Shown: positions 1-64,000 of the stretch, piece after piece
Numbering within the stretch: the stretch's first letter is position 1
Layout: each line of letters starts with the position of its first letter
Source of the DNA: Parasphingorhabdus litoris DSM 22379
GTDB taxonomy: Bacteria; Pseudomonadota; Alphaproteobacteria; Sphingomonadales; Sphingomonadaceae
Reading direction: 5' to 3'
Length of the DNA: 64,000 nt
Assembly: GCF_020906275.1 (NCBI RefSeq)
Contig: NZ_CP086727.1
Coordinates: 1,674,001-1,738,000, forward strand
The notes under the pieces: model-generated
Databases searched by the model: none
What the model saw: the letters and a program-made list of their open reading frames with translations, nothing else
What the model was told of the DNA's origin: nothing
Position numbers and translations under genes: made by a program

Positions 1-2
1 TC

Positions 3-1934
3 GGAACCTCGCCTGGTTACCCACCGCTGCAAGGGCCAGGTGGTGCACGCCTCGGCGGTGGATTCACAATTGACCCAAATAACCCGGGGGCGCAGGTATT
101 TGCTGATCAAATCGGTCTGACCACTCCTATTGCGGGACCAATTGGCGTGTTCCTGTGGCGGCCCTTCGGTAATCTGGGCAATCCAACAGACCCGGGTCGC
201 GGTTCAGGACGTCAAACCGCGAATAACAAGGCTTTCCGGATATCGGGGACGCTGGAGAAAGACTTTTCAGATACCTTCCGTGGCCAATTATCAATGACCT
301 GGGCCAATTATGAGCGCCGCCGCAGTTCACCCGGCGTCGTCGGTTCCCGTCTGCAAGATGCGCTTAACGGTCTGGGCGGCGCAGATTGTGATCCAGCAAC
401 TGGAACTCCGGGCGTTGGAGGATGTCAGTGGTTCAATCCTTTCATCAACGCGGGACCTGGTAATCCGTCACTTGGATTGACGAACCCGTTTTACGTACCC
501 GGTAACGAAAATTCGACAGACCTGATCGAATTCTTGCAAATCACCAACGGGGTGGAAGAGACCGAAGACACATTTGTTGTAGATCTGATTTTCTCTGGCG
601 AGCTTGGTATCGACCTTGGTGGCGGCAATATTGGCTGGGCTGCCGGTGCACAATATCGCAAGCTTGATTTTCTCTCGCGTCCACTGACTCCAGAATCGAA
701 CCTTGATTTGAACCCTTGTGTGATCTTGGGTGATCAAAGCTGTATTGGCGGTGCGTTGGATGGTGCGGGTTCGTTCATCTTCCTCGGCGGTTCTCGGCCA
801 GAACGACTGGATCAGGACGTTAAGGCTATTTTTGTAGAAGCCGCCATTCCGTTGACCGACACACTGGAGATTACGGCCGCTGCTCGTTTTGAGGATTATG
901 GTGGATCCATTGGTTCTACCTTCAATCCAAAGGGTGCCGTGCGTTGGGAGCCGACTGACTGGTTGGTGCTAAGAGGCTCTGTCGGGACAACCTTCCGTGG
1001 TCCGTTGGCGGCACAGGTTTCCAACAATGCCAATACTTCGCTTGCGGCCATTAGCGCTGCCAATGGTAACTTCAAAGCGGTCGATATTGCCGGTAACCCA
1101 ACTGACCTTGGACCGGAAACAGCATTCAGTTACAATGTCGGTGCTGTTGTCGATTTTGGCGGGTTTAACTTCTCCGTCGACTATTGGAGTTTTGACTTTG
1201 AGGACGAGATCACCACAACTGACGCGCAGGCAATTGCCAACAATGTCGTGCCAGTGGCTGGCGGTTTGGCCGATTGTTCCAACCCGTTCGCATCCCTGAT
1301 TACCTTTGACGGTGGCGCTTGTGTTCAGGGTACGACAAACGGTACGAACATCTCCCGTATTTTGACACAGTGGGTTAACGGTCCGAAGACAAAGACATCA
1401 GGCCTGGATTTCGCTGCAAGCTATACGACTGATATAGGTCCTGGGGTTTATTCAATCGGCGTCAATGCTAGCCATATCCTGACCTATAAGGTGGGTGACT
1501 TTAATTTGAATGGCACTCTTTTGAGAGAAGGCTTCAACGCTGTCGGCCTAGCAAATCTAGACCGTTTGCCTGGTACCATCGCGCCATGGCGGGCCAATGC
1601 CTTTATCAACTATAATGTTGCTGGCCTCAACCTGCGTTATGGCGCAACCTATATCGCGCCGGTTCGCGATGAGCGCTGCGATGGCCTAGAATTCTGTGCA
1701 ACGACCAACTTTGGTGGCACGAATTTTGGCCGGAAAATCCAGAATTATACGCAGCATGACTTCCATGCCGCCTATGATCTGCCGATCAGTTCCTTTGATG
1801 CGCAGCTGCAATTCTCGATTGAAAACTTCACTAATGAGGAAGCATCGGCCGCTCGGGTGCCGTTAGGTTATAACCCGTTTGTTGGTAATCCACTGGGCCG
1901 AGTTTTCCGTCTGGGAGCGAAAATCGGATTTTAA
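3..1934 (+). CDS. TonB-dependent receptor, C-terminal part (5' end outside window)
   Basis: The frame is open from base 3 to the stop at 1932-1934, so this is the 3' part of a longer gene; the GTG at 147 is internal and is not taken as the start. The translation has alternating amphipathic beta strands separated by Gly/Asn/Asp-rich loops and ends in a terminal phenylalanine (KIGF), as outer-membrane barrels do. A strand typical of sphingomonad TonB receptors (NPKGAVRWEP, then LRGSVGTTFRGP) lies near residues 310-335. The plug domain and TonB box would lie upstream of the window. Cysteine pairs in the loops (for example CDP...GGCQW and CSNP...GACVQ) may form extracellular disulfides. The substrate cannot be told. 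No partner gene is visible downstream, where a terminator and then def follow. Confidence 0.9.
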   Translation, partial: GTSPGYPPLQGPGGARLGGGFTIDPNNPGAQVFADQIGLTTPIAGPIGVFLWRPFGNLGNPTDPGRGSGRQTANNKAFRISGTLEKDFSDTFRGQLSMTWANYERRRSSPGVVGSRLQDALNGLGGADCDPATGTPGVGGCQWFNPFINAGPGNPSLGLTNPFYVPGNENSTDLIEFLQITNGVEETEDTFVVDLIFSGELGIDLGGGNIGWAAGAQYRKLDFLSRPLTPESNLDLNPCVILGDQSCIGGALDGAGSFIFLGGSRPERLDQDVKAIFVEAAIPLTDTLEITAAARFEDYGGSIGSTFNPKGAVRWEPTDWLVLRGSVGTTFRGPLAAQVSNNANTSLAAISAANGNFKAVDIAGNPTDLGPETAFSYNVGAVVDFGGFNFSVDYWSFDFEDEITTTDAQAIANNVVPVAGGLADCSNPFASLITFDGGACVQGTTNGTNISRILTQWVNGPKTKTSGLDFAASYTTDIGPGVYSIGVNASHILTYKVGDFNLNGTLLREGFNAVGLANLDRLPGTIAPWRANAFINYNVAGLNLRYGATYIAPVRDERCDGLEFCATTNFGGTNFGRKIQNYTQHDFHAAYDLPISSFDAQLQFSIENFTNEEASAARVPLGYNPFVGNPLGRVFRLGAKIGF

Positions 1935-1955
1935 ATAGTTAGAATTTAAGTGGAG

Positions 1956-1986
1956 AAGGGCACGCCATGACCGGCGAGCCCTTTTT
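1956..1986 (+). terminator. Rho-independent terminator after the TonB receptor
   Basis: AAGGGC and GCCCTT pair around an inner GCC/GGC stem with a small internal loop, followed by a run of five T. It sits 22 bases after the receptor stop codon and separates that gene from def. Confidence 0.7.
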
Positions 1987-2049
1987 CATTTGTTTGGGAT
2001 TAACGCGGCGCTGCTTGACGAATCTGCGCAAAATACCTAAATTTCGGTC

Positions 2050-2613
2050 ATGGCTATATTACCGATCCTTGAAGTTCCCGACCCGCGTCTGAAAACTGTT
2101 TCAGAGCCAGTGACGGTGTTTGATGATGAGCTGAAAACGCTGATCGCCGATATGTTTGAAACCATGTATGACGCGCCTGGCATAGGTCTTGCGGCCATTC
2201 AGGTTGGGGTTCCCAAACGCATTTTGGTGATCGATTTGCAGGAACCAGCGCCGCATGATCACGATCATGAACATGGCGAGCATTGCGATCACGAACATGA
2301 AGTGGTCCGCGATCCGAAAGTGTTCATAAATCCTGAAATTCTCAACCCTTCAGAAGATTTGAACGTCTATAGCGAAGGCTGCCTGTCGGTGCCTGAGCAA
2401 TATGCGGATGTCGAACGCCCGGCAACTATCACTGCGCGTTGGCAGGACGAAACGGGCAAGCAATATGAAGAAGAGATGGATGGCCTGCTCGCCACCTGTC
2501 TGCAGCATGAGATGGATCATCTCGAAGGTATCCTGTTCATCGACCATCTTTCTCGCCTGAAACGGCAGATGGTGCTGAAGAAACTGGCCAAGCATCGCAA
2601 GGAAGCGGCTTAA
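2050..2613 (+). CDS. def: Peptide deformylase with a His-rich insertion
   Basis: Removes the N-terminal formyl group from nascent proteins in the cytoplasm. All three family motifs are present: GIGLAAIQ at residues 44-51, EGCLS at 109-113 (Cys111 is the metal ligand) and QHEMDH at 152-157 (His153 and His157 ligands, Glu154 catalytic). The length of 187 aa is slightly above the usual 165-175. The excess is explained by a 16-residue block at 69-84, between motifs I and II, made almost only of His, Asp and Glu with one Cys (seven His). The rest of the fold looks ordinary. The gene stands alone between a terminator and rmuC. The identification is secure; a metal-binding role for the insertion is inference. 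Confidence 0.97.
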   Translation: MAILPILEVPDPRLKTVSEPVTVFDDELKTLIADMFETMYDAPGIGLAAIQVGVPKRILVIDLQEPAPHDHDHEHGEHCDHEHEVVRDPKVFINPEILNPSEDLNVYSEGCLSVPEQYADVERPATITARWQDETGKQYEEEMDGLLATCLQHEMDHLEGILFIDHLSRLKRQMVLKKLAKHRKEAA

Positions 2614-2718
2614 GCCTTAAACGCTTTGCGGCCTGTTCCACCTAACAGCCAAAGGGCTATTGCATGTGAGGCAATGGCAGTCTAAGTTCTCCTTTCGTTC
2701 CATCTGAAAGGATCTGTT

Positions 2719-4110
2719 TTGGACGCTATTGTTGCTCTCCTCATTGCCATCGTAACCTTGCTCATCGGCCTGGCTACAGGCTGGTTTGTCGGCGGGCGGG
2801 CTGCAGCTGCGGCAACCAAAGCGGCGGAAGAAACGACGGCTTCGCTGCGCGGGATGCTCGACGGGGTTCAGGAAGAACGGGACGCGGCGCGAGCAGAGCG
2901 TGACACGATCCGGGAAGACCGCGACCAGGCCCGGCAGTTGCTTGCTTCATTGGAAGCAGATGCCCGCAATCACGAGAAGCAATTGCAGCAATTGGTCGAG
3001 GCCAAGGAATCCCTTTCCGCACAATTTTCAGAAGTCGGGGCAAAGATGCTCGAAACGGCACAGCGGCAATTTCTCGAACGGGCAGATCAGCGATTTGATC
3101 AAGCGAATGAGAAAGGCGGAGAGAAAATTGCGAAACTGCTTCAGCCGGTGCATCAACGGCTCGCGACCTATGAAGAATCGATCAAGAAGATTGAGAAAGA
3201 ACGCACCGAATCCTACGCCGGAATTACAGCGACGATTGAGCAGGTACGGCAGGGGCAGGACAGGGTGCAACAGGAAGCAGCGCGGCTCGTCAACAGCCTG
3301 CGCAACGCCCCCAAATCGCGGGGGCGTTGGGGCGAACAACAGCTTAAAAATGTGCTCGAAACTTGCGGCTTGTCCGAACATACTGACTTTGTCACAGAGC
3401 ACAGCATCGATACGGATGAAGGGCGCTTACGTCCGGATGCGGTGATCAGCGTTCCGGGTGGCCGGAAGCTGGTGATCGACGCCAAAGTTTCTCTCAACGA
3501 CTATCAGGATGCCTTTGAAGCCGAAGATGACGATGCGCGCAGCTTCGCGATGGCTCGGCATTGCAGTTCCATGAAGACCCATATCGATGGCTTGTCCAAA
3601 AAAGCCTATTGGGATCAGTTTGAGGAAGCGCCAGATTATGTGATCATGTTCGTCCCAGGCGAACATTTCCTGTCTGCTGCTCTTGAGCATGAACCAACGC
3701 TTTGGGATCATGCTTTCGAGAAAAAGGTTTTGCTCGCAACACCAACCAATCTAGTGGCCATCGCGCGCACGGTTGCGGGGGTATGGCGGCAAGAAAAAAT
3801 GGCTGCAGAAGCCAAGCAAATCGGTCAGTTGGGCAAAGAAATGTATGATCGGCTTGCCGTCGCTGGTGAGCATCTAAAACGCATGGGATCCGGTCTGGGC
3901 AGTGCAGTGGGTAATTATAATAAATTTGTCGGCAGTTTCGAACGCAACGTCATGGCAACAGGACGCAAATTTGCTGAGCTCAACGTCGAAACGGGCAAGA
4001 AGGAACTGGAGCCCGTTGCCGAGGTTGAGGCATTGCCGCGCTATTCAGGCGAGGTCGAAGCTTCGCTGATAGAAGATGATCGCGTGGTAAAGGACGAAGC
4101 GGCCGAATAG
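2719..4110 (+). CDS. rmuC: DNA recombination protein RmuC
   Basis: RmuC-family protein of 463 aa, linked in E. coli to limiting inversions at short inverted repeats. The N-terminus is one membrane anchor (about residues 3-24, ending in GWFVGG). A long charged coiled coil runs to about residue 200 with many Glu/Arg/Gln heptads. The conserved RmuC domain follows and contains SRGRWGE near 197 and RPDAVISVPGG...VIDAKVSL at about 238-260, which has the Asp and Lys of a restriction-nuclease-like core. The start is TTG at 2719, chosen because AAAGGA lies 6-8 bases upstream and the membrane anchor begins at once. Monocistronic; a convergent lipoprotein gene lies 10 bases beyond its stop. Confidence 0.95.
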   Translation: MDAIVALLIAIVTLLIGLATGWFVGGRAAAAATKAAEETTASLRGMLDGVQEERDAARAERDTIREDRDQARQLLASLEADARNHEKQLQQLVEAKESLSAQFSEVGAKMLETAQRQFLERADQRFDQANEKGGEKIAKLLQPVHQRLATYEESIKKIEKERTESYAGITATIEQVRQGQDRVQQEAARLVNSLRNAPKSRGRWGEQQLKNVLETCGLSEHTDFVTEHSIDTDEGRLRPDAVISVPGGRKLVIDAKVSLNDYQDAFEAEDDDARSFAMARHCSSMKTHIDGLSKKAYWDQFEEAPDYVIMFVPGEHFLSAALEHEPTLWDHAFEKKVLLATPTNLVAIARTVAGVWRQEKMAAEAKQIGQLGKEMYDRLAVAGEHLKRMGSGLGSAVGNYNKFVGSFERNVMATGRKFAELNVETGKKELEPVAEVEALPRYSGEVEASLIEDDRVVKDEAAE

Positions 4111-4120
4111 TGGCCTTGAT

Positions 4121-4531
4121 CTAGGTGGCCTCTGGATCCGACAATATCTCGCCACCACAGCCATTGTGATGACCGCTTCCGCTAACCGAAACTTTTACGG
4201 TATCTGCATATACGCGATCACTCATCCCATCGTTGCACTCTTCGCCAGATGTGATGGTCACGGTGATATTATCTTTGTCGGTAAAGCCTTTGATATTCCA
4301 ACCGGTTGCGGTCTTTTCCATTCGCTGAACCGCAAGACTGAAATCATTATTGCCTTCCTGTGACGTATGGATGATCTGGTCATCCTTTATTTCCACTGTC
4401 CAGCCTGGCTCTGTACCAAGGGCCTGATAGGCGGTCAGTTTTTCTTGTTCCGCAGGTTCGTTCTTTGCTTCCTCACCACATGCGACCAGCAAAACTGGCA
4501 AAAATGGTGCAGTTAACAGTGCTTTTCTCAT
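4121..4531 (-). CDS. Small lipoprotein (COG3650-like)
   Basis: Taken from the Met at 4531, giving 136 aa. The start is basic (MRKALL), followed by a hydrophobic stretch and a lipobox LLVAC, so export and lipidation at that Cys are expected. A Glu/Lys-rich linker leads to a globular part with YQALGTEPGW, which resembles the N-terminal motif of COG3650-type envelope proteins of unknown function. Three later cysteines (EEC, and NGCGG near the C-terminus) may form a disulfide. A TTG further upstream at 4588 would also keep the frame open but would bury the signal peptide, so it was not used. Convergent with rmuC. No function is assigned. Confidence 0.75.
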   Translation of the reverse strand: MRKALLTAPFLPVLLVACGEEAKNEPAEQEKLTAYQALGTEPGWTVEIKDDQIIHTSQEGNNDFSLAVQRMEKTATGWNIKGFTDKDNITVTITSGEECNDGMSDRVYADTVKVSVSGSGHHNGCGGEILSDPEAT

Positions 4532-4588
4532 ATATCTGTCTCCCCCAGGAAACAGAATAACATATTGGCGAAATTTGCCAATCGGCAA

Positions 4589-5401
4589 TTAAGAACGCCG
4601 CTGGTTGAGCACCTCATAGGCCATCACGGCGCTTGCAACCGCGGCGTTAAGGCTATCTGCTTTCCCCATCATCGGCATCTTTACCAGGACATCACAGGCA
4701 GTTTCATAATCATGGGGCAGGCCTTGCGCTTCATTTCCGATCAGCAGAAAAGTGGGGGCGTCGTAGCGAACGGCTTGATAATCCTTATCCGTGTTCAAAC
4801 TGGTTCCAACCAATTGCCCGTTTCCGGAACGCCGCCAATCGAGAAACTCTTGCCAAGGTGCTTGTGCGATTTGCTGTGTAAAGACGGCCCCCATGCTGGC
4901 GCGAACGGCTTCAACGGAAAAGGGATCAACGCAATCATCAATTAATATAAGCCCGCCAGCGCCAACTGCATCGCCGGTTCGCAATATCGTGCCCAAATTG
5001 CCGGGATCACGCAGGGCCTGCGCGACCAGCCAAATATCTGACGCGCTGCGATCGAGGTCGGGTAGGGGGGTAGGGTGATCCTCATATATGCCGATAATCG
5101 ATTGCGGATTGGATTTGCCCGATAGCTTGGCGATAATTGCCTCGCTGGTTTCGATCACTTCGCCGCCCGCAGCAAAGGTCGCCGCTTCGATTTTCTGCGC
5201 GAGCGGATGAAGCTCCGTTCCTTCGACAACCACGAGTAATTTCGGCGTTTTTCCCGCATCGAGCGCCTCGGTCAGAATCCGCAGACCTTCAGCGAGAAAA
5301 TGGCCTTCCCGTTTGCGATGCTTTTTCTCTCGCAAGCTCTTGAGTCGTTTTATTGTCGGATTGGAAAAACCGGTTATCTGACGGCGTTCAGGCAAAGACA
5401 C
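4589..5401 (-). CDS. SpoU/TrmH-family RNA 2'-O-methyltransferase
   Basis: SPOUT methyltransferase that transfers a methyl group from S-adenosylmethionine to a ribose 2'-OH of rRNA or tRNA. The three SpoU motifs are visible, numbered from the TTG at 5410: NLGTILRT at 139-145 (Asn and Arg are catalytic), IGNEAQGL at 224-231 and SLNAAVA at 253-259, which form the knotted cofactor site. The first 100 residues match the L7Ae-like substrate-binding domain (KREGHFLAEG). The length of about 270 aa fits RlmB-like or TsnR-like members, but the exact target cannot be read from sequence. GTG at 5401 is preferred because GAGG lies 9 bases upstream; a TTG at 5410 overlapping the HPr stop is the alternative. 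Last gene of the PTS cluster, overlapping or abutting the HPr gene. Confidence 0.93.
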   Translation of the reverse strand: MSLPERRQITGFSNPTIKRLKSLREKKHRKREGHFLAEGLRILTEALDAGKTPKLLVVVEGTELHPLAQKIEAATFAAGGEVIETSEAIIAKLSGKSNPQSIIGIYEDHPTPLPDLDRSASDIWLVAQALRDPGNLGTILRTGDAVGAGGLILIDDCVDPFSVEAVRASMGAVFTQQIAQAPWQEFLDWRRSGNGQLVGTSLNTDKDYQAVRYDAPTFLLIGNEAQGLPHDYETACDVLVKMPMMGKADSLNAAVASAVMAYEVLNQRRS

Positions 5402-5406
5402 GGATA

Positions 5407-5685
5407 TCAATCCTCGCCAAAGCCGTCGACGACCAATCCGGCAAGTTTCTCCAAAGCTGTTTCAGCCTGATCACCTTCAACAATAATCTCGACGCTATCA
5501 CCTTTGGCGGCACCCAGCATCATTAATCCCATGATCGAGGTGCCGGTTACTTCGGTTCCATCCTTGCCAACTTTAACCGAAAGTCCTTCGGGCAATTTGC
5601 TGACATAGGTAACAAATTTCGCGCTGGCCCTGGCGTGGAGCCCGCGATTGTTGGTGATGGCGACAGTCTTGCGATGCTCGCTCAC
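5407..5685 (-). CDS. ptsH: HPr phosphocarrier protein
   Basis: Small PTS phosphocarrier of 91 aa. It has the phospho-accepting His17 in RGLHARA and the regulatory Ser50 in TSIMGLMML, the site that HPr kinase modifies. The GTG start at 5685 is fixed by a 4-base GTGA overlap with the stop of the EIIA gene; longer readings run into that gene in another frame. It lies in the order hprK-rapZ-EIIA-HPr. No sugar-specific EIIB/EIIC permease is nearby, so the role expected from other alphaproteobacteria is regulatory, with phosphate passing from EI (PtsI, not in this window) through HPr to EIIA. Confidence 0.96.
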   Translation of the reverse strand: MSEHRKTVAITNNRGLHARASAKFVTYVSKLPEGLSVKVGKDGTEVTGTSIMGLMMLGAAKGDSVEIIVEGDQAETALEKLAGLVVDGFGED

Positions 5686-6086
5686 GCATCGCTTCCCAAA
5701 ATTTCGGAGGCGACGCTGATATATTTCTGTCCTGCCTCTTTGGCCGCGGCGACGGCATCGCTCACGTCCATGCATTTGCGTGCGCCATCAAGGCGGATCA
5801 GCATGGGCAAGTTCACGCCGGCTATGACCTCAACCTTGCCCTTGTCCATGAGTGAAATGGCAAGATTGGAGGGGGTTCCGCCAAATAAATCGGTGAGAAT
5901 GATGACCCCTTTGCCGCCATCTACTTTTTCGATCGAGTCAGCAATTTCCTGGCGCCGGTGTTCCATGTCATCATGGGGGCCGATGCAAACCGACATAATT
6001 GCCTTTTGCGGTCCAACAACATGTTCCATCGCCGTAACAAACTCAACCGCCAGACTACCGTGGGTAACAAGAACCAAACCGATCAT
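5682..6086 (-). CDS. PTS EIIA component, mannose (EIIA-Man) family
   Basis: EIIA-Man-type protein of 134 aa. The phosphorylated histidine is His9 in LVTHGSLA. The ILTDLFGGTPSN motif near residues 63-74 and VIAGVNLPML near 87-96 are typical of the family. It accepts phosphate from HPr. With no membrane EIIC or EIIB here it is probably a regulator rather than a transporter part. It lies 5 bases downstream of rapZ and overlaps the HPr gene by 4 bases, so translation is likely coupled. Confidence 0.95.
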   Translation of the reverse strand: MIGLVLVTHGSLAVEFVTAMEHVVGPQKAIMSVCIGPHDDMEHRRQEIADSIEKVDGGKGVIILTDLFGGTPSNLAISLMDKGKVEVIAGVNLPMLIRLDGARKCMDVSDAVAAAKEAGQKYISVASEILGSDA

Positions 6087-6091
6087 TGCGA

Positions 6092-7021
6092 TTAAATATC
6101 CTTATTCCCGTTCAAATTCTGCATGTTTTCCAGCGCTTCCATTGGCCTTGACGCCAGATTGCGATGGAGGACAGTGGTCGAAAATCCTTGCTCATGCAAG
6201 CTTTTGCGAAGGGCTTCTGCAACATGTACCGATCTGTGACGCCCACCGGTACAGCCAATGCCGATATTCACATAGGCTTTTCCCGCCTTGATATATTTTG
6301 GCAAAAGAAACGCGAGCATATCTTCAAACTTCTCCATCGCTTCAGCATAAGCGGGGTCTTTGGAGATATAATCACCAACAGGCTTGTCTAAGCCTGTCAT
6401 TAATTTCAGCTCGGGGTCCCAAAACGGGTTAGATAAAAATCTGACATCGAACAGCAGGTCAATATTATTGGGCAGGCCCCGGGAAAAACCAAAGCTGGTT
6501 ATCGTGACAGTCGTGATCTTCGTATCCTGCAGCGTGAATTGCTCGCGAATTTGGTTTTGCAGATCATTGGCTGTCAAACCACTGGTATCGAGAACATGAT
6601 CCGCCCAACGCCGAAAAGGTTCGAGTTGACTGCGTTCCAGCGCGATACCGTCCTTGGCAGGGCGGTCCAGTGCCAATGGATGGCGCCGGCGCGTTTCGGA
6701 ATAGCGTCGTTCCAGCTCATCGCCAGCACAATCCAGATAGAGTGTCGATATCTGGTAATTGTCGTTCTGCTGCAGGTTTTTCACACGGTTGATCAATTTA
6801 TCTGGGTCAAAACCCCGGGTTCGACTGTCAAAGCCAAGGGCCAGCGGCGGATCTACATCATCACGTGAACTGGACGGCGGCGTGTTCAGCAGGCCTTCGA
6901 CGAGACGGATCGGAAAATTATCGACTGTCTCCCAGCCAATATCCTCGAGCGTTTTCAGAACTGTCGTTTTTCCAGCACCAGAGAGGCCCGTGACCAAAAG
7001 AACATGTTTAGTGTTCGCCAT
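6092..7021 (-). CDS. rapZ: RapZ nucleotide-binding regulator (RNase adapter family)
   Basis: P-loop protein of about 309 aa. The Walker A motif GLSGAGKT lies at residues 12-19 from the ATG at 7021, followed by ETVDNFP. The C-terminal domain carries the signature GIGCTGGRHRSV. In E. coli the family steers an sRNA to RNase E to control GlmS; in this alphaproteobacterial position next to hprK and the PTS its role is less clear. ATG at 7021 lies two bases after the hprK stop; a TTG at 7027 overlapping that stop is also possible and adds two residues. Confidence 0.95.
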   Translation of the reverse strand: MANTKHVLLVTGLSGAGKTTVLKTLEDIGWETVDNFPIRLVEGLLNTPPSSSRDDVDPPLALGFDSRTRGFDPDKLINRVKNLQQNDNYQISTLYLDCAGDELERRYSETRRRHPLALDRPAKDGIALERSQLEPFRRWADHVLDTSGLTANDLQNQIREQFTLQDTKITTVTITSFGFSRGLPNNIDLLFDVRFLSNPFWDPELKLMTGLDKPVGDYISKDPAYAEAMEKFEDMLAFLLPKYIKAGKAYVNIGIGCTGGRHRSVHVAEALRKSLHEQGFSTTVLHRNLASRPMEALENMQNLNGNKDI

Positions 7022-7023
7022 GC

Positions 7024-7470
7024 TCAATCGTCCTGCGTTTCCTGCAAAAGGCGTTGCAGCGCCTTTTCGACCTTAATTGGTGCGCTAGCTTCAGCAGGAT
7101 TGATCGTGATCGTAGGTATGGCCATGGTCATGATCGTCTCTAGTTGATTGTCCAAGGGAAAGCGTTCGGTCTTTGATTTGAGTATCACTTGCAGCCTTAA
7201 AGGGATATTTGACACATGTTTACAGTCAAAAATGCCCAAAGACCGAATTTCGATTTTTCCGGCGATCTTTGCCGGCGCGTTTAAGCGTATCTGGTTACCA
7301 TCATCGTGCAATTCAACATAGTCATCGCTGATCAGCGTTGCTCCGCGATCGATCAGACGCAGAGCAAGATCAGATTTTCCCGCTCCGGATGGGCCAGAAA
7401 GCATGATGCCAGCAGCTTGAATTGCCACACAGCTGGCATGACGCGTTTCACCAGGATTGCTGTGGGTCAT
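7024..7470 (-). CDS. hprK: HPr kinase/phosphorylase, short alphaproteobacterial form
   Basis: 148 aa, about half the length of the Firmicutes enzyme, because only the C-terminal catalytic domain is present. The P-loop GPSGAGKS is at 26-33 and LISDDYVEL at 47-54. It phosphorylates and dephosphorylates the regulatory serine of HPr; the substrate gene with an intact Ser lies three genes downstream. Its ATG overlaps the chvG stop by 4 bases (ATGA), so it is coupled to the two-component genes. This physical link of ChvG/ChvI sensing to PTS phosphorylation is conserved in alphaproteobacteria. Confidence 0.95.
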   Translation of the reverse strand: MTHSNPGETRHASCVAIQAAGIMLSGPSGAGKSDLALRLIDRGATLISDDYVELHDDGNQIRLNAPAKIAGKIEIRSLGIFDCKHVSNIPLRLQVILKSKTERFPLDNQLETIMTMAIPTITINPAEASAPIKVEKALQRLLQETQDD

Positions 7471-9059
7471 GTGGCTGGTGCCTTCGGTAGACGGATCTCG
7501 AAACAGGCACCTTTTTGACCATCTGGCCGGTCGATGGATTTGATGGTGCCTTCATGCCCCTCGATAATTGTCTTGGCAATGGCAAGGCCGAGGCCACTAT
7601 GCTTGCCGAAAGCTTCCCCCGCCGGACGATCGGAGTGGAAGCGTTTGAATATATTCTGACGCTGCTCTTCGGCAATGCCTGGGCCGGTATCGGAAATTTG
7701 GATCACGACTTCACCGGCATCTGGCGTCGCGAGAATCTCGATCAGTCCATCTTCTGGAGAAAATGAAACCGCATTATCGAGAATATTGCTGAATACGCGC
7801 TCCAATCGGTCATCATCGCCCATTATTGTGGCGACACCCCTGCCAGGGCGAGCAAAGGCGATTTTCACGCTTTCATTGGTATCTCGTTGCTCTCGGGCAG
7901 CGAGCAATTGGTCGAGCATCTGGCCTATATCGACTTTCTCAAATTTCGTTCTGGCAAGCTCGGCATCGACACGGGACGCTTCGGAAATATCATTGATCAG
8001 CCGGTCAATTCGGCGAACGTCATCATTGGCAACATCCAATAATTGTTTTCGCAGTTCCGGATCATCAACCCGGTCGAGACCTTCCAGCGCGGAACGCAAG
8101 GATGCCAGGGGGTTTTTGATTTCATGACTGACATCAGCGGCAAAAGCTTCTGTTGCATCGATCCGATAGCGCAGGGCGCCGCTCATGTCAGCGAGTGCGC
8201 GCGCGAGTTGACCAATTTCATCGCGCCGATCCGGCATGCGTGGAACGGTGATTTCTGGTGCACGGCCCAGCCGGACGCGCACTGCCGCGCGCGCAAGTTT
8301 TCTGATCGGGCGAACAATCGTGCGGGCGAGAAATAGAGAAAGAAGAACCGAGACCAACGCGGTTAGAAATATCACCAGCACGACATTGGATCGCTCTGCA
8401 CGAACAATTCGGGTAATGTCCCGCGCATTGCTAGTCAGGAGCAGACGGTGATTGCCACTGGGAACATGGGCGGCTGCAATGATGACAGGCGTGCGATCCG
8501 GAGCATAACGGACAGCGCTGTTTGGTTCCTGATCGGCAGACAGCAATTCCAGCTCTGGCCAAGCCGAAACCTGATCAATTTCTGGTTCCGCAAAGGCCGT
8601 AATTGGCGCACTGAGCACGATAAATTCTATCGATTGATCGAGCGTTCGTGCGACGTCTTTTTGCCAAGGTTGCGCTTCGGGATCTCTAAAACGATAGGTC
8701 GGTTCTGCGAGATCAAAACTATCTACAATTTTTGCACCACTATCGTCATAAAGCCGCAATCTGCTTTCCAGGTCAGTGGCAAATTTCGTGATTAGATCTT
8801 CGCGATTTTCCGGCGTCTGGCGATCGAGGGCATCGCTGATAATCTTGGTTTGAAGGCGCGCCTGGCTCAGCCGTTCATGGGTAAGCTCATCCCGGTAGTT
8901 ATCCAGATAGAACAGGCTGCCCGCCAGCAAAGCAATGGCAAGGATATTGACCGCCAGAATGCGCGTCGTCAGCGATAGCCGTGCGGACCATCGCAGTGAC
9001 AGCTCAGGATCGTCGATACTGGCTGTTGGTTTATTCGTTGTAGCGATAACCAGCCCCAT
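7467..9059 (-). CDS. chvG: Sensor histidine kinase ChvG
   Basis: Membrane histidine kinase of about 530 aa. A short cytoplasmic lead precedes TM1 ([19 protein letters not shown]). A periplasmic domain of about 170 residues follows, then TM2 ([19 protein letters not shown]). Next come HAMP, the phospho-accepting H-box [10 protein letters not shown] (His about residue 312), the N-box ILDNAV, and G-boxes DTGPGIAEE and [10 protein letters not shown]. Chosen start: ATG at 9059, overlapping the end of chvI by 29 bases. The open frame extends to 9161, but that would place 100 bases inside chvI. Partner of the adjacent ChvI. In rhizobia this pair answers acid and envelope signals; that role here is by analogy. 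Confidence 0.93.
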
Positions 9060-9735
9060 AGAGCGTATCAATGGCATCGAAATCAGCGTCAACTTCACGG
9101 AACTTTCGGCGGAGGCGCTTAATATGGCTGTCGATTGTCCGATCATCAACATAGACGTCATCTTGATAAGCCGCGTCCATCAACTGATTGCGGCTTTTGA
9201 CTACACCGGGGCGATTGGCGAGGGTCTCCAGAATCATGAATTCGGTCACGGTCAATGTCACGTTTTCGCCATTCCATTTGACGAGGTGCCGTGCTGGATC
9301 CATTTCCAGTCCGCCACGCACCAGAGGCTCTAATCCCTCAGCATTGGCGTCTTCATCCGATAATTTGACCAGTTCAGCCCGGCGCAAAATTGATTTTACA
9401 CGCGCAATGAGCAGGCGCTGTGAGAAGGGTTTCTTGATATAATCATCCGCTCCCATGGCCAGGCCCAGCGCTTCATCAAGCTCTTCATCCTTGGAGGTCA
9501 GAAAAATAACCGGTAGATTGCTCTTTTCTCGTACCCGGCGGAGCAACTCCAAACCGTCCATTTTGGGCATCTTGATATCGAAAATGCCGAGATCCGGCGG
9601 GTTGTCCAAAATCGCCTGAAGCGCCGCCTCACTGTCAGAATAGACCCGCGTTACAAAGCCTTCCGCCTGCATCGCGATCGATACAGAAGTCAAAATATTT
9701 CGGTCATCATCAACAAGAGCAATATTGGCAGCCAT
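9031..9735 (-). CDS. chvI: Response regulator ChvI (OmpR family)
   Basis: 234 aa. The receiver domain has acidic Asp10/Asp11, phospho-acceptor Asp53 in [11 protein letters not shown], Thr80 and Lys102 in KKPF. A C-terminal winged helix of OmpR/PhoB type ends in [17 protein letters not shown] and YGAGYRY. First gene of the minus-strand cluster chvI-chvG-hprK-rapZ-EIIA-HPr-methyltransferase. It is divergent from pckA across a 269-base gap carrying repeated GTCATTT elements, which are candidate binding sites. In Agrobacterium ChvI is reported to affect pckA, which makes the shared promoter region meaningful. Confidence 0.95.
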
Positions 9736-9750
9736 CTAATGCGTTCATCC

Positions 9751-9869
9751 CGTTGTCATTTGCAGAGCTCAACAATTTGTTGCGTTTGACGGACTAATTC
9801 AAGCGTCGCCGTAGCACAAGGACGCATGTGTCAAATGACAGGCTTTCGAAATGACCATCGTTGTCATTT
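9751..9869. promoter_or_regulatory. Divergent chvI/pckA control region with four GTCATTT elements
   Basis: CGTTGTCATTT occurs identically at 9751-9761 and 9859-9869, and the reverse complement core AAATGAC(A) at 9833-9840 and 9849-9855. A near-perfect palindrome CAACA-ATT-TGTTG lies at 9770-9782. Repetition in both orientations in the gap between a response-regulator gene and pckA suggests operators, possibly for ChvI itself; the binding protein is inference. Confidence 0.45.
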
Positions 9870-10004
9870 TTCCCATAACGAAACATGCGGTTTCGCTGGC
9901 TAATCTGGTAATTTGACCGACTCGTTTTCGTAAGTTAAGCGCCTCCTCAAACTTGCCGAATCCGGCAATCATCCATTCCTGTTTCAAGCCATAGGGGAAT
10001 AATC

Positions 10005-11600
10005 GTGCCACAAGTTTCGTCCGTAACTTTAAATGATCAAGGCTTTGCCACATCGGCAGAGCAGCATTGGAACCTGGGCGCCCCTGCATTGGTCGAAGCG
10101 GCCGTGTCACGCGGCGAAGGCCATATCGCAAAAGACGGTCCACTGGTTGTCGAAACTGGCAAGCATACGGGGCGTTCTGCCAACGATAAATTTATCGTTC
10201 GTGATGGCGAAACCGAAGACAGCGTTTGGTGGGGTAAAACCAATGTGGCAATGACGCCCGAGCATTTTGCAGCGCTGAAGGAAGATTTCCTGGCCGCCGT
10301 CGCGGACAAAGAAACACTTTTTGTCCAGGATCTCTTTGGCGGTTCGCAGCCAGAACACCGCGTGAATGTGCGGGTGATCAATGAACTTGCGTGGCATAAC
10401 CTGTTCATCCGGACCATGCTTGTCCGTCCAACCAGTGATGAACTGGCCGGATTTACTCCAGAATATACCATCATAGATTTACCGAGCTTTAGAGCTGATC
10501 CAGAGCGTCATGGAACGCGCAGTGAAACGGTCATTGCCGTAAACCTGACCGAGAAGCTCATATTGATCGGTGGTACCGCTTATGCTGGCGAGATGAAAAA
10601 ATCCGTTTTTGGATTGCTCAACTATCTGTTGCCGCTCGACTCGGTCATGCCGATGCACTGTTCCGCAAATATGGGACCAGAAGGCGATACAGCGATTTTC
10701 TTTGGCTTGTCAGGAACCGGCAAGACGACTTTGTCCGCCGATGCGAGCCGTACGTTGATTGGTGATGATGAGCATGGTTGGTCCGATACGGCAGTATTTA
10801 ATTTTGAAGGCGGCTGTTACGCCAAGATGATCCGTCTGTCAGAAGAAGCCGAGCCGGAAATCTACGCGACCACGCGCCGTTTTGGTACGGTCCTGGAAAA
10901 TGTCGTGATGGATCCCGAAACGCGAGAGCTGGATCTGGATGACAACAGCAAGGCGGAAAATACCCGCGGCGCTTATCCCATCGATTACATCCCCAACACG
11001 TCAGAAAAAAATATGGGGCCGGTGCCCAAAAACATCATCATGCTGACGGCTGATGCTTTTGGTGTGTTGCCTCCGATTTCACGTTTGACGCCCGAGCAGG
11101 CAATGTATCATTTCCTTTCTGGCTATACCGCTAAGGTGGCTGGCACCGAAATTGGCGTGACTGAGCCGGAAGCTACTTTTTCAACCTGTTTCGGCGCACC
11201 ATTCATGCCGCGTCATCCATCTGTTTACGGCAATCTGCTGAAAGAGCGTATCGCCAAAGGCGGTGTGCGGTGCTGGCTCGTGAACACCGGTTGGACTGGC
11301 GGCAAATATGGCGAAGGAAACCGTATGCCGATCAAGGCAACCCGGGCTTTGCTAAATGCAGCACTGGATGGCAGCCTGAACGACGGTGAATTTCGTATCG
11401 ACGACAATTTCGGTTTTGAAGTGCCGGTATCTGTGCCTCGCGTAGACAGCGCGATCCTTGATCCGCGTTCAACCTGGTCAGATGCAGCGGCTTATGACGA
11501 AACCGCCCAGAAGCTGGTCAAATTGTTCATCGATAATTTCGAGCAATTTGCAGAGCATGTTGATCAGAATGTTCGCGAAGCGGCACCAACTGCGGCTTAA
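10005..11600 (+). CDS. pckA: Phosphoenolpyruvate carboxykinase (ATP)
   Basis: Gluconeogenic enzyme converting oxaloacetate and ATP to phosphoenolpyruvate, CO2 and ADP. At 531 aa it is the usual ATP-type length. The kinase P-loop GLSGTGKT lies at residues 234-241, followed by [11 protein letters not shown], and [10 protein letters not shown] is the family signature. RSGTE-like and [10 protein letters not shown] motifs appear in the expected order toward the C-terminus. The start is GTG at 10005. Divergent from chvI; its position next to the two-component/PTS cluster fits control of carbon flux by envelope or metabolic signals. Relevant to the uronate island too, since growth on uronates yields C3 compounds. 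Confidence 0.97.
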
Positions 11601-11614
11601 ACAAACGACACATT

Positions 11615-12370
11615 CTATTCCAGTTGTCGCGGCTTGCCCGCGACAACCATGACATCGACAATAGTCTGATCTGCATTGGGGGTGAAGGATAGGGTCTCGC
11701 CCGAGGCAAACCCTTCCGCTTCTGTTGGCGTGTCTATCTTGCCATTGGTTGCAATATCATGCGCAATCCGGACCAATCGCTTAATGACCTGGTTTTGCGG
11801 ATAATCTGCAGGCGCGTTAAGTCTGACTTCCTGACCACTGAAGTAGGAAAGCCCGAAAGTCTGAAATCTGCCTTTTGAATCTTCGGAAATGGCGATCTGA
11901 ACCAGCACCGGAAATGGGCCGCCTTCTGAATATTGACTGGTCGCTTCAACAAAATAGTCAAAACCAACATGGAGCCTGGCGGGTTGCCAGACTATACTGG
12001 TCGCATCGAGTGTCTGGCCGATCAGTCGCGCCAATTTCAGAAAATTGCGATTGACGGTCGTGTCATGTTTCGCACCGGCCATGTGATCGCTGAGGCTTAT
12101 CCCAATAGCAGGTGCCGGGCATTCAGGGGCATGGCAGAAAATATGATCGAGCTTTTGGGCGGAAAAATGCCGAAACGCATCTTGCGCCAAATGCTGCGTC
12201 AGCGTGAAGCTCATGCCACCCATTACCGCTTCAATGATGTTCAGATCAGAATATTTCTCAACATTGAGGGTAATTTGTGTCGCCAGTTCTTTGGGCAATG
12301 CCAGCTGGGACAGCCGGAATTCCGCCGTTTCCGGAATCATAATGAGCAAAGGTGGTTCGTTTTGCACCAT
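11615..12370 (-). CDS. Uncharacterised cytoplasmic protein, possibly DUF4261-like
   Basis: 251 aa from ATG at 12370 (MVQNEPPL); the frame is open further upstream but the extra residues look non-coding. No signal peptide or membrane segment is seen. The C-terminal third (YFSGQEVRLNAP..., then RLVRIAHDIATNG, then EGFASGETLSF) recalls DUF4261-type proteins, in which a sequence-to-address motif is followed by a short helical region. The middle has a Cys-His pair (IFCHAPECPAP). I do not recognise a catalytic motif. Convergent with pckA, with its last codons forming the hairpin at 11623-11647. No function assigned. Confidence 0.7.
   Translation of the reverse strand: MVQNEPPLLIMIPETAEFRLSQLALPKELATQITLNVEKYSDLNIIEAVMGGMSFTLTQHLAQDAFRHFSAQKLDHIFCHAPECPAPAIGISLSDHMAGAKHDTTVNRNFLKLARLIGQTLDATSIVWQPARLHVGFDYFVEATSQYSEGGPFPVLVQIAISEDSKGRFQTFGLSYFSGQEVRLNAPADYPQNQVIKRLVRIAHDIATNGKIDTPTEAEGFASGETLSFTPNADQTIVDVMVVAGKPRQLE
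11623..11647. repeat. Perfect 10-bp hairpin between convergent genes
   Basis: GTTGTCGCGG and CCGCGACAAC flank a 5-base loop (CTTGC), 22 bases after the pckA stop and inside the last codons of the convergent gene. There is no T-run on either side, so it is not a classic terminator. It may still act as a pause or 3'-end-stabilising structure for the pckA transcript. Confidence 0.5.
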
Positions 12371-12543
12371 TAGTGTCTGTCTTCTTACCCCCGTAACGCC
12401 ATATGTTCTTTTTATGTTCCATATAGCATATATCCACATCTCTATAGAGTGGCATGGCCATATAGGTCCACAATGAACCGAAAGTGATCATTGCTTGATA
12501 TCGGTAATTTATCTCGGCATTATTGGCCGAAAGGAGCGGAATA

Positions 12544-12756
12544 TTGGCTAATTGGGTGCTGTCTATATTAATGTTGGCTGGCTTTGGATTGATGGCTGGC
12601 GGCATTTATTTGATCCGAAAAGGAATCAATAAAAAGCAGGGCGTACTCATGTTGATCGCCTCAGCCGTCATGTTTGCCAATGTGGGAATCTGGACAATAC
12701 CAACCGCTGACTCCTCTCCGGAATCAGGCAATGATTTTCCAAATAAGCCGAATTAG
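12544..12756 (+). CDS. Small two-TM membrane protein
   Basis: 70 aa from a TTG at 12544, chosen because AAGGAG lies 8 bases upstream. A first hydrophobic segment (VLSILMLAGFGLMAGGIYLI), a short basic loop (RKGINKKQG) and a second segment (VLMLIASAVMFANVGIW) are followed by a polar Ser/Asn-rich tail. Both termini are predicted on the same side of the inner membrane; by the positive-inside rule the basic loop is cytoplasmic. No family recognised. It ends two bases before the convergent hydrolase gene. Confidence 0.65.
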   Translation: MANWVLSILMLAGFGLMAGGIYLIRKGINKKQGVLMLIASAVMFANVGIWTIPTADSSPESGNDFPNKPN

Positions 12757-12758
12757 AC

Positions 12759-13415
12759 CTATTTGATCGGCGAATCTGGCGCCAGGCGCATGTCGAGATA
12801 ATTGTCGACCGATCCCATCAGCAATTCCATTTCATTTTCATAAAAATGGTTTGCCCGGGGAATTTCATCATGATGGATGGTGATATGTTTTTGTGTCCGC
12901 AATTTGTCGACCAGCTTTTGCACAGCGCTTGGTGTAACCACTTCATCATTCACACCCTGGATGATGATCCCGGATGAGGGGCAGGGGGCAAGGAAGTTGA
13001 AATCATACATATTGGCCGGAGGAGATACGGAGATAAAACCGCGTACTTCGGGCCGGCGCATCAAAAGCTGCATGCCGATCCAGGCACCAAAGCTATAGCC
13101 GGCAATCCAGGTTGTCTGTGCTTCGGGGTGGATGCTTTGTACCCAGTCCAGCGCCGAAGCTGCATCGGAAAGTTCGCCAATGCCATTGTCAAACGTGCCT
13201 TGTGATCGACCAACCCCGCGGAAATTAAACCGCAATGTTGCAAAACCGCGATTCACAAATGTTTTGTACATTGCCTGCGTGATGCGGTCGTTCATCGTGC
13301 CACCTGCTTGTGGGTGGGGGTGAAGGATCATTGCAACCGGTGCGCGATCGCGCGGTCCTGGGCTAAAACGGCCTTCGAGGCGACCTTCTGGTCCGGTAAA
13401 AATTACGTCAGGCAT
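12759..13415 (-). CDS. Alpha/beta hydrolase (COG2945 type)
   Basis: 218 aa. The oxyanion region HPHPQAGG at 32-39 is typical of this subgroup, followed by FRGVGRS. The nucleophile is Ser108 in AGYSFGAW, the likely acid is Asp157 in GVNDEVV and the likely His is His190 in RANHFY. Cytoplasmic, with no signal peptide. Substrate unknown; related proteins are annotated only as dienelactone-hydrolase-like. It is divergent from the cysteine desulfurase operon, a neighbour relation that recurs in sphingomonads as far as I recall, which hints at a link with sulfur or Fe-S metabolism. Confidence 0.85.
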   Translation of the reverse strand: MPDVIFTGPEGRLEGRFSPGPRDRAPVAMILHPHPQAGGTMNDRITQAMYKTFVNRGFATLRFNFRGVGRSQGTFDNGIGELSDAASALDWVQSIHPEAQTTWIAGYSFGAWIGMQLLMRRPEVRGFISVSPPANMYDFNFLAPCPSSGIIIQGVNDEVVTPSAVQKLVDKLRTQKHITIHHDEIPRANHFYENEMELLMGSVDNYLDMRLAPDSPIK

Positions 13416-13469
13416 GGCTTTTTCAATTCTATGATCAAGATTACAATTTCTATGGCATCAAAAGGCAGA

Positions 13470-13485
13470 TTAGCTTTTGCGCTAA
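13470..13485. promoter_or_regulatory. Inverted repeat in the hydrolase/desulfurase promoter gap
   Basis: TTAGC and GCTAA flank six bases in the 145-base divergent gap upstream of the first cysteine desulfurase. It could be an operator for either direction; no known consensus is matched. Confidence 0.3.
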
Positions 13486-13560
13486 ATGAAGCGTCTATAT
13501 AGAGAGAGTGAAATATTCCGCAACTCAATCCCGCAATTGTCAGAGGGTTTTACGAACTAA

Positions 13561-14634
13561 ATGTCCGAACAGAAGCGCATCTATCTGGACTATGCCGCGA
13601 CAACGCCAATGCTTGACGTTGCCCGGGAAGCCTGTCTGGAGGGATTCGCGCACTGGGCCAACCCATCATCACCCCATGCGGATGGGCGAGCCGCAGGTTC
13701 AATGCTCGAAAATGCTCGGAAGCGCTTCAAAGCGGCATTGGACTGGGATGGTGAGGTTATTTTTACCAGCGGTGCTAGCGAAGCGATTGCGATCGCGCTG
13801 AAGCAAACCAAAGCCGAGCAGCAATATGTGTCGCCGGTTGAACATGATGTGGTGCTTCGCTTCTCCGAAGGAGCGACGTCCATCCCGGTTGATCTGAATG
13901 GTCTTGTGGTGCCCATGCGGCTGAACCACATGCTGAAGAGCGCAGAAGAACAAGCCTTGGTGGTCGTGCAATCGGTCAACAATGAAACCGGCGTGATGCA
14001 GGATATGCAAGCATTAGCCAAAGTCGCGCGGGATCGAGGAGCGATTTTTGTGGCGGATTGTTCGCAGTCAGCCGGGAAAATGCCCTTGCCGGACGCGGAC
14101 ATGATCATCATAGCCGGTCATAAATTTGGTGGACCGCCTGGTGTTGGCGCTTTGTTGATCAAAGATTTGAACCTGCTCCACGCGCATGGAGGTCAGGAAC
14201 AGGGCTATCGTTCCGGTACGCAAAATCTACCCTATATCATGGCCATGGTCGCGGCATTAGAGGCGCCAGCCAATTGGGCTGGTCGGGCCACAGAATTACG
14301 TGAGCATCTCGATAATGCGATCAAGACGGAAGGCGGCGCGATCATTGCCGAAAACGCAGCGCGCATCGCGACCATTGGCAGCTATCATATGCCCGGCGTT
14401 GCTGCGAACACGCAGTTGATCAAATTCGATATGGCGGGTTTTTCAGTTTCAGCCGGCAGCGCCTGTTCATCGGGAACCTTGAAGCCAAGCCATGTTCTCG
14501 AAGCGATGGGAATTGACGAAGCAATGGCGCGAGAAGTTATTCGCGTCAGCATCGGCCGCGATACGACCCGCGCTGAGATTTACGATTTTATTGAACAGTG
14601 GAAGTCGATTTTCCACGCTTCGCGCAAAGCCTGA
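13561..14634 (+). CDS. Cysteine desulfurase, first of two tandem copies
   Basis: PLP-dependent class V aminotransferase-fold enzyme, 357 aa. The N-terminus IYLDYAATTP is diagnostic. The cofactor-stacking His is in PVEHDVV, the PLP lysine is Lys188 in AGHKFGG, and the active cysteine is Cys302 in SAGSACSSG, so this copy keeps all key residues. The CSSG loop is of the flexible group I (NifS/IscS) kind. It is a little shorter than typical IscS (about 400 aa). The next gene starts 4 bases after its stop and encodes a second desulfurase, then a ferredoxin follows, so a sulfur-transfer or Fe-S role is expected. Confidence 0.93.
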   Translation: MSEQKRIYLDYAATTPMLDVAREACLEGFAHWANPSSPHADGRAAGSMLENARKRFKAALDWDGEVIFTSGASEAIAIALKQTKAEQQYVSPVEHDVVLRFSEGATSIPVDLNGLVVPMRLNHMLKSAEEQALVVVQSVNNETGVMQDMQALAKVARDRGAIFVADCSQSAGKMPLPDADMIIIAGHKFGGPPGVGALLIKDLNLLHAHGGQEQGYRSGTQNLPYIMAMVAALEAPANWAGRATELREHLDNAIKTEGGAIIAENAARIATIGSYHMPGVAANTQLIKFDMAGFSVSAGSACSSGTLKPSHVLEAMGIDEAMAREVIRVSIGRDTTRAEIYDFIEQWKSIFHASRKA

Positions 14635-14638
14635 CCCG

Positions 14639-15754
14639 ATGAATAAAGCCATTATTTATCTGGACAATCAAGCAACGACGCCGCTGGCGCCTGAAGTATT
14701 TGAGGCCATGGTTCCCTGGTTACGCGACAATTTCGGCAATCCACACAGCGCTCACGCGTTGGGACGCAAGGCAGCAGCTGTCATTGAAGTAGCCAGGGAA
14801 AATATATTGGCAATGCTGCCAGCAAGCGGTGATCTGCTATTTACGGGTAGTGCGACAGAAGCGATCAATCTAGGCTTTGGCACCGTACGTGCATTGCAAG
14901 AGGCCGGACGGAACAAGATCATTGTGCTGGACAGCGAACATGCCGCCGTGCGCGATACGGCTTTGTCTTATGAAGCGCATGGCTTCACGGTTGAAAGACA
15001 TCCCCTCGGTGCGGACGGTATTGTGTCGCTAGAGCAATTGGGTGCGTCCATTGACGAGAATACAGCGCTAGTCGCGGCAATGCTGGTCAACAATGAAATT
15101 GGTGTCATTCAACCAGTCGAAGCAATCGCAGCGCTGGCGCATGAATACGGTGCCCTGATGCTGTGCGATGTCGTCCAGGGCTACGGCCGTGTTGATATAC
15201 CGGACAATATCGACATGGCTGCGATTTCTGCACACAAGATATATGGCGCTAAAGGCATAGGCGCTTTGTGGGTCCGCAAGGGGATTGATCTGCCGCCCAT
15301 GATTCATGGCGGCGGGCAAGAACGGGGTATTCGTTCCGGAACTTTGTCACCGGCCCTTTGTGCTGGCTTTGGTCAGGCGGCTGCGCTTTGTTTGGAACGC
15401 AAAGAGATCGATGCAGCTCATATTCAGGAACTAGCCGATAAGGCGCATAGCTGTTTTTCAGACTGGACCATCAACGGGTCAATGGATCAACGCTATATGG
15501 GCAATCTCAATATCAGAAGAGACGGTATCGATGTGGCGCGCCTGATGTCCGATGTACGCGGCGTCGCTTTCTCCGCCGGATCGGCCTGTGCCAGCGGGTC
15601 TGGCAGACCTAGCCATGTTTTGTCAGCATTGGATCTTGAACCGGCACAGATCAAATCGTCAATCCGACTGGGCTTTGGTCGATATAACAGTCTTGATGAT
15701 GTTGAAGTGGCAGCAAAACTTATCAATGAAGCGGTCGAGGCACAGCTTGCATGA
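14639..15754 (+). CDS. Cysteine desulfurase, second tandem copy
   Basis: 371 aa from ATG at 14639; the longer open frame overlaps the preceding gene and is rejected. N-terminal IYLDNQATTP, stacking His in DSEHAAV, PLP Lys200 in SAHKIYG and catalytic Cys317 in SAGSACASG are all present. It resembles IscS/NifS more closely than the first copy and carries the same C-terminal RPSHVL element. Transcribed with the first copy and coupled to the ferredoxin gene by an ATGA overlap. The two proteins could form a heterodimer, since the family is dimeric; that is inference. Confidence 0.95.
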   Translation: MNKAIIYLDNQATTPLAPEVFEAMVPWLRDNFGNPHSAHALGRKAAAVIEVARENILAMLPASGDLLFTGSATEAINLGFGTVRALQEAGRNKIIVLDSEHAAVRDTALSYEAHGFTVERHPLGADGIVSLEQLGASIDENTALVAAMLVNNEIGVIQPVEAIAALAHEYGALMLCDVVQGYGRVDIPDNIDMAAISAHKIYGAKGIGALWVRKGIDLPPMIHGGGQERGIRSGTLSPALCAGFGQAAALCLERKEIDAAHIQELADKAHSCFSDWTINGSMDQRYMGNLNIRRDGIDVARLMSDVRGVAFSAGSACASGSGRPSHVLSALDLEPAQIKSSIRLGFGRYNSLDDVEVAAKLINEAVEAQLA

Positions 15755-16092
15755 GCGATATCAAAGTAAATTTCATCAGCGCCGACGGCGAACAGACCGC
15801 AACGGCGACAGCATCCGAAGGGGATGACCTGCTCACCATCGCACAGATTAATGACCAGCCGCTTGAAGGCACATGCGAAGGGCAAATGGCCTGTTCGACC
15901 TGCCATGTGATCGTTGCTGCGGAAGATTTCGACAAACTGCCAGAAGCGACCGAGATGGAGGAGGATATGCTCGATCTTGCCGCCGGCGCGCGCAGGACCA
16001 GCCGCTTGGCTTGTCAGATTACACTGACGCCGGACCTGGATGGCCTGACGGTTCATATCCCGGCCGAAAGCCGTAACATGCAAGGAGTCTGA
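15751..16092 (+). CDS. [2Fe-2S] ferredoxin, adrenodoxin type
   Basis: 113 aa. Four cluster ligands are in the vertebrate/Isc-type pattern: Cys42, Cys48 and Cys51 (C-x5-C-x2-C in TCEGQMACSTC) and Cys88 in SRLACQI. The acidic stretch LPEATEMEEDML between them is the usual partner-docking helix. In Isc systems such a ferredoxin supplies electrons for cluster assembly on the scaffold; the desulfurases directly upstream support that job. No scaffold (IscU/SufB) is seen in the window. Its start overlaps the upstream stop by 4 bases. Confidence 0.95.
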   Translation: MSDIKVNFISADGEQTATATASEGDDLLTIAQINDQPLEGTCEGQMACSTCHVIVAAEDFDKLPEATEMEEDMLDLAAGARRTSRLACQITLTPDLDGLTVHIPAESRNMQGV

Positions 16093-16094
16093 CC

Positions 16095-17021
16095 ATGATA
16101 AATCGGCGGAACTTCGTTACAGGCTCTTCGCTGTTAACGGTCACTGCGGCTTCGCCCAATGCTTTGTCCGCACAAGAGCCTGCGGTATTAAAATATCAAG
16201 ACGCGGCTGCAAAACGGGAGCTGACAAAGCTAGAGAAGCGCATAGGTGGCCGTCTTGGCGTGGCGTTGACAAACGCGCAGGGCGGCATTGCTCTGGCTCA
16301 CCGTGGTGATGAACGCTTTGCGATGTGTTCTACGTTCAAGGCACCGCTTGCATTTGCCCTGTTTGACGCTGCTGACAAGGGGCAGGTTGACATGAAGAAA
16401 AGCTTCGCGGTGACGGAGGGGGATCTGGTTCCTTATGCGCCGTTTGTCGAACAACAGTTAGCGGCAAAGAAAATGGTGACGCTGGAACAATTAGCCAAAG
16501 CGACGGTCAAATCGAGTGATAACGCTGCGGCAAATCTGATCTTAAAAGCCATTGGCGGCCCGGAAGCCTTTACGGATTTTGTCCGTCGCCGTGGGGATAC
16601 GATCACCCGTCTGGATCGCATTGAACCGTTTCTGAATGAAAACAAGGTTGGCGATCCACGCGATACGACCAGTCCGATAGCCTTTGCGCAGCTAATGCAT
16701 GGTTTGATGAGTGGAAAGTCACGAGCGCCAAACTGGGCCATAGTGTATGACGCAATGGCATCGAGCAAAACCGGCCTTGGTCGTATCCGCCTGGGTCTTC
16801 CCTATGGCTGGCCGGTAGGCAATAAGACGGGAACAGCGGGAGATGGTCTGGCCTACAATGATGTCGCGATATTTTGGCCATCATTTGCGGGTTATGAAGG
16901 CGATCAGCCGCGATCTTTGGCGGTTTATACGGACCGCCCGACTGCGTCGGCTGCTGTTGTGGAACGTACGATTGCCGACGTTGCGAAAATTGCGGCCTGG
17001 GTAGCACCGCGCCGGAATTGA
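16095..17021 (+). CDS. Class A beta-lactamase, Tat-exported
   Basis: Serine beta-lactamase of 308 aa that hydrolyses beta-lactam amides in the periplasm. It starts with a twin-arginine signal (NRRNFVTG, then a hydrophobic stretch and ALSAQ). Active-site motifs are complete: STFK with Ser79 and Lys82 (Ser70/Lys73 in class A numbering), SDN at 141-143, omega-loop Glu177 in RIEPFLNE, and KTG at 244-246. A Cys precedes the serine (MCSTFK), as in CTX-M and KPC types. The position equivalent to Cys238 is Ala, so the carbapenemase disulfide is missing. The gene begins two bases after the ferredoxin stop and is probably co-transcribed, an unexpected partner for Fe-S genes. Spectrum cannot be predicted. 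Confidence 0.95.
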   Translation: MINRRNFVTGSSLLTVTAASPNALSAQEPAVLKYQDAAAKRELTKLEKRIGGRLGVALTNAQGGIALAHRGDERFAMCSTFKAPLAFALFDAADKGQVDMKKSFAVTEGDLVPYAPFVEQQLAAKKMVTLEQLAKATVKSSDNAAANLILKAIGGPEAFTDFVRRRGDTITRLDRIEPFLNENKVGDPRDTTSPIAFAQLMHGLMSGKSRAPNWAIVYDAMASSKTGLGRIRLGLPYGWPVGNKTGTAGDGLAYNDVAIFWPSFAGYEGDQPRSLAVYTDRPTASAAVVERTIADVAKIAAWVAPRRN

Positions 17022-17076
17022 CCATAAACGCAAAACTGACTTGAAACCGCTGGCAAAGCTCGCCATATGCGCAGCG

Positions 17077-17163
17077 GGAGTCGGGTGGACGTAGTGTTCG
17101 CCAACCCGGTCAGATCCGGAAGGAAGCAGCCGTAACGATTTTTCTACGGGTCGCCCGGCTCCT
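17077..17163 (+). ncRNA. ffs: Signal recognition particle RNA (4.5S, small type)
   Basis: The conserved SRP domain is visible: GCCAACCCGGTCAGATCC, GGAAGGAAGCAGCCG and CGGGTCGCCCGG in that order, forming the tetraloop and internal loops that bind Ffh. The ends GGGAGTCGGGTG and CGCCCGGCTCCT pair to close the rod. It lies upstream of dnaX, where ffs is found in many proteobacteria. Exact ends are uncertain by a few bases. Confidence 0.93.
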
Positions 17164-17245
17164 ACTCACAAAATATGCACAGGCTTTTATCGATCACCAT
17201 GGTTTAGCCTTCGACAAGCTGGCGGCGAGCGCCTAAACTCATCTC

Positions 17246-19048
17246 ATGTCCGATTCACCCGACATATTTGCCGCTGGCGGCGTCGAAGCGCCACTTGATC
17301 CTGCGCCTGCTGCTGCGCAGCCTTACCGCGTGCTTGCGCGCAAATATCGGCCATCCAGCTTTGCCGAGCTGATCGGGCAGGATGCCATGGTGCAAACGCT
17401 CGGGAACGCGATCAAGCGCGATCGTCTGGCTCATGCGTTTCTGATGACCGGCGTGCGCGGGGTCGGCAAGACATCCACGGCCCGTTTGATTGCCAAAGCG
17501 CTGAATTGCATTGGTGAAGACGGGCAGGGCGGACCGACCATTGATCCTTGCGGGAAATGCGAACCATGCCGCTCTATCGCTGAGGGCAGCTTCATCGACG
17601 TTATCGAAATGGATGCCGCGAGTCATACCGGTGTCGATGATGTCCGCGAGATTATTGAGGCTGTGCGCTATTCCTCGGTTTCTGCACGTTACAAGATATA
17701 TATTATCGACGAAGTCCACATGCTGTCGAAAAACGCCTTCAATGCGCTTTTGAAAACGCTGGAAGAGCCGCCGGCCCATGTGAAATTCATCTTTGCGACG
17801 ACGGAAGTGAATAAAGTACCAATTACGGTGCTTTCCCGGTGTCAGCGCTTTGATCTGAAGCGTATTACACCCGATTTGTTGGTTCAAAACTTCCGAATGA
17901 TCTGTGAGAAGGAAGGAGTAGAGGCAGACGATGATGCGCTGAACCTCATCGCTCAGGCTGCTGAAGGTTCGGCGCGCGATGGCCAATCGATACTTGACCA
18001 GGCGATTGCCCATGCGGATATGGACGGCGGAGGTGGCGTTAAAGCTGGTCAAATCCGCGAAATGCTGGGCCTGTCAGATCGTGGAGCAGTCCGCAGACTC
18101 TTTGGATTGCTGCTGGAAGCGGATTCTCAGGCGCTGCTTGATGCGATTGATGAACAATATAGCGTGGGCGTAGAGCCTCTGTCACTTATGAATGGGCTGT
18201 TGTCGCTTTGCCATCAGGTGACTTTGTACAAGGTCGGGCGGGCCAATGACCCGACATTGTCAGATGAAGCCAAAGCGCAGATCAGTAGATGGTCAGAGCA
18301 ATTATCCTTCCCGGTTCTTCACCGGTTATGGCAACTTCTTCTGAAAGGCTTTGAAGAAGTACAACAAGCGCATATTCCGCGGGAAGCCTGCGATATGGCG
18401 CTTTTGCGTGTGTTGTGCGCAGCCGACATGCCGGATCCTGGCGAGCTGGCAAAAATGGTTCAGCAAGGCACGTCTCAAGAGACTCCGGTTACAAACTCCA
18501 CTCCGGTCGAGACTGTACCTCAACCTATTACAGCGCCCGTTCAAGAAGCGCTCCCAGCTCCAGCACCACCTGTACCGGTGCCTGATATGTTGGTTCAAAA
18601 ACCAGAAGCGGAATATGTTGAGCCTCAGCAGCACGACGCCAAAAACGGGCTGCCACAGGATTTTCAGGGTGTGATCGACATTATTGGCCGAATTTCACCG
18701 GTTTTGGAAAGCATATTAATTGCTGATATGAGAATTGTGAGCTTTTCGGCACCAAATATCATATATCAATCAGCACGCCCCATTGCGTCTGCCGATTTGA
18801 GAAAAATTGCGGATGCACTGAAAGAGAATACGGGAACAGCCTGGACTATAGAAGAGGGGCAAGGCGATGCGAAACCGAGCATTTCGGAACAGGCACAGCT
18901 TGATCAGGAAGCCGCAACGCAGGCCATATTGGATACACCGCTCGTAAAGGCCGCTTTTGAAGCCTTTCCTGATGCGGAACTACTGGAAAATGAAACGGAT
19001 CAGGTTGCTGCTGAATCCCGTTCTGAATCAAGGAGCTCGCAAGCATGA
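17246..19048 (+). CDS. dnaX: DNA polymerase III subunit gamma/tau
   Basis: Clamp-loader ATPase of 600 aa. AAA+ core: Walker A GVRGVGKTST at about 69-78, a zinc module (LNC...CGKCEPC), Walker B with DEVHMLS, and sensor SRCQRFDLKR. A Pro/Ala/Gln-rich linker near residues 410-460 separates the clamp-loader part from the C-terminal tau domain that contacts polymerase and helicase, so the full tau form is encoded. I saw no obvious A-rich slippery site for a separate gamma product. ATG at 17246. Its stop overlaps the ybaB start (ATGA), the classical dnaX-ybaB arrangement. Confidence 0.97.
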   Translation: MSDSPDIFAAGGVEAPLDPAPAAAQPYRVLARKYRPSSFAELIGQDAMVQTLGNAIKRDRLAHAFLMTGVRGVGKTSTARLIAKALNCIGEDGQGGPTIDPCGKCEPCRSIAEGSFIDVIEMDAASHTGVDDVREIIEAVRYSSVSARYKIYIIDEVHMLSKNAFNALLKTLEEPPAHVKFIFATTEVNKVPITVLSRCQRFDLKRITPDLLVQNFRMICEKEGVEADDDALNLIAQAAEGSARDGQSILDQAIAHADMDGGGGVKAGQIREMLGLSDRGAVRRLFGLLLEADSQALLDAIDEQYSVGVEPLSLMNGLLSLCHQVTLYKVGRANDPTLSDEAKAQISRWSEQLSFPVLHRLWQLLLKGFEEVQQAHIPREACDMALLRVLCAADMPDPGELAKMVQQGTSQETPVTNSTPVETVPQPITAPVQEALPAPAPPVPVPDMLVQKPEAEYVEPQQHDAKNGLPQDFQGVIDIIGRISPVLESILIADMRIVSFSAPNIIYQSARPIASADLRKIADALKENTGTAWTIEEGQGDAKPSISEQAQLDQEAATQAILDTPLVKAAFEAFPDAELLENETDQVAAESRSESRSSQA

Positions 19049-19380
19049 AATCTATGGAAGAAATGATCAAAGCCGCGCAGGAAGCTGCGCAGACCGTGCA
19101 AACACAGATGGAGGAAGCCCAGTCGAAGCTCGACAGCATTGAGGTCGAGGGCAAGTCCGGTGGCGGCCTTGTTTCCGTCAAAGCAACCGCGAAAGGCCGA
19201 ATATTGGGTGTCAGCATCGATGAAAGCCTTATTAAAGCTGATGAAAAAGGCATTTTGGAAGATCTGGTCGCCGCAGCGTTTAACGACGCCCGTGATAAGG
19301 CGGACGCGGTAAGCAACGAAGAAATGAGCAAAATGACAGGCGGCATGGGCTTGCCAGCGGGCTTTAAGCTACCCTTTTAG
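19045..19380 (+). CDS. ybaB: YbaB/EbfC nucleoid-associated protein
   Basis: 111 aa. An N-terminal helix rich in Gln/Glu/Ala (MIKAAQEAAQTVQTQMEEAQ), a central GGGLVSVKATAKGRILG strand region, and a C-terminal helix with MSKMTGGMGLP are the hallmarks of the family. Forms a tweezer-like DNA-binding dimer. Coupled to dnaX by a 4-base overlap. recR, which often follows, is absent here. Confidence 0.95.
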   Translation: MKSMEEMIKAAQEAAQTVQTQMEEAQSKLDSIEVEGKSGGGLVSVKATAKGRILGVSIDESLIKADEKGILEDLVAAAFNDARDKADAVSNEEMSKMTGGMGLPAGFKLPF

Positions 19381-19418
19381 CGGTATTGAACATTTTTTGC
19401 TGCGATGTTTTATTGCGG

Positions 19419-19445
19419 TTGAAGTCAATTCAGAGCGCCCCATAT
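19419..19445 (+). promoter_or_regulatory. Heat-shock (sigma-32) type promoter of lon
   Basis: TTGAAG at 19419-19424 and CCCCATAT at 19438-19445 are separated by 13 bases. This matches the classical sigma-32 pattern (CTTGAAA, 11-16 bases, CCCCATNT) closely. It lies 42 bases upstream of the lon start, and lon is a well-known heat-shock gene. Confidence 0.65.
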
Positions 19446-19487
19446 AGGCTGTTAGGCGCCAAATTTGCGCCATAGTTTGGAGTATCA

Positions 19488-21926
19488 ATGTCCCAGTCCG
19501 AGTCCACATCTGCCACCAACCCAGAAGCGAAATCGCTGCCTTTGCTGCCGCTGCGTGATATTGTGGTTTTTCCCAATATGATCGTGCCGCTTTTCGTCGG
19601 ACGCGACAAATCTGTGGTGGCTTTGGAAAAGGCCATGGACAGCAACAAGGAAATTTTCCTCGTGGCGCAGCTGGATCCCGCTGAAGATGATCCGGTTCGC
19701 GATCAGCTTTATGATCTAGGTGTGGTTGCGACGGTGCTGCAGCTGTTAAAGCTGCCCGATGGCACAGTACGAGTACTTGTTGAAGGCAAGCAACGCGCGA
19801 AGCATTTGACTTTGGACGAACAAGATGACGGTTTTGTGCTGGCGACCGTAGATCTGATCGAAGAAAAATCGGTTGAGGGGCCAGAGGCGGCCGCGTTGAT
19901 GCGCTCTGTTGTTGAGCAGTTTGAGAATTACTCCAAACTCAATAAAAAAATGCCGGCCGAAACGGTCGTGCAACTGGGCGAGATTGAGGAAGCATCGCGT
20001 CTCGCCGACGCCGTAGCAGCCAATATCAATGTGAAAGTGGCTGACAAGCAAAGCCTGTTAATCGAAAGCGATCCAGTCAAGCGATTGGAAATGGCCTTTG
20101 CCTTCATGGAAGGTGAACTTGGCGTTCTGCAAGTCGAAAAGAAAATCCGCGGACGCGTCAAGCGCCAGATGGAGAAAACCCAGCGCGAATATTATCTGAA
20201 TGAACAGATGAAGGCGATTCAGCGCGAGCTGGGAGACGGCGAAGACGGTGAGGGCGACGAAATGTCGGCGCTGGGTAAAAAAATTGAGGAGATGAAGCTC
20301 TCCAAAGAAGCCAAGACCAAAGCCAATGCCGAATATAAGAAGCTCAAGGGCATGCAGCCCATGTCGGCGGAAGCGACGGTTGTACGCAACTATCTCGACG
20401 TCTTGTTGGGGCTGCCCTGGGGCAAGAAATCCCGCTTAAAGAAGGACATCAAGCAAGCCGAAAAGGTACTTGATGATGATCACTTCGCGCTGGAGAAAGT
20501 GAAAGAGCGGATTATCGAATATCTCGCGGTTCAGGCGCGGACCAACAAGCTGAAAGGCCCAATTTTATGCCTCGTTGGCCCACCCGGTGTTGGTAAAACC
20601 TCGCTGGGCCGGTCGATTGCGCGGGCAACCGGGCGGGAATTCGTACGGCAGTCGCTTGGCGGCGTACGCGATGAAGCGGAAATCCGCGGTCATCGCCGGA
20701 CCTATATCGGTTCGCTGCCCGGCAAGATTGTGTCCAATCTGAAAAAAGCCGGCACATCCAATCCGTTGTTCCTACTCGACGAGATTGACAAGCTTGGTCA
20801 GGATTTCAGGGGTGACCCGGCATCGGCGCTATTGGAAGTGCTGGACCCTGAGCAAAATGATAAGTTCCAGGATCATTATCTGGAAATAGATATAGATTTG
20901 TCGGACATCATGTTTGTCACGACCGCTAACTCCCTGAATCTTCCGCAACCGTTGCTCGACCGGATGGAGATCATCCGGCTTGAAGGCTATACGGAAGACG
21001 AAAAGGTGGAAATCGCCAAACGCCATTTGATCGACAAACAAATTGATGCGCATGGCCTGAAAAAGGGCGAATTTGCGCTACAAGAAGACGCTTTGCGTGA
21101 CCTGATCCGCTATTATACGCGCGAAGCTGGTGTGCGGACGTTGGAACGCGAAATTGCCAAGCTGGCCCGTAAAGCGCTTCGCCGGATCCTTGAAGGTGAG
21201 TATGAAAGCGTTGAAATTACGCCAGAAACGCTCTCTGAATATGCCGGGGTGCGCAAATATCGCCACGGTGTTGGTGAAGAAGAGAACCAGGTAGGCGCTG
21301 TAACCGGTTTGGCCTGGACCGAAGTGGGCGGTGAACTGCTGACTATTGAATCAGTGACGGTGTCCGGCAAGGGCCAGATCAAGACAACTGGTAAACTGGG
21401 CGAAGTAATGACTGAGTCGGTTCAAGCCGCTCTGTCATTCGTGAAGGCTCGCGCGCCATCTTATGGCATCAAACCGAGCATTTTTGGTCGTAAGGATATT
21501 CATATCCACTTGCCGGAAGGTGCCGTCCCGAAAGATGGTCCTTCGGCGGGTGTTGGACTGGTAACCGCTATTGTCTCCACGTTGACGGGTATTGCTGTTC
21601 GCCGGGATGTTGCGATGACTGGCGAAGTGACATTGCGCGGACGTGTTCTGCCTATTGGTGGCTTGAAAGAGAAGCTTCTTGCCGCTTTGCGTGGGGGCAT
21701 CACGACGGTTTTAATCCCTGCAGAAAACGAGAAGGATCTGGTCGAAATTCCGGACAACATCACATCTTCGCTGAAAATCATACCGGTCAAGCATGTGGAT
21801 GAGGTGCTCGCTGAGGCGCTCGCGGAAAAGGTTGAACCAATCGAGTGGAGTGATGCCGACGAGCTGGCCAGCCATGCCACGGCTCCTGTTGCGGATGAAG
21901 CAGGCTCTTCTGCAGCAAGGCATTAA
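19488..21926 (+). CDS. lon: ATP-dependent protease Lon
   Basis: 812 aa, usual length. LAN substrate-binding domain begins LPLLPLRDIVVFPNM. The AAA+ module has Walker A GPPGVGKT at 364-371 and FLLDEIDKL as Walker B. The protease domain has catalytic Ser686 in PKDGPSAG and Lys729 in GGLKEKLLAA. Degrades misfolded and regulatory proteins in the cytoplasm. A heat-shock-type promoter precedes it and the HU gene follows, as in many proteobacteria. Start ATG at 19488, with a plausible purine-rich region upstream. Confidence 0.98.
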   Translation: MSQSESTSATNPEAKSLPLLPLRDIVVFPNMIVPLFVGRDKSVVALEKAMDSNKEIFLVAQLDPAEDDPVRDQLYDLGVVATVLQLLKLPDGTVRVLVEGKQRAKHLTLDEQDDGFVLATVDLIEEKSVEGPEAAALMRSVVEQFENYSKLNKKMPAETVVQLGEIEEASRLADAVAANINVKVADKQSLLIESDPVKRLEMAFAFMEGELGVLQVEKKIRGRVKRQMEKTQREYYLNEQMKAIQRELGDGEDGEGDEMSALGKKIEEMKLSKEAKTKANAEYKKLKGMQPMSAEATVVRNYLDVLLGLPWGKKSRLKKDIKQAEKVLDDDHFALEKVKERIIEYLAVQARTNKLKGPILCLVGPPGVGKTSLGRSIARATGREFVRQSLGGVRDEAEIRGHRRTYIGSLPGKIVSNLKKAGTSNPLFLLDEIDKLGQDFRGDPASALLEVLDPEQNDKFQDHYLEIDIDLSDIMFVTTANSLNLPQPLLDRMEIIRLEGYTEDEKVEIAKRHLIDKQIDAHGLKKGEFALQEDALRDLIRYYTREAGVRTLEREIAKLARKALRRILEGEYESVEITPETLSEYAGVRKYRHGVGEEENQVGAVTGLAWTEVGGELLTIESVTVSGKGQIKTTGKLGEVMTESVQAALSFVKARAPSYGIKPSIFGRKDIHIHLPEGAVPKDGPSAGVGLVTAIVSTLTGIAVRRDVAMTGEVTLRGRVLPIGGLKEKLLAALRGGITTVLIPAENEKDLVEIPDNITSSLKIIPVKHVDEVLAEALAEKVEPIEWSDADELASHATAPVADEAGSSAARH

Positions 21927-22166
21927 TCGCAATTATCCGCGAGTCGCAGCCGGCAACTATTGCTAACGCCAACGCGATTCACGCGGAAACACCGGTGGTT
22001 GAAGTTCTGAATCGTAACAAATTTAACCGTTTGGCATAAATATTACATCTTTGACCCAGAATTTGGCGGTTTTCCTTTGACTCAAAGGGGTAATTTGTTC
22101 TTACTGCGCTCAGACAAAGCCGCGATTCAATCAAGAGTTGCTTTTAGAGAAGGGGGGATACCCAAT

Positions 22167-22442
22167 ATGAATAAACAGGATCTTATCAGTAGCGTTGCAG
22201 ATCACAGTGGTCTCAGCAAAAGCGATGCCGGCAAAGCCGTTGACGCAGTTTTCGATTCCATCACAGGTTCACTGAAGAGCGGAAATGAAGTCCGTCTCGT
22301 CGGTTTTGGAACATTTTCTACATCAAAGCGTAAAGCTTCTACAGGCCGTAACCCACGCACGGGTGAGCCAATGCAGATTCCTGCATCTACACAAGCAAAA
22401 TTCAAAGCCGGCAAGGGCTTGAAGGACGCCGTTAATAAATAA
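22167..22442 (+). CDS. hupB: DNA-binding protein HU
   Basis: 91 aa from ATG at 22167; the longer open frame (from 22077) is rejected because HU proteins begin MNKQDLI and AAGGGGGG lies upstream of this ATG. The signature VGFGTFSTSKRKASTGRNPR contains the DNA-contacting arm, and the C-terminus AKFKAGKGLKDAVN is typical. Small basic histone-like dimer that bends DNA. Placed after lon and followed by two strong terminators. Confidence 0.97.
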   Translation: MNKQDLISSVADHSGLSKSDAGKAVDAVFDSITGSLKSGNEVRLVGFGTFSTSKRKASTGRNPRTGEPMQIPASTQAKFKAGKGLKDAVNK

Positions 22443-22449
22443 ATAAATC

Positions 22450-22481
22450 GGGGGAGTGTTTAAAGCGCTTCCCCTTTTTTT
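22450..22481 (+). terminator. First terminator after hupB
   Basis: GGGGGAGTG pairs with CGCTTCCCC (one bulged base) around a T/A-rich loop, followed by seven T. It starts 8 bases after the HU stop. Confidence 0.85.
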
Positions 22482-22504
22482 CGCGCTTTGTTTGAAAAAA
22501 TTCA

Positions 22505-22533
22505 GGCGGGTTCCTCAGGAGCTCGCCTTTTTT
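22505..22533 (+). terminator. Second terminator after hupB
   Basis: A 10-bp stem GGCGGGTTCC / GGAGCTCGCC (with G-U pairs) encloses a TCA loop and is followed by six T. Together with the previous hairpin it forms a tandem terminator. Confidence 0.85.
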
Positions 22534-22781
22534 CATGGGGTTTCGAGTTTAAGCGATTGCTTTACGTTGGAGATATTGCAGGCCTCTGTTTGCTTTGATC
22601 TTGCTCAATGGGATGGCGAGAGCTTCTAAGGCCTGGAGAAACGCAATCCTTAACTATCCCTTTCATTGTCATGGTTTCTGCCAAAGTCCACTATTTCCCG
22701 AAAGTGGACGTTAGAATTGACATGTTTGAACGATGGCATCTGCTAAGTGAAAGCGTCCCTTTTAAAAGCCAATCGCATTCA
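22534..22781. other. Intergenic region without a supported gene
   Basis: Between the second hupB terminator and the 3' end of the DoxX-like gene. A 60-codon open frame at 22608-22790 has no ribosome binding site and unlikely composition. I see no RNA gene or strong hairpin here. Confidence 0.5.
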
Positions 22782-23129
22782 TCAAGGTAACGACGACATG
22801 CGACTGGTATACGAAACGCCGAGCACAATGAAGATGAGCAGGTTGATGATATTTAAGATTACCGGGTCGCCATGTGCATGATGAGCGATGATCGCAGTCA
22901 AAAGGAATAGTGTAATTCCCGCATAGGCCCATTCTTTCATTGGATCCGGTGTAAAGGGTAATAGAATTACGATCCCGGCAGCAATTTTTAGGATGGCCAG
23001 TTCGATACGGAAGAAATCGGGGAAACCCAAATCGCGGATGCCCGCCATCGTTGGCTGATGAAACAGATAGGATGCAGAACTAGCAAAGAGATACAGGCTG
23101 ATTAGAGATGTAGAAGTCCAGTAAATCAT
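22782..23129 (-). CDS. DoxX-like inner-membrane protein
   Basis: 115 aa with four hydrophobic segments: residues about 5-22, 42-59, 66-84 and 88-106. The pattern FHQPTMAGIRDLGFP, then FRIELAILKIAAGIVILLPF, then KEWAYAGITLFLLTAIIAHHAHGD matches the small DoxX-like family, whose members have four helices and no assigned enzymatic role. Stands alone; the next gene upstream on the same strand is the Cys-rich exported protein 86 bases away. Function unknown. Confidence 0.85.
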   Translation of the reverse strand: MIYWTSTSLISLYLFASSASYLFHQPTMAGIRDLGFPDFFRIELAILKIAAGIVILLPFTPDPMKEWAYAGITLFLLTAIIAHHAHGDPVILNIINLLIFIVLGVSYTSRMSSLP

Positions 23130-23215
23130 GACTTACCCTCCCTATTCGTTTCTTTGGGTTATTCGGGCAACGTACCAAGGTTCAAACTATCCCGTTAGCA
23201 GACTTTCAATCAGTC

Positions 23216-24298
23216 TCATTGCACCTTCCTCTTCTTATTGCATTTTCTGATCTCAAATCGGTGCATGTCTTTTTTGAACCCTTGAGTAAGCTGAGCGAAA
23301 CGGACCTTCCTCATGTTCGGATTGCTGGGTAGATTGAAATGGTCATAGCTAACATCAAAATCCTGATCTTCTAAAATATAGTATAGATTGATGCTTCTGT
23401 GTTTGTAGTCCTGCAATGTCCGATCGTTTCTTATTCTCGCTAACTCACCACGCCTAAGGTATATTTGGACGTTAGCTCGCTGTTGAGGAAAGTCGATTAT
23501 GTTGATTCCAGGCTTCAACATATTCCATCCCCAAGTTCGAAATTTTGTCACGTTTTCGGAGTGGGTTTCCACAGCATATGCGACCGGGATGGGCTTCTTG
23601 CATGTATTCTCGATACTTACCTTACGGATGATGGGCCTGTTGTCTGTGCGAACGATGGTTTTTTTGCCGCCTCTTAGAACTCTTTCTAATCCGTTATCTG
23701 GAGCAGGTGCAGAACTAGGTCTCTGCCTTACGGGCGGCGGAGGCGGCGCAGGTGTCTGTGCTTCCCATTGTTCAGCATTTGACCGGTCTGTCGAGTAAGC
23801 ACTGCTTGAACAATATTGATATTGCTGAGTACAGTAACCCGGCGATTTACAGCCTCCCTGACGGGCTGGACAAGCCTTTTGCAGTTCAGCACGGCTTGGC
23901 CTTCGGCCGCATGCCTTTAGGACAGCCTCTTTTTTCGCACGGTCCGCATTGATTGTTCTTTGTAGTTGATTGGCTCCGGGGTGGCTGCGTGTTTTGGGTA
24001 GAGTCTGGATTCGGCGGCTTTCGCAGCGTTTGTAACGATTGACGACGTTCGCCCTGCACTGTTGGGTTAGTCTATCTTCGTAATCATAGTTGGATTTACA
24101 ACGGCTGGCACTGATGAGGCAGGCTTCGCGATCAATCCTGCATTGGTTTTCCGCCTCACCGACTGTTTGGAGAAGCATCACTGGGATCGCAACATTGGAC
24201 GCTTTGGTGGAGTTTCCCGACGATGAGGCAGGAAACAAGCTGAAACCTAGGGCGATGATGGCAGCAAGAGGTCCACCAAATCTAGTTCCGAAGTGCAT
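23216..24298 (-). CDS. Exported Cys-rich protein with DUF1036-like C-terminus
   Basis: 360 aa from ATG at 24298, chosen because AAGGGGGG lies about 5 bases upstream and a signal peptide begins there (basic start, hydrophobic AAIIALGFSLF, then PASSS). The mature N-terminal half holds ten of the protein's twelve Cys in Arg/Lys-rich helical sequence (CRIDREAC, RCKSN, QQCRAN, KRCES and others), so several disulfides are likely. A proline-rich linker (APPPPPVRQRP) joins it to a C-terminal domain. There, SIENTCKKPIPVAYA and TWGWNMLKPG resemble DUF1036-type extracellular domains, which are often found in secreted proteins. No enzymatic motif is seen. It lies on the same strand downstream of the outer-membrane protein gene but 160 bases away. 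Confidence 0.72.
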   Translation of the reverse strand: MHFGTRFGGPLAAIIALGFSLFPASSSGNSTKASNVAIPVMLLQTVGEAENQCRIDREACLISASRCKSNYDYEDRLTQQCRANVVNRYKRCESRRIQTLPKTRSHPGANQLQRTINADRAKKEAVLKACGRRPSRAELQKACPARQGGCKSPGYCTQQYQYCSSSAYSTDRSNAEQWEAQTPAPPPPPVRQRPSSAPAPDNGLERVLRGGKKTIVRTDNRPIIRKVSIENTCKKPIPVAYAVETHSENVTKFRTWGWNMLKPGINIIDFPQQRANVQIYLRRGELARIRNDRTLQDYKHRSINLYYILEDQDFDVSYDHFNLPSNPNMRKVRFAQLTQGFKKDMHRFEIRKCNKKRKVQ

Positions 24299-24460
24299 TC
24301 CGATCCCCCCTTCCGCGGATCTAGCACAATTAGCCCATCTTGGCATGTATGAAATGTGAATGCCAATTGGCCGATTAGTTTTCAGTTCACTTTTGCGCCC
24401 ATAACAGAAGTCAGTTTGAAGCAGCACATGAGACAGGTTTCTATTCGCTTTAAAAATCCA

Positions 24461-25324
24461 TTAGAAACGCAAACTCAACCCGGCATTGAGTGATATCGCT
24501 TCCGGCCCGACAAACCCCAATGTCTGGGTTGCAGAAAGGTTTAGCCGCAGATTTTCTGAAAGCCCGAAAGAGGCCGATCCACCGACTTCCATCCAGACGT
24601 CTCCTTCGCCAGGAGCATTACGGATCGCCGCAAGCTGCGCGACCCTTTCGCCTCCGGTTCCGGGAGAAAACACGGTGCTGTTGCTGCTCGCCACGATGGC
24701 AATATAGGGTCCAGCGCTATGGGCCGCAGATTCTCCGAACAGATGAACGTAGCTAAAAGCTAGAGATCCACTGAAACCGTCCTCGCGTTCTTCGACGGTC
24801 AACAGCCTGCCATTGGGTGCGGTTGCCAGCCGGCCAATATCGACACTGTCATAATCTACCGACACCGAAGGTGAGAAAAAGCCATATTCGCCCACCGGAA
24901 TATCATAGGTCAGTGTTAGTCCTGCGCCGAAAATCTGGCCGCTGCTGTCCACCAGAACGGGCGTATCTTCACTGCCGAGACTTTCGGTATCAAATTTGCG
25001 GCGCCCCAATGAAACGCGCCCGCCAAAACTGACCGCATTCAAGCGAATGCCGCCAAACAGGGTTATCTGTTGTGTTCGTGCCGGGACTGTCCGCAAAAAC
25101 CCTTGAGTCGCGGTCGGATCGGTAAAACTTGCCGCGATACCAATATAGGCATCGCCAATTTCGCGCGTTACAGATCCTGCAATATACGACTGATCGTCAC
25201 TATCGCCGATCATAGTTGTGCCGCCGGATATCCCAATTTCCCATCGATTATCCTGTGTTTGCTCCGCGGCAAAAACAGGCGTGGAAACCGCCCATATCAG
25301 CCCGGCCAGACAGATATTTCTCAT
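24461..25324 (-). CDS. Outer-membrane beta-barrel protein of the ECF locus
   Basis: 287 aa from ATG at 25324, preceded by AGGGGGA. Signal peptide MRNICLAGLIWAVSTPVFA, cut before AEQ. The rest is alternating beta strands with Gly-rich turns (WEIGISGGTT, AYIGIAASFTD, VSFGGRVSLGRR, AGLTLTYDIPVG) and a terminal LSLRF, the barrel insertion signal. It resembles autotransporter-barrel or Omp_b-brl-type small porins; no passenger domain is present. Its promoter faces that of the ECF sigma gene and carries the same GAAGGGTTTT-N10-GCGT element, so it is a likely member of that sigma factor's regulon. Confidence 0.82.
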   Translation of the reverse strand: MRNICLAGLIWAVSTPVFAAEQTQDNRWEIGISGGTTMIGDSDDQSYIAGSVTREIGDAYIGIAASFTDPTATQGFLRTVPARTQQITLFGGIRLNAVSFGGRVSLGRRKFDTESLGSEDTPVLVDSSGQIFGAGLTLTYDIPVGEYGFFSPSVSVDYDSVDIGRLATAPNGRLLTVEEREDGFSGSLAFSYVHLFGESAAHSAGPYIAIVASSNSTVFSPGTGGERVAQLAAIRNAPGEGDVWMEVGGSASFGLSENLRLNLSATQTLGFVGPEAISLNAGLSLRF

Positions 25325-25362
25325 AATATTCCCCCTAAAAATCATACAACTATGATGGGAAA

Positions 25363-25386
25363 ACGCGGCAACACGCAAAACCCTTC
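25363..25386 (-). promoter_or_regulatory. ECF-type promoter of the outer-membrane protein gene
   Basis: On the minus strand GAAGGGTTTT, ten bases, GCGT, located 39-62 bases upstream of the ATG at 25324. Identical in both blocks and spacing to the elements at 25397 and 27166. With the neighbouring plus-strand copy it forms an inverted repeat centred on an A/T-rich loop. Confidence 0.7.
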
Positions 25387-25396
25387 AAAAAAATTC

Positions 25397-25420
25397 GAAG
25401 GGTTTTAAGACTTGGCGCGT
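25397..25420 (+). promoter_or_regulatory. ECF-type promoter of the sigma factor gene (autoregulation)
   Basis: GAAGGGTTTT at 25397-25406, ten bases, GCGT at 25417-25420, followed by ATTATG. It lies about 39 bases upstream of the sigma start. An element shared with two other genes of the locus suggests recognition by the sigma factor itself. Confidence 0.7.
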
Positions 25421-25458
25421 ATTATGGGTATTAAGGGGCGAAAAGCCGCGCAGGCGGA

Positions 25459-26058
25459 GTGGGATATTTGGAGACGGCAAAGGCGATAGACGGTCAGGAT
25501 GACGATGCGCTTATGCGCAGCATCCGCGCGCGCGATTCTGAAGCGTTGCGCAATGTCGCTGATCTTTATGCCGAAATTCCGTTTCGCATAGGTTGCCGCA
25601 TGCTCGCTGATCCAGTGGAGGCAGAAGATATCGCGCAAGAAACGCTGCTTCGTCTGTGGAACCATGCGGATCGCTGGGTGGAAGGTGGTCCGGGCATTGC
25701 CGCCTGGCTCAGCCGTGTTGGGACCAACTTGTGCATAGACAGGCTGCGCAAGGCACGCCGCCAAAGCAGTGATGAGGCCCCTGATCGCGCCGACGAAACG
25801 CCACTTGCGGACGCGGCAATAGAAAGTGATGAAGTGAAACAAGCGGTAATCGAATGTATAGGCGACCTTCCCGAACGGCAGCGGGCGTCGATCATTCTCA
25901 CCTATTATGAACAGCTTTCCAATCAGTTGGCCGCCGACAGTCTGGATATGAACATTAAGGCGTTCGAGTCACTGCTCTACCGTGCGCGCGGCATATTGAA
26001 AGACTGTGTCGAAGGCAAAGGCGTGGTCAAAGATGATGCGGGAAGGATGTGTCTATGA
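25459..26058 (+). CDS. ECF-family RNA polymerase sigma factor
   Basis: 199 aa from GTG at 25459 (a TTG at 25468 is an alternative). Region 2 spans about 25-95 with AEDIAQETLLRLW, the core-binding and -10 recognition helix. Region 4 spans about 135-185 with LPERQRASIILTYYEQLSNQLAA and LLYRARGIL, the -35 recognition helix-turn-helix. A polar linker rich in Asp/Glu lies between them. It overlaps the following gene, a predicted membrane-bound partner, by 4 bases, as sigma/anti-sigma pairs do. The three identical promoter elements around it suggest autoregulation plus control of an outer-membrane and a secreted protein. Confidence 0.93.
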   Translation: MGYLETAKAIDGQDDDALMRSIRARDSEALRNVADLYAEIPFRIGCRMLADPVEAEDIAQETLLRLWNHADRWVEGGPGIAAWLSRVGTNLCIDRLRKARRQSSDEAPDRADETPLADAAIESDEVKQAVIECIGDLPERQRASIILTYYEQLSNQLAADSLDMNIKAFESLLYRARGILKDCVEGKGVVKDDAGRMCL

Positions 26059-27146
26059 TGAGTGCATCTGCCAACGCCTTTTCCCCCACGATGCGCGCGG
26101 CGCTGGATCATTATGATGTGCCAGCGTTACCTAGCGGTTTTGCCGACCGTCTGGTTGCCCGGGTAGAATCCGAAGCCAGCGGAAAGCCGGCCGTTCACAA
26201 AAGTGCGCAGCCGCGTCGTCGCTCCCCAAGCCCCTGGCGCCGTGCTGGACGCTGGGTGGGTTCGGTTGCCACCGTCGGGCTTATGTCCGCAACCGCCGCA
26301 GCGATGGGGCTTTTAGGCGAGCCTGTCGAGGTGCCGGTTATTTCCGATATCGCCCGAAACCTAGATATAGTTGTCAAGCCGGAGCCCGCCGCCATTCCAT
26401 TGGCGCGTAATGCAGAGTCGCCGGGATCAGGACAGCAGATTGAAAAATCAGAACCTATCGTAAAAGAAACCGCACTGACAGAAGGCCAGATAAACGCGCA
26501 AAATATGTTGGAACGGGTTACCGACGCACCCCGTTTCAAACAGCTGCGCCCGCGTCAAAAAGCAGCGGTACTAAAAGCAGCATCAAGAAAACTGATCCGT
26601 TCGGGCAAAGCCACGCCGGAAGAGCTGCGGTCCGCCGTCAAACAGGTTCGTGCAGAACGGCAAACCAATAGAACGCAAACGCGAGCCGAGCGCATAAGCG
26701 AAAAAATTCAGAACGCGACGCCGGTGCAAAAGGAAAGGCTGTTGGAGCGGATCGAGGCACTACCGCCTGAACGGCAAGCTATCGCAAAAGAACGATTGGC
26801 CGGTATATTGGCCGAGCAGCAAACCTCTTCATCTGAGCCTCTGTCGCTCGCGCCCTCTGAACCAGCAGAACAAACCACGACATCCATTGAGGCCGCGGAG
26901 CCTGTAGTGACGCCTGAAATCAACGCCGACGATGTCATGACCGACGATTCCACACTTTCGTCAACACCGGCGGCGGCGATTCCGGTTGCGCCGCGGCGAT
27001 TGGAACAATTGCGCGATCGCTATCTGCAGGCAACACCAGCCGAACGCGCTCGCATGCGCGAACGTGCCAAACAGATTCGCAAGTCCGCGAAGCCGCGTCC
27101 GAACCTGAAGGAACGCCGCGCGCAGATACGTCGCCGCCGCAATTAG
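26055..27146 (+). CDS. Membrane-anchored helical-repeat protein, putative anti-sigma factor
   Basis: 363 aa from ATG at 26055, with GGAAGGA 7 bases upstream and ATGA overlap with the sigma stop. The N-terminal 70 residues are cytoplasmic and begin with a short helix (FADRLVARVE). A single membrane segment is at about 70-92 (VGSVATVGLMSATAAAMGLLG). The large C-terminal part should be periplasmic. It contains three similar charged helical units, FKQLRPRQKAAVLKAASRK, ERIEALPPERQAIAKERL and LQATPAERARMRERAKQIR, resembling the L-x-P-x-x-R repeats of DUF3106-type proteins. It ends in a very basic tail. Order and topology make it the best anti-sigma candidate; it lacks the ZAS zinc motif. Confidence 0.75.
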   Translation: MMSASANAFSPTMRAALDHYDVPALPSGFADRLVARVESEASGKPAVHKSAQPRRRSPSPWRRAGRWVGSVATVGLMSATAAAMGLLGEPVEVPVISDIARNLDIVVKPEPAAIPLARNAESPGSGQQIEKSEPIVKETALTEGQINAQNMLERVTDAPRFKQLRPRQKAAVLKAASRKLIRSGKATPEELRSAVKQVRAERQTNRTQTRAERISEKIQNATPVQKERLLERIEALPPERQAIAKERLAGILAEQQTSSSEPLSLAPSEPAEQTTTSIEAAEPVVTPEINADDVMTDDSTLSSTPAAAIPVAPRRLEQLRDRYLQATPAERARMRERAKQIRKSAKPRPNLKERRAQIRRRRN

Positions 27147-27165
27147 GCTGGTCATAAAATTTTTC

Positions 27166-27189
27166 GAAGGGTTTTCCGTTCTCAAGCGT
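27166..27189 (+). promoter_or_regulatory. ECF-type promoter of the secreted repeat-protein gene
   Basis: GAAGGGTTTT at 27166-27175, ten bases, GCGT at 27186-27189, then TGAAC. Third copy of the element in 1.8 kb; it lies 55 bases upstream of the ATG at 27244. Confidence 0.7.
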
Positions 27190-27243
27190 TGAACAGACAG
27201 GAGCGGCAAAGAAGCTGCGACTGAATAGAGTATGGAGAGTAAA

Positions 27244-27819
27244 ATGAAAAAGATCATGTTGTTACCCTTGGCTGCCTTGATAGTTGGTGGCCCGGCGCTG
27301 GCCGAACGCACCAAAACAGTTTCCGTGGACAATGACCGGGTCATCGGCACCAAGACTATTACCCGCGACGGTGCTGGCAATGTTGTCGTTGACGGTGATA
27401 TCACCCGTAAATCGGATGGCGCAACTGCAAGCCACGACTATAATCGCACGCGTACCGAAGCGGGCTGGACGGCTAGTGGCCAACAGACCGATTTTAAAGG
27501 CCGGTCACGCGGCTTCGATTATCAACGCGACCGGACGGACAATGGTTTTGAAGCGAGCGGTTCGGCCTATAATCGTCGCGGTGATCAATATGACTATTCC
27601 GCTTATGGCACGCGCGGCGAGAATAGCCGCGAACGCGGCCGGACGGTGACCCGGAATGGTGATGTCGTTTATGATCGTCTGGACAATGCTTCGCGTGTCG
27701 ACGGGAAGATCGTGCGCAATACGCAGGTGACGCGCGATCCCAGTTTCCGTCCGAAAAAGCGGATAAAACCATTGCGCGTCAAGAACCCAAAACCACGGAG
27801 ATTTCGCCACGATCGCTAG
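27244..27819 (+). CDS. Secreted basic protein with two internal repeats
   Basis: 191 aa from ATG at 27244 with GGAGAG four bases upstream; an in-frame ATG at 27232 is less likely. Signal peptide MKKIMLLPLAALIVGGPALA, cleaved before ERT. The mature part is Arg/Asp/Gly-rich with a 15-residue unit repeated as DYNRTRTEAGWTASG (65-79) and DYQRDRTDNGFEASG (92-106). Smaller echoes (DQYDYSAYGTR) follow. A strongly basic C-terminus ends in KPRRFRHDR. No known family is recognised. An ECF-type promoter copy and its position after the sigma/anti-sigma pair make it a probable regulon member with an envelope role. Confidence 0.78.
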   Translation: MKKIMLLPLAALIVGGPALAERTKTVSVDNDRVIGTKTITRDGAGNVVVDGDITRKSDGATASHDYNRTRTEAGWTASGQQTDFKGRSRGFDYQRDRTDNGFEASGSAYNRRGDQYDYSAYGTRGENSRERGRTVTRNGDVVYDRLDNASRVDGKIVRNTQVTRDPSFRPKKRIKPLRVKNPKPRRFRHDR

Positions 27820-27833
27820 ATCGCCGAAATAAA

Positions 27834-27885
27834 CTGCGGCTGGCACTAATCCTTTCACTCAATCGGCCAGCCGCAGCTTTATTTT
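27834..27885 (+). terminator. Terminator after the secreted repeat-protein gene
   Basis: CTGCGGCTGG and CCAGCCGCAG form a perfect 10-bp stem around a long loop, followed by a T-rich tail (CTTTATTTT). Confidence 0.75.
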
Positions 27886-27909
27886 CCAGCTGAAAACAGG
27901 AGAGAGGCC

Positions 27910-28206
27910 ATGAAACAGACGAATATCATGATCATTGCAGCCATTTTAATTCCCGCACCGGCGCTGGCCCAACAGGAAAGTGTTGAGGCAAATCCCGCGC
28001 AGGCTGTGGAATCCGGTATGCAGATTGGCGTCGAAACCGATTATCCGGAGAACAGATCAAGCGGCCCCAACTGGAAGAAGATAAACCGCAAACTCAATGC
28101 CCGTGCGAAAAATGCCATCGAAAACGGAGCAAGGCCGAAAGTTGTTCGCCAAAAATTGCAAGTTCATAAGCAGAAGCTGCGCCGCCGCTGGACTGCGTCC
28201 CAATAG
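27910..28206 (+). CDS. Small secreted basic protein
   Basis: 98 aa with a clear signal peptide (MKQTNIMIIAAILIPAPALA, cut before QQE), preceded by AGGAGAGAGG. The mature protein is short: an acidic linker, then a lysine/arginine-rich helix (KINRKLNARAKNAIENG and KLQVHKQKLRRRW). It resembles the basic helical tails of the preceding proteins. It lies behind a terminator with no ECF element of its own, so its control is unclear. No family recognised. Confidence 0.72.
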   Translation: MKQTNIMIIAAILIPAPALAQQESVEANPAQAVESGMQIGVETDYPENRSSGPNWKKINRKLNARAKNAIENGARPKVVRQKLQVHKQKLRRRWTASQ

Positions 28207-28302
28207 ATATGACTATCAATCAAAATCCCCCAACGGGACCAATACCTACGATGGTCCCGCATGCTTCAGGTGTGAAACAAAGTTCACAGCCAGAAGCCGA
28301 CG

Positions 28303-28330
28303 AAGGGCATGACGAAAGTCATGCCCTTTT
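28303..28330 (+). terminator. Terminator at the end of the ECF locus
   Basis: AAGGGCATGAC and GTCATGCCCTT pair perfectly around a GAAA tetraloop and are followed by TTTT. It marks the boundary with the convergent uronate operon. Confidence 0.85.
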
Positions 28331-28414
28331 CGCTAATAGATTGGACCAGCAATTCCATTTCCGTAAAGCTTCCCAGAATTGTTTCCCTGCCGGCTGTCCC
28401 TCTTTTTCAATGAG

Positions 28415-30286
28415 TTAGCCCTTGGGTACCGCGATATTGCGGTAATAGTCACGCAGCACAAACCATGCCTTCTTGCGCCGACCTTCAGGTGAAGTTAGGC
28501 CCTTGCGGTTCCACAACTCCTGGAAACGACCATGCCATCGGCGAGGGGAACGGAAATCCTTCAACAGCCAAGGCGAAAGACCAACACAGTCCGGTGTCTC
28601 GGCAATGATTTTTAAGGTCTCTTCGTACAGCCACGCTTGATATTCCTCGGTCCACCGTTCTTCACGTGGTCCATGATTTCCATAGGGCGCGCCTGCACCA
28701 AATTCGGAAAACATCAATGGTTTGTCATAGCCATTGCGGAAAGATACTTGCTTAATTTCGCGGGGATCTCGTTTGCCATACCAGCCTTCATATTGATTGA
28801 TCGCGACGACATCGAGATCCGCAGCAAGCTCGTCCTGTACGGTTATGATACTTTCGCCGTCGCGAACGCCGCCAACATCGACATTTTTGTTGAGCGCTGC
28901 CGTTACCAGTCGGGTAGGGTCGAAGCGCCGGACGTCGGCAATAACTGTTCGCAAGAAGCGCGTGCGCACGGGTGTTTGCGGTGTTTCATTTGCGACCGAC
29001 CACATGACCACACTTGCCCGGTTGCTGTCGCGGCGGACGAGTTCTGCCATCATGCCGCGAGCCAAAGCCAGCGTACCTTTATCACTATAGTCGATTTCTT
29101 CCCAATAAACGGGAATTTCAGCCCATAGCATCAGCCCCATCTCGTCCGCGAGACGCGCGGTGTGAGCTGCATGAGGATAATGGGCCAACCTAACGAAATT
29201 ACAACCCAGCGCCTTTGCTTCGGCCAGAAGCGCACGTGCTTCCGCCTCGCTGACCGCGCGCTCGCCCTTTGCGCCGAATGCTTCTTCATGCATCGCAATA
29301 CCGCGCAGGAATATCGATTTGCCGTTGAGCAGGACCTCACGCCCTCTCACTTCCACCACTCGGAACCCAATTTGTTCGATCGCTGTTTCGTTGCCGCAGG
29401 TGATGGTGAAATTGTAGAGATGGGGATCATCAGGTGACCATAGTTTCAGATTGTCCGGTGCGGGGGCAGACAGGGTAATCTTGCCATCTTCTCCTGCCGA
29501 GCCGGAAAGTGTCAAACCCAAGGCGGGGCAGTTGAGTTTAACTGATGTGCCAGCATCTCCATCGACTTCTATCGCAGCTTCTATCTGGCTATTACGCAAG
29601 GAAATGAAGCTGGACCGGATAAAGTTACGCGGCACCGACAGCAATGACACAGAACGCGTAATACCGCCGCAGTTTTTCCAATCGAAATCGAGGCCTGGCA
29701 ATGTCTTCGGGCCGTGCCGGCTGTCAGCGCGAACCACCAGGCTGTGGGCAGTACCGGAACGGATGCAGTCGGTTACTTCGATCGAAAAGGGGGTGAAACC
29801 GCCCTCATGCCGACCGACAAGATTCCCATCAAGCCAGACTGTGGCAGCGTAATTTACCGCTTCGAAATGTAAGAAATGGCGTTTCTCTGCTTCGATCGGC
29901 GCGGTGAACAGACGGCGGAAATAAACCGGTCCCTCATAATAATCTAGCCGTTCTTCCGCATCGTTCCACGCGGCGGGCAGCATCATGCGCGGGCTACTGT
30001 TCCATTCATATTCGATCAGTCCGGTTGCCGGCGTTTCAATCGTGTTTTCCCAAAAATTGCGGCGGGCCTTGGGCTTGCGGCCAGCCACATCGAACGGATC
30101 GAGAATATAATGCCACGCGCCATCAAGCGACAAACGTTCCCGACCCTCCAGTACATGTAGCGCGCCGCTATTATTACTTATGATATCCTTCTCAACAGAG
30201 CTGGAAGGTTGCGCCGCCAGTTGGAACGGGATCGCTGTACCGAACAGAGCCACGCTTCCCAGCAAATGCCGACGTGATAGCTTCAT
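28415..30286 (-). CDS. Exported glycoside hydrolase family 2 (beta-glucuronidase-like)
   Basis: 623 aa. Twin-arginine start (LSRRHLLGSVALFGTAI), so it should act in the periplasm. GH2 layout: jelly-roll with YEGPVYFRR and HEGGFTPFSI, immunoglobulin-like domain, then TIM barrel with NFVRLAHYPHAAHT. Acid/base Glu434 in WSVANETP, and nucleophile Glu528 in MFSEFGAGA. The NQYEGWYG motif near 490 is like that of beta-glucuronidases. Last gene of the minus-strand operon; its ATGA overlaps the preceding stop. With uronate isomerase and mannonate pathway genes around it, removal of terminal beta-glucuronosyl (or galactosyl) residues from imported oligosaccharides is the likely role. Confidence 0.92.
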   Translation of the reverse strand: MKLSRRHLLGSVALFGTAIPFQLAAQPSSSVEKDIISNNSGALHVLEGRERLSLDGAWHYILDPFDVAGRKPKARRNFWENTIETPATGLIEYEWNSSPRMMLPAAWNDAEERLDYYEGPVYFRRLFTAPIEAEKRHFLHFEAVNYAATVWLDGNLVGRHEGGFTPFSIEVTDCIRSGTAHSLVVRADSRHGPKTLPGLDFDWKNCGGITRSVSLLSVPRNFIRSSFISLRNSQIEAAIEVDGDAGTSVKLNCPALGLTLSGSAGEDGKITLSAPAPDNLKLWSPDDPHLYNFTITCGNETAIEQIGFRVVEVRGREVLLNGKSIFLRGIAMHEEAFGAKGERAVSEAEARALLAEAKALGCNFVRLAHYPHAAHTARLADEMGLMLWAEIPVYWEEIDYSDKGTLALARGMMAELVRRDSNRASVVMWSVANETPQTPVRTRFLRTVIADVRRFDPTRLVTAALNKNVDVGGVRDGESIITVQDELAADLDVVAINQYEGWYGKRDPREIKQVSFRNGYDKPLMFSEFGAGAPYGNHGPREERWTEEYQAWLYEETLKIIAETPDCVGLSPWLLKDFRSPRRWHGRFQELWNRKGLTSPEGRRKKAWFVLRDYYRNIAVPKG

Positions 30287-31626
30287 GGTGATTTGCTTCC
30301 GGTCAAATGAGCATTTACATTTTCACCACGCAGATCACGCAAATAGAGCGCCATGAACCGGAGAGCGAAAGTGCTGCCTACGTCACGCTGGATCAATTGA
30401 GCCTTACCGCCGCCGGTTTTGTAACGTGTATTTATAACAGCGCCTGCGATGTTAGGATCGGCATGGTCTGGCGAAAAGCGGTTGGCTGCCAACCATTTGG
30501 CGGTCCGGTTTATCGCCTTGTCGAAACCGGTTTTGCCATAGTCACGCAAGCGCAACATCAAGATACCGTTAAACGCCACCGCCGACCCGGTGATTGAACC
30601 GCGCTGAGCCGTTCCATCAGTATTTAACCGATAATGGATCGTGCCATCTTTGGTGGCAATATCGCGGTAAAAAGTTGCAGTACGCTCTGCTCCATCCAGA
30701 AACCGATTGTCACTGGTCAGTGCATAAGCTTCAAGCAGCGCTTCGGCATTCCAGATGTTAAAGCGTGGATGGACGTTGCCAGTCTTGGGATCATTTGGCT
30801 CGAATTCCATCCACAAGCCATTGGCGTGCTGGCGAGCGAGCGCGAACTCGGCTTGTTCGAGGAACCGATCGCACCATAGGCGGTCCCCTGTATGGCGGCA
30901 CATATCGGCAAACAGAAACCCTTCTATATTGGGCCGCGCCAATTCCTCGATCGGGGGAGAGCCGTAATCGACTCTTTGATCATACACCGCGCCTTGCTTG
31001 TGCGGATTCCAGTCGGTGACAACAACCCCGCGCGACGGATCAAATATGTTATAGAATAGCCCTTCGCCGCCTTTGACGCTATCCGGTACGCGCGTATTGC
31101 GCCACAGCCATTTGCCGGACCGGGTTGCGCTGTCGGCATAGCGCGGGTCGCCAGTTGCACGCGACAAAGCGAAAAGCCCTGGCGTACCATCGGCAATGGT
31201 CGTCCAGTTGAGTAGTGGTCCCAACCGGTTGCCATGAGCGGCATCGACGAGTCCTGCAAAAGGGTGCAGATCCTGATATTCAGTTGATATCCACCAGTCG
31301 CCGGCCCGTTTGGCTGCAGCTTCTAGCGAAGGATCATTCAGCAACGCAGCGCTTTCAACCAATCCCCAGATGGCTTGTCCGGTATGCCAGTGCGTTTCAT
31401 AATCAGACCATTTGCCACTGACGAGGTCATAATCTGTTCGTCCCTTGCCCGACGGTTGAATCAGGACTGTCGAAACATAATGAGCCGTTTCCGCCATGGC
31501 TTGCCGGATGCTATGCTCGCGTTCCGATATATCAGCCTGATCATCCCGATGTGATTGGTTTTGCGCTTTAGCAAAAACCGGCGTGGCAATCAGAGCTGCG
31601 GCAACTATCCAAGAGTATATCTTCAC
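30283..31626 (-). CDS. Secreted alpha/alpha-toroid protein, possible uronide glycosidase
   Basis: 447 aa from a GTG that overlaps the uxaA stop (GTGA). Signal peptide ends VFAKAQ. The mature protein is all-helical with repeated W/G-rich hairpins: HWHTGQAIWGLVESAALL, AAKRAGDWW, LLNWTTIADGTPGLFALSRATGD, RFNIWNAEALLEAYALTSD and TGSAVAFNGILMLRLRD. This matches six-hairpin glycosidase folds (GH88/GH105/GH127-like). I cannot place it in a named family: no clear GH88 Asp pair is evident. Between uxaA and an exported GH2 it most likely releases or processes uronic-acid oligomers. Function is inference only. Confidence 0.75.
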   Translation of the reverse strand: MKIYSWIVAAALIATPVFAKAQNQSHRDDQADISEREHSIRQAMAETAHYVSTVLIQPSGKGRTDYDLVSGKWSDYETHWHTGQAIWGLVESAALLNDPSLEAAAKRAGDWWISTEYQDLHPFAGLVDAAHGNRLGPLLNWTTIADGTPGLFALSRATGDPRYADSATRSGKWLWRNTRVPDSVKGGEGLFYNIFDPSRGVVVTDWNPHKQGAVYDQRVDYGSPPIEELARPNIEGFLFADMCRHTGDRLWCDRFLEQAEFALARQHANGLWMEFEPNDPKTGNVHPRFNIWNAEALLEAYALTSDNRFLDGAERTATFYRDIATKDGTIHYRLNTDGTAQRGSITGSAVAFNGILMLRLRDYGKTGFDKAINRTAKWLAANRFSPDHADPNIAGAVINTRYKTGGGKAQLIQRDVGSTFALRFMALYLRDLRGENVNAHLTGSKSP

Positions 31627-33110
31627 ATTATGGCTCCCAATTGCCAGGGAACGAATTCCATATCGCCAAATCCCAGAGCCTCAGATTTGCTTGGCGAACC
31701 CGATGCAATGGCAAGCATCATTTCGAAGATCTCAGCACCCATGTCATCGAGGCTGCGTCCATTGAGTACAGGCGAGCAATCAATATCCATATCCTCATCC
31801 ATTCGTGCTGCCATGGCTTGGTTTGATGCGAGCTTGATGCACGGCGCGGGACGCGAACCAAAGACCGATCCACGTCCGGTGGTGAATGCCAGAATATTAG
31901 CGCCCGATGCCATCTGTCCGGTCGCCGAACAGGGATCGTAGCCGGGTGAATCCATAAACACGAAGCCAGGTCGATCTATCCGCTCGCCATATTCAAACAC
32001 ATCTTGCAATGGCGCACTGCCGGATTTGGCTACGGCACCAAGCGATTTTTCAAGAATGGTGGTCAAGCCGCCAGCAATATTCCCGGGCGAAGGGTTGTTG
32101 TTTAATTCCGACCCATGCCGAGTGACATAATCTTGCCACCATGCCAGTCGCGCGTTTAGCTTGTCGCGAACGTCATCTGACACTGCACGCCGCAGCAAAA
32201 GTGATTCAGCGCCATAGATTTCCGGCGTTTCCGACAGGATGACAGTACCGCCGGCTGCCACCAGCATATCGGCGGCGCGGCCCAGAGCCGGGTTTGCCGT
32301 GACACCTGACCATCCGTCTGATCCACCACATTGTAGCCCCAGTGTGAGATGTTTTGCAGAAACGGGCGCACGCTCAATATTGCCTGCCTCCTCAACTAAC
32401 TCGCGGATCAGCTTTTTGCCCGCCTCGATGGTGCGCAACGTACCACCTTCATCCTGAATAGTAAGGCGGCGCAGCGGCGGGCCGCCCGCTCTTTCTTCTA
32501 TGCGACCGACCTGATTAACTTCGCAGCCTAGCCCGATAATCAGTAGTCCACCGAAATTGGGATGTGCAGCATAGCCTGCCATGACCCTATCGAGAACAGC
32601 AGCCGCTTCACCGTCCGCCGGGATGCCGCATCCTGTTGTGTGTGTCAGTGCAACGACACCATCGATAGTATTATGATTTGCGAACATTTCATCTGGAAAG
32701 GCGTCCGCAATTTTGCGTACAACATGGGCCGAACAATTTACGCTGGAAAGGATGCCGACATAGTTACGCGTCGCTACTCGCCCGTCGGGGCGGGCATATC
32801 CGGCAAATTTGGCGACCACCGGTTCGCGATCGAAACCCGGAGAAGCAGGGGAAGCCGAACTGGACGGACCGCTCTCCAAATTATGTGTATGAACATGCTC
32901 ACCCCGAAGGATAGCTCTCTTTGCAAGGCCAATTATTTGTCCATATTTTCGTACAGCTTGTCCGGCATCAACGGATTGAATTGCCATTTTATGACCCGCA
33001 GGGATCGGATCGCGCGCTTCGATACCAGCAACCAATTCTCCGGGAGTGATGGCTTCTACCGCCAACGCAACATCGTCATCACTATTCAAGGTAAGCAAGC
33101 GCAGGGTCAT
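31623..33110 (-). CDS. uxaA: Altronate dehydratase UxaA
   Basis: 495 aa, full-length UxaA with an N-terminal SAF domain (ITPGELVAGIEARDPIPAGHKMA) and the large C-terminal catalytic domain. Iron-ligand region signatures are present: HTTGCGIP near residue 158, GLGCEVNQ and LQCGGSDGWSG. Converts D-altronate to 2-keto-3-deoxygluconate in the galacturonate branch. Overlaps uxuB upstream (ATGA) and the toroid gene downstream (GTGA), so it is fully coupled in the operon. No tagaturonate reductase gene is seen, so the supply of altronate depends on UxuB acting on tagaturonate or on a gene elsewhere. Confidence 0.94.
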   Translation of the reverse strand: MTLRLLTLNSDDDVALAVEAITPGELVAGIEARDPIPAGHKMAIQSVDAGQAVRKYGQIIGLAKRAILRGEHVHTHNLESGPSSSASPASPGFDREPVVAKFAGYARPDGRVATRNYVGILSSVNCSAHVVRKIADAFPDEMFANHNTIDGVVALTHTTGCGIPADGEAAAVLDRVMAGYAAHPNFGGLLIIGLGCEVNQVGRIEERAGGPPLRRLTIQDEGGTLRTIEAGKKLIRELVEEAGNIERAPVSAKHLTLGLQCGGSDGWSGVTANPALGRAADMLVAAGGTVILSETPEIYGAESLLLRRAVSDDVRDKLNARLAWWQDYVTRHGSELNNNPSPGNIAGGLTTILEKSLGAVAKSGSAPLQDVFEYGERIDRPGFVFMDSPGYDPCSATGQMASGANILAFTTGRGSVFGSRPAPCIKLASNQAMAARMDEDMDIDCSPVLNGRSLDDMGAEIFEMMLAIASGSPSKSEALGFGDMEFVPWQLGAIM

Positions 33111-34582
33111 CGGGCAAAATCCCTGACAACCGAGGCAGCACCCTTTTCCATGAGTGAAGTAAGGTGCTGCGTCACAGAGTTAGGAAATTCATCAGACTGC
33201 GGCAGACCAGTACCGAAAATTTGTTCGATGTTCAGCATTGCACGGACAATGGCTTGGGGGTCATCATTGCCCGCTGCGATCGCCTGTGCCGTTCGGTTTG
33301 CCAGTGGATCGTCCACCGTGTAACGCTTGCCTGCCTCATCGACACCGAATTGCCAGCGTATCCAGGCGGCAACGGATAGCGTCAGAGCCGGGCTGGTCTG
33401 AGCTGATTCTTGTCTGTCGCTGATTGATCCGAGCAACCGCTGGGGAAGCTTCTGGCTGCCATCCATAGCAATTTGTACGGTCCGATGTTGCAGTGCGGCA
33501 TTGCGGAACCTCGCATCAAGATCGGTGCGATAGATTGCTGTATCAAGTCCGTCTACCTCAGGGAGCGTTTCCTCTGCTTCATCCCATAGAGCGGATAGCA
33601 GTTCCGGGAAGCCGGGTGCGGCCATCGCTTGGTGGACGAAATCATGTCCAGCCAGGGCGCCGAGATAAGCAAGCATACTATGCGCCCCATTAAGTAACCG
33701 CAATTTGGCCATTTCCCAACCTGCAACATTGTCGGTCATCTGGACGCCCGTAGTTTCGAGTGCAGGACGTGCGGCGCAGAAATTGTCCTCGATCACCCAC
33801 TGTGTAAAATCTTCGGTTTTCACCATTGCTTCGTCTCGATAACCAGCGCTTTCAGTGAGTGCGGCGATATCGTCTGACGTGGTTGCAGGTACGATCCGGT
33901 CGACCATGCTGCTTGGGAAGCTGACCTCGCGTTTGATCCAGTCGGCGAGATCGGCGTCGACCTCGCTGGCGAAGGCAAGTACGGCGCTACGAGTACGCTT
34001 TCCATTGTCGGGTAAATTGTCGCAAGACAAGATGGTTACAGGGCCGAGGCCTTCTTCGTACCTGCGCGATAAGCCAGCGACGATAAAGCCAAGGGCCGTA
34101 CGCGGACGGTCGAGCGATGAAAGATCGGCGGCGAGGTGCGGATCTTTACGAATGAGCGCGCCACTGGCTGGATCGATCAGATAGCCCTTTTCGGTTATGG
34201 TCAGTGTTACCAACGCTGTTTGTGGTGCAGCGATCGCAGCAACCAGCGATTGCGGATTGTCCGGCGCGAAGATTACATCAGATATTGATCCCACAATCAG
34301 TCTCTTCTCGCTGTGGTCAGAACGGACTACGGCAGTGTAAAGACTGTCCTGTGGATCGAGCTGTTGCGGCACTGTCGCGCTCCGCAAGGATGCGCCACAG
34401 ATCATCCAGCCCTCGGCACCATTTGTCATGAGCTGGTCGAAATAGAGCGCCTGATGGGCGCGGTGGAAGGCACCAACGCCCAGATGTACGACGCCTGCAG
34501 ATTGACTGCGGTCGTACCGGGTAAAGTCATAGGTTTGGGAGCTTAATCTGGGGTGGTTCACTGGAAAATACTCGGAAGCCAT
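33107..34582 (-). CDS. uxuB: Fructuronate reductase (mannitol dehydrogenase family)
   Basis: 491 aa from ATG at 34582. An alternative GTG at 34561 overlaps the dctM stop (GTGA) and gives 484 aa; a start at 34648 would lie well inside dctM. N-terminal Rossmann signature HLGVGAFHRAHQALYFDQL is that of the mannitol dehydrogenase/UxuB family. KLRLLNGAHSMLAYLG near residue 290 is the catalytic-domain motif with the conserved Asn-Gly-His region. Reduces D-fructuronate to D-mannonate with NADH; mannonate is then used by ManD, encoded divergently. The UxaB-type N-terminus is not seen. Confidence 0.92.
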   Translation of the reverse strand: MASEYFPVNHPRLSSQTYDFTRYDRSQSAGVVHLGVGAFHRAHQALYFDQLMTNGAEGWMICGASLRSATVPQQLDPQDSLYTAVVRSDHSEKRLIVGSISDVIFAPDNPQSLVAAIAAPQTALVTLTITEKGYLIDPASGALIRKDPHLAADLSSLDRPRTALGFIVAGLSRRYEEGLGPVTILSCDNLPDNGKRTRSAVLAFASEVDADLADWIKREVSFPSSMVDRIVPATTSDDIAALTESAGYRDEAMVKTEDFTQWVIEDNFCAARPALETTGVQMTDNVAGWEMAKLRLLNGAHSMLAYLGALAGHDFVHQAMAAPGFPELLSALWDEAEETLPEVDGLDTAIYRTDLDARFRNAALQHRTVQIAMDGSQKLPQRLLGSISDRQESAQTSPALTLSVAAWIRWQFGVDEAGKRYTVDDPLANRTAQAIAAGNDDPQAIVRAMLNIEQIFGTGLPQSDEFPNSVTQHLTSLMEKGAASVVRDFAR

Positions 34583-35838
34583 AGGGAAAGGGAAGGGACG
34601 TAAGCGGTCAGCAGCAGCACCGTTATTAGCGCGCCATAAAACGGCCAAATCGTGCGCACGACCTGTTCCGGTTTTGCTTTACCCACCGCACAGCCGACAA
34701 ATAACACCGACCCAACTGGCGGAGTCACCAGTCCGATGCCCAGATTGAGCAGCATAACGATACCGAAATGGACAGGATCAACACCGATATCCATTGCCAC
34801 CGGCAAGAATATAGGCGTGGTGATAATGATAAGCGGTGCCATATCCATGAACGCACCAAGAATGAGCAAGATCAGAAGGATCATGAGCATCACAATGGCC
34901 GGTTCGTTCGACAATGCTGTCAATGCACCAGCAAGTGCTTGCGGGCCTTCAAGCACGGCGAACAACCAGCCGAACATACTGGCTGTACCGATGATCAGCA
35001 TGACCATGGCGGTGGTACGCGCTGCACTCATCGCAGCTTCGAGAAACCGTTGTGGACCAAGTGAGCGATAGACAAAGGCACCAACCAAAATCGTATAGAT
35101 GACCGCGACCGCACTGCTTTCCGTGGGTGTGAAGATACCAAGAAGGATACCAAATATGATGATAAGCGCTGTCATCAGGCCCGGAAAGGCGACCACAAAT
35201 GCTCTGGTGAGAGAACCCCATCCGGGGAAGGTGCCTCGCGGATAGCCGCGTTTAGACGCAACCAGCCAGGCGACAGTCATAAGCGCTGCACCCGCCAGTA
35301 AACCGGGACCAATACCCGCTAGAAACAGATCGCCGACGCTGACACTGACCGGTGCCGCCGCCGCATAGATGATCATATTGTGCGAAGGGGGGATCAAGAT
35401 GCCAAGGATCGCGGCCGTTATCGTGACGTTGACCGCATAGTCGGCATCATATTCGCGCTCCTTCATCATCGGGATGAGTGAGGATCCGATGGCCGACACC
35501 GATGCAACTGCCGATCCCGAGACCGCACCGAACATCATGCTGGCACCGACATCAACCTGACCCAGTCCTCCGCGAGATCGACCAAAAAGTCCGTCGGCTA
35601 CACGGACCAACCGTTCCGCAATGCCGGTACGAGCCATCAGATCGCCTGCGAATACGAAGAACGGGATCGCCATCAGCGTAAAGACGTTCATGCCTGCTGC
35701 CATCCGCTGGAACGCAGCAATGGTAGGAATGCCAAGCAACATAAACAGCGCAAGGCTGGCTGCGCCAAGCGCGAAGGCAACTGGAACGCCGATCGCCAGC
35801 AATAGAAGCAGCAGTAATAGAAGCAAGCCTAGCGCCAT
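34558..35838 (-). CDS. dctM: TRAP transporter large permease (DctM)
   Basis: 426 aa, about 12 hydrophobic segments starting with a long Leu run (GLLLLLLLLLLAIGVPVAFALG). Family motifs FVFAGDLMARTGIAERL and GASMMFGAVSGSAVASVSAIGS, and DMAPLIIITTPIFLPVA near the C-terminus. It couples substrate uptake to Na+ or H+ together with DctQ and the periplasmic DctP. Overlaps dctQ by 10 bases upstream and uxuB downstream. Expected cargo is a uronic acid or a short uronide. Confidence 0.96.
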   Translation of the reverse strand: MALGLLLLLLLLLLAIGVPVAFALGAASLALFMLLGIPTIAAFQRMAAGMNVFTLMAIPFFVFAGDLMARTGIAERLVRVADGLFGRSRGGLGQVDVGASMMFGAVSGSAVASVSAIGSSLIPMMKEREYDADYAVNVTITAAILGILIPPSHNMIIYAAAAPVSVSVGDLFLAGIGPGLLAGAALMTVAWLVASKRGYPRGTFPGWGSLTRAFVVAFPGLMTALIIIFGILLGIFTPTESSAVAVIYTILVGAFVYRSLGPQRFLEAAMSAARTTAMVMLIIGTASMFGWLFAVLEGPQALAGALTALSNEPAIVMLMILLILLILGAFMDMAPLIIITTPIFLPVAMDIGVDPVHFGIVMLLNLGIGLVTPPVGSVLFVGCAVGKAKPEQVVRTIWPFYGALITVLLLTAYVPSLSLWLPSIFQ

Positions 35839-36326
35839 ATCGGTTCAACCGTGCGATTGCGGCGCAGAGCAACTATATGCTCCAGTGCGAAGGTGGCAAT
35901 CAAAGCACCGGCTCCGATGATTGGTAGATAGGCTGTGCCGCGCGGGAGGCCGAGCGTGGGGATTTCGTGTTGCCACGTGTTCACCGCTAGATCGACGCCG
36001 CCCTTGGTCATAGCGACCCCGAACAGAAGAACAACCATATGGCTGATATAGAGCAACCGCCGTCCGGCTGTTTCAGTTAGCGATTCCTGCAACAATGAAA
36101 GTCTTATGTGAAAGCCTTCCCTGACGCCGGCAGCAGCGGCGAACAGAATGAACCAAAGCATAAGGAACAGCGCTGCCTGCTCTGTCCATGCGGGGGATGA
36201 ATTGAGAATATATCGGGCAAAGACTTGCCATCCGATAATTATAGTCATGCCCACAAGGCCGATCGCTGAGGCATAAAGGGCGGCAATACTGGTTTTGCGC
36301 GACAAGTTAGCGAGAAACTCAGCCAC
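35829..36326 (-). CDS. dctQ: TRAP transporter small permease (DctQ)
   Basis: 165 aa from GTG at 36326, which overlaps the dctP stop by 8 bases; the longer frame to 36416 lies inside dctP. Four transmembrane segments, with the motif VFARYILNSSPAWTEQAALFLMLWF typical of DctQ, in which the Trp-Thr-Glu is conserved. Forms the membrane complex with DctM. Confidence 0.93.
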   Translation of the reverse strand: MAEFLANLSRKTSIAALYASAIGLVGMTIIIGWQVFARYILNSSPAWTEQAALFLMLWFILFAAAAGVREGFHIRLSLLQESLTETAGRRLLYISHMVVLLFGVAMTKGGVDLAVNTWQHEIPTLGLPRGTAYLPIIGAGALIATFALEHIVALRRNRTVEPIWR

Positions 36327-37332
36327 TGATCGCCACCATGTCTTCGGCGAGCTTGCGCAAATGTGGTGTCGCCAGGAATTTGTCCCATACAGGTTGCACT
36401 TTTTCGGAAAAAGCACGGAAGTCCGGTTCGATTACTGTCACACCCGCCTCAGCCAGCCGCGTTTTGGCATCGTTTGTCCGCTGGTCCCACAGGGTGCGCA
36501 TCAGCGGTACGCTCTCCTTGGCGCTTTGCCGTATGAGTGTGCGATCGTCTTCAGACAGCTTGGCCCAACTCCGTCCGGACACCAGCAAAACTTCAGGCGC
36601 CATAACATGCCGGGTCAGACTATAAGTGCCAGCGGCTTCGAAATGACGGCTGCTTTCATAGGATGGCCAGTTATTTTCCGCTCCATCTACAACACCTTGC
36701 ATGAGACCTTGATAGACCTCACCATAAGCCATTGGCGTTGCATCGCCGCCAAGCGCCTCAATCATTGCGACATACAGATCACTGTTCTGGACGCGAATCT
36801 TGAGCCCTTTCAGATCCGCTGGTTTGGTGATCTCCCGGCTTGAGGTATAGAAAGATCGCGCGCCGCTGTCGTAAAAGCACAGGCCGATCAATCCATGCGG
36901 ACGCAGGGCTTCCAAAATGGTGTGTCCGGGCGTCCCGTCCATGGCGGCGCGCATGTGGCTTTCGTCGCGGAATAGGAAAGGCAGCGCCGGGACAAGTGTT
37001 TCTGGCGCTATGGAGTTGAGCGGCGCGAGATTGACACGATTGAAGTCCAACCCGCCGAATATTGCCAGTTCCAGGGTGTCCTTTTCTTCACCAAGCTGTC
37101 CGCCTGTATAAAGCCTTACGTTAAGCCGCCCATCAGTCTGTTCTTTCAGCCTGGCCGCGATCGATCGGACCGCTTCAACGGTCGGATAACCGTCAGGGTG
37201 CGTATCTGCCGCGCGCAAGACACCGCCTTCACCAAGCATGGCAGCGGTGCGGTCGCAGCCCGCTAGCGCCGCAGCGCCCAAGCCTGCGGCTCCAGTCAAA
37301 AGAGCGCGCCGGGAAAGCGGAAAGCTAGTCAT
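36319..37332 (-). CDS. dctP: TRAP transporter substrate-binding protein (DctP)
   Basis: 337 aa. N-terminus has both a twin-arginine motif (SRRALLTG) and a lipobox (LAGC), so it is probably a Tat-exported lipoprotein. LRAADTHPDGYPTVEAV and GGQLGEEKDTLELAIFGGLDF are family signatures, and a conserved Arg in KIRVQNSDLY (near 170) usually contacts the ligand carboxylate. Sits directly downstream of uxaC (TGATG overlap), so a hexuronate such as glucuronate or galacturonate is the probable ligand. Confidence 0.94.
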   Translation of the reverse strand: MTSFPLSRRALLTGAAGLGAAALAGCDRTAAMLGEGGVLRAADTHPDGYPTVEAVRSIAARLKEQTDGRLNVRLYTGGQLGEEKDTLELAIFGGLDFNRVNLAPLNSIAPETLVPALPFLFRDESHMRAAMDGTPGHTILEALRPHGLIGLCFYDSGARSFYTSSREITKPADLKGLKIRVQNSDLYVAMIEALGGDATPMAYGEVYQGLMQGVVDGAENNWPSYESSRHFEAAGTYSLTRHVMAPEVLLVSGRSWAKLSEDDRTLIRQSAKESVPLMRTLWDQRTNDAKTRLAEAGVTVIEPDFRAFSEKVQPVWDKFLATPHLRKLAEDMVAISG

Positions 37333-38756
37333 CAGAGCCGATAGGCTTTCTTTGCGAGGTTATAAGTAAGGTCGGCAGCGATTTGATGCGCTTCGTCCCT
37401 ATCCATTCGATGTTCTGCCACAAGCCGCGCCAGGAAACCGCAATCCATCCGCCGCGCGACATCGTGCCGGGCAGGAATACTGAGGAAAGCCCGGGTGTCA
37501 TCGTTGAAACCGACCGTGTTGTAAAAGCCTGCGGTTTCGGTTACTTGCTCACGGAAACGGCGCATGCCCTCTGGGCTATCATGGAACCACCAAGATGGCC
37601 CCAGCTTGAGCGCAGGATAATGTCCTGCAAGCGGTGCCAGTTCGCGTGAATAGCTTGTTTCGTCTAGCGTAAAGAGAATGATGGTCAGATCGGGATCGTT
37701 ACCAACCGCATCCAGCAACGGTTGTAATTGGCGGACGTAGCCAGTCTCCATGGGGATATCCGCTCCGCAGTCCCGGCCATATTGTTTAAACAGCGTTGCA
37801 TTGTGGTTGCGAAATGACCCTGGGTGAATTTGCATGGTCAGACCGTCGGCCTGGCTCATTTTGGCCATTTCGGTGAGCATTTGACCACGAAATAGCTCTG
37901 AATCCTGGGCGTTGGCCTTGCCATGTCGCACGCGTTCGAACAGAGTGGCCGTATCGTCCTGGGAAAGATTGCTCGTGAATGCAGTTGGATGACCATGATC
38001 AGTGCTTGTGGCGCCATGCTCGGCAAAGAAGGCCCGGCGATTCCTAAGCGCGTTTAGATAACCGCTCCAAACTGTGACATCCTCGCCAGTCAATTTGCCG
38101 AGAGCAGCAATATTATCCGCAAAGCCTTCATATTCGGGATCGCAGACATTGTCGGGGCGAAATGCGGTAATGACTTTTTTGCCCCAGCCATCGGCTTTCA
38201 ACTGTCGATGATGATCAAGCGGATCAAGCGGGTCCTCCGTCGTAGCTATTGTTTCGATACCAAAGCGATCGAACAGGGCGCGCGGCCGAAACTCGTCACG
38301 CGAAAGACATTCGGCGATCTGATCGTAGTAAAGATCAGCAGTTTCCGCCGTTAGCTCTACATCGAGTTCAAAAATTTCTGAATATACATGGTCATGCCAC
38401 ATACGTGTCGGCGTGCCTGCGAACAGATGGTAATTCTCCGCGAAGATATGCCATATCTTTCTTGGATCTTCTTCCACTGGTCGATCGCTGCTGCCCGGTG
38501 CGGGTTTGAGGCCTAGATCTTCTAGAGCGATTCCTTGACTGTAAAGCATCCGGTAGACGTAGTGGTCAGGCTGGATCAGCAATGCAGCAGGGTTGGAAAA
38601 GGCTTCGTTCTCGGCGAACCAGCTCGGATCAGTATGGCCGTGTGGGCTCAGGATCGGCAAATCGCGTATATTCGCGTACAGTTCTCTAGCGATTTGCCGT
38701 GTGTCGTTGTCGGCGGGAAATAGCCGGTCCGGATTGAGGCGAAGCGGTTTCGTCAT
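37332..38756 (-). CDS. uxaC: Uronate isomerase
   Basis: 474 aa, usual length. Amidohydrolase-fold enzyme with the early metal-binding HGHTD in ILSPHGHTDPSWF near 36-46, and TMQIHPGSFRNHN and ILFTLDETSYSRELAPLAGHYP farther on. Interconverts D-glucuronate with D-fructuronate, and D-galacturonate with D-tagaturonate. Second gene after the FadR-type regulator, with ATGA overlap. It is the entry step for free uronate from the GH2 and GH28 enzymes. Confidence 0.97.
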   Translation of the reverse strand: MTKPLRLNPDRLFPADNDTRQIARELYANIRDLPILSPHGHTDPSWFAENEAFSNPAALLIQPDHYVYRMLYSQGIALEDLGLKPAPGSSDRPVEEDPRKIWHIFAENYHLFAGTPTRMWHDHVYSEIFELDVELTAETADLYYDQIAECLSRDEFRPRALFDRFGIETIATTEDPLDPLDHHRQLKADGWGKKVITAFRPDNVCDPEYEGFADNIAALGKLTGEDVTVWSGYLNALRNRRAFFAEHGATSTDHGHPTAFTSNLSQDDTATLFERVRHGKANAQDSELFRGQMLTEMAKMSQADGLTMQIHPGSFRNHNATLFKQYGRDCGADIPMETGYVRQLQPLLDAVGNDPDLTIILFTLDETSYSRELAPLAGHYPALKLGPSWWFHDSPEGMRRFREQVTETAGFYNTVGFNDDTRAFLSIPARHDVARRMDCGFLARLVAEHRMDRDEAHQIAADLTYNLAKKAYRL

Positions 38757-39520
38757 TCCATTCCTATCACACGGTATTTTTTACGGTTTTCGGCAGCTTC
38801 GACACGCGCTTTTTCAACTGCTTCAGCTTCGGTTGCAGCAAACAGCATATCAGCTACGCCGTGAAGATGTGTGCGCATCGCGGCACGTGCAGCATTGGCA
38901 TCACCGGTTTTCAGAGCATCAACAATAGCGCGATGCTCGTCAATTCTCGGTTTGACGCCCTCGACACGAGCCTTTTCCAGAAATTTGATCGTCTGAAGCG
39001 ATCTATGCCGTGCTTCCCACAGGGATCCCACAACATGGACCATACCACTATTTTGCGTGGCTTCGGCGATAGCCATATGAAAGCGATGGTCAGCATCTTC
39101 TGACATGACGACGTCGCCACGGGTGTTCTCTGCTTCCATTTCGCCGAGCAATTGTTCCAATTCTTCAATTTGATCAGGTTTGATGTGCGTCGCGGCAAGC
39201 GCACATGCTTCGCCTTCGACCAGCGCCCGCGTTTCAAGCAGTTCGAACGGGCCAATATCCATCGGTGCGGCCTTGCCGCGGCGTTGTAGCGCCCGGACAT
39301 AGACGCCTGAACCCGTGCAGACTTCGACCAGCCCGTCGACCTCAAGTGCGATCATAGCTTCACGAATGGTCGGGCGGCTGACGTTGAACTGTTCAGCCAA
39401 CACACGTTCTGCCGGGAGGCGGTCGCCGATCTCATACTGACCTCCCAATATTTGGCGGGCAATTTCTTTTGTGACGGTTTCATAAAGCCGACGCGGAGGT
39501 TTGGTGGGACGCTCATTCAT
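38753..39520 (-). CDS. GntR-family regulator, FadR subfamily
   Basis: 255 aa. N-terminal winged helix-turn-helix with RLPAERVLAEQFNVSRPTIREAM at about 32-54, and a C-terminal FCD ligand-binding domain with LLETRALVEGEACALAA and HRFHMAIAEATQNSGMVHV (metal and ligand His). First gene of the uronate operon and divergent from manD. FadR-type regulators of this group (UxuR/ExuR-like) are repressors released by uronates or their keto-acid products. Sites close to TTGGTCTGACCAA in the island's promoters are the likely operators, including two in its own upstream gap. Confidence 0.94.
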   Translation of the reverse strand: MNERPTKPPRRLYETVTKEIARQILGGQYEIGDRLPAERVLAEQFNVSRPTIREAMIALEVDGLVEVCTGSGVYVRALQRRGKAAPMDIGPFELLETRALVEGEACALAATHIKPDQIEELEQLLGEMEAENTRGDVVMSEDADHRFHMAIAEATQNSGMVHVVGSLWEARHRSLQTIKFLEKARVEGVKPRIDEHRAIVDALKTGDANAARAAMRTHLHGVADMLFAATEAEAVEKARVEAAENRKKYRVIGME

Positions 39521-39544
39521 TGTGTTTTCCTAATGGCTAAAAAA

Positions 39545-39557
39545 TTGGCCTTACCAG
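39545..39557. promoter_or_regulatory. Predicted GntR operator, regulator/manD gap (site 1)
   Basis: TTGGCCTTACCAG fits the pattern TTGGnCTnACCAA found upstream of other island genes. It lies between the divergent regulator and manD. Confidence 0.5.
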
Positions 39558-39567
39558 AATTGAAAAG

Positions 39568-39579
39568 TTGACAGACCAA
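39568..39579. promoter_or_regulatory. Predicted GntR operator, regulator/manD gap (site 2)
   Basis: TTGACAGACCAA; its reverse complement TTGGTCTGTCAA shares the half-site TTGGTCTG with the palindrome at 48449. It is ten bases from site 1. Confidence 0.5.
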
Positions 39580-39632
39580 ATGCGGAATGTCAAGCGAACC
39601 AGAACATTATAGATAGAAGGAGGGAGGGCAAG

Positions 39633-40841
39633 ATGATTATTCGTAACGCCAAGGTGATTATATGCTCGCCTGGTCGGAACTTCGTCACTCTGAAAATCGA
39701 AACCGATCAGGGCGTATATGGGATAGGTGATGCAACACTGAACGGCCGCGAAAAAGCTGTCGTTGCTTATCTTGAGGACCATGTTGTGCCGTTGCTTATC
39801 GGCCGTGATGCCAGTCGTATAGAGGATATCTGGCAGGCATTATATCGCGGTGCTTACTGGCGGCGGGGGCCCATAACGATGACGGCGATCGCAGCGGTTG
39901 ATACAGCCTTGTGGGATATCAAGGCGAAGGCCGCAGGTATGCCGCTATATCAATTGCTGGGCGGTGCCTCTCGCAATGGTGTGCTGGTCTATGGTCATGC
40001 CAATGGTGCGGACATTGCTGAAACTGTAGATCAAGTCGGTCGCTATAAGGATATGGGTTATCGCGCCATTCGCGCGCAATCCGGAATTCCAGGGGTTAAG
40101 GGAGCTTATGGGGTAGGGCGCGGTGACATGTACTATGAGCCAGCCGATGCAATCCTGCCGACCGAGACGCTGTGGGATACATCATCTTATGTGACCTTTG
40201 CGCCGAAATTGTTTGAAGCGATTCGTAATGAACATGGGGATGAAATCGAACTGCTGCATGATGTCCATCATCGGCTGTCCCCGATTGAGGCGGGACGACT
40301 AGGTAAATCATTGGAACCCTACCGTCTTTTCTGGATGGAGGATTGTACTTCTGCGGAGAATCAGGAGGCTTTTCAGCTTGTTCGCCAGCATACTGTCACG
40401 CCGTTGGCAGTAGGAGAGATTTTTAATTCGATTCATGATTGCCGCGAGCTGATTCAGAACCAGTTGATTGATTATATCCGTGCCACTGTCGTCCATGCCG
40501 GCGGGATCACACATATGCGGCAGATTGCGGGACTGGCCGCGCTTTATCAGGTACGAACAGGCTGTCACGGAGCAACTGATTTATCGCCCGCAAGCATGGG
40601 GGCTGCGCTGCATTTCGACTTGTGGGTACCCAATTTCGGTATTCAAGAATATATGCGGCATAGCGAAGAAACCGATGCTGTTTTTCCGCACAGTTACAAT
40701 TTTGAGGACGGCTATCTACATCCAGGAGAAACACCCGGCATTGGCGTGGATATCGATGAAAAACTAGCCGCAAAATACCCCTACCAGCCCAGACAACTGC
40801 CAATTGCTCGCCTTCGCGACGGTACAATGTGGAACTGGTAG
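39633..40841 (+). CDS. manD: D-mannonate dehydratase, enolase superfamily (ManD)
   Basis: 402 aa, the same length as the characterised Novosphingobium aromaticivorans enzyme, as I recall it. Metal ligands Asp210, Glu236 and Glu262, the catalytic Arg147 and Tyr159, and His212 all fall at positions matching that enzyme. Dehydrates D-mannonate to 2-keto-3-deoxy-D-gluconate in the cytoplasm. It replaces the unrelated UxuA, of which there is no sign here. A strong AGGAGGGAGG ribosome site lies just upstream. First gene of the plus-strand operon, divergent from the FadR-type regulator, with predicted operators in the gap. Confidence 0.97.
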
Positions 40842-40875
40842 GGCGGATGGTGTTCAATAACTATATCACCAGTGA

Positions 40876-42654
40876 ATGGATGTCATGAATATGCGTCCAG
40901 AAACCAACGGCTTCCGCGAGGCCATTTCTCTTGATGGTATCTGGTATTGCCGCGCAGATAAAGATGGTTTGGGGCATAGCAACGGTTGGGCTAAGGGTTG
41001 GTCAGTTACTGACCCTGACAGCCACCCCATTGCTGTTCCAGGCAGTTGGAACGAACAACTGGCCGAAGCGGGTTTGATGAATTTCGAAGGGCCGATGTGG
41101 TATCAGCGTCAGGTCCGTATTCCGGAGCGAGCGGCCGGAGCAGATATCATGCTGCATTTCGGTAGCGCAGATTACCGGGCAGAGATTTTTTGCAACGGAC
41201 AGCGCGTCGGAAAGAGTGGACCGCTGATGCTGCCTTTTGCAGTTGATATTGGGGCAGTGGCGCGACCAGGAAAGATAATCACACTTGTTGTCAAAGTCAC
41301 CGCGCGACTACCAAAACATGGTCCAATGCAGGAGGTCCGCAGTGAGGACTACGTTGCGGAGGGGCGTGCTCGTGATGAGTATTGGCCAGCCGTACGGTTC
41401 GATTTCTTTCCCTTTGGTGGCCTGAACCGGTCGGTTCACTTGTGTCTTTTGCCGAAATTGCGGATTGAGAATGTGACTATCGACACCGGTTGGTCGGGCG
41501 GCAAGTCGAGCCTTGGAGTTAGCACCGAAACGAAGGGCGGTAGCGGCAAGCTACGGCTCCTGATCGACGGCGAACGGCTCGACCAGCCTTTCGAAGCGGG
41601 CATTCAAGCGCGCTTCACGCCCTATGTACAGCCGTGGTCACCCGATAATCCGGTGCTTTATGATTGCTCCATCGAGCTGCTTGGCGAGACCGGGCAGGTG
41701 CTCGACCGGATCGAACGCCGCATTGGTTTCCGTACGTTACGGGTTGAAGGATTGCAGTTGCTGCTCAACGACCAGCCCATCATACTTAAGGGCTTTGGCA
41801 AGCATGAAGACACGCCTGTTCATGGGCGCGGTGTAAATTTGCCGATGTTGGTGAAAGATTTCGGTTTGCTTGACTGGATCGGAGCGAATTCGGTGCGGAC
41901 ATCGCACTATCCCTATGACGAGGCGTTTCTCGATATGGCGGATGAGCGCGGCATTCTCGTTATCTCGGAATGCTTCTCCGTCAATCTCGACTTCCGCAAA
42001 ATATCGGATGAGGATCAGAACGCCCATCGCAGTGCGCTTGAAGCGCAATTCGCACGCGACCGGCATCATGCCAGCGTCGTTGCATGGTCGCTGTCCAATG
42101 AACCGGGCTATTTGGCCGAGCCGGAATATGGCGCACGATCCGGGCCTTATTGGCGAGACCTTTTCGACTATGCGCGGCAGCTCGATTCCTCCCGTCCGAT
42201 GACGGTTGCCAACGTGCAATATGCGGGAAATGCCGATCCGGCGTTCGACTATTGTGACTTCCTGACCATCAACCGTTATCATGGCTGGTATTCGGAGCCC
42301 GGCCAGCTTGACCGCGCCAGTTCTGCGCTGACTGAAACGCTGGACGATCTGGCAAAGGCACATGAGAAACCGATCTTCATTTCCGAATTTGGTGCAGATG
42401 CCGTTGCCGGAATGCATGCGACCATCGATCAGATGTGGACCGAGGAATATCAGTCCGATTTGATCGCGCTCTACTGGCAGATCATTGCCGAACATCAGAA
42501 TTGCATTGGCGGGCATGTTTGGAACTTCGCCGATTTTCGCACCGCACAACACGGGCGGCGGGCGGTGATGAATCGAAAAGGCGTCTTTACACGTGAACGC
42601 GATCCGAAACGGTCTGCCTTCACTCTCAAAAAATTATGGGGAGCGGGGACTTGA
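40876..42654 (+). CDS. Cytoplasmic glycoside hydrolase family 2 (beta-glucuronidase-like)
   Basis: 592 aa; no signal peptide, so it acts in the cytoplasm. GH2 sugar-binding domain with IAVPGSWNEQL, then barrel with SVRTSHYPYDEAFLDMADE. Acid/base Glu409 in WSLSNEPGY and nucleophile Glu504 in FISEFGAD. NRYHGWYSEPGQL near 473 resembles beta-glucuronidase sequences. A start at 40876 is used; ATGs at 40885 and 40891 are equally possible, since no clear ribosome site is seen. Overlaps the downstream GPH symporter gene, a pair like uidA-uidB. Probably cleaves small imported glucuronides. Confidence 0.93.
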   Translation: MDVMNMRPETNGFREAISLDGIWYCRADKDGLGHSNGWAKGWSVTDPDSHPIAVPGSWNEQLAEAGLMNFEGPMWYQRQVRIPERAAGADIMLHFGSADYRAEIFCNGQRVGKSGPLMLPFAVDIGAVARPGKIITLVVKVTARLPKHGPMQEVRSEDYVAEGRARDEYWPAVRFDFFPFGGLNRSVHLCLLPKLRIENVTIDTGWSGGKSSLGVSTETKGGSGKLRLLIDGERLDQPFEAGIQARFTPYVQPWSPDNPVLYDCSIELLGETGQVLDRIERRIGFRTLRVEGLQLLLNDQPIILKGFGKHEDTPVHGRGVNLPMLVKDFGLLDWIGANSVRTSHYPYDEAFLDMADERGILVISECFSVNLDFRKISDEDQNAHRSALEAQFARDRHHASVVAWSLSNEPGYLAEPEYGARSGPYWRDLFDYARQLDSSRPMTVANVQYAGNADPAFDYCDFLTINRYHGWYSEPGQLDRASSALTETLDDLAKAHEKPIFISEFGADAVAGMHATIDQMWTEEYQSDLIALYWQIIAEHQNCIGGHVWNFADFRTAQHGRRAVMNRKGVFTRERDPKRSAFTLKKLWGAGT

Positions 42655-44045
42655 GTGCAGGCAAATTACGGTTCGGTCAAAAACTTGGCTGGGGTATCGG
42701 AGATTTCGGCTTTAACATCTATTGGCAGGCCCTTAATCTGCTTCTGATGCCGTTCTACACGGATGTGCTGGGCCTCGATCCGATTCTGGCGGGCACGGTA
42801 TTTTTGGCGGCCAGCTTGTTCGACGGCTTTGCGGACAGTGTAATTGGTGCGGTGGCCGACCGCACCCGGTCGAAATATGGCAGCTATCGGCCTTATCTGA
42901 TTTTTGTCAGCCCGCTGTTGGTAGTCGTTTTCATGGCCTGTTTTATCGGTATTGATGCCGGGCAGGGCGGTTTGTTCGCTTATGCTCTGTTGTCGCAAAT
43001 GGCTCTGAGAACGGTCTATTCTCTGGTTAATATCCCATATTCGACGCTCTCGGCACGCATTACCGATGACAGTGATACGCGCAGTCAGCTTGCTGGCATT
43101 CGTATTGCGTTCGCGATGTTAGGCGGGATTACGGTAACATTCCTGTTGCCTACCATCGTTGATGCCCTGCAAGGGGAATTCGGCGGCAATGGAAATATTC
43201 CCTATATTATCGCAGCTGGCATTTGCGGGATTCTATCCCTGCCGATCTTTTGGATATGTTTCCTCTCCACGAGTGAGCCGGAGCAGCTGGAAGATGCCAA
43301 TCCCGAGGGATTCTATTGGGGCGCGGTGTGGGAAGATCTGGTTTCGGTTGCACGGATAGCGCGAACCAACACCCCGTTGCTGCGCGTATTTGGCTGTATG
43401 ATCGTATCCTCGCTTGCTTTCACGATGACCAACAAGTGCCTCACATATTATATCAACCATTATCTCGAAGCGCCTGAACTACGATCCTATCTTTTGCCCT
43501 TCGCGCTGTTTATCAACATGCTGTTCTGTCCGATCTGGGCCTGGGCCGCACAGCGTTGGTCCAAGCGCCAGGCATGGCTTACCGCAAATGTAATTAGCAT
43601 ACTCGGCTATCTCGCGTTCTTCCTGTCGGAGAGCCGGGATCCGGCGGTGGCAGCGGTAATGCTCGGTATCGTCTCTGCGGCCAATGCGGCCTATGTCGTA
43701 TTGGTATGGGCGATGATCCCTGACACGGTCGAATATTCCGAATGGACCACCGGTCAGCGCCATGATGCGAAGGTTTTCGGCATTGCCAGCTTCTCTAAAC
43801 AGGCGGCTCTGGGACTGAATGGGATTGTCCTGGGGTTGCTCTTGTCCTGGGTCGGTTATCAAAGCGGCAGTGAGGTTCAGTCTGCCGACGCTATCGAAGG
43901 GATTAAGTCGATTATGACGCTGGTGCCGTTATTGGGCATTTTGCTGTCGGCACTGATCATGTGGAATTACCGGCTCGACCGCACCATGCATGCGCAGATC
44001 TCGCGCGAACTGGTGGAGCGCCGCGCCGCTGGCCAAGGAGGATGA
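42636..44045 (+). CDS. GPH-family sugar:cation symporter (MFS)
   Basis: 469 aa with 12 predicted transmembrane segments. Early KLGWGIGDFGFNIYW is the typical GPH start, and DVLGLDPILAGTVFLAASLFDGFADSVIGAVADRT corresponds to helices 2-3 with the cation-site Asp. Relatives import glucuronides (UidB), melibiose or xylosides. Overlaps the GH2 gene by 19 bases (a TTG at 42651 is an alternative start). Its position between a cytoplasmic GH2 and an exported GH28-like enzyme points to uptake of a short uronide. Confidence 0.93.
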   Translation: MGSGDLSAGKLRFGQKLGWGIGDFGFNIYWQALNLLLMPFYTDVLGLDPILAGTVFLAASLFDGFADSVIGAVADRTRSKYGSYRPYLIFVSPLLVVVFMACFIGIDAGQGGLFAYALLSQMALRTVYSLVNIPYSTLSARITDDSDTRSQLAGIRIAFAMLGGITVTFLLPTIVDALQGEFGGNGNIPYIIAAGICGILSLPIFWICFLSTSEPEQLEDANPEGFYWGAVWEDLVSVARIARTNTPLLRVFGCMIVSSLAFTMTNKCLTYYINHYLEAPELRSYLLPFALFINMLFCPIWAWAAQRWSKRQAWLTANVISILGYLAFFLSESRDPAVAAVMLGIVSAANAAYVVLVWAMIPDTVEYSEWTTGQRHDAKVFGIASFSKQAALGLNGIVLGLLLSWVGYQSGSEVQSADAIEGIKSIMTLVPLLGILLSALIMWNYRLDRTMHAQISRELVERRAAGQGG

Positions 44046-44050
44046 TGAAG

Positions 44051-45448
44051 ATGACCCATCAACACCTGATTACCGCAACCAAAGCGGCGTTCTTATTGAG
44101 CTGTGCTGTTCCCATCTCGATGCCAGCTGTGGCAAAAGACAGCGATAATGCTTGCAACCCTGAAACGCACGGTGCTGTACCGAATGATGGCAAGCTGGAT
44201 ATGGTGGCGATTCAGGCGGCGATTGATGCGTGCGGCGGCACGGGGGGCATCGTTCGGCTGAGCGCAGGCGAGTGGCATACTGGCCTGCTTACCCTGCGAC
44301 CGGCGATGGAATTTCATCTTGCAGCTGGTGCGGTGCTCACACTCGTTCCAGATATGAAACTCTATCCCGAACGGATCGTCAAAAGGCCTGACGGAACAGT
44401 TGAAGATTTCCATACGGCGATTCATGCCCCTGATGCCCGTGATCTGGTGATTAGCGGTCCGGGACGGATCGAGGGCAATGGCGAGAAGTTCTGGGATGCC
44501 AATTTCTATGAACTGGGCATTCCCCGATCCACGTTGCCACGCCCGGCGCCGTTGCTGTCCATTTCCGATTGTTCCAATGTGTCAATATCCGGCCTGCAGT
44601 TTAACAATATACCGGCCTACGCATTGTCAATTAATCGCTGCGAGGATGTGCGCCTGGTTGACATCACCATTCGCAACGATCCTCGCAGCCCCAATACGGA
44701 TGGTATCCAAATCCGGGACTCCGCCGATATTTTCATCACGCGCGCAGATATCAAAACAGGAGATGACGGTATTGTACTGAAATCGCGACTTGCTCCGATA
44801 GATAATCTGGTCGTGACTGACTCGATCATTGAAAGTGATGATGCGGCAATCAAGTTTGGTACCCGTTCGGAGGTCGGTGTGACCAACTCGATCTTCTCCG
44901 ACATTGTTATTCGCAATAGTCGTTATGGCATTGCTATTTTCCAGATTGATGGCGGCGCGCATCTCGACAACCGGTTCCACAATATGCTTATCGAAACAGG
45001 TGGCCGCCATGCGCGCCAATATCCGATCTTCATTGATATCGATCGGCGTGAACCGGATGATTCATGGGGCCGTGTTGAACGGCTGACTTTCAGCGATATC
45101 GACATCAAGACCACCGGAGCATCGTTGCTTGCGGGCAATGCCAATGCGCCTATTCGCGATCTTGTACTATCGGACATCAATGTAAATCTACCAAACGGAG
45201 AAATCGACCTGTCGACCGGGAGAAAACCGAGAGGATCAGTGACGATCGCAGCGCAAGAGGACAGCGCGGACTATTCTCGGCAATCGGCTCATTTTGCGTT
45301 TGCCCATATCCAGGGACTAGTGCTCGACAATGTTTCCGTGAATCCTGGCGCTAAGGGAACAAAGCGCCAGCCAAGTTTTATGAACGATGTGACAGCGGTC
45401 GGGAATGTTGATGTCATTGGGCCTAAGCAACCCATCATGCAGGATTGA
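44051..45448 (+). CDS. Secreted GH28-like polygalacturonase
   Basis: 465 aa from ATG at 44051, 9 bases after AAGGAGG; ATGs at 44042 and 44045 overlapping the symporter stop are alternatives. Signal peptide ends MPAVAKD. Right-handed beta-helix with the GH28 NTDG motif (Asn215) and TGDDG (Asp238/Asp239). The usual third motif GHG is not obvious: the region reads DDAAIKFGTRSEVG instead, and the RIK motif is also not evident. It is therefore a divergent member and may act on a modified or different uronide. Follows the symporter directly; convergent with the TonB receptor gene. Confidence 0.88.
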   Translation: MTHQHLITATKAAFLLSCAVPISMPAVAKDSDNACNPETHGAVPNDGKLDMVAIQAAIDACGGTGGIVRLSAGEWHTGLLTLRPAMEFHLAAGAVLTLVPDMKLYPERIVKRPDGTVEDFHTAIHAPDARDLVISGPGRIEGNGEKFWDANFYELGIPRSTLPRPAPLLSISDCSNVSISGLQFNNIPAYALSINRCEDVRLVDITIRNDPRSPNTDGIQIRDSADIFITRADIKTGDDGIVLKSRLAPIDNLVVTDSIIESDDAAIKFGTRSEVGVTNSIFSDIVIRNSRYGIAIFQIDGGAHLDNRFHNMLIETGGRHARQYPIFIDIDRREPDDSWGRVERLTFSDIDIKTTGASLLAGNANAPIRDLVLSDINVNLPNGEIDLSTGRKPRGSVTIAAQEDSADYSRQSAHFAFAHIQGLVLDNVSVNPGAKGTKRQPSFMNDVTAVGNVDVIGPKQPIMQD

Positions 45449-45470
45449 ACTTTGGAAGCTGGCTGCTTTT

Positions 45471-45507
45471 AAAAAAAGAAGGCCACCGGATTGCTTCGGC
45501 GGCCTTC
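45471..45507 (-). terminator. Terminator of the island's TonB receptor gene
   Basis: GAAGGCC and GGCCTTC pair with an inner CCG/CGG stem; on the minus strand the hairpin is followed by seven T. It lies in the gap between the convergent GH28-like and receptor genes and may serve the plus strand as well. Confidence 0.75.
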
Positions 45508-45547
45508 AAAGGCGGATCTGCATTGGGGGGCAGACCTTGGGAGAACT

Positions 45548-48328
45548 CTAGAAGCTGGCCGTGACACCAAACTGAAAGGTTCGGCCAAAATCTTCGATCC
45601 GGTTAAAAACTGGCCCATCATTGCCGCGATAGAAGCGTTCCTCCACCTCACCGGTCAGGTTGCTTGCGTCAAAGAATATACGAAACCTGTCCATCACGTT
45701 CATGCGCAGAGAAAGATCGAGCGTCAGAAAATCGCGTGTGAAGACATCTGCAAAGGCATCATCGCCGTCGACAGACACCAGCTGTTTGCTGCGATAATTG
45801 CCGGACAGCCGCACCAGGAATTTCTCATCCTCATAGCCGATTGAGGCGTTGCCACTAATGTCCGATTGCCGAGGTAACGCGAATTTCTCACCATCGCGGA
45901 TCTGGTCCGAGCTTGTGCTTGCTTCAATGAGCGTCAGGTTGCCGGTTACAAAAAACCCTTCTGCTCCGCTGAAGAAATGCTCTGCCGATATCTCAACACC
46001 ATAAAGCTCACCGGAAGAGCCGTTAATAACGGTGCTGGCTTCGGTGAGCGCAATACCGGTGACCTGATCAATCGGATCGAAACCAAGAGCCGCGATGGAC
46101 TCTGCTGTTCCTGCGCTTGTTCCAATAAATGTGTTCGTTAGATCCTTGTAGAATGCTGCCAATCTGATGCTGGTGTTGTCATTAGGATACCAGCCAAACG
46201 TCACATCGACTTGATTGGCGGTAAGGGATCTCAGAAACGGGTTTCCACGTTCCAGTTCTGCGCTTTCCACCTCCACTTCTGTTGGTACACCATCGATATC
46301 GTAAGTAATGATTTGCCTGCCTGGATCGCCGCCTGGATCGGGAATTTCCAGTTCGAAACTCGCTTCCTGAAGCGCCCGTGCATCGCCAAAGTTCGGCCGG
46401 ACTTGGCTTTTGTATAGCGATAGACGAGTTACAATTTGATCGTTTGGCTCCCAACGAAAATGTAGCGCCGGAAACCATTTGGTATATTCATTGTCGAAGC
46501 TTTCTTCATTTTCGAATTGGTCAGCAAATATATCGTCATCACCTTCCGCTACGTTCACAGTTCGAAGGATGTCGCCGACAGTATCATATTTGGTATGCTC
46601 AACCCGCACACCGCCGATTATACTGAATTCTTCACTGAACTTGACATCTGCCATCAAGTATCCCGCCAGCGTGTCTTCATCCGCCGTGAAATCGCGACGC
46701 CGGTCGCCGGCTTCGAGATCTAGCGCATCGCGCGTCCTGAGCAGGAGGTCACGGAACGGTTCAAGCTGCGGAAAAGCTCCATTGTCTGGTAGTCCGCCGC
46801 TACTGCTCAGCGCGCTGTCAGGAACGAAGGACGGAACGTCCGCCAGAGTAAGATCGCCAATACCCGTGGCATCATCTGGATCACCTTCGCGCTCGCCCCT
46901 CAGAAATTCGCGATCGCGCATGCGATGTTTGAAACCGCCTTTTAAGGTGACATCATAATCACCAAGGTTAAGATAGGCCTCCAGATCGGCATTATATGAG
47001 AATATCTCATCCGTCCGGCTTTCATCGATGATAAAGATCTGATCATAATTCAAATCATCAAGACCCGGCCGAAAATCGAAGTCCAGATCATCTGGTCTGT
47101 CATTATCTCCTTTACCCGCAATAGTGAAATCGGCACTGTTCCGATCCCAATTGGCATCCACTATCAGGTCGCGTTCGCGAAATCGGCCCCGCAGACCGTC
47201 ATTCAAAGTAAATTTGTTTTTAGAATAATCCACCGCATAGCTGAGTCGGAAATTGTCACTGATCAAATTCGAACCATCGAAATGGATGGCATAGGTCTCT
47301 TCAACACGCGGTTGGAAAAACACCAGGCGTTCGAGATCAACATCGGTGAAGCGACCAGAATTGGCACCGATGGAGATGGTTTCACTGTTGCTGGAGTCGC
47401 GCAGTTCGACCTCCTGCTGAATGCGAATGTCATCATCGTCCAAGCGGCCGAAAAGGCCACTGAGATTGAAAACATGGTCCGTGCCAATTCGATAGTCGAG
47501 TGAAACACTGGCTCCGAAACGCTCACGTTTTCCAAGTTCGAGTCGCTGATCAAGTTCCTGCGGGACGGCAAATCCATCTCTTTCCGCAATCCCGCCGCCG
47601 GAACTGCTTTCTAGACGGTCGAGTTGAATGGATCGTTCGAAGTAATTGCCTGCAAATGCAATCCCGAATTCGCCAGCACCGATATCCGTACGATAGGTGA
47701 TATCTCCTGCGATCTTCGGATCAATTTCGCTTGCAAACTCGCCAATTGTGACTTGCCCAGTCAAGCGAGCCGTAAAGCTGTCGGGGCGGGAAAAGGCAGA
47801 AAGCGGTTCCAGGTCGATCTTGGCACCCAGGCTATCGTGATCCTGATCCGGCAAAAGAGTTTTGTTGACCGTAACTTTGCTTAGAAGATCTGAGGGAATG
47901 ACATCAAGCGCGACCGTACGTGCACCGTCGGGATCGGATGACCCTATCTGCGCATTGTTTACGGTTACCTGTGTGAAGTCGGAGGGAAGGCCGCGAACCG
48001 TAATGAAACGGCCTTCGCCTTCATCTCTTATAACAATAAGGCCAGGGAGTCGCTGGAGCGACTCGCCGATATTCTGGTCGGGGAACGAGCCGATATCATC
48101 GGCGGTAATAACGGATACGACGTTGTTTGCACTACGCTCAATCTCGGCGGCTTCCAGTAGTTGTGCGCGATAGCCAGTAACGACAATTTCCGATGCAGTG
48201 CTTTCTGTGGACTGGTCGTCATTGTTGCTCTGTTGCGCATAAGCCGGGGCTGCAAGGGCAATTGCCGTACCAGTTAAAAGCGTTTTGCTGAAAACATTCT
48301 GCCACGAATCGAAACCTGTTTTTTTCAT
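45548..48328 (-). CDS. TonB-dependent receptor for oligo-uronides
   Basis: 926 aa, complete. Signal peptide ends APAYAQQ. A TonB-box-like SEIVVTGYRAQL is followed by a plug with DDIGSFPDQNIGESLQRLPGL and FITVRGLPSDFTQVTVNN. The long barrel ends in FQFGVTASF. The IGESLQRLPG plug wording is that of carbohydrate-type receptors in sphingomonads and Caulobacter. There is no SusD partner, as usual in proteobacteria. Situated within the uronate island, with a perfect GntR-type palindrome 121 bases upstream; it likely imports oligo-uronides across the outer membrane. Convergent with GH28-like gene. Confidence 0.95.
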   Translation of the reverse strand: MKKTGFDSWQNVFSKTLLTGTAIALAAPAYAQQSNNDDQSTESTASEIVVTGYRAQLLEAAEIERSANNVVSVITADDIGSFPDQNIGESLQRLPGLIVIRDEGEGRFITVRGLPSDFTQVTVNNAQIGSSDPDGARTVALDVIPSDLLSKVTVNKTLLPDQDHDSLGAKIDLEPLSAFSRPDSFTARLTGQVTIGEFASEIDPKIAGDITYRTDIGAGEFGIAFAGNYFERSIQLDRLESSSGGGIAERDGFAVPQELDQRLELGKRERFGASVSLDYRIGTDHVFNLSGLFGRLDDDDIRIQQEVELRDSSNSETISIGANSGRFTDVDLERLVFFQPRVEETYAIHFDGSNLISDNFRLSYAVDYSKNKFTLNDGLRGRFRERDLIVDANWDRNSADFTIAGKGDNDRPDDLDFDFRPGLDDLNYDQIFIIDESRTDEIFSYNADLEAYLNLGDYDVTLKGGFKHRMRDREFLRGEREGDPDDATGIGDLTLADVPSFVPDSALSSSGGLPDNGAFPQLEPFRDLLLRTRDALDLEAGDRRRDFTADEDTLAGYLMADVKFSEEFSIIGGVRVEHTKYDTVGDILRTVNVAEGDDDIFADQFENEESFDNEYTKWFPALHFRWEPNDQIVTRLSLYKSQVRPNFGDARALQEASFELEIPDPGGDPGRQIITYDIDGVPTEVEVESAELERGNPFLRSLTANQVDVTFGWYPNDNTSIRLAAFYKDLTNTFIGTSAGTAESIAALGFDPIDQVTGIALTEASTVINGSSGELYGVEISAEHFFSGAEGFFVTGNLTLIEASTSSDQIRDGEKFALPRQSDISGNASIGYEDEKFLVRLSGNYRSKQLVSVDGDDAFADVFTRDFLTLDLSLRMNVMDRFRIFFDASNLTGEVEERFYRGNDGPVFNRIEDFGRTFQFGVTASF

Positions 48329-48448
48329 GATAACCTCTCCTCACTCAACACAATCACGTTCGATGGGAGTTAGTGGCTAAGGCCATCATCTGGTCTCCCC
48401 CGTCATGTGATCGGATGCATTTTTATGCTGTCTAACCACATTACATTA

Positions 48449-48461
48449 TTGGTCTGACCAA
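48449..48461. promoter_or_regulatory. Predicted GntR operator upstream of the TonB receptor
   Basis: TTGGTCTGACCAA, a perfect palindrome around the central base, in the 162-base gap upstream of the receptor gene. The best copy of the motif in the island. Confidence 0.65.
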
Positions 48462-48490
48462 AAATTATCTATTCGTCAAGTGGCTTTGGT

Positions 48491-49852
48491 TTAAGGTTGC
48501 CATGCTTTTCCGTTAATCATGACATTGGTTGCTTGTATTTCATCAGCATATTCGATGATTGCAGCGCGGGTGGCGCTAGTGATTGCTATGTTCGATAAGG
48601 CGATTTTTTTTACCGGCATTTCTGGTAATCCGACAATTTCTATGCCGGTACCGGCATTTCGACAGGTGATTTCTGCAATGTCGAAATTACGAAATACAGG
48701 CGGCATGTTGCCGGAACTTTCCTTTTTATAGTCGGTGGTGAGGTGGATCAATTTGTCGCAATCACTTACGACTAAGTTGCGCGCATAGACACCATCCACC
48801 ACCCCGCCACGATCCTTGTTGGCCTTGAAGTAAAGCGCGTAGTCGGCTCGCGAGATACGAAGGTTCTCAGCAAATATATCCGACGCGCCTCCGGACATTT
48901 CGCTGCCGATACCAACGCCTGCGGCCGTTTGCGTCCGCATGTCACAATTTCTCACCAAAACTCTTCGTGTGGGTCGTCCGACTCGTCTGCCATCGGCATC
49001 GCGTCCTGATTTTATCGCAACGCAATCGTCGTTGACATCAAAGGTGCAGTTTTCAATGAGGACATCCTCACAGCTATCTGGATCGATCCCGTCGCTGTTT
49101 AACTGTGTTCCACGCAACGTGACATTGCGTATGGTCACATGATTGCAATAGACCGGATGGATCATCCAAAAGGTGGGATCAACGAAAGTCGGCCCGTCAA
49201 CCAGAACGCGCTCGCATTCATGAAACTGCACAAAACCTGGTCGCAGAAGGTAGCCTTCGCCAAATATCCGCTCTTCGATTGGAACGCCGGTTGCACCCAT
49301 TTGCCGCAATCGACTCTGACTCGGTTTTTGTTCCGGCCGCCAGCGGAAGAACCCTTTGCGTCCTTGGCCATCAATTCTTCCTGTCCCGGTAATTGCTACA
49401 TCGTTGGCTTTTCGCGCATAGATTAATGGCGAGTAATTATAGACATCGGTTCCTTCCCACCGGGTCAAGACAACCGGGAGATAATCGGCCGGGTTAGTGC
49501 CAAAGCGCAGTGTAGCTCCTTCAGAGACGTGCAAATCAATGCCCGATTGCAGGTGAATAGGACCGTTGACGAGCCAGTTGCCAGGAGGGATGATGACACG
49601 CCCTCCACCCGCTACAACCATTTGATCGATTGTATCTGCCACTACGCCGCGAATATCGGAACCTTGTGTCAGATTTACCGTGTTTATCGTTTGAACTTGC
49701 CGTGGGATTGTCGGTTGACGAACATTTGCCGCAACCATCTGGGCTGACCGCCAAATATGATCGGCTTTATTGGTTGTTACCTGTGGCAGGGAATTGCAAC
49801 CAACTAGTGCGGTGGCTGAAACGAGTATCGTGCGACGGTCGATATCTATCAT
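48491..49852 (-). CDS. Lipoprotein GH28 polygalacturonase family
   Basis: 453 aa. N-terminus has RRT followed by a hydrophobic segment and lipobox LVGC (Cys19), so it is probably a periplasm-facing or surface lipoprotein. Beta-helix with NSDGIDPDSC (Asp254), DVNDDCVAIKSGRD (Asp275/Asp276) and GIGSEMSGG (316-322) in place of GHG. This layout fits bacterial exo-acting GH28 enzymes. It releases galacturonate or a related residue from oligomers, which would feed UxaC. It stands alone on the minus strand upstream of the receptor gene, with a separate operator-like site at 49970. Confidence 0.92.
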   Translation of the reverse strand: MIDIDRRTILVSATALVGCNSLPQVTTNKADHIWRSAQMVAANVRQPTIPRQVQTINTVNLTQGSDIRGVVADTIDQMVVAGGGRVIIPPGNWLVNGPIHLQSGIDLHVSEGATLRFGTNPADYLPVVLTRWEGTDVYNYSPLIYARKANDVAITGTGRIDGQGRKGFFRWRPEQKPSQSRLRQMGATGVPIEERIFGEGYLLRPGFVQFHECERVLVDGPTFVDPTFWMIHPVYCNHVTIRNVTLRGTQLNSDGIDPDSCEDVLIENCTFDVNDDCVAIKSGRDADGRRVGRPTRRVLVRNCDMRTQTAAGVGIGSEMSGGASDIFAENLRISRADYALYFKANKDRGGVVDGVYARNLVVSDCDKLIHLTTDYKKESSGNMPPVFRNFDIAEITCRNAGTGIEIVGLPEMPVKKIALSNIAITSATRAAIIEYADEIQATNVMINGKAWQP

Positions 49853-49969
49853 TGCATGTCTCCAGCATCTTCACGATCCAGTCTTTGATTGGGTTCGCAA
49901 AGGCATCTCGCAGTTTCTCCTTGATGCATTGTGAAACAAAATGTGGCGCAGAAAATACCATCTGTCAAA

Positions 49970-49982
49970 TAGGACTTACCAA
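49970..49982. promoter_or_regulatory. Predicted GntR operator upstream of the lipoprotein GH28
   Basis: TAGGACTTACCAA matches TTGGnCTnACCAA at all but two defined positions, 118 bases upstream of the GH28 start. Confidence 0.45.
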
Positions 49983-50211
49983 TTCAACATATGATTGAAT
50001 GGACATGTAAGGAGTATTCAGACGCCTCATGGCATGGCAGCAAAGGACGGAACCAAGTTCAAGGAAAGGCTCGAAAATTCGAGATTTATTGTGGAATGCA
50101 AGGCGTGATGATGGTCATATATAACCTACACCCTCCGTAAATGGTATTTTCAGGGATTAACTTACAAATTTGTTCAACAGCTGATCCATGTGCAAAGAAA
50201 ATGCTTGATAA

Positions 50212-50224
50212 TTGGTAATGCCAA
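50212..50224. promoter_or_regulatory. Predicted GntR operator upstream of the DASS transporter
   Basis: TTGGTAATGCCAA, a symmetric variant with TTGG and CCAA arms at the same spacing, about 240 bases upstream of the DASS start. Confidence 0.45.
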
Positions 50225-50463
50225 TATACGATAAGTGGCTAAATAGATAAATGGGAGGGAGTTTTGCTGCGTGACTTGTTTGACCGCAATACGCATTTTA
50301 TTTTTTGCTGTCGTAATGGTCTGATCATGCGCGGCATAAACATTATATCCGCTAACGCTGCACGCAGTGTCACCTATTTTTTTGATAAGAACAATTTCTC
50401 GTCAGCAATACCGCATCTTATAGGTAAAGTGCGGCATCAGCTTGTCACGTGCGGCAGCATGCT

Positions 50464-51921
50464 ATGAGCAGCACGCAGGCGGAGACGAAGAAGAAAGTAG
50501 CAACGGCAGGTCATGCTGGACAAATTGGTCTGTTTTCCGGGCCAATTATCGCTGGCTTCATGCTGCTGATCGGTCCGCCGGACGGGTTAAGCCAGGAAGG
50601 CTGGATTGTTGCCGCGATGGCGGTGCTTATGGCTATATACTGGACAACTGAAGCCATCCCGATCGCTGTTACCTCGTTGCTTCCGCTTATCATTCTGCCG
50701 CTTTCGGGCGCACGGGGCATGGCTGATGCCGCTGCGCCCTATGCCGACAAGATAATCTTTCTGCTGCTTGGAGGCTTCATTCTCGCCAAGGCACTGGAGC
50801 ACAGCAACTTGCACAAGCGCATCGCGTGGTTTGTACTGAATCGCACGTCGGGCAGCCCGGCGGGGTTGATCGGCGGTTTCATGATCGCCTGCGCGCTACT
50901 GTCCATGTGGATTTCGAATACCGCAACCGCGCTGATGCTGGTCGGTATCGGCGTGGGGATATTAGCTGCTCTGGACAAGAATAATGGCGCTGGCGCCAGA
51001 ATTGCGCCGGCGCTTTTTCTCGGTATCGCCTATTCCGCCTCCGTTGGCGGGATGATGACACCAGTCGGAACGCCAACAAACTTGCTGGCGCTCGGCTATG
51101 TAGAGCAATTGCTTGGCAGAGATGTAAGCTTTGTCATGTGGATGGGTTTTGCCGTGCCAGCCGGTTTAATCATGCTCATCGCGATTTGGCGTCTTTTGGT
51201 CTTCATGCATTTGCGTGATCTGTCGGCCAAAGACATTGGCAGCGAAGACATCGGTGCCCAGATGTCTGTGCCAACCCCAATGCAACGCCGCATCTTCATC
51301 ATATTCCTATGTGTCGTCACGGCGTGGATATTGCGGCCTTATCTACAGAAATTGCCTGGCCTATCAGGGCTTGGTGATGCGCAGATTGCGCTTAGCGGCG
51401 CAGCTGCGATGTTCATACTACCTTCGGGTGGTCGCAAGGGTGAACGGTTATTGACCTGGGAAGCTGCAGTACAACTACCCTGGGGCATTGTGCTTCTGTT
51501 TGGCGGGGGTCTCGCTTTGGCTTCCGCAATATCAGAAAGTGGGCTGGCAGCTTACATGGGAACGTATCTCGCTGCATTAACCAGCCTGCACCCATTGCTC
51601 GTGCTGATGTGCGTTGCGGCGATTGTAGCAGGCCTGACCGAGGTGAGCAGCAACACGGCAACCCTTGCGGCCTTGCTCCCAGTCATTGGTGCCTTTGCGC
51701 CTGATGACGCGGCAATTACCTTGATGGTGACACTTGCAGCAACACTGGCGGCGAGTTGCGCGTTCATGATGCCGGTCGCTACTCCGCCCAATGCCATCGT
51801 CATGGCATCTGGACGGCTATCGATCATCGATATGGTGCGTACTGGTATATGGCTGAATATATTGGGTATAGTTGTGATTGCCTTTGCCAGTTGGCTTATC
51901 GCACCGCAGCTATTTACCTGA
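50464..51921 (+). CDS. DASS-family (SLC13) Na+-coupled anion transporter
   Basis: 485 aa from ATG at 50464 (a GTG at 50449 is an alternative). The two repeat halves each carry the Ser-Asn-Thr cation/anion motif: SNTATALML near 150 and SNTATLAAL near 394. Helical hairpins and membrane spans are as in VcINDY-type transporters. Known members import dicarboxylates. In this position, first in an operon with an exported sugar-acid dehydratase-like protein, KDPG aldolase and KDG kinase, its cargo may be a sugar acid such as a keto-deoxy acid or aldarate; that is inference. Confidence 0.93.
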   Translation: MSSTQAETKKKVATAGHAGQIGLFSGPIIAGFMLLIGPPDGLSQEGWIVAAMAVLMAIYWTTEAIPIAVTSLLPLIILPLSGARGMADAAAPYADKIIFLLLGGFILAKALEHSNLHKRIAWFVLNRTSGSPAGLIGGFMIACALLSMWISNTATALMLVGIGVGILAALDKNNGAGARIAPALFLGIAYSASVGGMMTPVGTPTNLLALGYVEQLLGRDVSFVMWMGFAVPAGLIMLIAIWRLLVFMHLRDLSAKDIGSEDIGAQMSVPTPMQRRIFIIFLCVVTAWILRPYLQKLPGLSGLGDAQIALSGAAAMFILPSGGRKGERLLTWEAAVQLPWGIVLLFGGGLALASAISESGLAAYMGTYLAALTSLHPLLVLMCVAAIVAGLTEVSSNTATLAALLPVIGAFAPDDAAITLMVTLAATLAASCAFMMPVATPPNAIVMASGRLSIIDMVRTGIWLNILGIVVIAFASWLIAPQLFT

Positions 51922-51942
51922 ATAAACCGGAGAACAAGCGTC

Positions 51943-53136
51943 ATGATATTTGATCGAAGACAGATTTTGGGGGCAGGTGCCACAGCTGCTGCAATCGGTA
52001 TGATGGGCGCAGCGGGTCCAGCATGGGCGGTTGCCAATACGGGCCGCGCGAGAATTGCTGAAGTTGATGCATATATCGTGCACAAAGGTGTTTTCGTGAA
52101 AGTTACCGCTGATGACGGGACGACCGGGTGGGGGGAGGCTGGGCATAACGGACGGCCCTTGGTGAAAACCATGGTCGATACGGTGCTCGACAGACTCTGC
52201 AAAGGCAAGGATGTGTTCGACATTAATGGTGTGTGGTCTGCCATGTATTATGAGGCGGATGAGCTTGGTCCCGGCGGTATCGCGTCGCAAGCCATTGCTG
52301 GCATTGACTGCGCCCTGTGGGATTTGCGCGGTAAGCTTTTGAATCAACCCGTCTGGGCATTGCTTGGCGGTAAATTGCGGGATGAATTTCCGCTCTATGG
52401 ATCATTCAGCCGCAACGCAGGCAGCGGAAAATACCACTCCCCGAAAAAATGTGCAGAAATTGCCGCATCGCTTGTTGATGAAGGTTTTAACGCTCTGAAA
52501 GTGCGTTTGTCCATAAGAGAGGAAAATGCTGACCCTGATCCGGATCCTGCTCGCTCTGTCATTAGCGAGGTGCGCAGAGCCGTAGGAGACAATATCGACC
52601 TCTATGTTGATGCCAATAACGGTTATCGGGCTGCACGCGCCATTCAGATCGGAAAAATGCTGTCCGAAGAATTTGGCGTCAGTGTATTTGAAGAGCCTGT
52701 CGCTGCCTATCATTATGCGTCCATGTGGCAAGTGTCGGATGCACTGGATATGCATGTATCGGCAGGTGAGCATGAATATAGCAAATGGATGTTCCGCGAT
52801 TTGATTGAACGGGGCAAACCGGATCTGATCAATCCAGATGCGTCTAAAGCCAGCGGCCTGACCGAAATGATGAAGATCGCAACAATGGCAGAGGTACGTG
52901 ATCTACCGATATCGGTCCACAACGCGCGGCCCACATTGCTGAACAGTGCACACGCGCATTTCATTGCTGCTGCACCTACTGCCACGCGCCCACAGGAACA
53001 TCCGGGGCTGCGGCGGTTGAACAAGCAATGGGAATATTTTGAAAATCATCTCAAACCCGTAAATGGCCGGATGAATGTGCCAGATGAGCCCGGTCTGGGG
53101 CTTGTGGTGGATGAGAAAAGAATAGCGCAGGGTTAG
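51943..53136 (+). CDS. Tat-exported enolase-superfamily sugar-acid dehydratase-like protein
   Basis: 397 aa with GGAGA upstream. The first 30 residues are a twin-arginine signal (DRRQILGAGATAAAIG, ending AWAVA), unusual for this cytoplasmic superfamily. The mature part is a full mandelate-racemase-type enzyme. It has capping domain GWGEAGHNGRP and barrel KVRL (Lys186, Arg188). Metal ligands are Asp223 in YVDANNG, Glu250 in FEEPV and Glu276 in SAGEHE. A catalytic His326 in ISVHNARP is probably paired with Asp299. Residue pattern is like galactonate/gluconate-type dehydratases. It would dehydrate an aldonate or related acid in the periplasm, before the DASS transporter. Substrate unknown. Confidence 0.88.
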   Translation: MIFDRRQILGAGATAAAIGMMGAAGPAWAVANTGRARIAEVDAYIVHKGVFVKVTADDGTTGWGEAGHNGRPLVKTMVDTVLDRLCKGKDVFDINGVWSAMYYEADELGPGGIASQAIAGIDCALWDLRGKLLNQPVWALLGGKLRDEFPLYGSFSRNAGSGKYHSPKKCAEIAASLVDEGFNALKVRLSIREENADPDPDPARSVISEVRRAVGDNIDLYVDANNGYRAARAIQIGKMLSEEFGVSVFEEPVAAYHYASMWQVSDALDMHVSAGEHEYSKWMFRDLIERGKPDLINPDASKASGLTEMMKIATMAEVRDLPISVHNARPTLLNSAHAHFIAAAPTATRPQEHPGLRRLNKQWEYFENHLKPVNGRMNVPDEPGLGLVVDEKRIAQG

Positions 53137-53172
53137 CAGACCCATGATCCAGACACTCAAGACAGTGAAAAT

Positions 53173-53185
53173 TTGGTCTTAACAA
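53173..53185. promoter_or_regulatory. Predicted GntR operator upstream of KDPG aldolase
   Basis: TTGGTCTTAACAA, close to the palindrome at 48449 (10 of 13 positions), 14 bases before the aldolase start, overlapping its ribosome-site region. A block at this point would also affect kdgK. Confidence 0.5.
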
Positions 53186-53199
53186 AGAGGTAGGACTTT

Positions 53200-53838
53200 A
53201 TGACAATCATTGAAGACTATCTAAGAACCGTTCCGATTGTTCCGCTGATTGAGGCAGATGATCCGTTGGTTGCTGTGAAGACGGCACATGCTTTGGCGGC
53301 AGGCGGTCTTAACGTAGTTGAGGTTGTTCTGCGCACCGATGCGGCGATTGATTGCATGGCTGCTATTGTAGCGGACGTTCCGGATATTGTGGCGGGGGCC
53401 GGGACCGTATTGACGGTGGACCAGGCGTCTGACGTCATCTCGCGTGGTGCTCAGTTTGTGGTTTCGCCGGGGCTGGTTGATGATGTAGCTCGCTATTGTA
53501 TGGATCAGGGAGTTCCGATCTTTGCAGGAACGATGACCGCCGGAGAAGTTCAGCGGGCCTATGCTCTGGGCTTGCGCACGGTTAAATTCTTTCCAGCCAA
53601 ACTGGCAGGGGGAGTGCGGATGCTCAAAGCCTTGTCGTCGGTGTTTCGCGATATGCAGTTCATGCCAACAGGCGGTGTTTCGGCCGATAATCTACATGAA
53701 TTTCTGGCATTACCTGCGGTTGTCGCCTGCGGTGGTAGCTGGCTGACACCCAAAGACGCCATCGCTGCAGAAGATTTCGAATCCATAACAACCCTGGCGC
53801 GCGAAGCCGTCGAGATCGCACAAAAAATACGCACTTAA
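53200..53838 (+). CDS. eda: 2-keto-3-deoxy-6-phosphogluconate aldolase
   Basis: 212 aa, class I aldolase. Schiff-base Lys129 lies in [12 protein letters not shown], Glu41 in VVEVVLRT, and PTGGVSADN near 153 forms the phosphate site. Splits KDPG into pyruvate and glyceraldehyde-3-phosphate, the last step of the uronate route and of the Entner-Doudoroff pathway. Start ATG with AGAGG upstream. Followed 14 bases later by kdgK, which makes its substrate. Confidence 0.95.
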
Positions 53839-53852
53839 GCAAGGAGACAGAT

Positions 53853-54884
53853 GTGGCAGACTATCTATCATTTGGTGAAATCATGCTGCGGCTCAAGACG
53901 CAAGGGCATGAGCGGTTTTTTCAGTCACCGTCCTTCGAAGCCAGCTTTGGAGGCGGCGAAGCTAATGTCGCGGTGGCATTGAGCAACTATGGCCTGTCTG
54001 CAGGCTTTGTAACTGCGCTGCCTGATAACGATATTGGTTCAGCGGCAATCGGTGAATTACGCCGCTTTGGTGTGGATACGTCGCAGATTCGCCGCTCAGG
54101 TGACAGGGTGGGGATTTATTATCTGGAGTCCGGGGCAAACCAGCGTCCTTCCAAAGTGATCTATGATCGGGCGCATAGCGCGATTTGTGAATGCGGACCG
54201 GGTGACTTTGACTGGAAAGCGATCTTTGGTGGTGCCCGCTGGCTTCACATCACCGGGATTACGCCTGCTCTCAGCCAGTCTGCAGCCGATCTGAGCTTGG
54301 AATGTGTAAAAGAGGCCAAAGAAGCAGGCCTTACCGTTTCGTGCGACTTTAATTTTCGTGGGAAGCTTTGGAAATATGGCAAGAGCGCGCCGCAAGTGAT
54401 GACCGAGCTGGTCAAGCATGTCGATGTCGGCATAGCCAATGAAGAGGATTGCCAGAAGTCATTGGGCATTAGCGTTGATGTCGATGTCGAGACTGGGGAG
54501 TTGGACGCCAGGAAATATGAAGCTTTGTCAGAGAAAGTGCTGGAGCTTTATCCTGACATGTCAACCATCGCTATTACCTTGAGAGAAAGCCATAGCGCGG
54601 ATCGCAACGGTTGGTCTGCCTGCTTGCGAGACCGGAACAACGACTTTCTGCTTTCCCGCCACTACGAGATCACCGATATTATCGACCGCGTTGGCGGCGG
54701 CGACAGTTTTGCCTCGGCCTTGATTTATGGCTTGAACAGTTACGAGGACCGTCAGCAGGCACTGGAATTTGCCGTCGCAGGAAGTTGTCTTAAACATTCC
54801 ATCCTTGGCGATTTCAACCGCGTTACCGTCAGCGAGATTGAAAAGCTTATGGCTGGTGATGGATCGGGGAGAGTGCAAAGATAG
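53853..54884 (+). CDS. kdgK: 2-keto-3-deoxygluconate kinase
   Basis: 343 aa PfkB-family sugar kinase from GTG at 53853 with AAGGAGA upstream. N-terminal [16 protein letters not shown] is the family signature one region, and catalytic base Asp284 lies in [16 protein letters not shown]. Phosphorylates KDG at O6 to give KDPG, the aldolase substrate. Last gene of the DASS-dehydratase-eda-kdgK operon; all four gaps are 63 bases or less. It closes the route from ManD and UxaA, which both yield KDG. Confidence 0.94.
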
Positions 54885-54931
54885 GTGTCTCGCTGAGATC
54901 GCCAAATCGCAGGTACCGACGTTATCCATGA

Positions 54932-54965
54932 CCTTGCTCGGGGTAACTATTGGGGAGCGAGGTTT
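54932..54965 (+). terminator. Weak terminator candidate after kdgK
   Basis: CCTTGCTC and GAGCGAGG can pair (one G-U) around a 15-base loop, followed by TTT only. Probable end of the island operon, but the short T-run makes it uncertain. Confidence 0.35.
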
Positions 54966-54998
54966 GCAAGTCGATTAGGTCATCAAAATAAACGAAAA

Positions 54999-55074
<76 letters not shown>

Positions 55075-55143
55075 GTAATTCCATATGCGATCGATATAGG
55101 CGCGATTTTGCGAAGAACAAGCGTCTGATAGGCTATCTTGACA

Positions 55144-56256
55144 TTATCCAAACGTTCCGCTGCGCCGCCCTGGATGACGATCGATCGCCATCAATATTCC
55201 AATACAGATCATGATTGTCATCATGGATGAACCGCCATGGCTCAAAAAGGGCAGGGGTATGCCAACGACTGGTGCGAGGCCCATGACCATCATTAGGTTG
55301 ATCGCAACGTAGAAGAATATGGTGGTTGAAAGGCCCGCTGCTAAAAGCTGGGAAAAACGGGTCTTCGCTTTCATGGCCACGCCAAGCCCCCAGCGGAACA
55401 ATAGGAAAAAACCGAACAAAACGGCAATCCCGCCCATTAAACCCCATTCTTCTGCCATCGTTGCAAATACAAAGTCGGTATGGCCTTCCGGTAGATAGTC
55501 CAGATGGCTTTGCGTTCCGTTCAAAAAACCTTTGCCGAAAATGCCGCCAGAGCCGATCGCGATTTTGGATTGGCTGATATGATAGCCGGCACCCAATGGG
55601 TCATTTTCAGGGTTGAGAAATGTCGTCACACGGCGTTGCTGATAGTCTTCAAGCGCAAAGAAATAAGCGAGAGGAGCTATCACGGCAATCGCAGCCGCCC
55701 CTCCGATAAATAGACGCATCGGCAAACCTGCCAAAAAAGCGACCGTCATTGCACCTGCCACTACGGTGATAGTGGTGCCGAGATCAGGCTGCATCAAGAT
55801 TAGGGCGCAAGGAAAAGACAGCAGTAACAGCAAGGGCCAGATTGCCCCCCATGTCCTAATCTGCCCCGCTGGCAAGAGATCATAAAAACGCGCTACCGCC
55901 AGAATGATCGCAGGCTTCATCAGTTCCGATGGTTGAATCCGAATGAATCCAAGGCTTAGCCATCTCTGACTACCACCGCGTACTGCACCAAGGAGTTCGA
56001 CGCCGAGAAGCATGATGACCACGACGATGTAAACGGGGAAAGCGATTGTTTTCCAGAAATTTTCCTTCAATCGCGAAAATATGATGGCCATTCCCAGAAA
56101 CACCAGAAACCTGACCATGTGGAGGCCGGCCCAGGGAGTCAGGCTGCCGCCAGCCGCAGAATAGAGCACGACGAAGCCGAAGCTTGCCATGACCAACAGC
56201 AGTAAAATTGTCTTCCATGGGAGTTGCGCAATGGGCGCAGGAATAAAATCGTTCAA
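55144..56256 (-). CDS. rodA: Rod-shape peptidoglycan polymerase RodA
   Basis: 370 aa SEDS-family glycosyltransferase with about ten transmembrane segments. Signature QPDLGTTITVVAGAMTVAFLAG near 155-176 carries the catalytic Asp, and FVFATMAEEWGLMGG and LPFLSHGGSSMM follow. Works with PBP2 to build lateral wall. TTG start at 56256, three bases after the mrdA stop. Last gene of the mreB-mreC-mreD-mrdA-rodA operon. Confidence 0.96.
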   Translation of the reverse strand: MNDFIPAPIAQLPWKTILLLLVMASFGFVVLYSAAGGSLTPWAGLHMVRFLVFLGMAIIFSRLKENFWKTIAFPVYIVVVIMLLGVELLGAVRGGSQRWLSLGFIRIQPSELMKPAIILAVARFYDLLPAGQIRTWGAIWPLLLLLSFPCALILMQPDLGTTITVVAGAMTVAFLAGLPMRLFIGGAAAIAVIAPLAYFFALEDYQQRRVTTFLNPENDPLGAGYHISQSKIAIGSGGIFGKGFLNGTQSHLDYLPEGHTDFVFATMAEEWGLMGGIAVLFGFFLLFRWGLGVAMKAKTRFSQLLAAGLSTTIFFYVAINLMMVMGLAPVVGIPLPFLSHGGSSMMTIMICIGILMAIDRHPGRRSGTFG

Positions 56257-56259
56257 CGC

Positions 56260-58230
56260 CTATTGCCCCACTTCAGCAGCCGAACTCTCACCCGTTGCCT
56301 CGGTTTGAGCTGGTGGGACCCGACCTTCGGCTATCGCCTTTTCCAGCTCTTTCTGAGCGCGATAGGCGGCGAGTTGGCCGTCCATCCGTTCCGAAATCGT
56401 ACCGCCCCAACTTTCTTCCAATACGGCCAGCTTCTCCATCGCCTTCTCGCGGTCGTAGATGAATGTCATGACGTCACGCGCAACGGGATAAGCGGATGAA
56501 GAGCCGCCTCCATGTTGGATGACGACGGCCGCTGCGTAACGGGGATTATCAACCGGCGCAAAGCAGACGAACAGCCCATGATCCCTAAATTTCCATGGGA
56601 CATCGCGGCCGCCACGACCATATTTGAGGCTGACGACCTGCGCGGTGCCGGTTTTCCCCCCCAGTTGTATGTTTTCAAGCGGCAGTCGAGCGCGTCGTGC
56701 TGTTCCGACGCCGTTTACAACCTCGCTCATGGCGTCGCGAACATAGGAGAGATGCTCCGGAGAAATATCAAGAGGTGTTGCTGCTGGTCGATCCTGTTCG
56801 AAAAGCAATTTGGGCTCCAGCTTCCGTCCCGATGCCATGCGGGCGGTCATGACGCAAAGCTGCAAGGGGTTGGACAGGAAATATCCCTGACCGATCGAGC
56901 TATTGACTGTATCAAAAGCGGCCCATTCGCGCTCATGTCGCTTTTTGATCCACTGTGTATCCGGAACGGTGCCATAGCTTTGTGAGGCGACCGGCAGATC
57001 ATATTTTGCACCTAGCCCCAATTCACGTGCCATCAACGCGATGGAGTCATAGCCGACGCGCAGGGCCATTTTATAGAAATATGTATCGCAGCTTTGTGCG
57101 TTCGCTTTCTTCATATTCACACTGCCATGCGTGCTGTGGCAGTTGAAGAATCGATTGCCTACCCTTAGCCCGCCGGGACAGCTGACGGTTTCCTCCGGAT
57201 CAATACCGCCGCGCAGCAAGGCGAGTGAAACCATCGGCTTTATAGTAGAGCCGGGGGGAAACAGTCCCTTGAGCGATTTGTCACGCAACGGAACATGATC
57301 ATCATCGCGCAACATGCCATATTCAGTCTGACCGATCCCGTCGGAAAAACTGTTGGGGTCAAAGGACGGCATGGAGGTCATGGTAAGTATGTCCCCGTTC
57401 TGACAGTCCATCACGACGACCGAACCAGACTCCGGACCAAGCCGCCGAGCTGCATATTCCTGTAAATCGGCATCAAGTGCGAGTTGTAATGGTTTGCCAG
57501 GTATATCCGGACGTGTGTCGAGTTCTCGAACGATCTTCCCGCGAGCAGTGACTTCTACACGCTTCGCACCGGGCTTTCCTTGCAGACTATCTTCAAATGT
57601 TTTTTCAAGGCCGTCTTTGCCAATCTTATATCCTGGCGTGACCAGTATCGGGTCAGGATTTTCCTTATATTCCTCAGCAGAGGCTATGCCGACATAGCCG
57701 ACCAGATGCCCCACTGCTGCTCCTGTCGGATAAAATCTCGAAAATCCCTGCCTTGGCGAAACGCCAGGAAGATCCGGTAAACGTACACTGACAGCTGCGA
57801 ATTTTTCCCAATCCAATCCTGTCGCGACTTGGACCGGTTGAAAGCTGGAAGCCTGTTTCAGTTCCTTGTCAATGCGGTCAATTTCTTCCTGATTGAGAGA
57901 CAAAAGCTCTGCCAGTGTCGCGACAGTTTTGTCCTTATCGCGCATACGATCGGGAATGAGATCAACCCTGAAATCTGTTTTGTTATTCGCAATCGGTTTG
58001 CCATTGCGATCAATCAGCCAGCCGCGTCGGGGCGGAACAAGCGTGAGGTTAACGCGATTGCTTTCCGATAACAGCTGATAGCGTTCATTTTCTGCGACCG
58101 AAATATAGGCCATGCGACCAGCCAACAGAACGCCTATACCGATCTGTAGCCCGCCCACAACCGTAGCTCGCCGGGAAAAAGTGAGCGCCTGTACTGCCCC
58201 GCTAATGGTTTTGCCGCCGGAAATACTCAT
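56260..58230 (-). CDS. mrdA: Penicillin-binding protein 2
   Basis: 656 aa from ATG at 58230, which overlaps the mreD stop (ATGA). One N-terminal membrane anchor (VGGLQIGIGVLLAGRMAYI), a pedestal domain with PPRRGWLIDRNGKPIANN, and the transpeptidase domain. Active Ser328 in PPGSTIKP, SCD motif in QSCDTYF, and Lys526 in KTGTAQV. Crosslinks new glycan strands with RodA during elongation. The C-terminal tail of about 40 residues is Ala/Glu-rich and non-catalytic. Confidence 0.96.
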   Translation of the reverse strand: MSISGGKTISGAVQALTFSRRATVVGGLQIGIGVLLAGRMAYISVAENERYQLLSESNRVNLTLVPPRRGWLIDRNGKPIANNKTDFRVDLIPDRMRDKDKTVATLAELLSLNQEEIDRIDKELKQASSFQPVQVATGLDWEKFAAVSVRLPDLPGVSPRQGFSRFYPTGAAVGHLVGYVGIASAEEYKENPDPILVTPGYKIGKDGLEKTFEDSLQGKPGAKRVEVTARGKIVRELDTRPDIPGKPLQLALDADLQEYAARRLGPESGSVVVMDCQNGDILTMTSMPSFDPNSFSDGIGQTEYGMLRDDDHVPLRDKSLKGLFPPGSTIKPMVSLALLRGGIDPEETVSCPGGLRVGNRFFNCHSTHGSVNMKKANAQSCDTYFYKMALRVGYDSIALMARELGLGAKYDLPVASQSYGTVPDTQWIKKRHEREWAAFDTVNSSIGQGYFLSNPLQLCVMTARMASGRKLEPKLLFEQDRPAATPLDISPEHLSYVRDAMSEVVNGVGTARRARLPLENIQLGGKTGTAQVVSLKYGRGGRDVPWKFRDHGLFVCFAPVDNPRYAAAVVIQHGGGSSSAYPVARDVMTFIYDREKAMEKLAVLEESWGGTISERMDGQLAAYRAQKELEKAIAEGRVPPAQTEATGESSAAEVGQ

Positions 58231-58742
58231 CGCGCAAGCCGCCAATTATCGATAGCCCCGATAAAGCGCGTTACGAACGGATATAAAAGGATCGAAAGCA
58301 ATATTTGCGGCACCAAGATTTCCAGTCGGAGCAAATTGCTTTGAAAGTCAATTATGAGCATACCGCCTATTAACACAAAAATGATGGAAAGGGAGGCGAT
58401 TAGCCAGTCTTGCCAATAATCCCTGCCGACACCGCGGCGGTCGAGGGTCTCAAGCGCGATAAATACTAATGACCAAAGAAAGGCAGCACTGCCAAAAGGT
58501 TGCCCACTGAACATGTCATCGACCATTCCCAATGGAAATCCAGCCCATACAGGCCAATAGCCAGGTCGGATCAAGCGCCAGGATAATAATATCAGCAGAC
58601 CGAATGGCGGTAATACAGGATAGTCGGTGATAAGAGGCATGGCGGTCACCATCGAACCGAGGATGACCGTAATGGACGGTATGAATTTGATGCGAAATTG
58701 CGAAGGTTGCCGGTTGATGCGAGAACGATAGGATTTCGCCAT
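58227..58742 (-). CDS. mreD: Rod-shape determining protein MreD
   Basis: 171 aa, five to six hydrophobic segments, with the typical WPVWAGFPLGMVDDMFSGQPFG region near residues 60-81. Integral membrane part of the elongasome between MreC and PBP2. Its ATG overlaps the mreC stop by one base (TAATG). Confidence 0.93.
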   Translation of the reverse strand: MAKSYRSRINRQPSQFRIKFIPSITVILGSMVTAMPLITDYPVLPPFGLLILLSWRLIRPGYWPVWAGFPLGMVDDMFSGQPFGSAAFLWSLVFIALETLDRRGVGRDYWQDWLIASLSIIFVLIGGMLIIDFQSNLLRLEILVPQILLSILLYPFVTRFIGAIDNWRLAR

Positions 58743-59650
58743 TATTCTCCGCCTTCGGCAGCGCTTTCGGCCTGATCAATATTCTCCTGTTTGATCGCGG
58801 CGACCGTCTCAGCCTGAAACATCGGCTGCACGATCACGTGGCTGACTTTGGCAGAATTGGCTAATATTCGAGCAATTGCCCCGGTGTCGGTTTTGCGAAT
58901 AACCACCGCAACGGGGATACCCGGTGCATAAAGTCCGCCACTGCCTGAAGTGATCAACAAGTCTCCGCCCTTAAAGGGGTTTGTTCCCAGATTAATGGGA
59001 CGCACCTCAACGGTGCCGTCGCCGCGACCGGTTGCAAAGGCGGGCAATTCATCGCTGGCGCGTTTAACAGGAGTCACGTTTTGGCCGTCGGAAACAAGTA
59101 AAATGCGTGCGGTTGTCGGACCAGCTTCCAAAACCCGGCCAACCAGGCCTTCCGGCGCGCGAACGGGCTGTCCGATCAAAATACCATCAGTGGTTCCCAG
59201 GCCGAGCGTAGCCATACGCCGGGAACTGGATGAAGTGGAGCTGATAAGACGTGCCATGCCAATGTCATCAGGTACTTCCTGATCAAGATCGAGCAAGCGT
59301 TTCAAACGCTCATTTTCTTGTTTGAGGGCGCGCGCCTCCAATATCTCGATGCGGCTGCTCTCCAATTCCCGCTTCATTGCGGCATTTTTGGAAGCGGCGT
59401 TAAAATAGGCAGAGATATTTTCTCCGGCATCGCCTGTGGCACCGCCAATTTCGGCGAGTGTTTTGCTGACGGGAGCGGTGGCTTCTGCGCCAATAGTGCG
59501 AAGAACGGCAAAACCTTGAGGGTCAACAATCGAGATAAGCAGCAAGAGGAGCCCGACAACAGCTCCCAATATGCCCAGTAAGTAGCTCGCGAATATACTA
59601 TATTGCGCCCGCTTGGAAAATCCTGGGCGCCGGTTATTTGGCGGCGCCAT
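58742..59650 (-). CDS. mreC: Rod-shape determining protein MreC
   Basis: 302 aa. One N-terminal membrane segment (FASYLLGILGAVVGLLLLLISI), a coiled coil with ALKQENERLKRLLDL, then the double beta-barrel domain with GLVGRVLEAGPTTARILLVSD and GDLLITSGSGGLYAPGIPVA. Bridges MreB to the periplasmic wall enzymes. The C-terminal extension is rich in Glu/Ala. Confidence 0.95.
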   Translation of the reverse strand: MAPPNNRRPGFSKRAQYSIFASYLLGILGAVVGLLLLLISIVDPQGFAVLRTIGAEATAPVSKTLAEIGGATGDAGENISAYFNAASKNAAMKRELESSRIEILEARALKQENERLKRLLDLDQEVPDDIGMARLISSTSSSSRRMATLGLGTTDGILIGQPVRAPEGLVGRVLEAGPTTARILLVSDGQNVTPVKRASDELPAFATGRGDGTVEVRPINLGTNPFKGGDLLITSGSGGLYAPGIPVAVVIRKTDTGAIARILANSAKVSHVIVQPMFQAETVAAIKQENIDQAESAAEGGE

Positions 59651-59694
59651 TCCTGTTTATCCTTCCACTCTCTTCATGCCAGTAGGTTTGTCCT

Positions 59695-60750
<1,056 letters not shown>

Positions 60751-60907
60751 TTATATCTACAGCGAATGCCGTTCCCTAAAGCTATAGCGAAATTCTGACT
60801 GAACGGGGGATGAAATTAACCATATTAGTCGTCCAGCAAATACCCCCAAAAAACTAAGTCGCAATCAAGGGTCGCTTGGCATGTTCGCTTGGGCTAGGAA
60901 AGCCCAT

Positions 60908-62728
60908 ATGTCAATAAGAAGACTCCCAAATAGCCTGATCAATCGAATCGCAGCCGGTGAAGTGGTCGAGCGTCCTGCCAGCGCGTTAAAAGAGCTGGTT
61001 GAAAACGCAATTGATGCAGGATCCAGCCAAATCAATATCCGCCTTGAGCAAGGCGGACTGGATCTGATCGAGGTGGCGGACAATGGTTGCGGCATGACCC
61101 GTGATGATATTGCACTGGCCCTAGAACGCCACGCGACGTCAAAGCTGCCTGATGAAGCCATTGAAATGGTCGCGACGTTGGGCTTTCGCGGTGAAGCACT
61201 GCCGTCCATTGCGAGTGTTTCGCGGCTGACCATCGAAAGCCGGGTAGAGGGTGAAGATGGGTGGAGCCGCATTGTAAACCACGGCGAGGTTGAGAGTGAC
61301 GGACCCGCAGCGATACCGCCGGGCACAAAGGTGCGGGTCGAACAGCTATTCGCCAAGGTGCCGGCCAGACGAAAATTCCTGCGCACGCCGCGCAGTGAAT
61401 ATGCGGCCTGTGTTGATGTTGTCAGGCGGCTTGCCATGGCACGCCCGGATATTGGCTTCGCACTCACGCATGAGAATCGCAGGGCGATTGCCGTGCAAGG
61501 TGGTGAAAGCGGTCCGGACCGTGTGGCTGCGCTGACCAACAAGGAACTGCGCGCCAATAGTGTGGCAGTCGATCTGGTACGCGAAGATGTTCGATTGTCC
61601 GGTGTAGCGGGGCTTCCGACCTATAATCGCGGTGTAGCGGATCATCAGTTTCTGTTCGTCAACGGACGGCCTGTCAAAGACCGTCTTTTGGTTGGTGCGG
61701 TACGCGGAGCCTATGCGGAAATGCTCGCGCGGGATCGTCATCCTGTTGTGGCTCTATTTATCGACATGCCGCCGGACCTTGTGGACGTGAATGTGCATCC
61801 GGCCAAAACCGAGGTTCGTTTCCGCGAACCGGCGATGATTCGCGGTATGATTGTCAGCGGCTTACGGCGCGCGTTGGATGAAGGTGGCTTTCGGGCGGTC
61901 CAGCGTCCCGCTGAGTCCGCATTGGCCAATTGGCAGACAGAACCGCCTGCACCCGATCCACAGACGAACATATTTACAGCGCAAGGGCCGATTGGGGGCC
62001 GAACGACGATCCAGTCACAACCCTATCCATCTGCGGCCAGCGCTGTGCAAGATAATGCGAGCGCCTTTCGTGCGCTGAACCCTGATGAGCTGGCGCCATT
62101 GATGGGACGCGCTGAAGAAGCGGTAGAACCGGTTCCCGAAGCGATCAGTCATCCGCTTGGCATTGCCCGCGGGCAAGTTGCAAAAACTTATATCGTTGCC
62201 GAAGCAGAGGACGGGTTGGTCATTGTCGATCAACATGCAGCGCATGAGCGATTGGTGCTGGAGCGCATGCGCAAAGCGGTTGAAGGAGGTTCTGTCGCTT
62301 CTCAGGCTCTGCTTATGGCCGAAGTGGTCGAGCTTGATGAAAATGCTTGTGACCGATTGGAAGCACGCGCGGTTGAGCTTTCAGAATTCGGTCTGGAACT
62401 GGAACGGTTTGGACCCTCTGCCATGTTGGTGCGGGCAACTCCGGCAATGCTCGGTTCTGGCGACGTGAAGGGACTGATTACCGATCTCGCTGACGAACTA
62501 GGGGCGTATGACGAAGCCTTGTCGCTTAAGGAAAGGATCGATCATGTGGCATCTACCATGGCTTGCCATGGGTCGGTAAGGGCAGGGCGCGTACTCAATG
62601 TCGCGGAAATGAATGCGCTTTTGCGCGAGATGGAAGTGACCCCGCATTCCGGACAATGCAATCATGGGCGCCCGACATGGGTTAAACTGGCGCATGGCGA
62701 TATTGAAAAACTCTTTGGGAGGAAGTGA
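60908..62728 (+). CDS. mutL: DNA mismatch repair protein MutL
   Basis: 606 aa from ATG at 60908 (MSIRRLP) with AGGA about 8 bases upstream; the frame is open to 60881 but that start is less likely. GHKL ATPase motifs KELVENAIDAGS, VADNGCGM and LGFRGEALPSIASVSRL are intact. The C-terminal domain has DQHAAHERLVLE beginning at Asp441, which fits the DQHA-x2-E-x4-E metal motif of endonuclease-active MutL, and ACHGSVRAG and QCNHGRP. Directs excision after MutS binds a mismatch. Divergent from mreB. Overlaps the following lipoprotein gene by one base. Confidence 0.97.
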   Translation: MSIRRLPNSLINRIAAGEVVERPASALKELVENAIDAGSSQINIRLEQGGLDLIEVADNGCGMTRDDIALALERHATSKLPDEAIEMVATLGFRGEALPSIASVSRLTIESRVEGEDGWSRIVNHGEVESDGPAAIPPGTKVRVEQLFAKVPARRKFLRTPRSEYAACVDVVRRLAMARPDIGFALTHENRRAIAVQGGESGPDRVAALTNKELRANSVAVDLVREDVRLSGVAGLPTYNRGVADHQFLFVNGRPVKDRLLVGAVRGAYAEMLARDRHPVVALFIDMPPDLVDVNVHPAKTEVRFREPAMIRGMIVSGLRRALDEGGFRAVQRPAESALANWQTEPPAPDPQTNIFTAQGPIGGRTTIQSQPYPSAASAVQDNASAFRALNPDELAPLMGRAEEAVEPVPEAISHPLGIARGQVAKTYIVAEAEDGLVIVDQHAAHERLVLERMRKAVEGGSVASQALLMAEVVELDENACDRLEARAVELSEFGLELERFGPSAMLVRATPAMLGSGDVKGLITDLADELGAYDEALSLKERIDHVASTMACHGSVRAGRVLNVAEMNALLREMEVTPHSGQCNHGRPTWVKLAHGDIEKLFGRK

Positions 62729-63246
62729 TGAGGGTGGTTGGTGCTTTGATTGCTGCCGCAATAGTGACTGCCTGTACCATGGCTGACAGCAAAGAGCCCA
62801 GCTTTCCGGTAGAACCCGATGGAGGAATTGGTGACGGTATAAGCCGTCCAATGCTCGAAACAATCTCGCCGGATCAATTCAAGCGTCCATGGCGTGTTTT
62901 TGAAGCCCCCGTTGCGTGTATCTTTATGGCGCAAGGGAATGTCGACCCCTTGCTGGTCGCAACGTCCCAGCAAGCCAATGGTGCAAACGGCCAGGCTATT
63001 ATCAGGATAAACAGTAGGGTCATTTACTTGACCGACAATGCAGGTGTCTCAGGGCGAATTGAGAAAGGCGGAACTTTCAGTAGCGAAGCGATTGAGATTC
63101 ACCTTGAACGCAATGGTGTTGAAACGCGGCACAAGACCCAAAATACATTTTTCTGGCCAGCCATATTAAAAATATCTCAGGATGAAGGCGGCTCTAACCT
63201 ATATGAAGGTCACTATGAGTGCGATGCCAGTAAAGCTGGGGCTTAG
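62728..63246 (+). CDS. Small predicted lipoprotein
   Basis: 172 aa from ATG at 62728, which overlaps the mutL stop (TGATG). Signal VVGALIAAAIVTAC with lipobox Cys near 16, so outer-membrane or inner-membrane lipidation is expected. The mature part has no recognised domain. It holds two strands around APVACIFMAQGN and a C-terminal YECDASKAG; the two later Cys may pair. Its end overlaps that of the convergent MaoC gene by 4 bases. Function unknown; co-transcription with mutL is likely only by spacing. Confidence 0.72.
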   Translation: MRVVGALIAAAIVTACTMADSKEPSFPVEPDGGIGDGISRPMLETISPDQFKRPWRVFEAPVACIFMAQGNVDPLLVATSQQANGANGQAIIRINSRVIYLTDNAGVSGRIEKGGTFSSEAIEIHLERNGVETRHKTQNTFFWPAILKISQDEGGSNLYEGHYECDASKAGA

Positions 63247-63689
63247 TCTCCGCGAACTTCGATCAATCCTGTACTCTCCATCGTCATAACCGGCTCATCA
63301 TGCTGATTAAGCACCGTGATCTTGCCCTTCATAATCCCCATTTCCGGGCGGCTTTCTGACTGTCGTTTTTCCAGTGTCACATGCTCACAACGTAGCGTAT
63401 CGCCCGGATAAACGGGCTTTAGCCAGCGCAGATTCTCAACGCCTGGTGATCCCAATCCGGCCTGTTTATTGGCGGTCATCTGGTCAACCATCATGCGCAT
63501 CATCATCGCCGCGCTGTGCCACCCACTGGCGGACAGGCGGCCAAAATGGGTTTTTGCAGCAGCTTCATCGTCTAGATGGAAAGGCTGCGGATCATATTTG
63601 GAAGCAAATTCAATCACTTCCTCACGAGTGACTTCATAAGAACCATATTTCTGAACAACATTGATCTGGATATCTTCATAATAGAGCAT
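63243..63689 (-). CDS. MaoC-like (R)-specific enoyl hydratase family protein
   Basis: 148 aa from ATG at 63689, with GGAAG upstream; a frame to 63719 exists but is less supported. Hot-dog fold with FASKYDPQPFHLDDEAA near 29-45 (Asp and His are the catalytic pair) and RLSASGWHSAAMMMRMM. Hydrates trans-2-enoyl-CoA to a 3-hydroxyacyl-CoA in family members, usually in fatty-acid oxidation or polyester precursor supply. The exact substrate here cannot be told. It is cut off from the alkaline-phosphatase-like gene by a 56-base gap. Confidence 0.9.
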   Translation of the reverse strand: MLYYEDIQINVVQKYGSYEVTREEVIEFASKYDPQPFHLDDEAAAKTHFGRLSASGWHSAAMMMRMMVDQMTANKQAGLGSPGVENLRWLKPVYPGDTLRCEHVTLEKRQSESRPEMGIMKGKITVLNQHDEPVMTMESTGLIEVRGD

Positions 63690-63745
63690 AGGTGCAATTC
63701 TTCCGTCGTGCCGAACCATATTTGAATGACGATATAGCGCAGGTT

Positions 63746-64000
63746 TCAGGGTTTTAGCGCCTGTTCAAATGAAGAGATATCGCCGTCACTTGCATTTGGT
63801 TTCACGTCGACCAAATGCGCTATCAGCGAGTAGATATCAACATTGTCGAAAGTTTCTATTTTACCGTTGCTCTGAATATCCGGACCATTGGCAAGAAAGA
63901 AGGCGATCATGTCCGGATGCAGATGGTCATAGCCATGACCACCGCCAATTCCGGTCATCCATTGCGGTTTATCCTGATAAATGACCCAGCCGGTTTCGGG
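63746..64000 (-). CDS. Alkaline phosphatase / ENPP-type phosphodiesterase, C-terminal fragment
   Basis: Open through the right edge of the window; only the last 84 residues are seen. TGIGGGHGYDHLHPDM followed by IAFFLANGPDI is the C-terminal metal-site region of nucleotide pyrophosphatase/phosphodiesterases, where the His of GHGYD is a zinc ligand. The end (DVKPNASDGDISSFEQALKP) is the usual tail. These enzymes hydrolyse phosphodiesters in the periplasm or extracellularly. The N-terminus with the catalytic Thr is outside the window. Confidence 0.8.
   Translation of the reverse strand, partial: PETGWVIYQDKPQWMTGIGGGHGYDHLHPDMIAFFLANGPDIQSNGKIETFDNVDIYSLIAHLVDVKPNASDGDISSFEQALKP

Follow-up and report, generated by a model that had tools for sequence, protein, structure and literature searches.

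The stretch of DNA considered here (the window; 64,000 nucleotides of Parasphingorhabdus litoris DSM 22379) carries three copies of the element GAAGGGTTTT-N10-GCGT within 1.8 kb, and the question raised by the locus is what reads them. A sequence-only reading had interpreted the element as the -35/-10 pair of an ECF regulon, with copies upstream of an outer-membrane protein (OMP) gene, the sigma gene itself and a gene for a secreted repeat protein. Inspection of the sequence confirmed the positions and strands of the three copies, their identical blocks and differing spacers, and the back-to-back placement of two of them (sites A and B), which form an inverted repeat with perfect 10-bp arms (Table 1). 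These are also the only exact copies in the whole genome (3,610,303 bp; 3.61 Mb), in which ∼0.03 would be expected by chance, an estimate that assumes 14 fixed bases and a 3.6-Mb sequence read in both directions. The genome contains no copy with one mismatch. At two mismatches there are 25 matches, which look like noise because the reversed pattern, used as a control, itself matches 48 times when up to two mismatches are allowed; there is no sign in the genome of additional regulon members at this level, while weaker members may exist. All three sites are intergenic and display ECF-like spacing, the CGT ending 38 nt before the start codon of both the OMP and the sigma gene, and 54 nt before that of the secreted protein. 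Immediately 5' of GAAGG, sites B and C have a C, whereas site A has a T. The genome does not hold many copies of the motif inside unrelated coding regions, the distribution that the sequence-only reading had named as evidence against itself.

The labels originally given to the three genes are consistent with domain searches, in that Pfam identifies the outer-membrane protein and the ECF sigma; the secreted repeat protein has no Pfam match, and its signal peptide was recognized by eye. The sigma factor comprises 199 amino acids and contains only the sigma2 and sigma4 domains, the domain content of ECF (group IV) sigma factors, and it scores 74.1 bits against the sigma70-ECF model TIGR02937 (cut-off 42.9). 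The sequence-only reading made no mention of the gene that overlaps the 3' end of the sigma gene. Its product displays a short N-terminal region, a hydrophobic segment at approximately residues 62-88 (assigned by eye) and then a helical domain. Overall confidence in its AlphaFold model is low (pLDDT 67.6, pTM 0.34), but helices at approximately residues 145-250 are predicted confidently; the model also has two short N-terminal helices that precede the hydrophobic segment. Although the searches returned neither a Pfam domain nor a fold match for this product, its position and topology suggest that it is likely the anti-sigma. Invariant ATAAA residues occur in the hydrophobic segment in 17 of 17 aligned homologs; they resemble a signal-peptidase-type site and could represent a cleavage point in signalling. 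The secreted protein is modelled as an all-beta meander of 11 strands (pLDDT 81.9). The hairpin that follows its gene is not returned by a consensus terminator scan, which permits loops of 3-8 only. Beyond this hairpin an ORF at 27910-28206 encodes a small protein whose N-terminus resembles a signal peptide; a similar ORF is present in a close relative (L029), and in the window no motif copy lies 5' of it.

Table 1. Positions of the predicted promoters, genes and terminator of the locus in the window.
Feature	Positions	Strand	Remarks
Outer-membrane beta-barrel gene	24461..25324	-	Divergent from the sigma gene; ATG at 25324; Pfam Autotransporter beta-domain, 1.8e-08
Site A, predicted promoter of the OMP gene	25363..25386	-	Exact copy; -35 GAAGGGTTT, 12 nt, -10 CGT (CGTTTTC)
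Gap between the two back-to-back -35 boxes	25387..25396	.	10 bp, A/T-rich; gap sequence different in P. marina and S. boeckii
Site B, predicted autopromoter of the sigma/anti-sigma operon	25397..25420	+	Exact copy; -35 GAAGGGTTT, 12 nt, -10 CGTATTA
ECF sigma gene	25459..26058	+	GTG start (start codon uncertain); Sigma70_r2 4.6e-15, Sigma70_r4_2 9.9e-10; K167 codon 25957-25959
Putative anti-sigma gene	26049..27146	+	365 aa; overlaps 3' end of sigma ORF; one hydrophobic segment
Site C, predicted promoter of the secreted repeat gene	27166..27189	+	Exact copy; -35 GAAGGGTTT, 12 nt, -10 CGTTGAA
Secreted beta-repeat gene	27244..27819	+	Start 27244 as in most homologs (alignment of 22 sequences); ORF opens at 27232
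Hairpin and T-rich stretch, likely intrinsic terminator	27826..27885	+	3' of secreted gene; -27 kcal/mol, z -6.9

The three sites are very probably on-switches, that is, promoters recognized by RNA polymerase when it carries the ECF sigma whose gene lies between them, because the same sites accompany the same genes through many relatives. In the mechanism that we infer, which extends to promoter activity, recognition by the sigma, the function and topology of the anti-sigma and the envelope signal, each site would consist of a -35 box, (C/T)GAAGGGTTT, and a -10 CGT set 12 nt apart. Site B would allow the sigma/anti-sigma operon to activate itself; transcription of the divergent outer-membrane barrel gene would start from site A, and that of the secreted beta-repeat gene from site C. 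In the idle state the membrane-anchored product of the adjacent gene would retain the sigma, and an envelope signal sensed by the helical domain outside the membrane would set the sigma free.

A sigma homolog with at least 53% identity is present in 5 of 32 genomes of the genus (P. litoris included; some of the genomes are incomplete), and all three sites are exact in four of these five, P. litoris among the four. This patchy distribution indicates that the cassette has probably been gained or lost often within the genus. In P. marina (G012) and Sphingobium boeckii the three-site architecture is kept with no more than two changes among the 14 fixed bases of each site; the spacers have diverged while the blocks persist. 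P. marina has one exact site, one with a single mismatch and one GAAGGGAAT form. The latter, in which GAAGGGAAT takes the place of GAAGGGTTT, is at its site C (L215:4805-4828) and is also carried by loci L221, L231 and L239.

The association of sites with genes extends beyond the genus. The sigma autopromoter, defined as G[AC]AGG[AG]-N15/16-CGT within 400 nt, is present at 5 of 5 genus loci, 24 of 29 family loci (from the best 30 of 45 family matches) and 19 of 22 order-level loci, compared with 1 of 23 control ECF genes and 1.3-2.6% of shuffles. Among the five family loci in which the pattern is missing (again from the best 30 of 45; three order-level loci also lack it), two, L031 and L220, have one-base variants of the box. 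Across 34 distinct loci, with the family represented by the best 30 of its 45 matches, a paired divergent site accompanies the divergent OMP homolog at all 14 loci that have one and was found at none of the other 20, and a site precedes the secreted gene at all 18 loci where this gene was found. The same pattern occurred in only 0.8% (paired site) and 0.4% (secreted-gene site) of shuffled regions, rates that are a guide and not a p-value, as the pattern was widened (G/A/T at position 6) after the relatives had been viewed, the shuffles preserved nothing beyond base content and the loci are related by descent. The gap between the paired -35 boxes is 8-10 bp in 13 of these 14 loci and 29 bp in the other one (family loci from the best 30 of 45). 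The window's unrefined motif, at a score of at least 11/12, was detected at 13 of 25 order-level loci, none of 20 other ECFs and none of 1000 shuffles of the order-level regions. It was likewise found at none of 55 distant homologs, three of which scored 0 where upstream DNA was missing; these 55 were drawn from 73 more distant loci (L036-L108). With respect to sampling, the autopromoter and paired-site counts leave out L032 and L034 (the same records as L229 and L223) and L029 and L030 (the same as G023 and G019), and the cross-genus site survey includes both copies of L032/L229 and L034/L223. One locus scan covered only L029-L066 and L138-L167, and the low-scoring L164-L166 serve as other-ECF controls in the autopromoter count and belong to the order-level set in the unrefined-motif count. 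The ECF -35/-10 interpretation originally proposed is thus supported by unique intergenic sites with ECF-like spacing, by their co-occurrence with sigma, OMP and secreted genes across genera, and by the rarity of the pattern upstream of other ECFs (1/23, and 0/20 at 11/12 or above).

The perfect arms of the inverted repeat in the window raise the possibility that AAAACCCTTC-N10-GAAGGGTTTT is not a pair of promoters but an operator for a dimeric transcription factor acting over the divergent genes, and the conserved spacing (8-10 bp at 13 of the 14 loci; family loci from the best 30 of 45) would be in keeping with such a role. An operator does not, however, explain why site C is single, nor why none of the 20 loci without the OMP gene (same family sample) is paired although most retain a single site at the sigma. 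Furthermore, where the boxes recur they are followed by CGT at a distance resembling that of ECF promoters, a pattern found upstream of only 1 of 23 other ECFs, and among seven proteins of the neighbourhood the sigma alone has a Pfam DNA-binding domain. We consider an operator very improbable.

It is also conceivable that the sites are promoters for another sigma factor (sigma70 or a different ECF) and that the adjacent sigma is incidental. Indeed, CGTATAAT-like -10 boxes at some of the order-level sites resemble the sigma70 -10. A sigma70-type scan, however, returned no promoter at any of the three sites, and sites A and C read CGTTTTC and CGTTGAA, not TATAAT. Exact sites in 60 relative genomes are confined to five with a close sigma homolog and one other (G048), whose copy is inside an ORF, and reading by a different sigma is therefore rated highly improbable. 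Three close copies within 1.8 kb could, in principle, reflect chance or the recent duplication of one intergenic segment. This is barely credible given that the three sites share their blocks but have different spacers and flanks, that the blocks are retained in P. marina and S. boeckii despite diverged spacers, and that shuffle rates are 0.4-0.8% per region. Promoters read by the sigma of the locus thus remain the preferred explanation.

The consensus of 46 distinct sites is CGAAGGGTTT, followed after 12-13 nt by CGT. By position it reads C (93%), G, A (85%) or C, A, G, G, G (76%) or A, T (78%), T (85%) and T (72%), and CGT is followed by A (57%) or T (41%); the positions named in the search pattern were fixed by construction, and those free to vary were the C preceding GAAGG, the TTT and the bases that follow CGT. 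The GCGT block originally proposed can be refined accordingly, in that CGT recurs, as does GAAGG(G/A), but the leading G is merely preferred (70% of the 46 sites). Canonical ECF promoters, such as those of Escherichia coli sigma-E and EcfG, are of the form GGAAC / CGT(T). The statement that the -35 block is not the usual GGAAC is true of the string, although by phase the GAA core appears to be kept and only the 3' flank changed. The box may therefore represent an ECF -35 that retains GAA and in which the C of GGAAC is replaced by a G-rich GGGTTT flank. On this alignment the sites would resemble canonical ECF promoters in the -10 CGT and in a GAA core at nearly equal phase, and would differ from them in the 3' flank (GGGTTT in contrast to C(TT)) and in the spacer, which is 17-18 with the GAA cores superposed.

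A candidate determinant of specificity for this flank is the lysine at the start of the recognition helix (K167). Of the homologs whose sigma4 recognition helices were aligned, 48 have the motif and 18 lack it; K occupies this position in 46 of the former and in five of the latter, two of the five (L031 and L220) being those with one-base box variants. E or D is found in 11 homologs, and in all 11 the motif is absent. Lysine is also present at this position in several control ECFs outside the branch, showing that K alone is insufficient. In the sigma tree the Sphingomonadaceae form a clade of 34 rows (support 100/98), 29 with the motif. The motif is absent from the 10-row sister group of this clade but present throughout a neighbouring order-level clade (13 of 13 rows), a distribution that may reflect two origins or a loss. 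The tree and the K167 alignment keep L032 and L034 and leave out L223 and L229; the tree also leaves out L058 and L095 and includes long-branch rows.

The closest parallels come from the ECF26 sigmas of Sinorhizobium meliloti. In the excerpts of PMC6180224 drawn on here, RpoE1, RpoE3, RpoE4 and RpoE6 each have a downstream anti-sigma with one membrane helix, an arrangement similar to that of the present alphaproteobacterial ECF and its putative anti-sigma. The mapped ECF26 promoters in Table 1 of that source mostly display, by eye, a GGAATA-like -35 located ∼14-16 nt before CGT, which differs from the present sites, where GAAGGGTTT is 12-13 nt before CGT. Consistent with this difference, the best match to an ECF26-type -35 (GGGAATA, ∼14-16 nt from CGT) upstream of the window sigma scored 7/10, against a shuffle mean of 7.3. 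One RpoE1-responsive promoter among those excerpted, SMc04291, starts GAAGGGAATA and has GCGT at the phase of the present sites, although a second CGT 5 nt further along suits the mapped start better (PMC6180224). The -35 flank may therefore be a variation on the ECF26 theme, which lowers the odds that the specificity is undescribed. The GAAGGGAAT forms of some relatives are part-way to the S. meliloti ECF26 box, yet at shorter spacing. PRK05602 (NF004113), the best NCBIfam match of the window sigma, was considered as a family assignment and rejected, the score of 187.8 bits falling below the curated cut-off of 208. Among eight further proteins this cut-off was passed by L037 (Mesorhizobium; 275) and L151 (217), the latter with GAAGGGTTT-N12-CGT upstream. 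Loci L037, L049 and L054 (Mesorhizobium, Rhizobium) have GACGGATTT-N12-CGT at the matching place upstream of the sigma, which is perhaps a sister specificity paired with E/D at the K167 position. The window sigma is assigned as an ECF sigma only, and to neither ECF26 nor PRK05602, because a group logo for its branch may already exist.

The kind of system is ordinary, comprising a self-activating ECF with a local envelope regulon, and what is of interest is the -35 flank, the retention of the back-to-back arrangement among relatives and the lead offered by K167. Tentatively, and with the balance somewhat against it, a Sphingomonadales ECF branch may have an undescribed -35 specificity, CGAAGG(G/A)TTT, set in part by K167, and in the Sphingomonadaceae may drive a small envelope cassette, complete in itself, in which the two divergent promoters are held in a fixed back-to-back arrangement, their -35 boxes separated by about one helical turn. 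The flank itself is possibly undescribed with respect to promoters printed as text, motifs given as logos lying beyond a text search. The locus offers a clean candidate pairing of a sigma with promoters whose -35 is not GGAAC; the local regulon is very small, orthologs are numerous and a single residue is a candidate for specificity. Such a pair is a direct test bed for -35 reading by ECF sigma4, and might serve gene circuits as an orthogonal part.

A search of 296 genomes from the order returned 25 matches to GAAGGGTTT-N12/13-CGTATNA, in 19 genomes, compared with 2 for the reversed pattern. The pattern was derived from order-level autopromoters, so that the P. litoris site and the sigma sites of G036, G041, G045 and G058 are not independent, in contrast to the remaining matches; within the window only site B has a CGTATNA -10. 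The ORFs 3' of the 25 matches encode sigma homologs in six cases, and Pfam identified EF-hand proteins (three), outer-membrane efflux proteins (two) and a trypsin/PDZ protease, HlyD, MFS, DUF2807 and DUF6515 (one each). The downstream product at L210 resembles the trypsin/PDZ protease in its opening residues, and the eight matches left over were unscanned or had no clear gene. As judged by these gene classes, the downstream genes would point to an envelope function, and strong motif copies before trypsin/PDZ protease, EF-hand, outer-membrane efflux and HlyD-like genes provide a pointer to an uncharacterised envelope response in sphingomonads. P. marina also has an additional exact copy on another contig (L130:1501-1524, minus strand), ∼110 nt before an ORF whose opening residues resemble a polysaccharide-type membrane protein, a possible extra member of the regulon.
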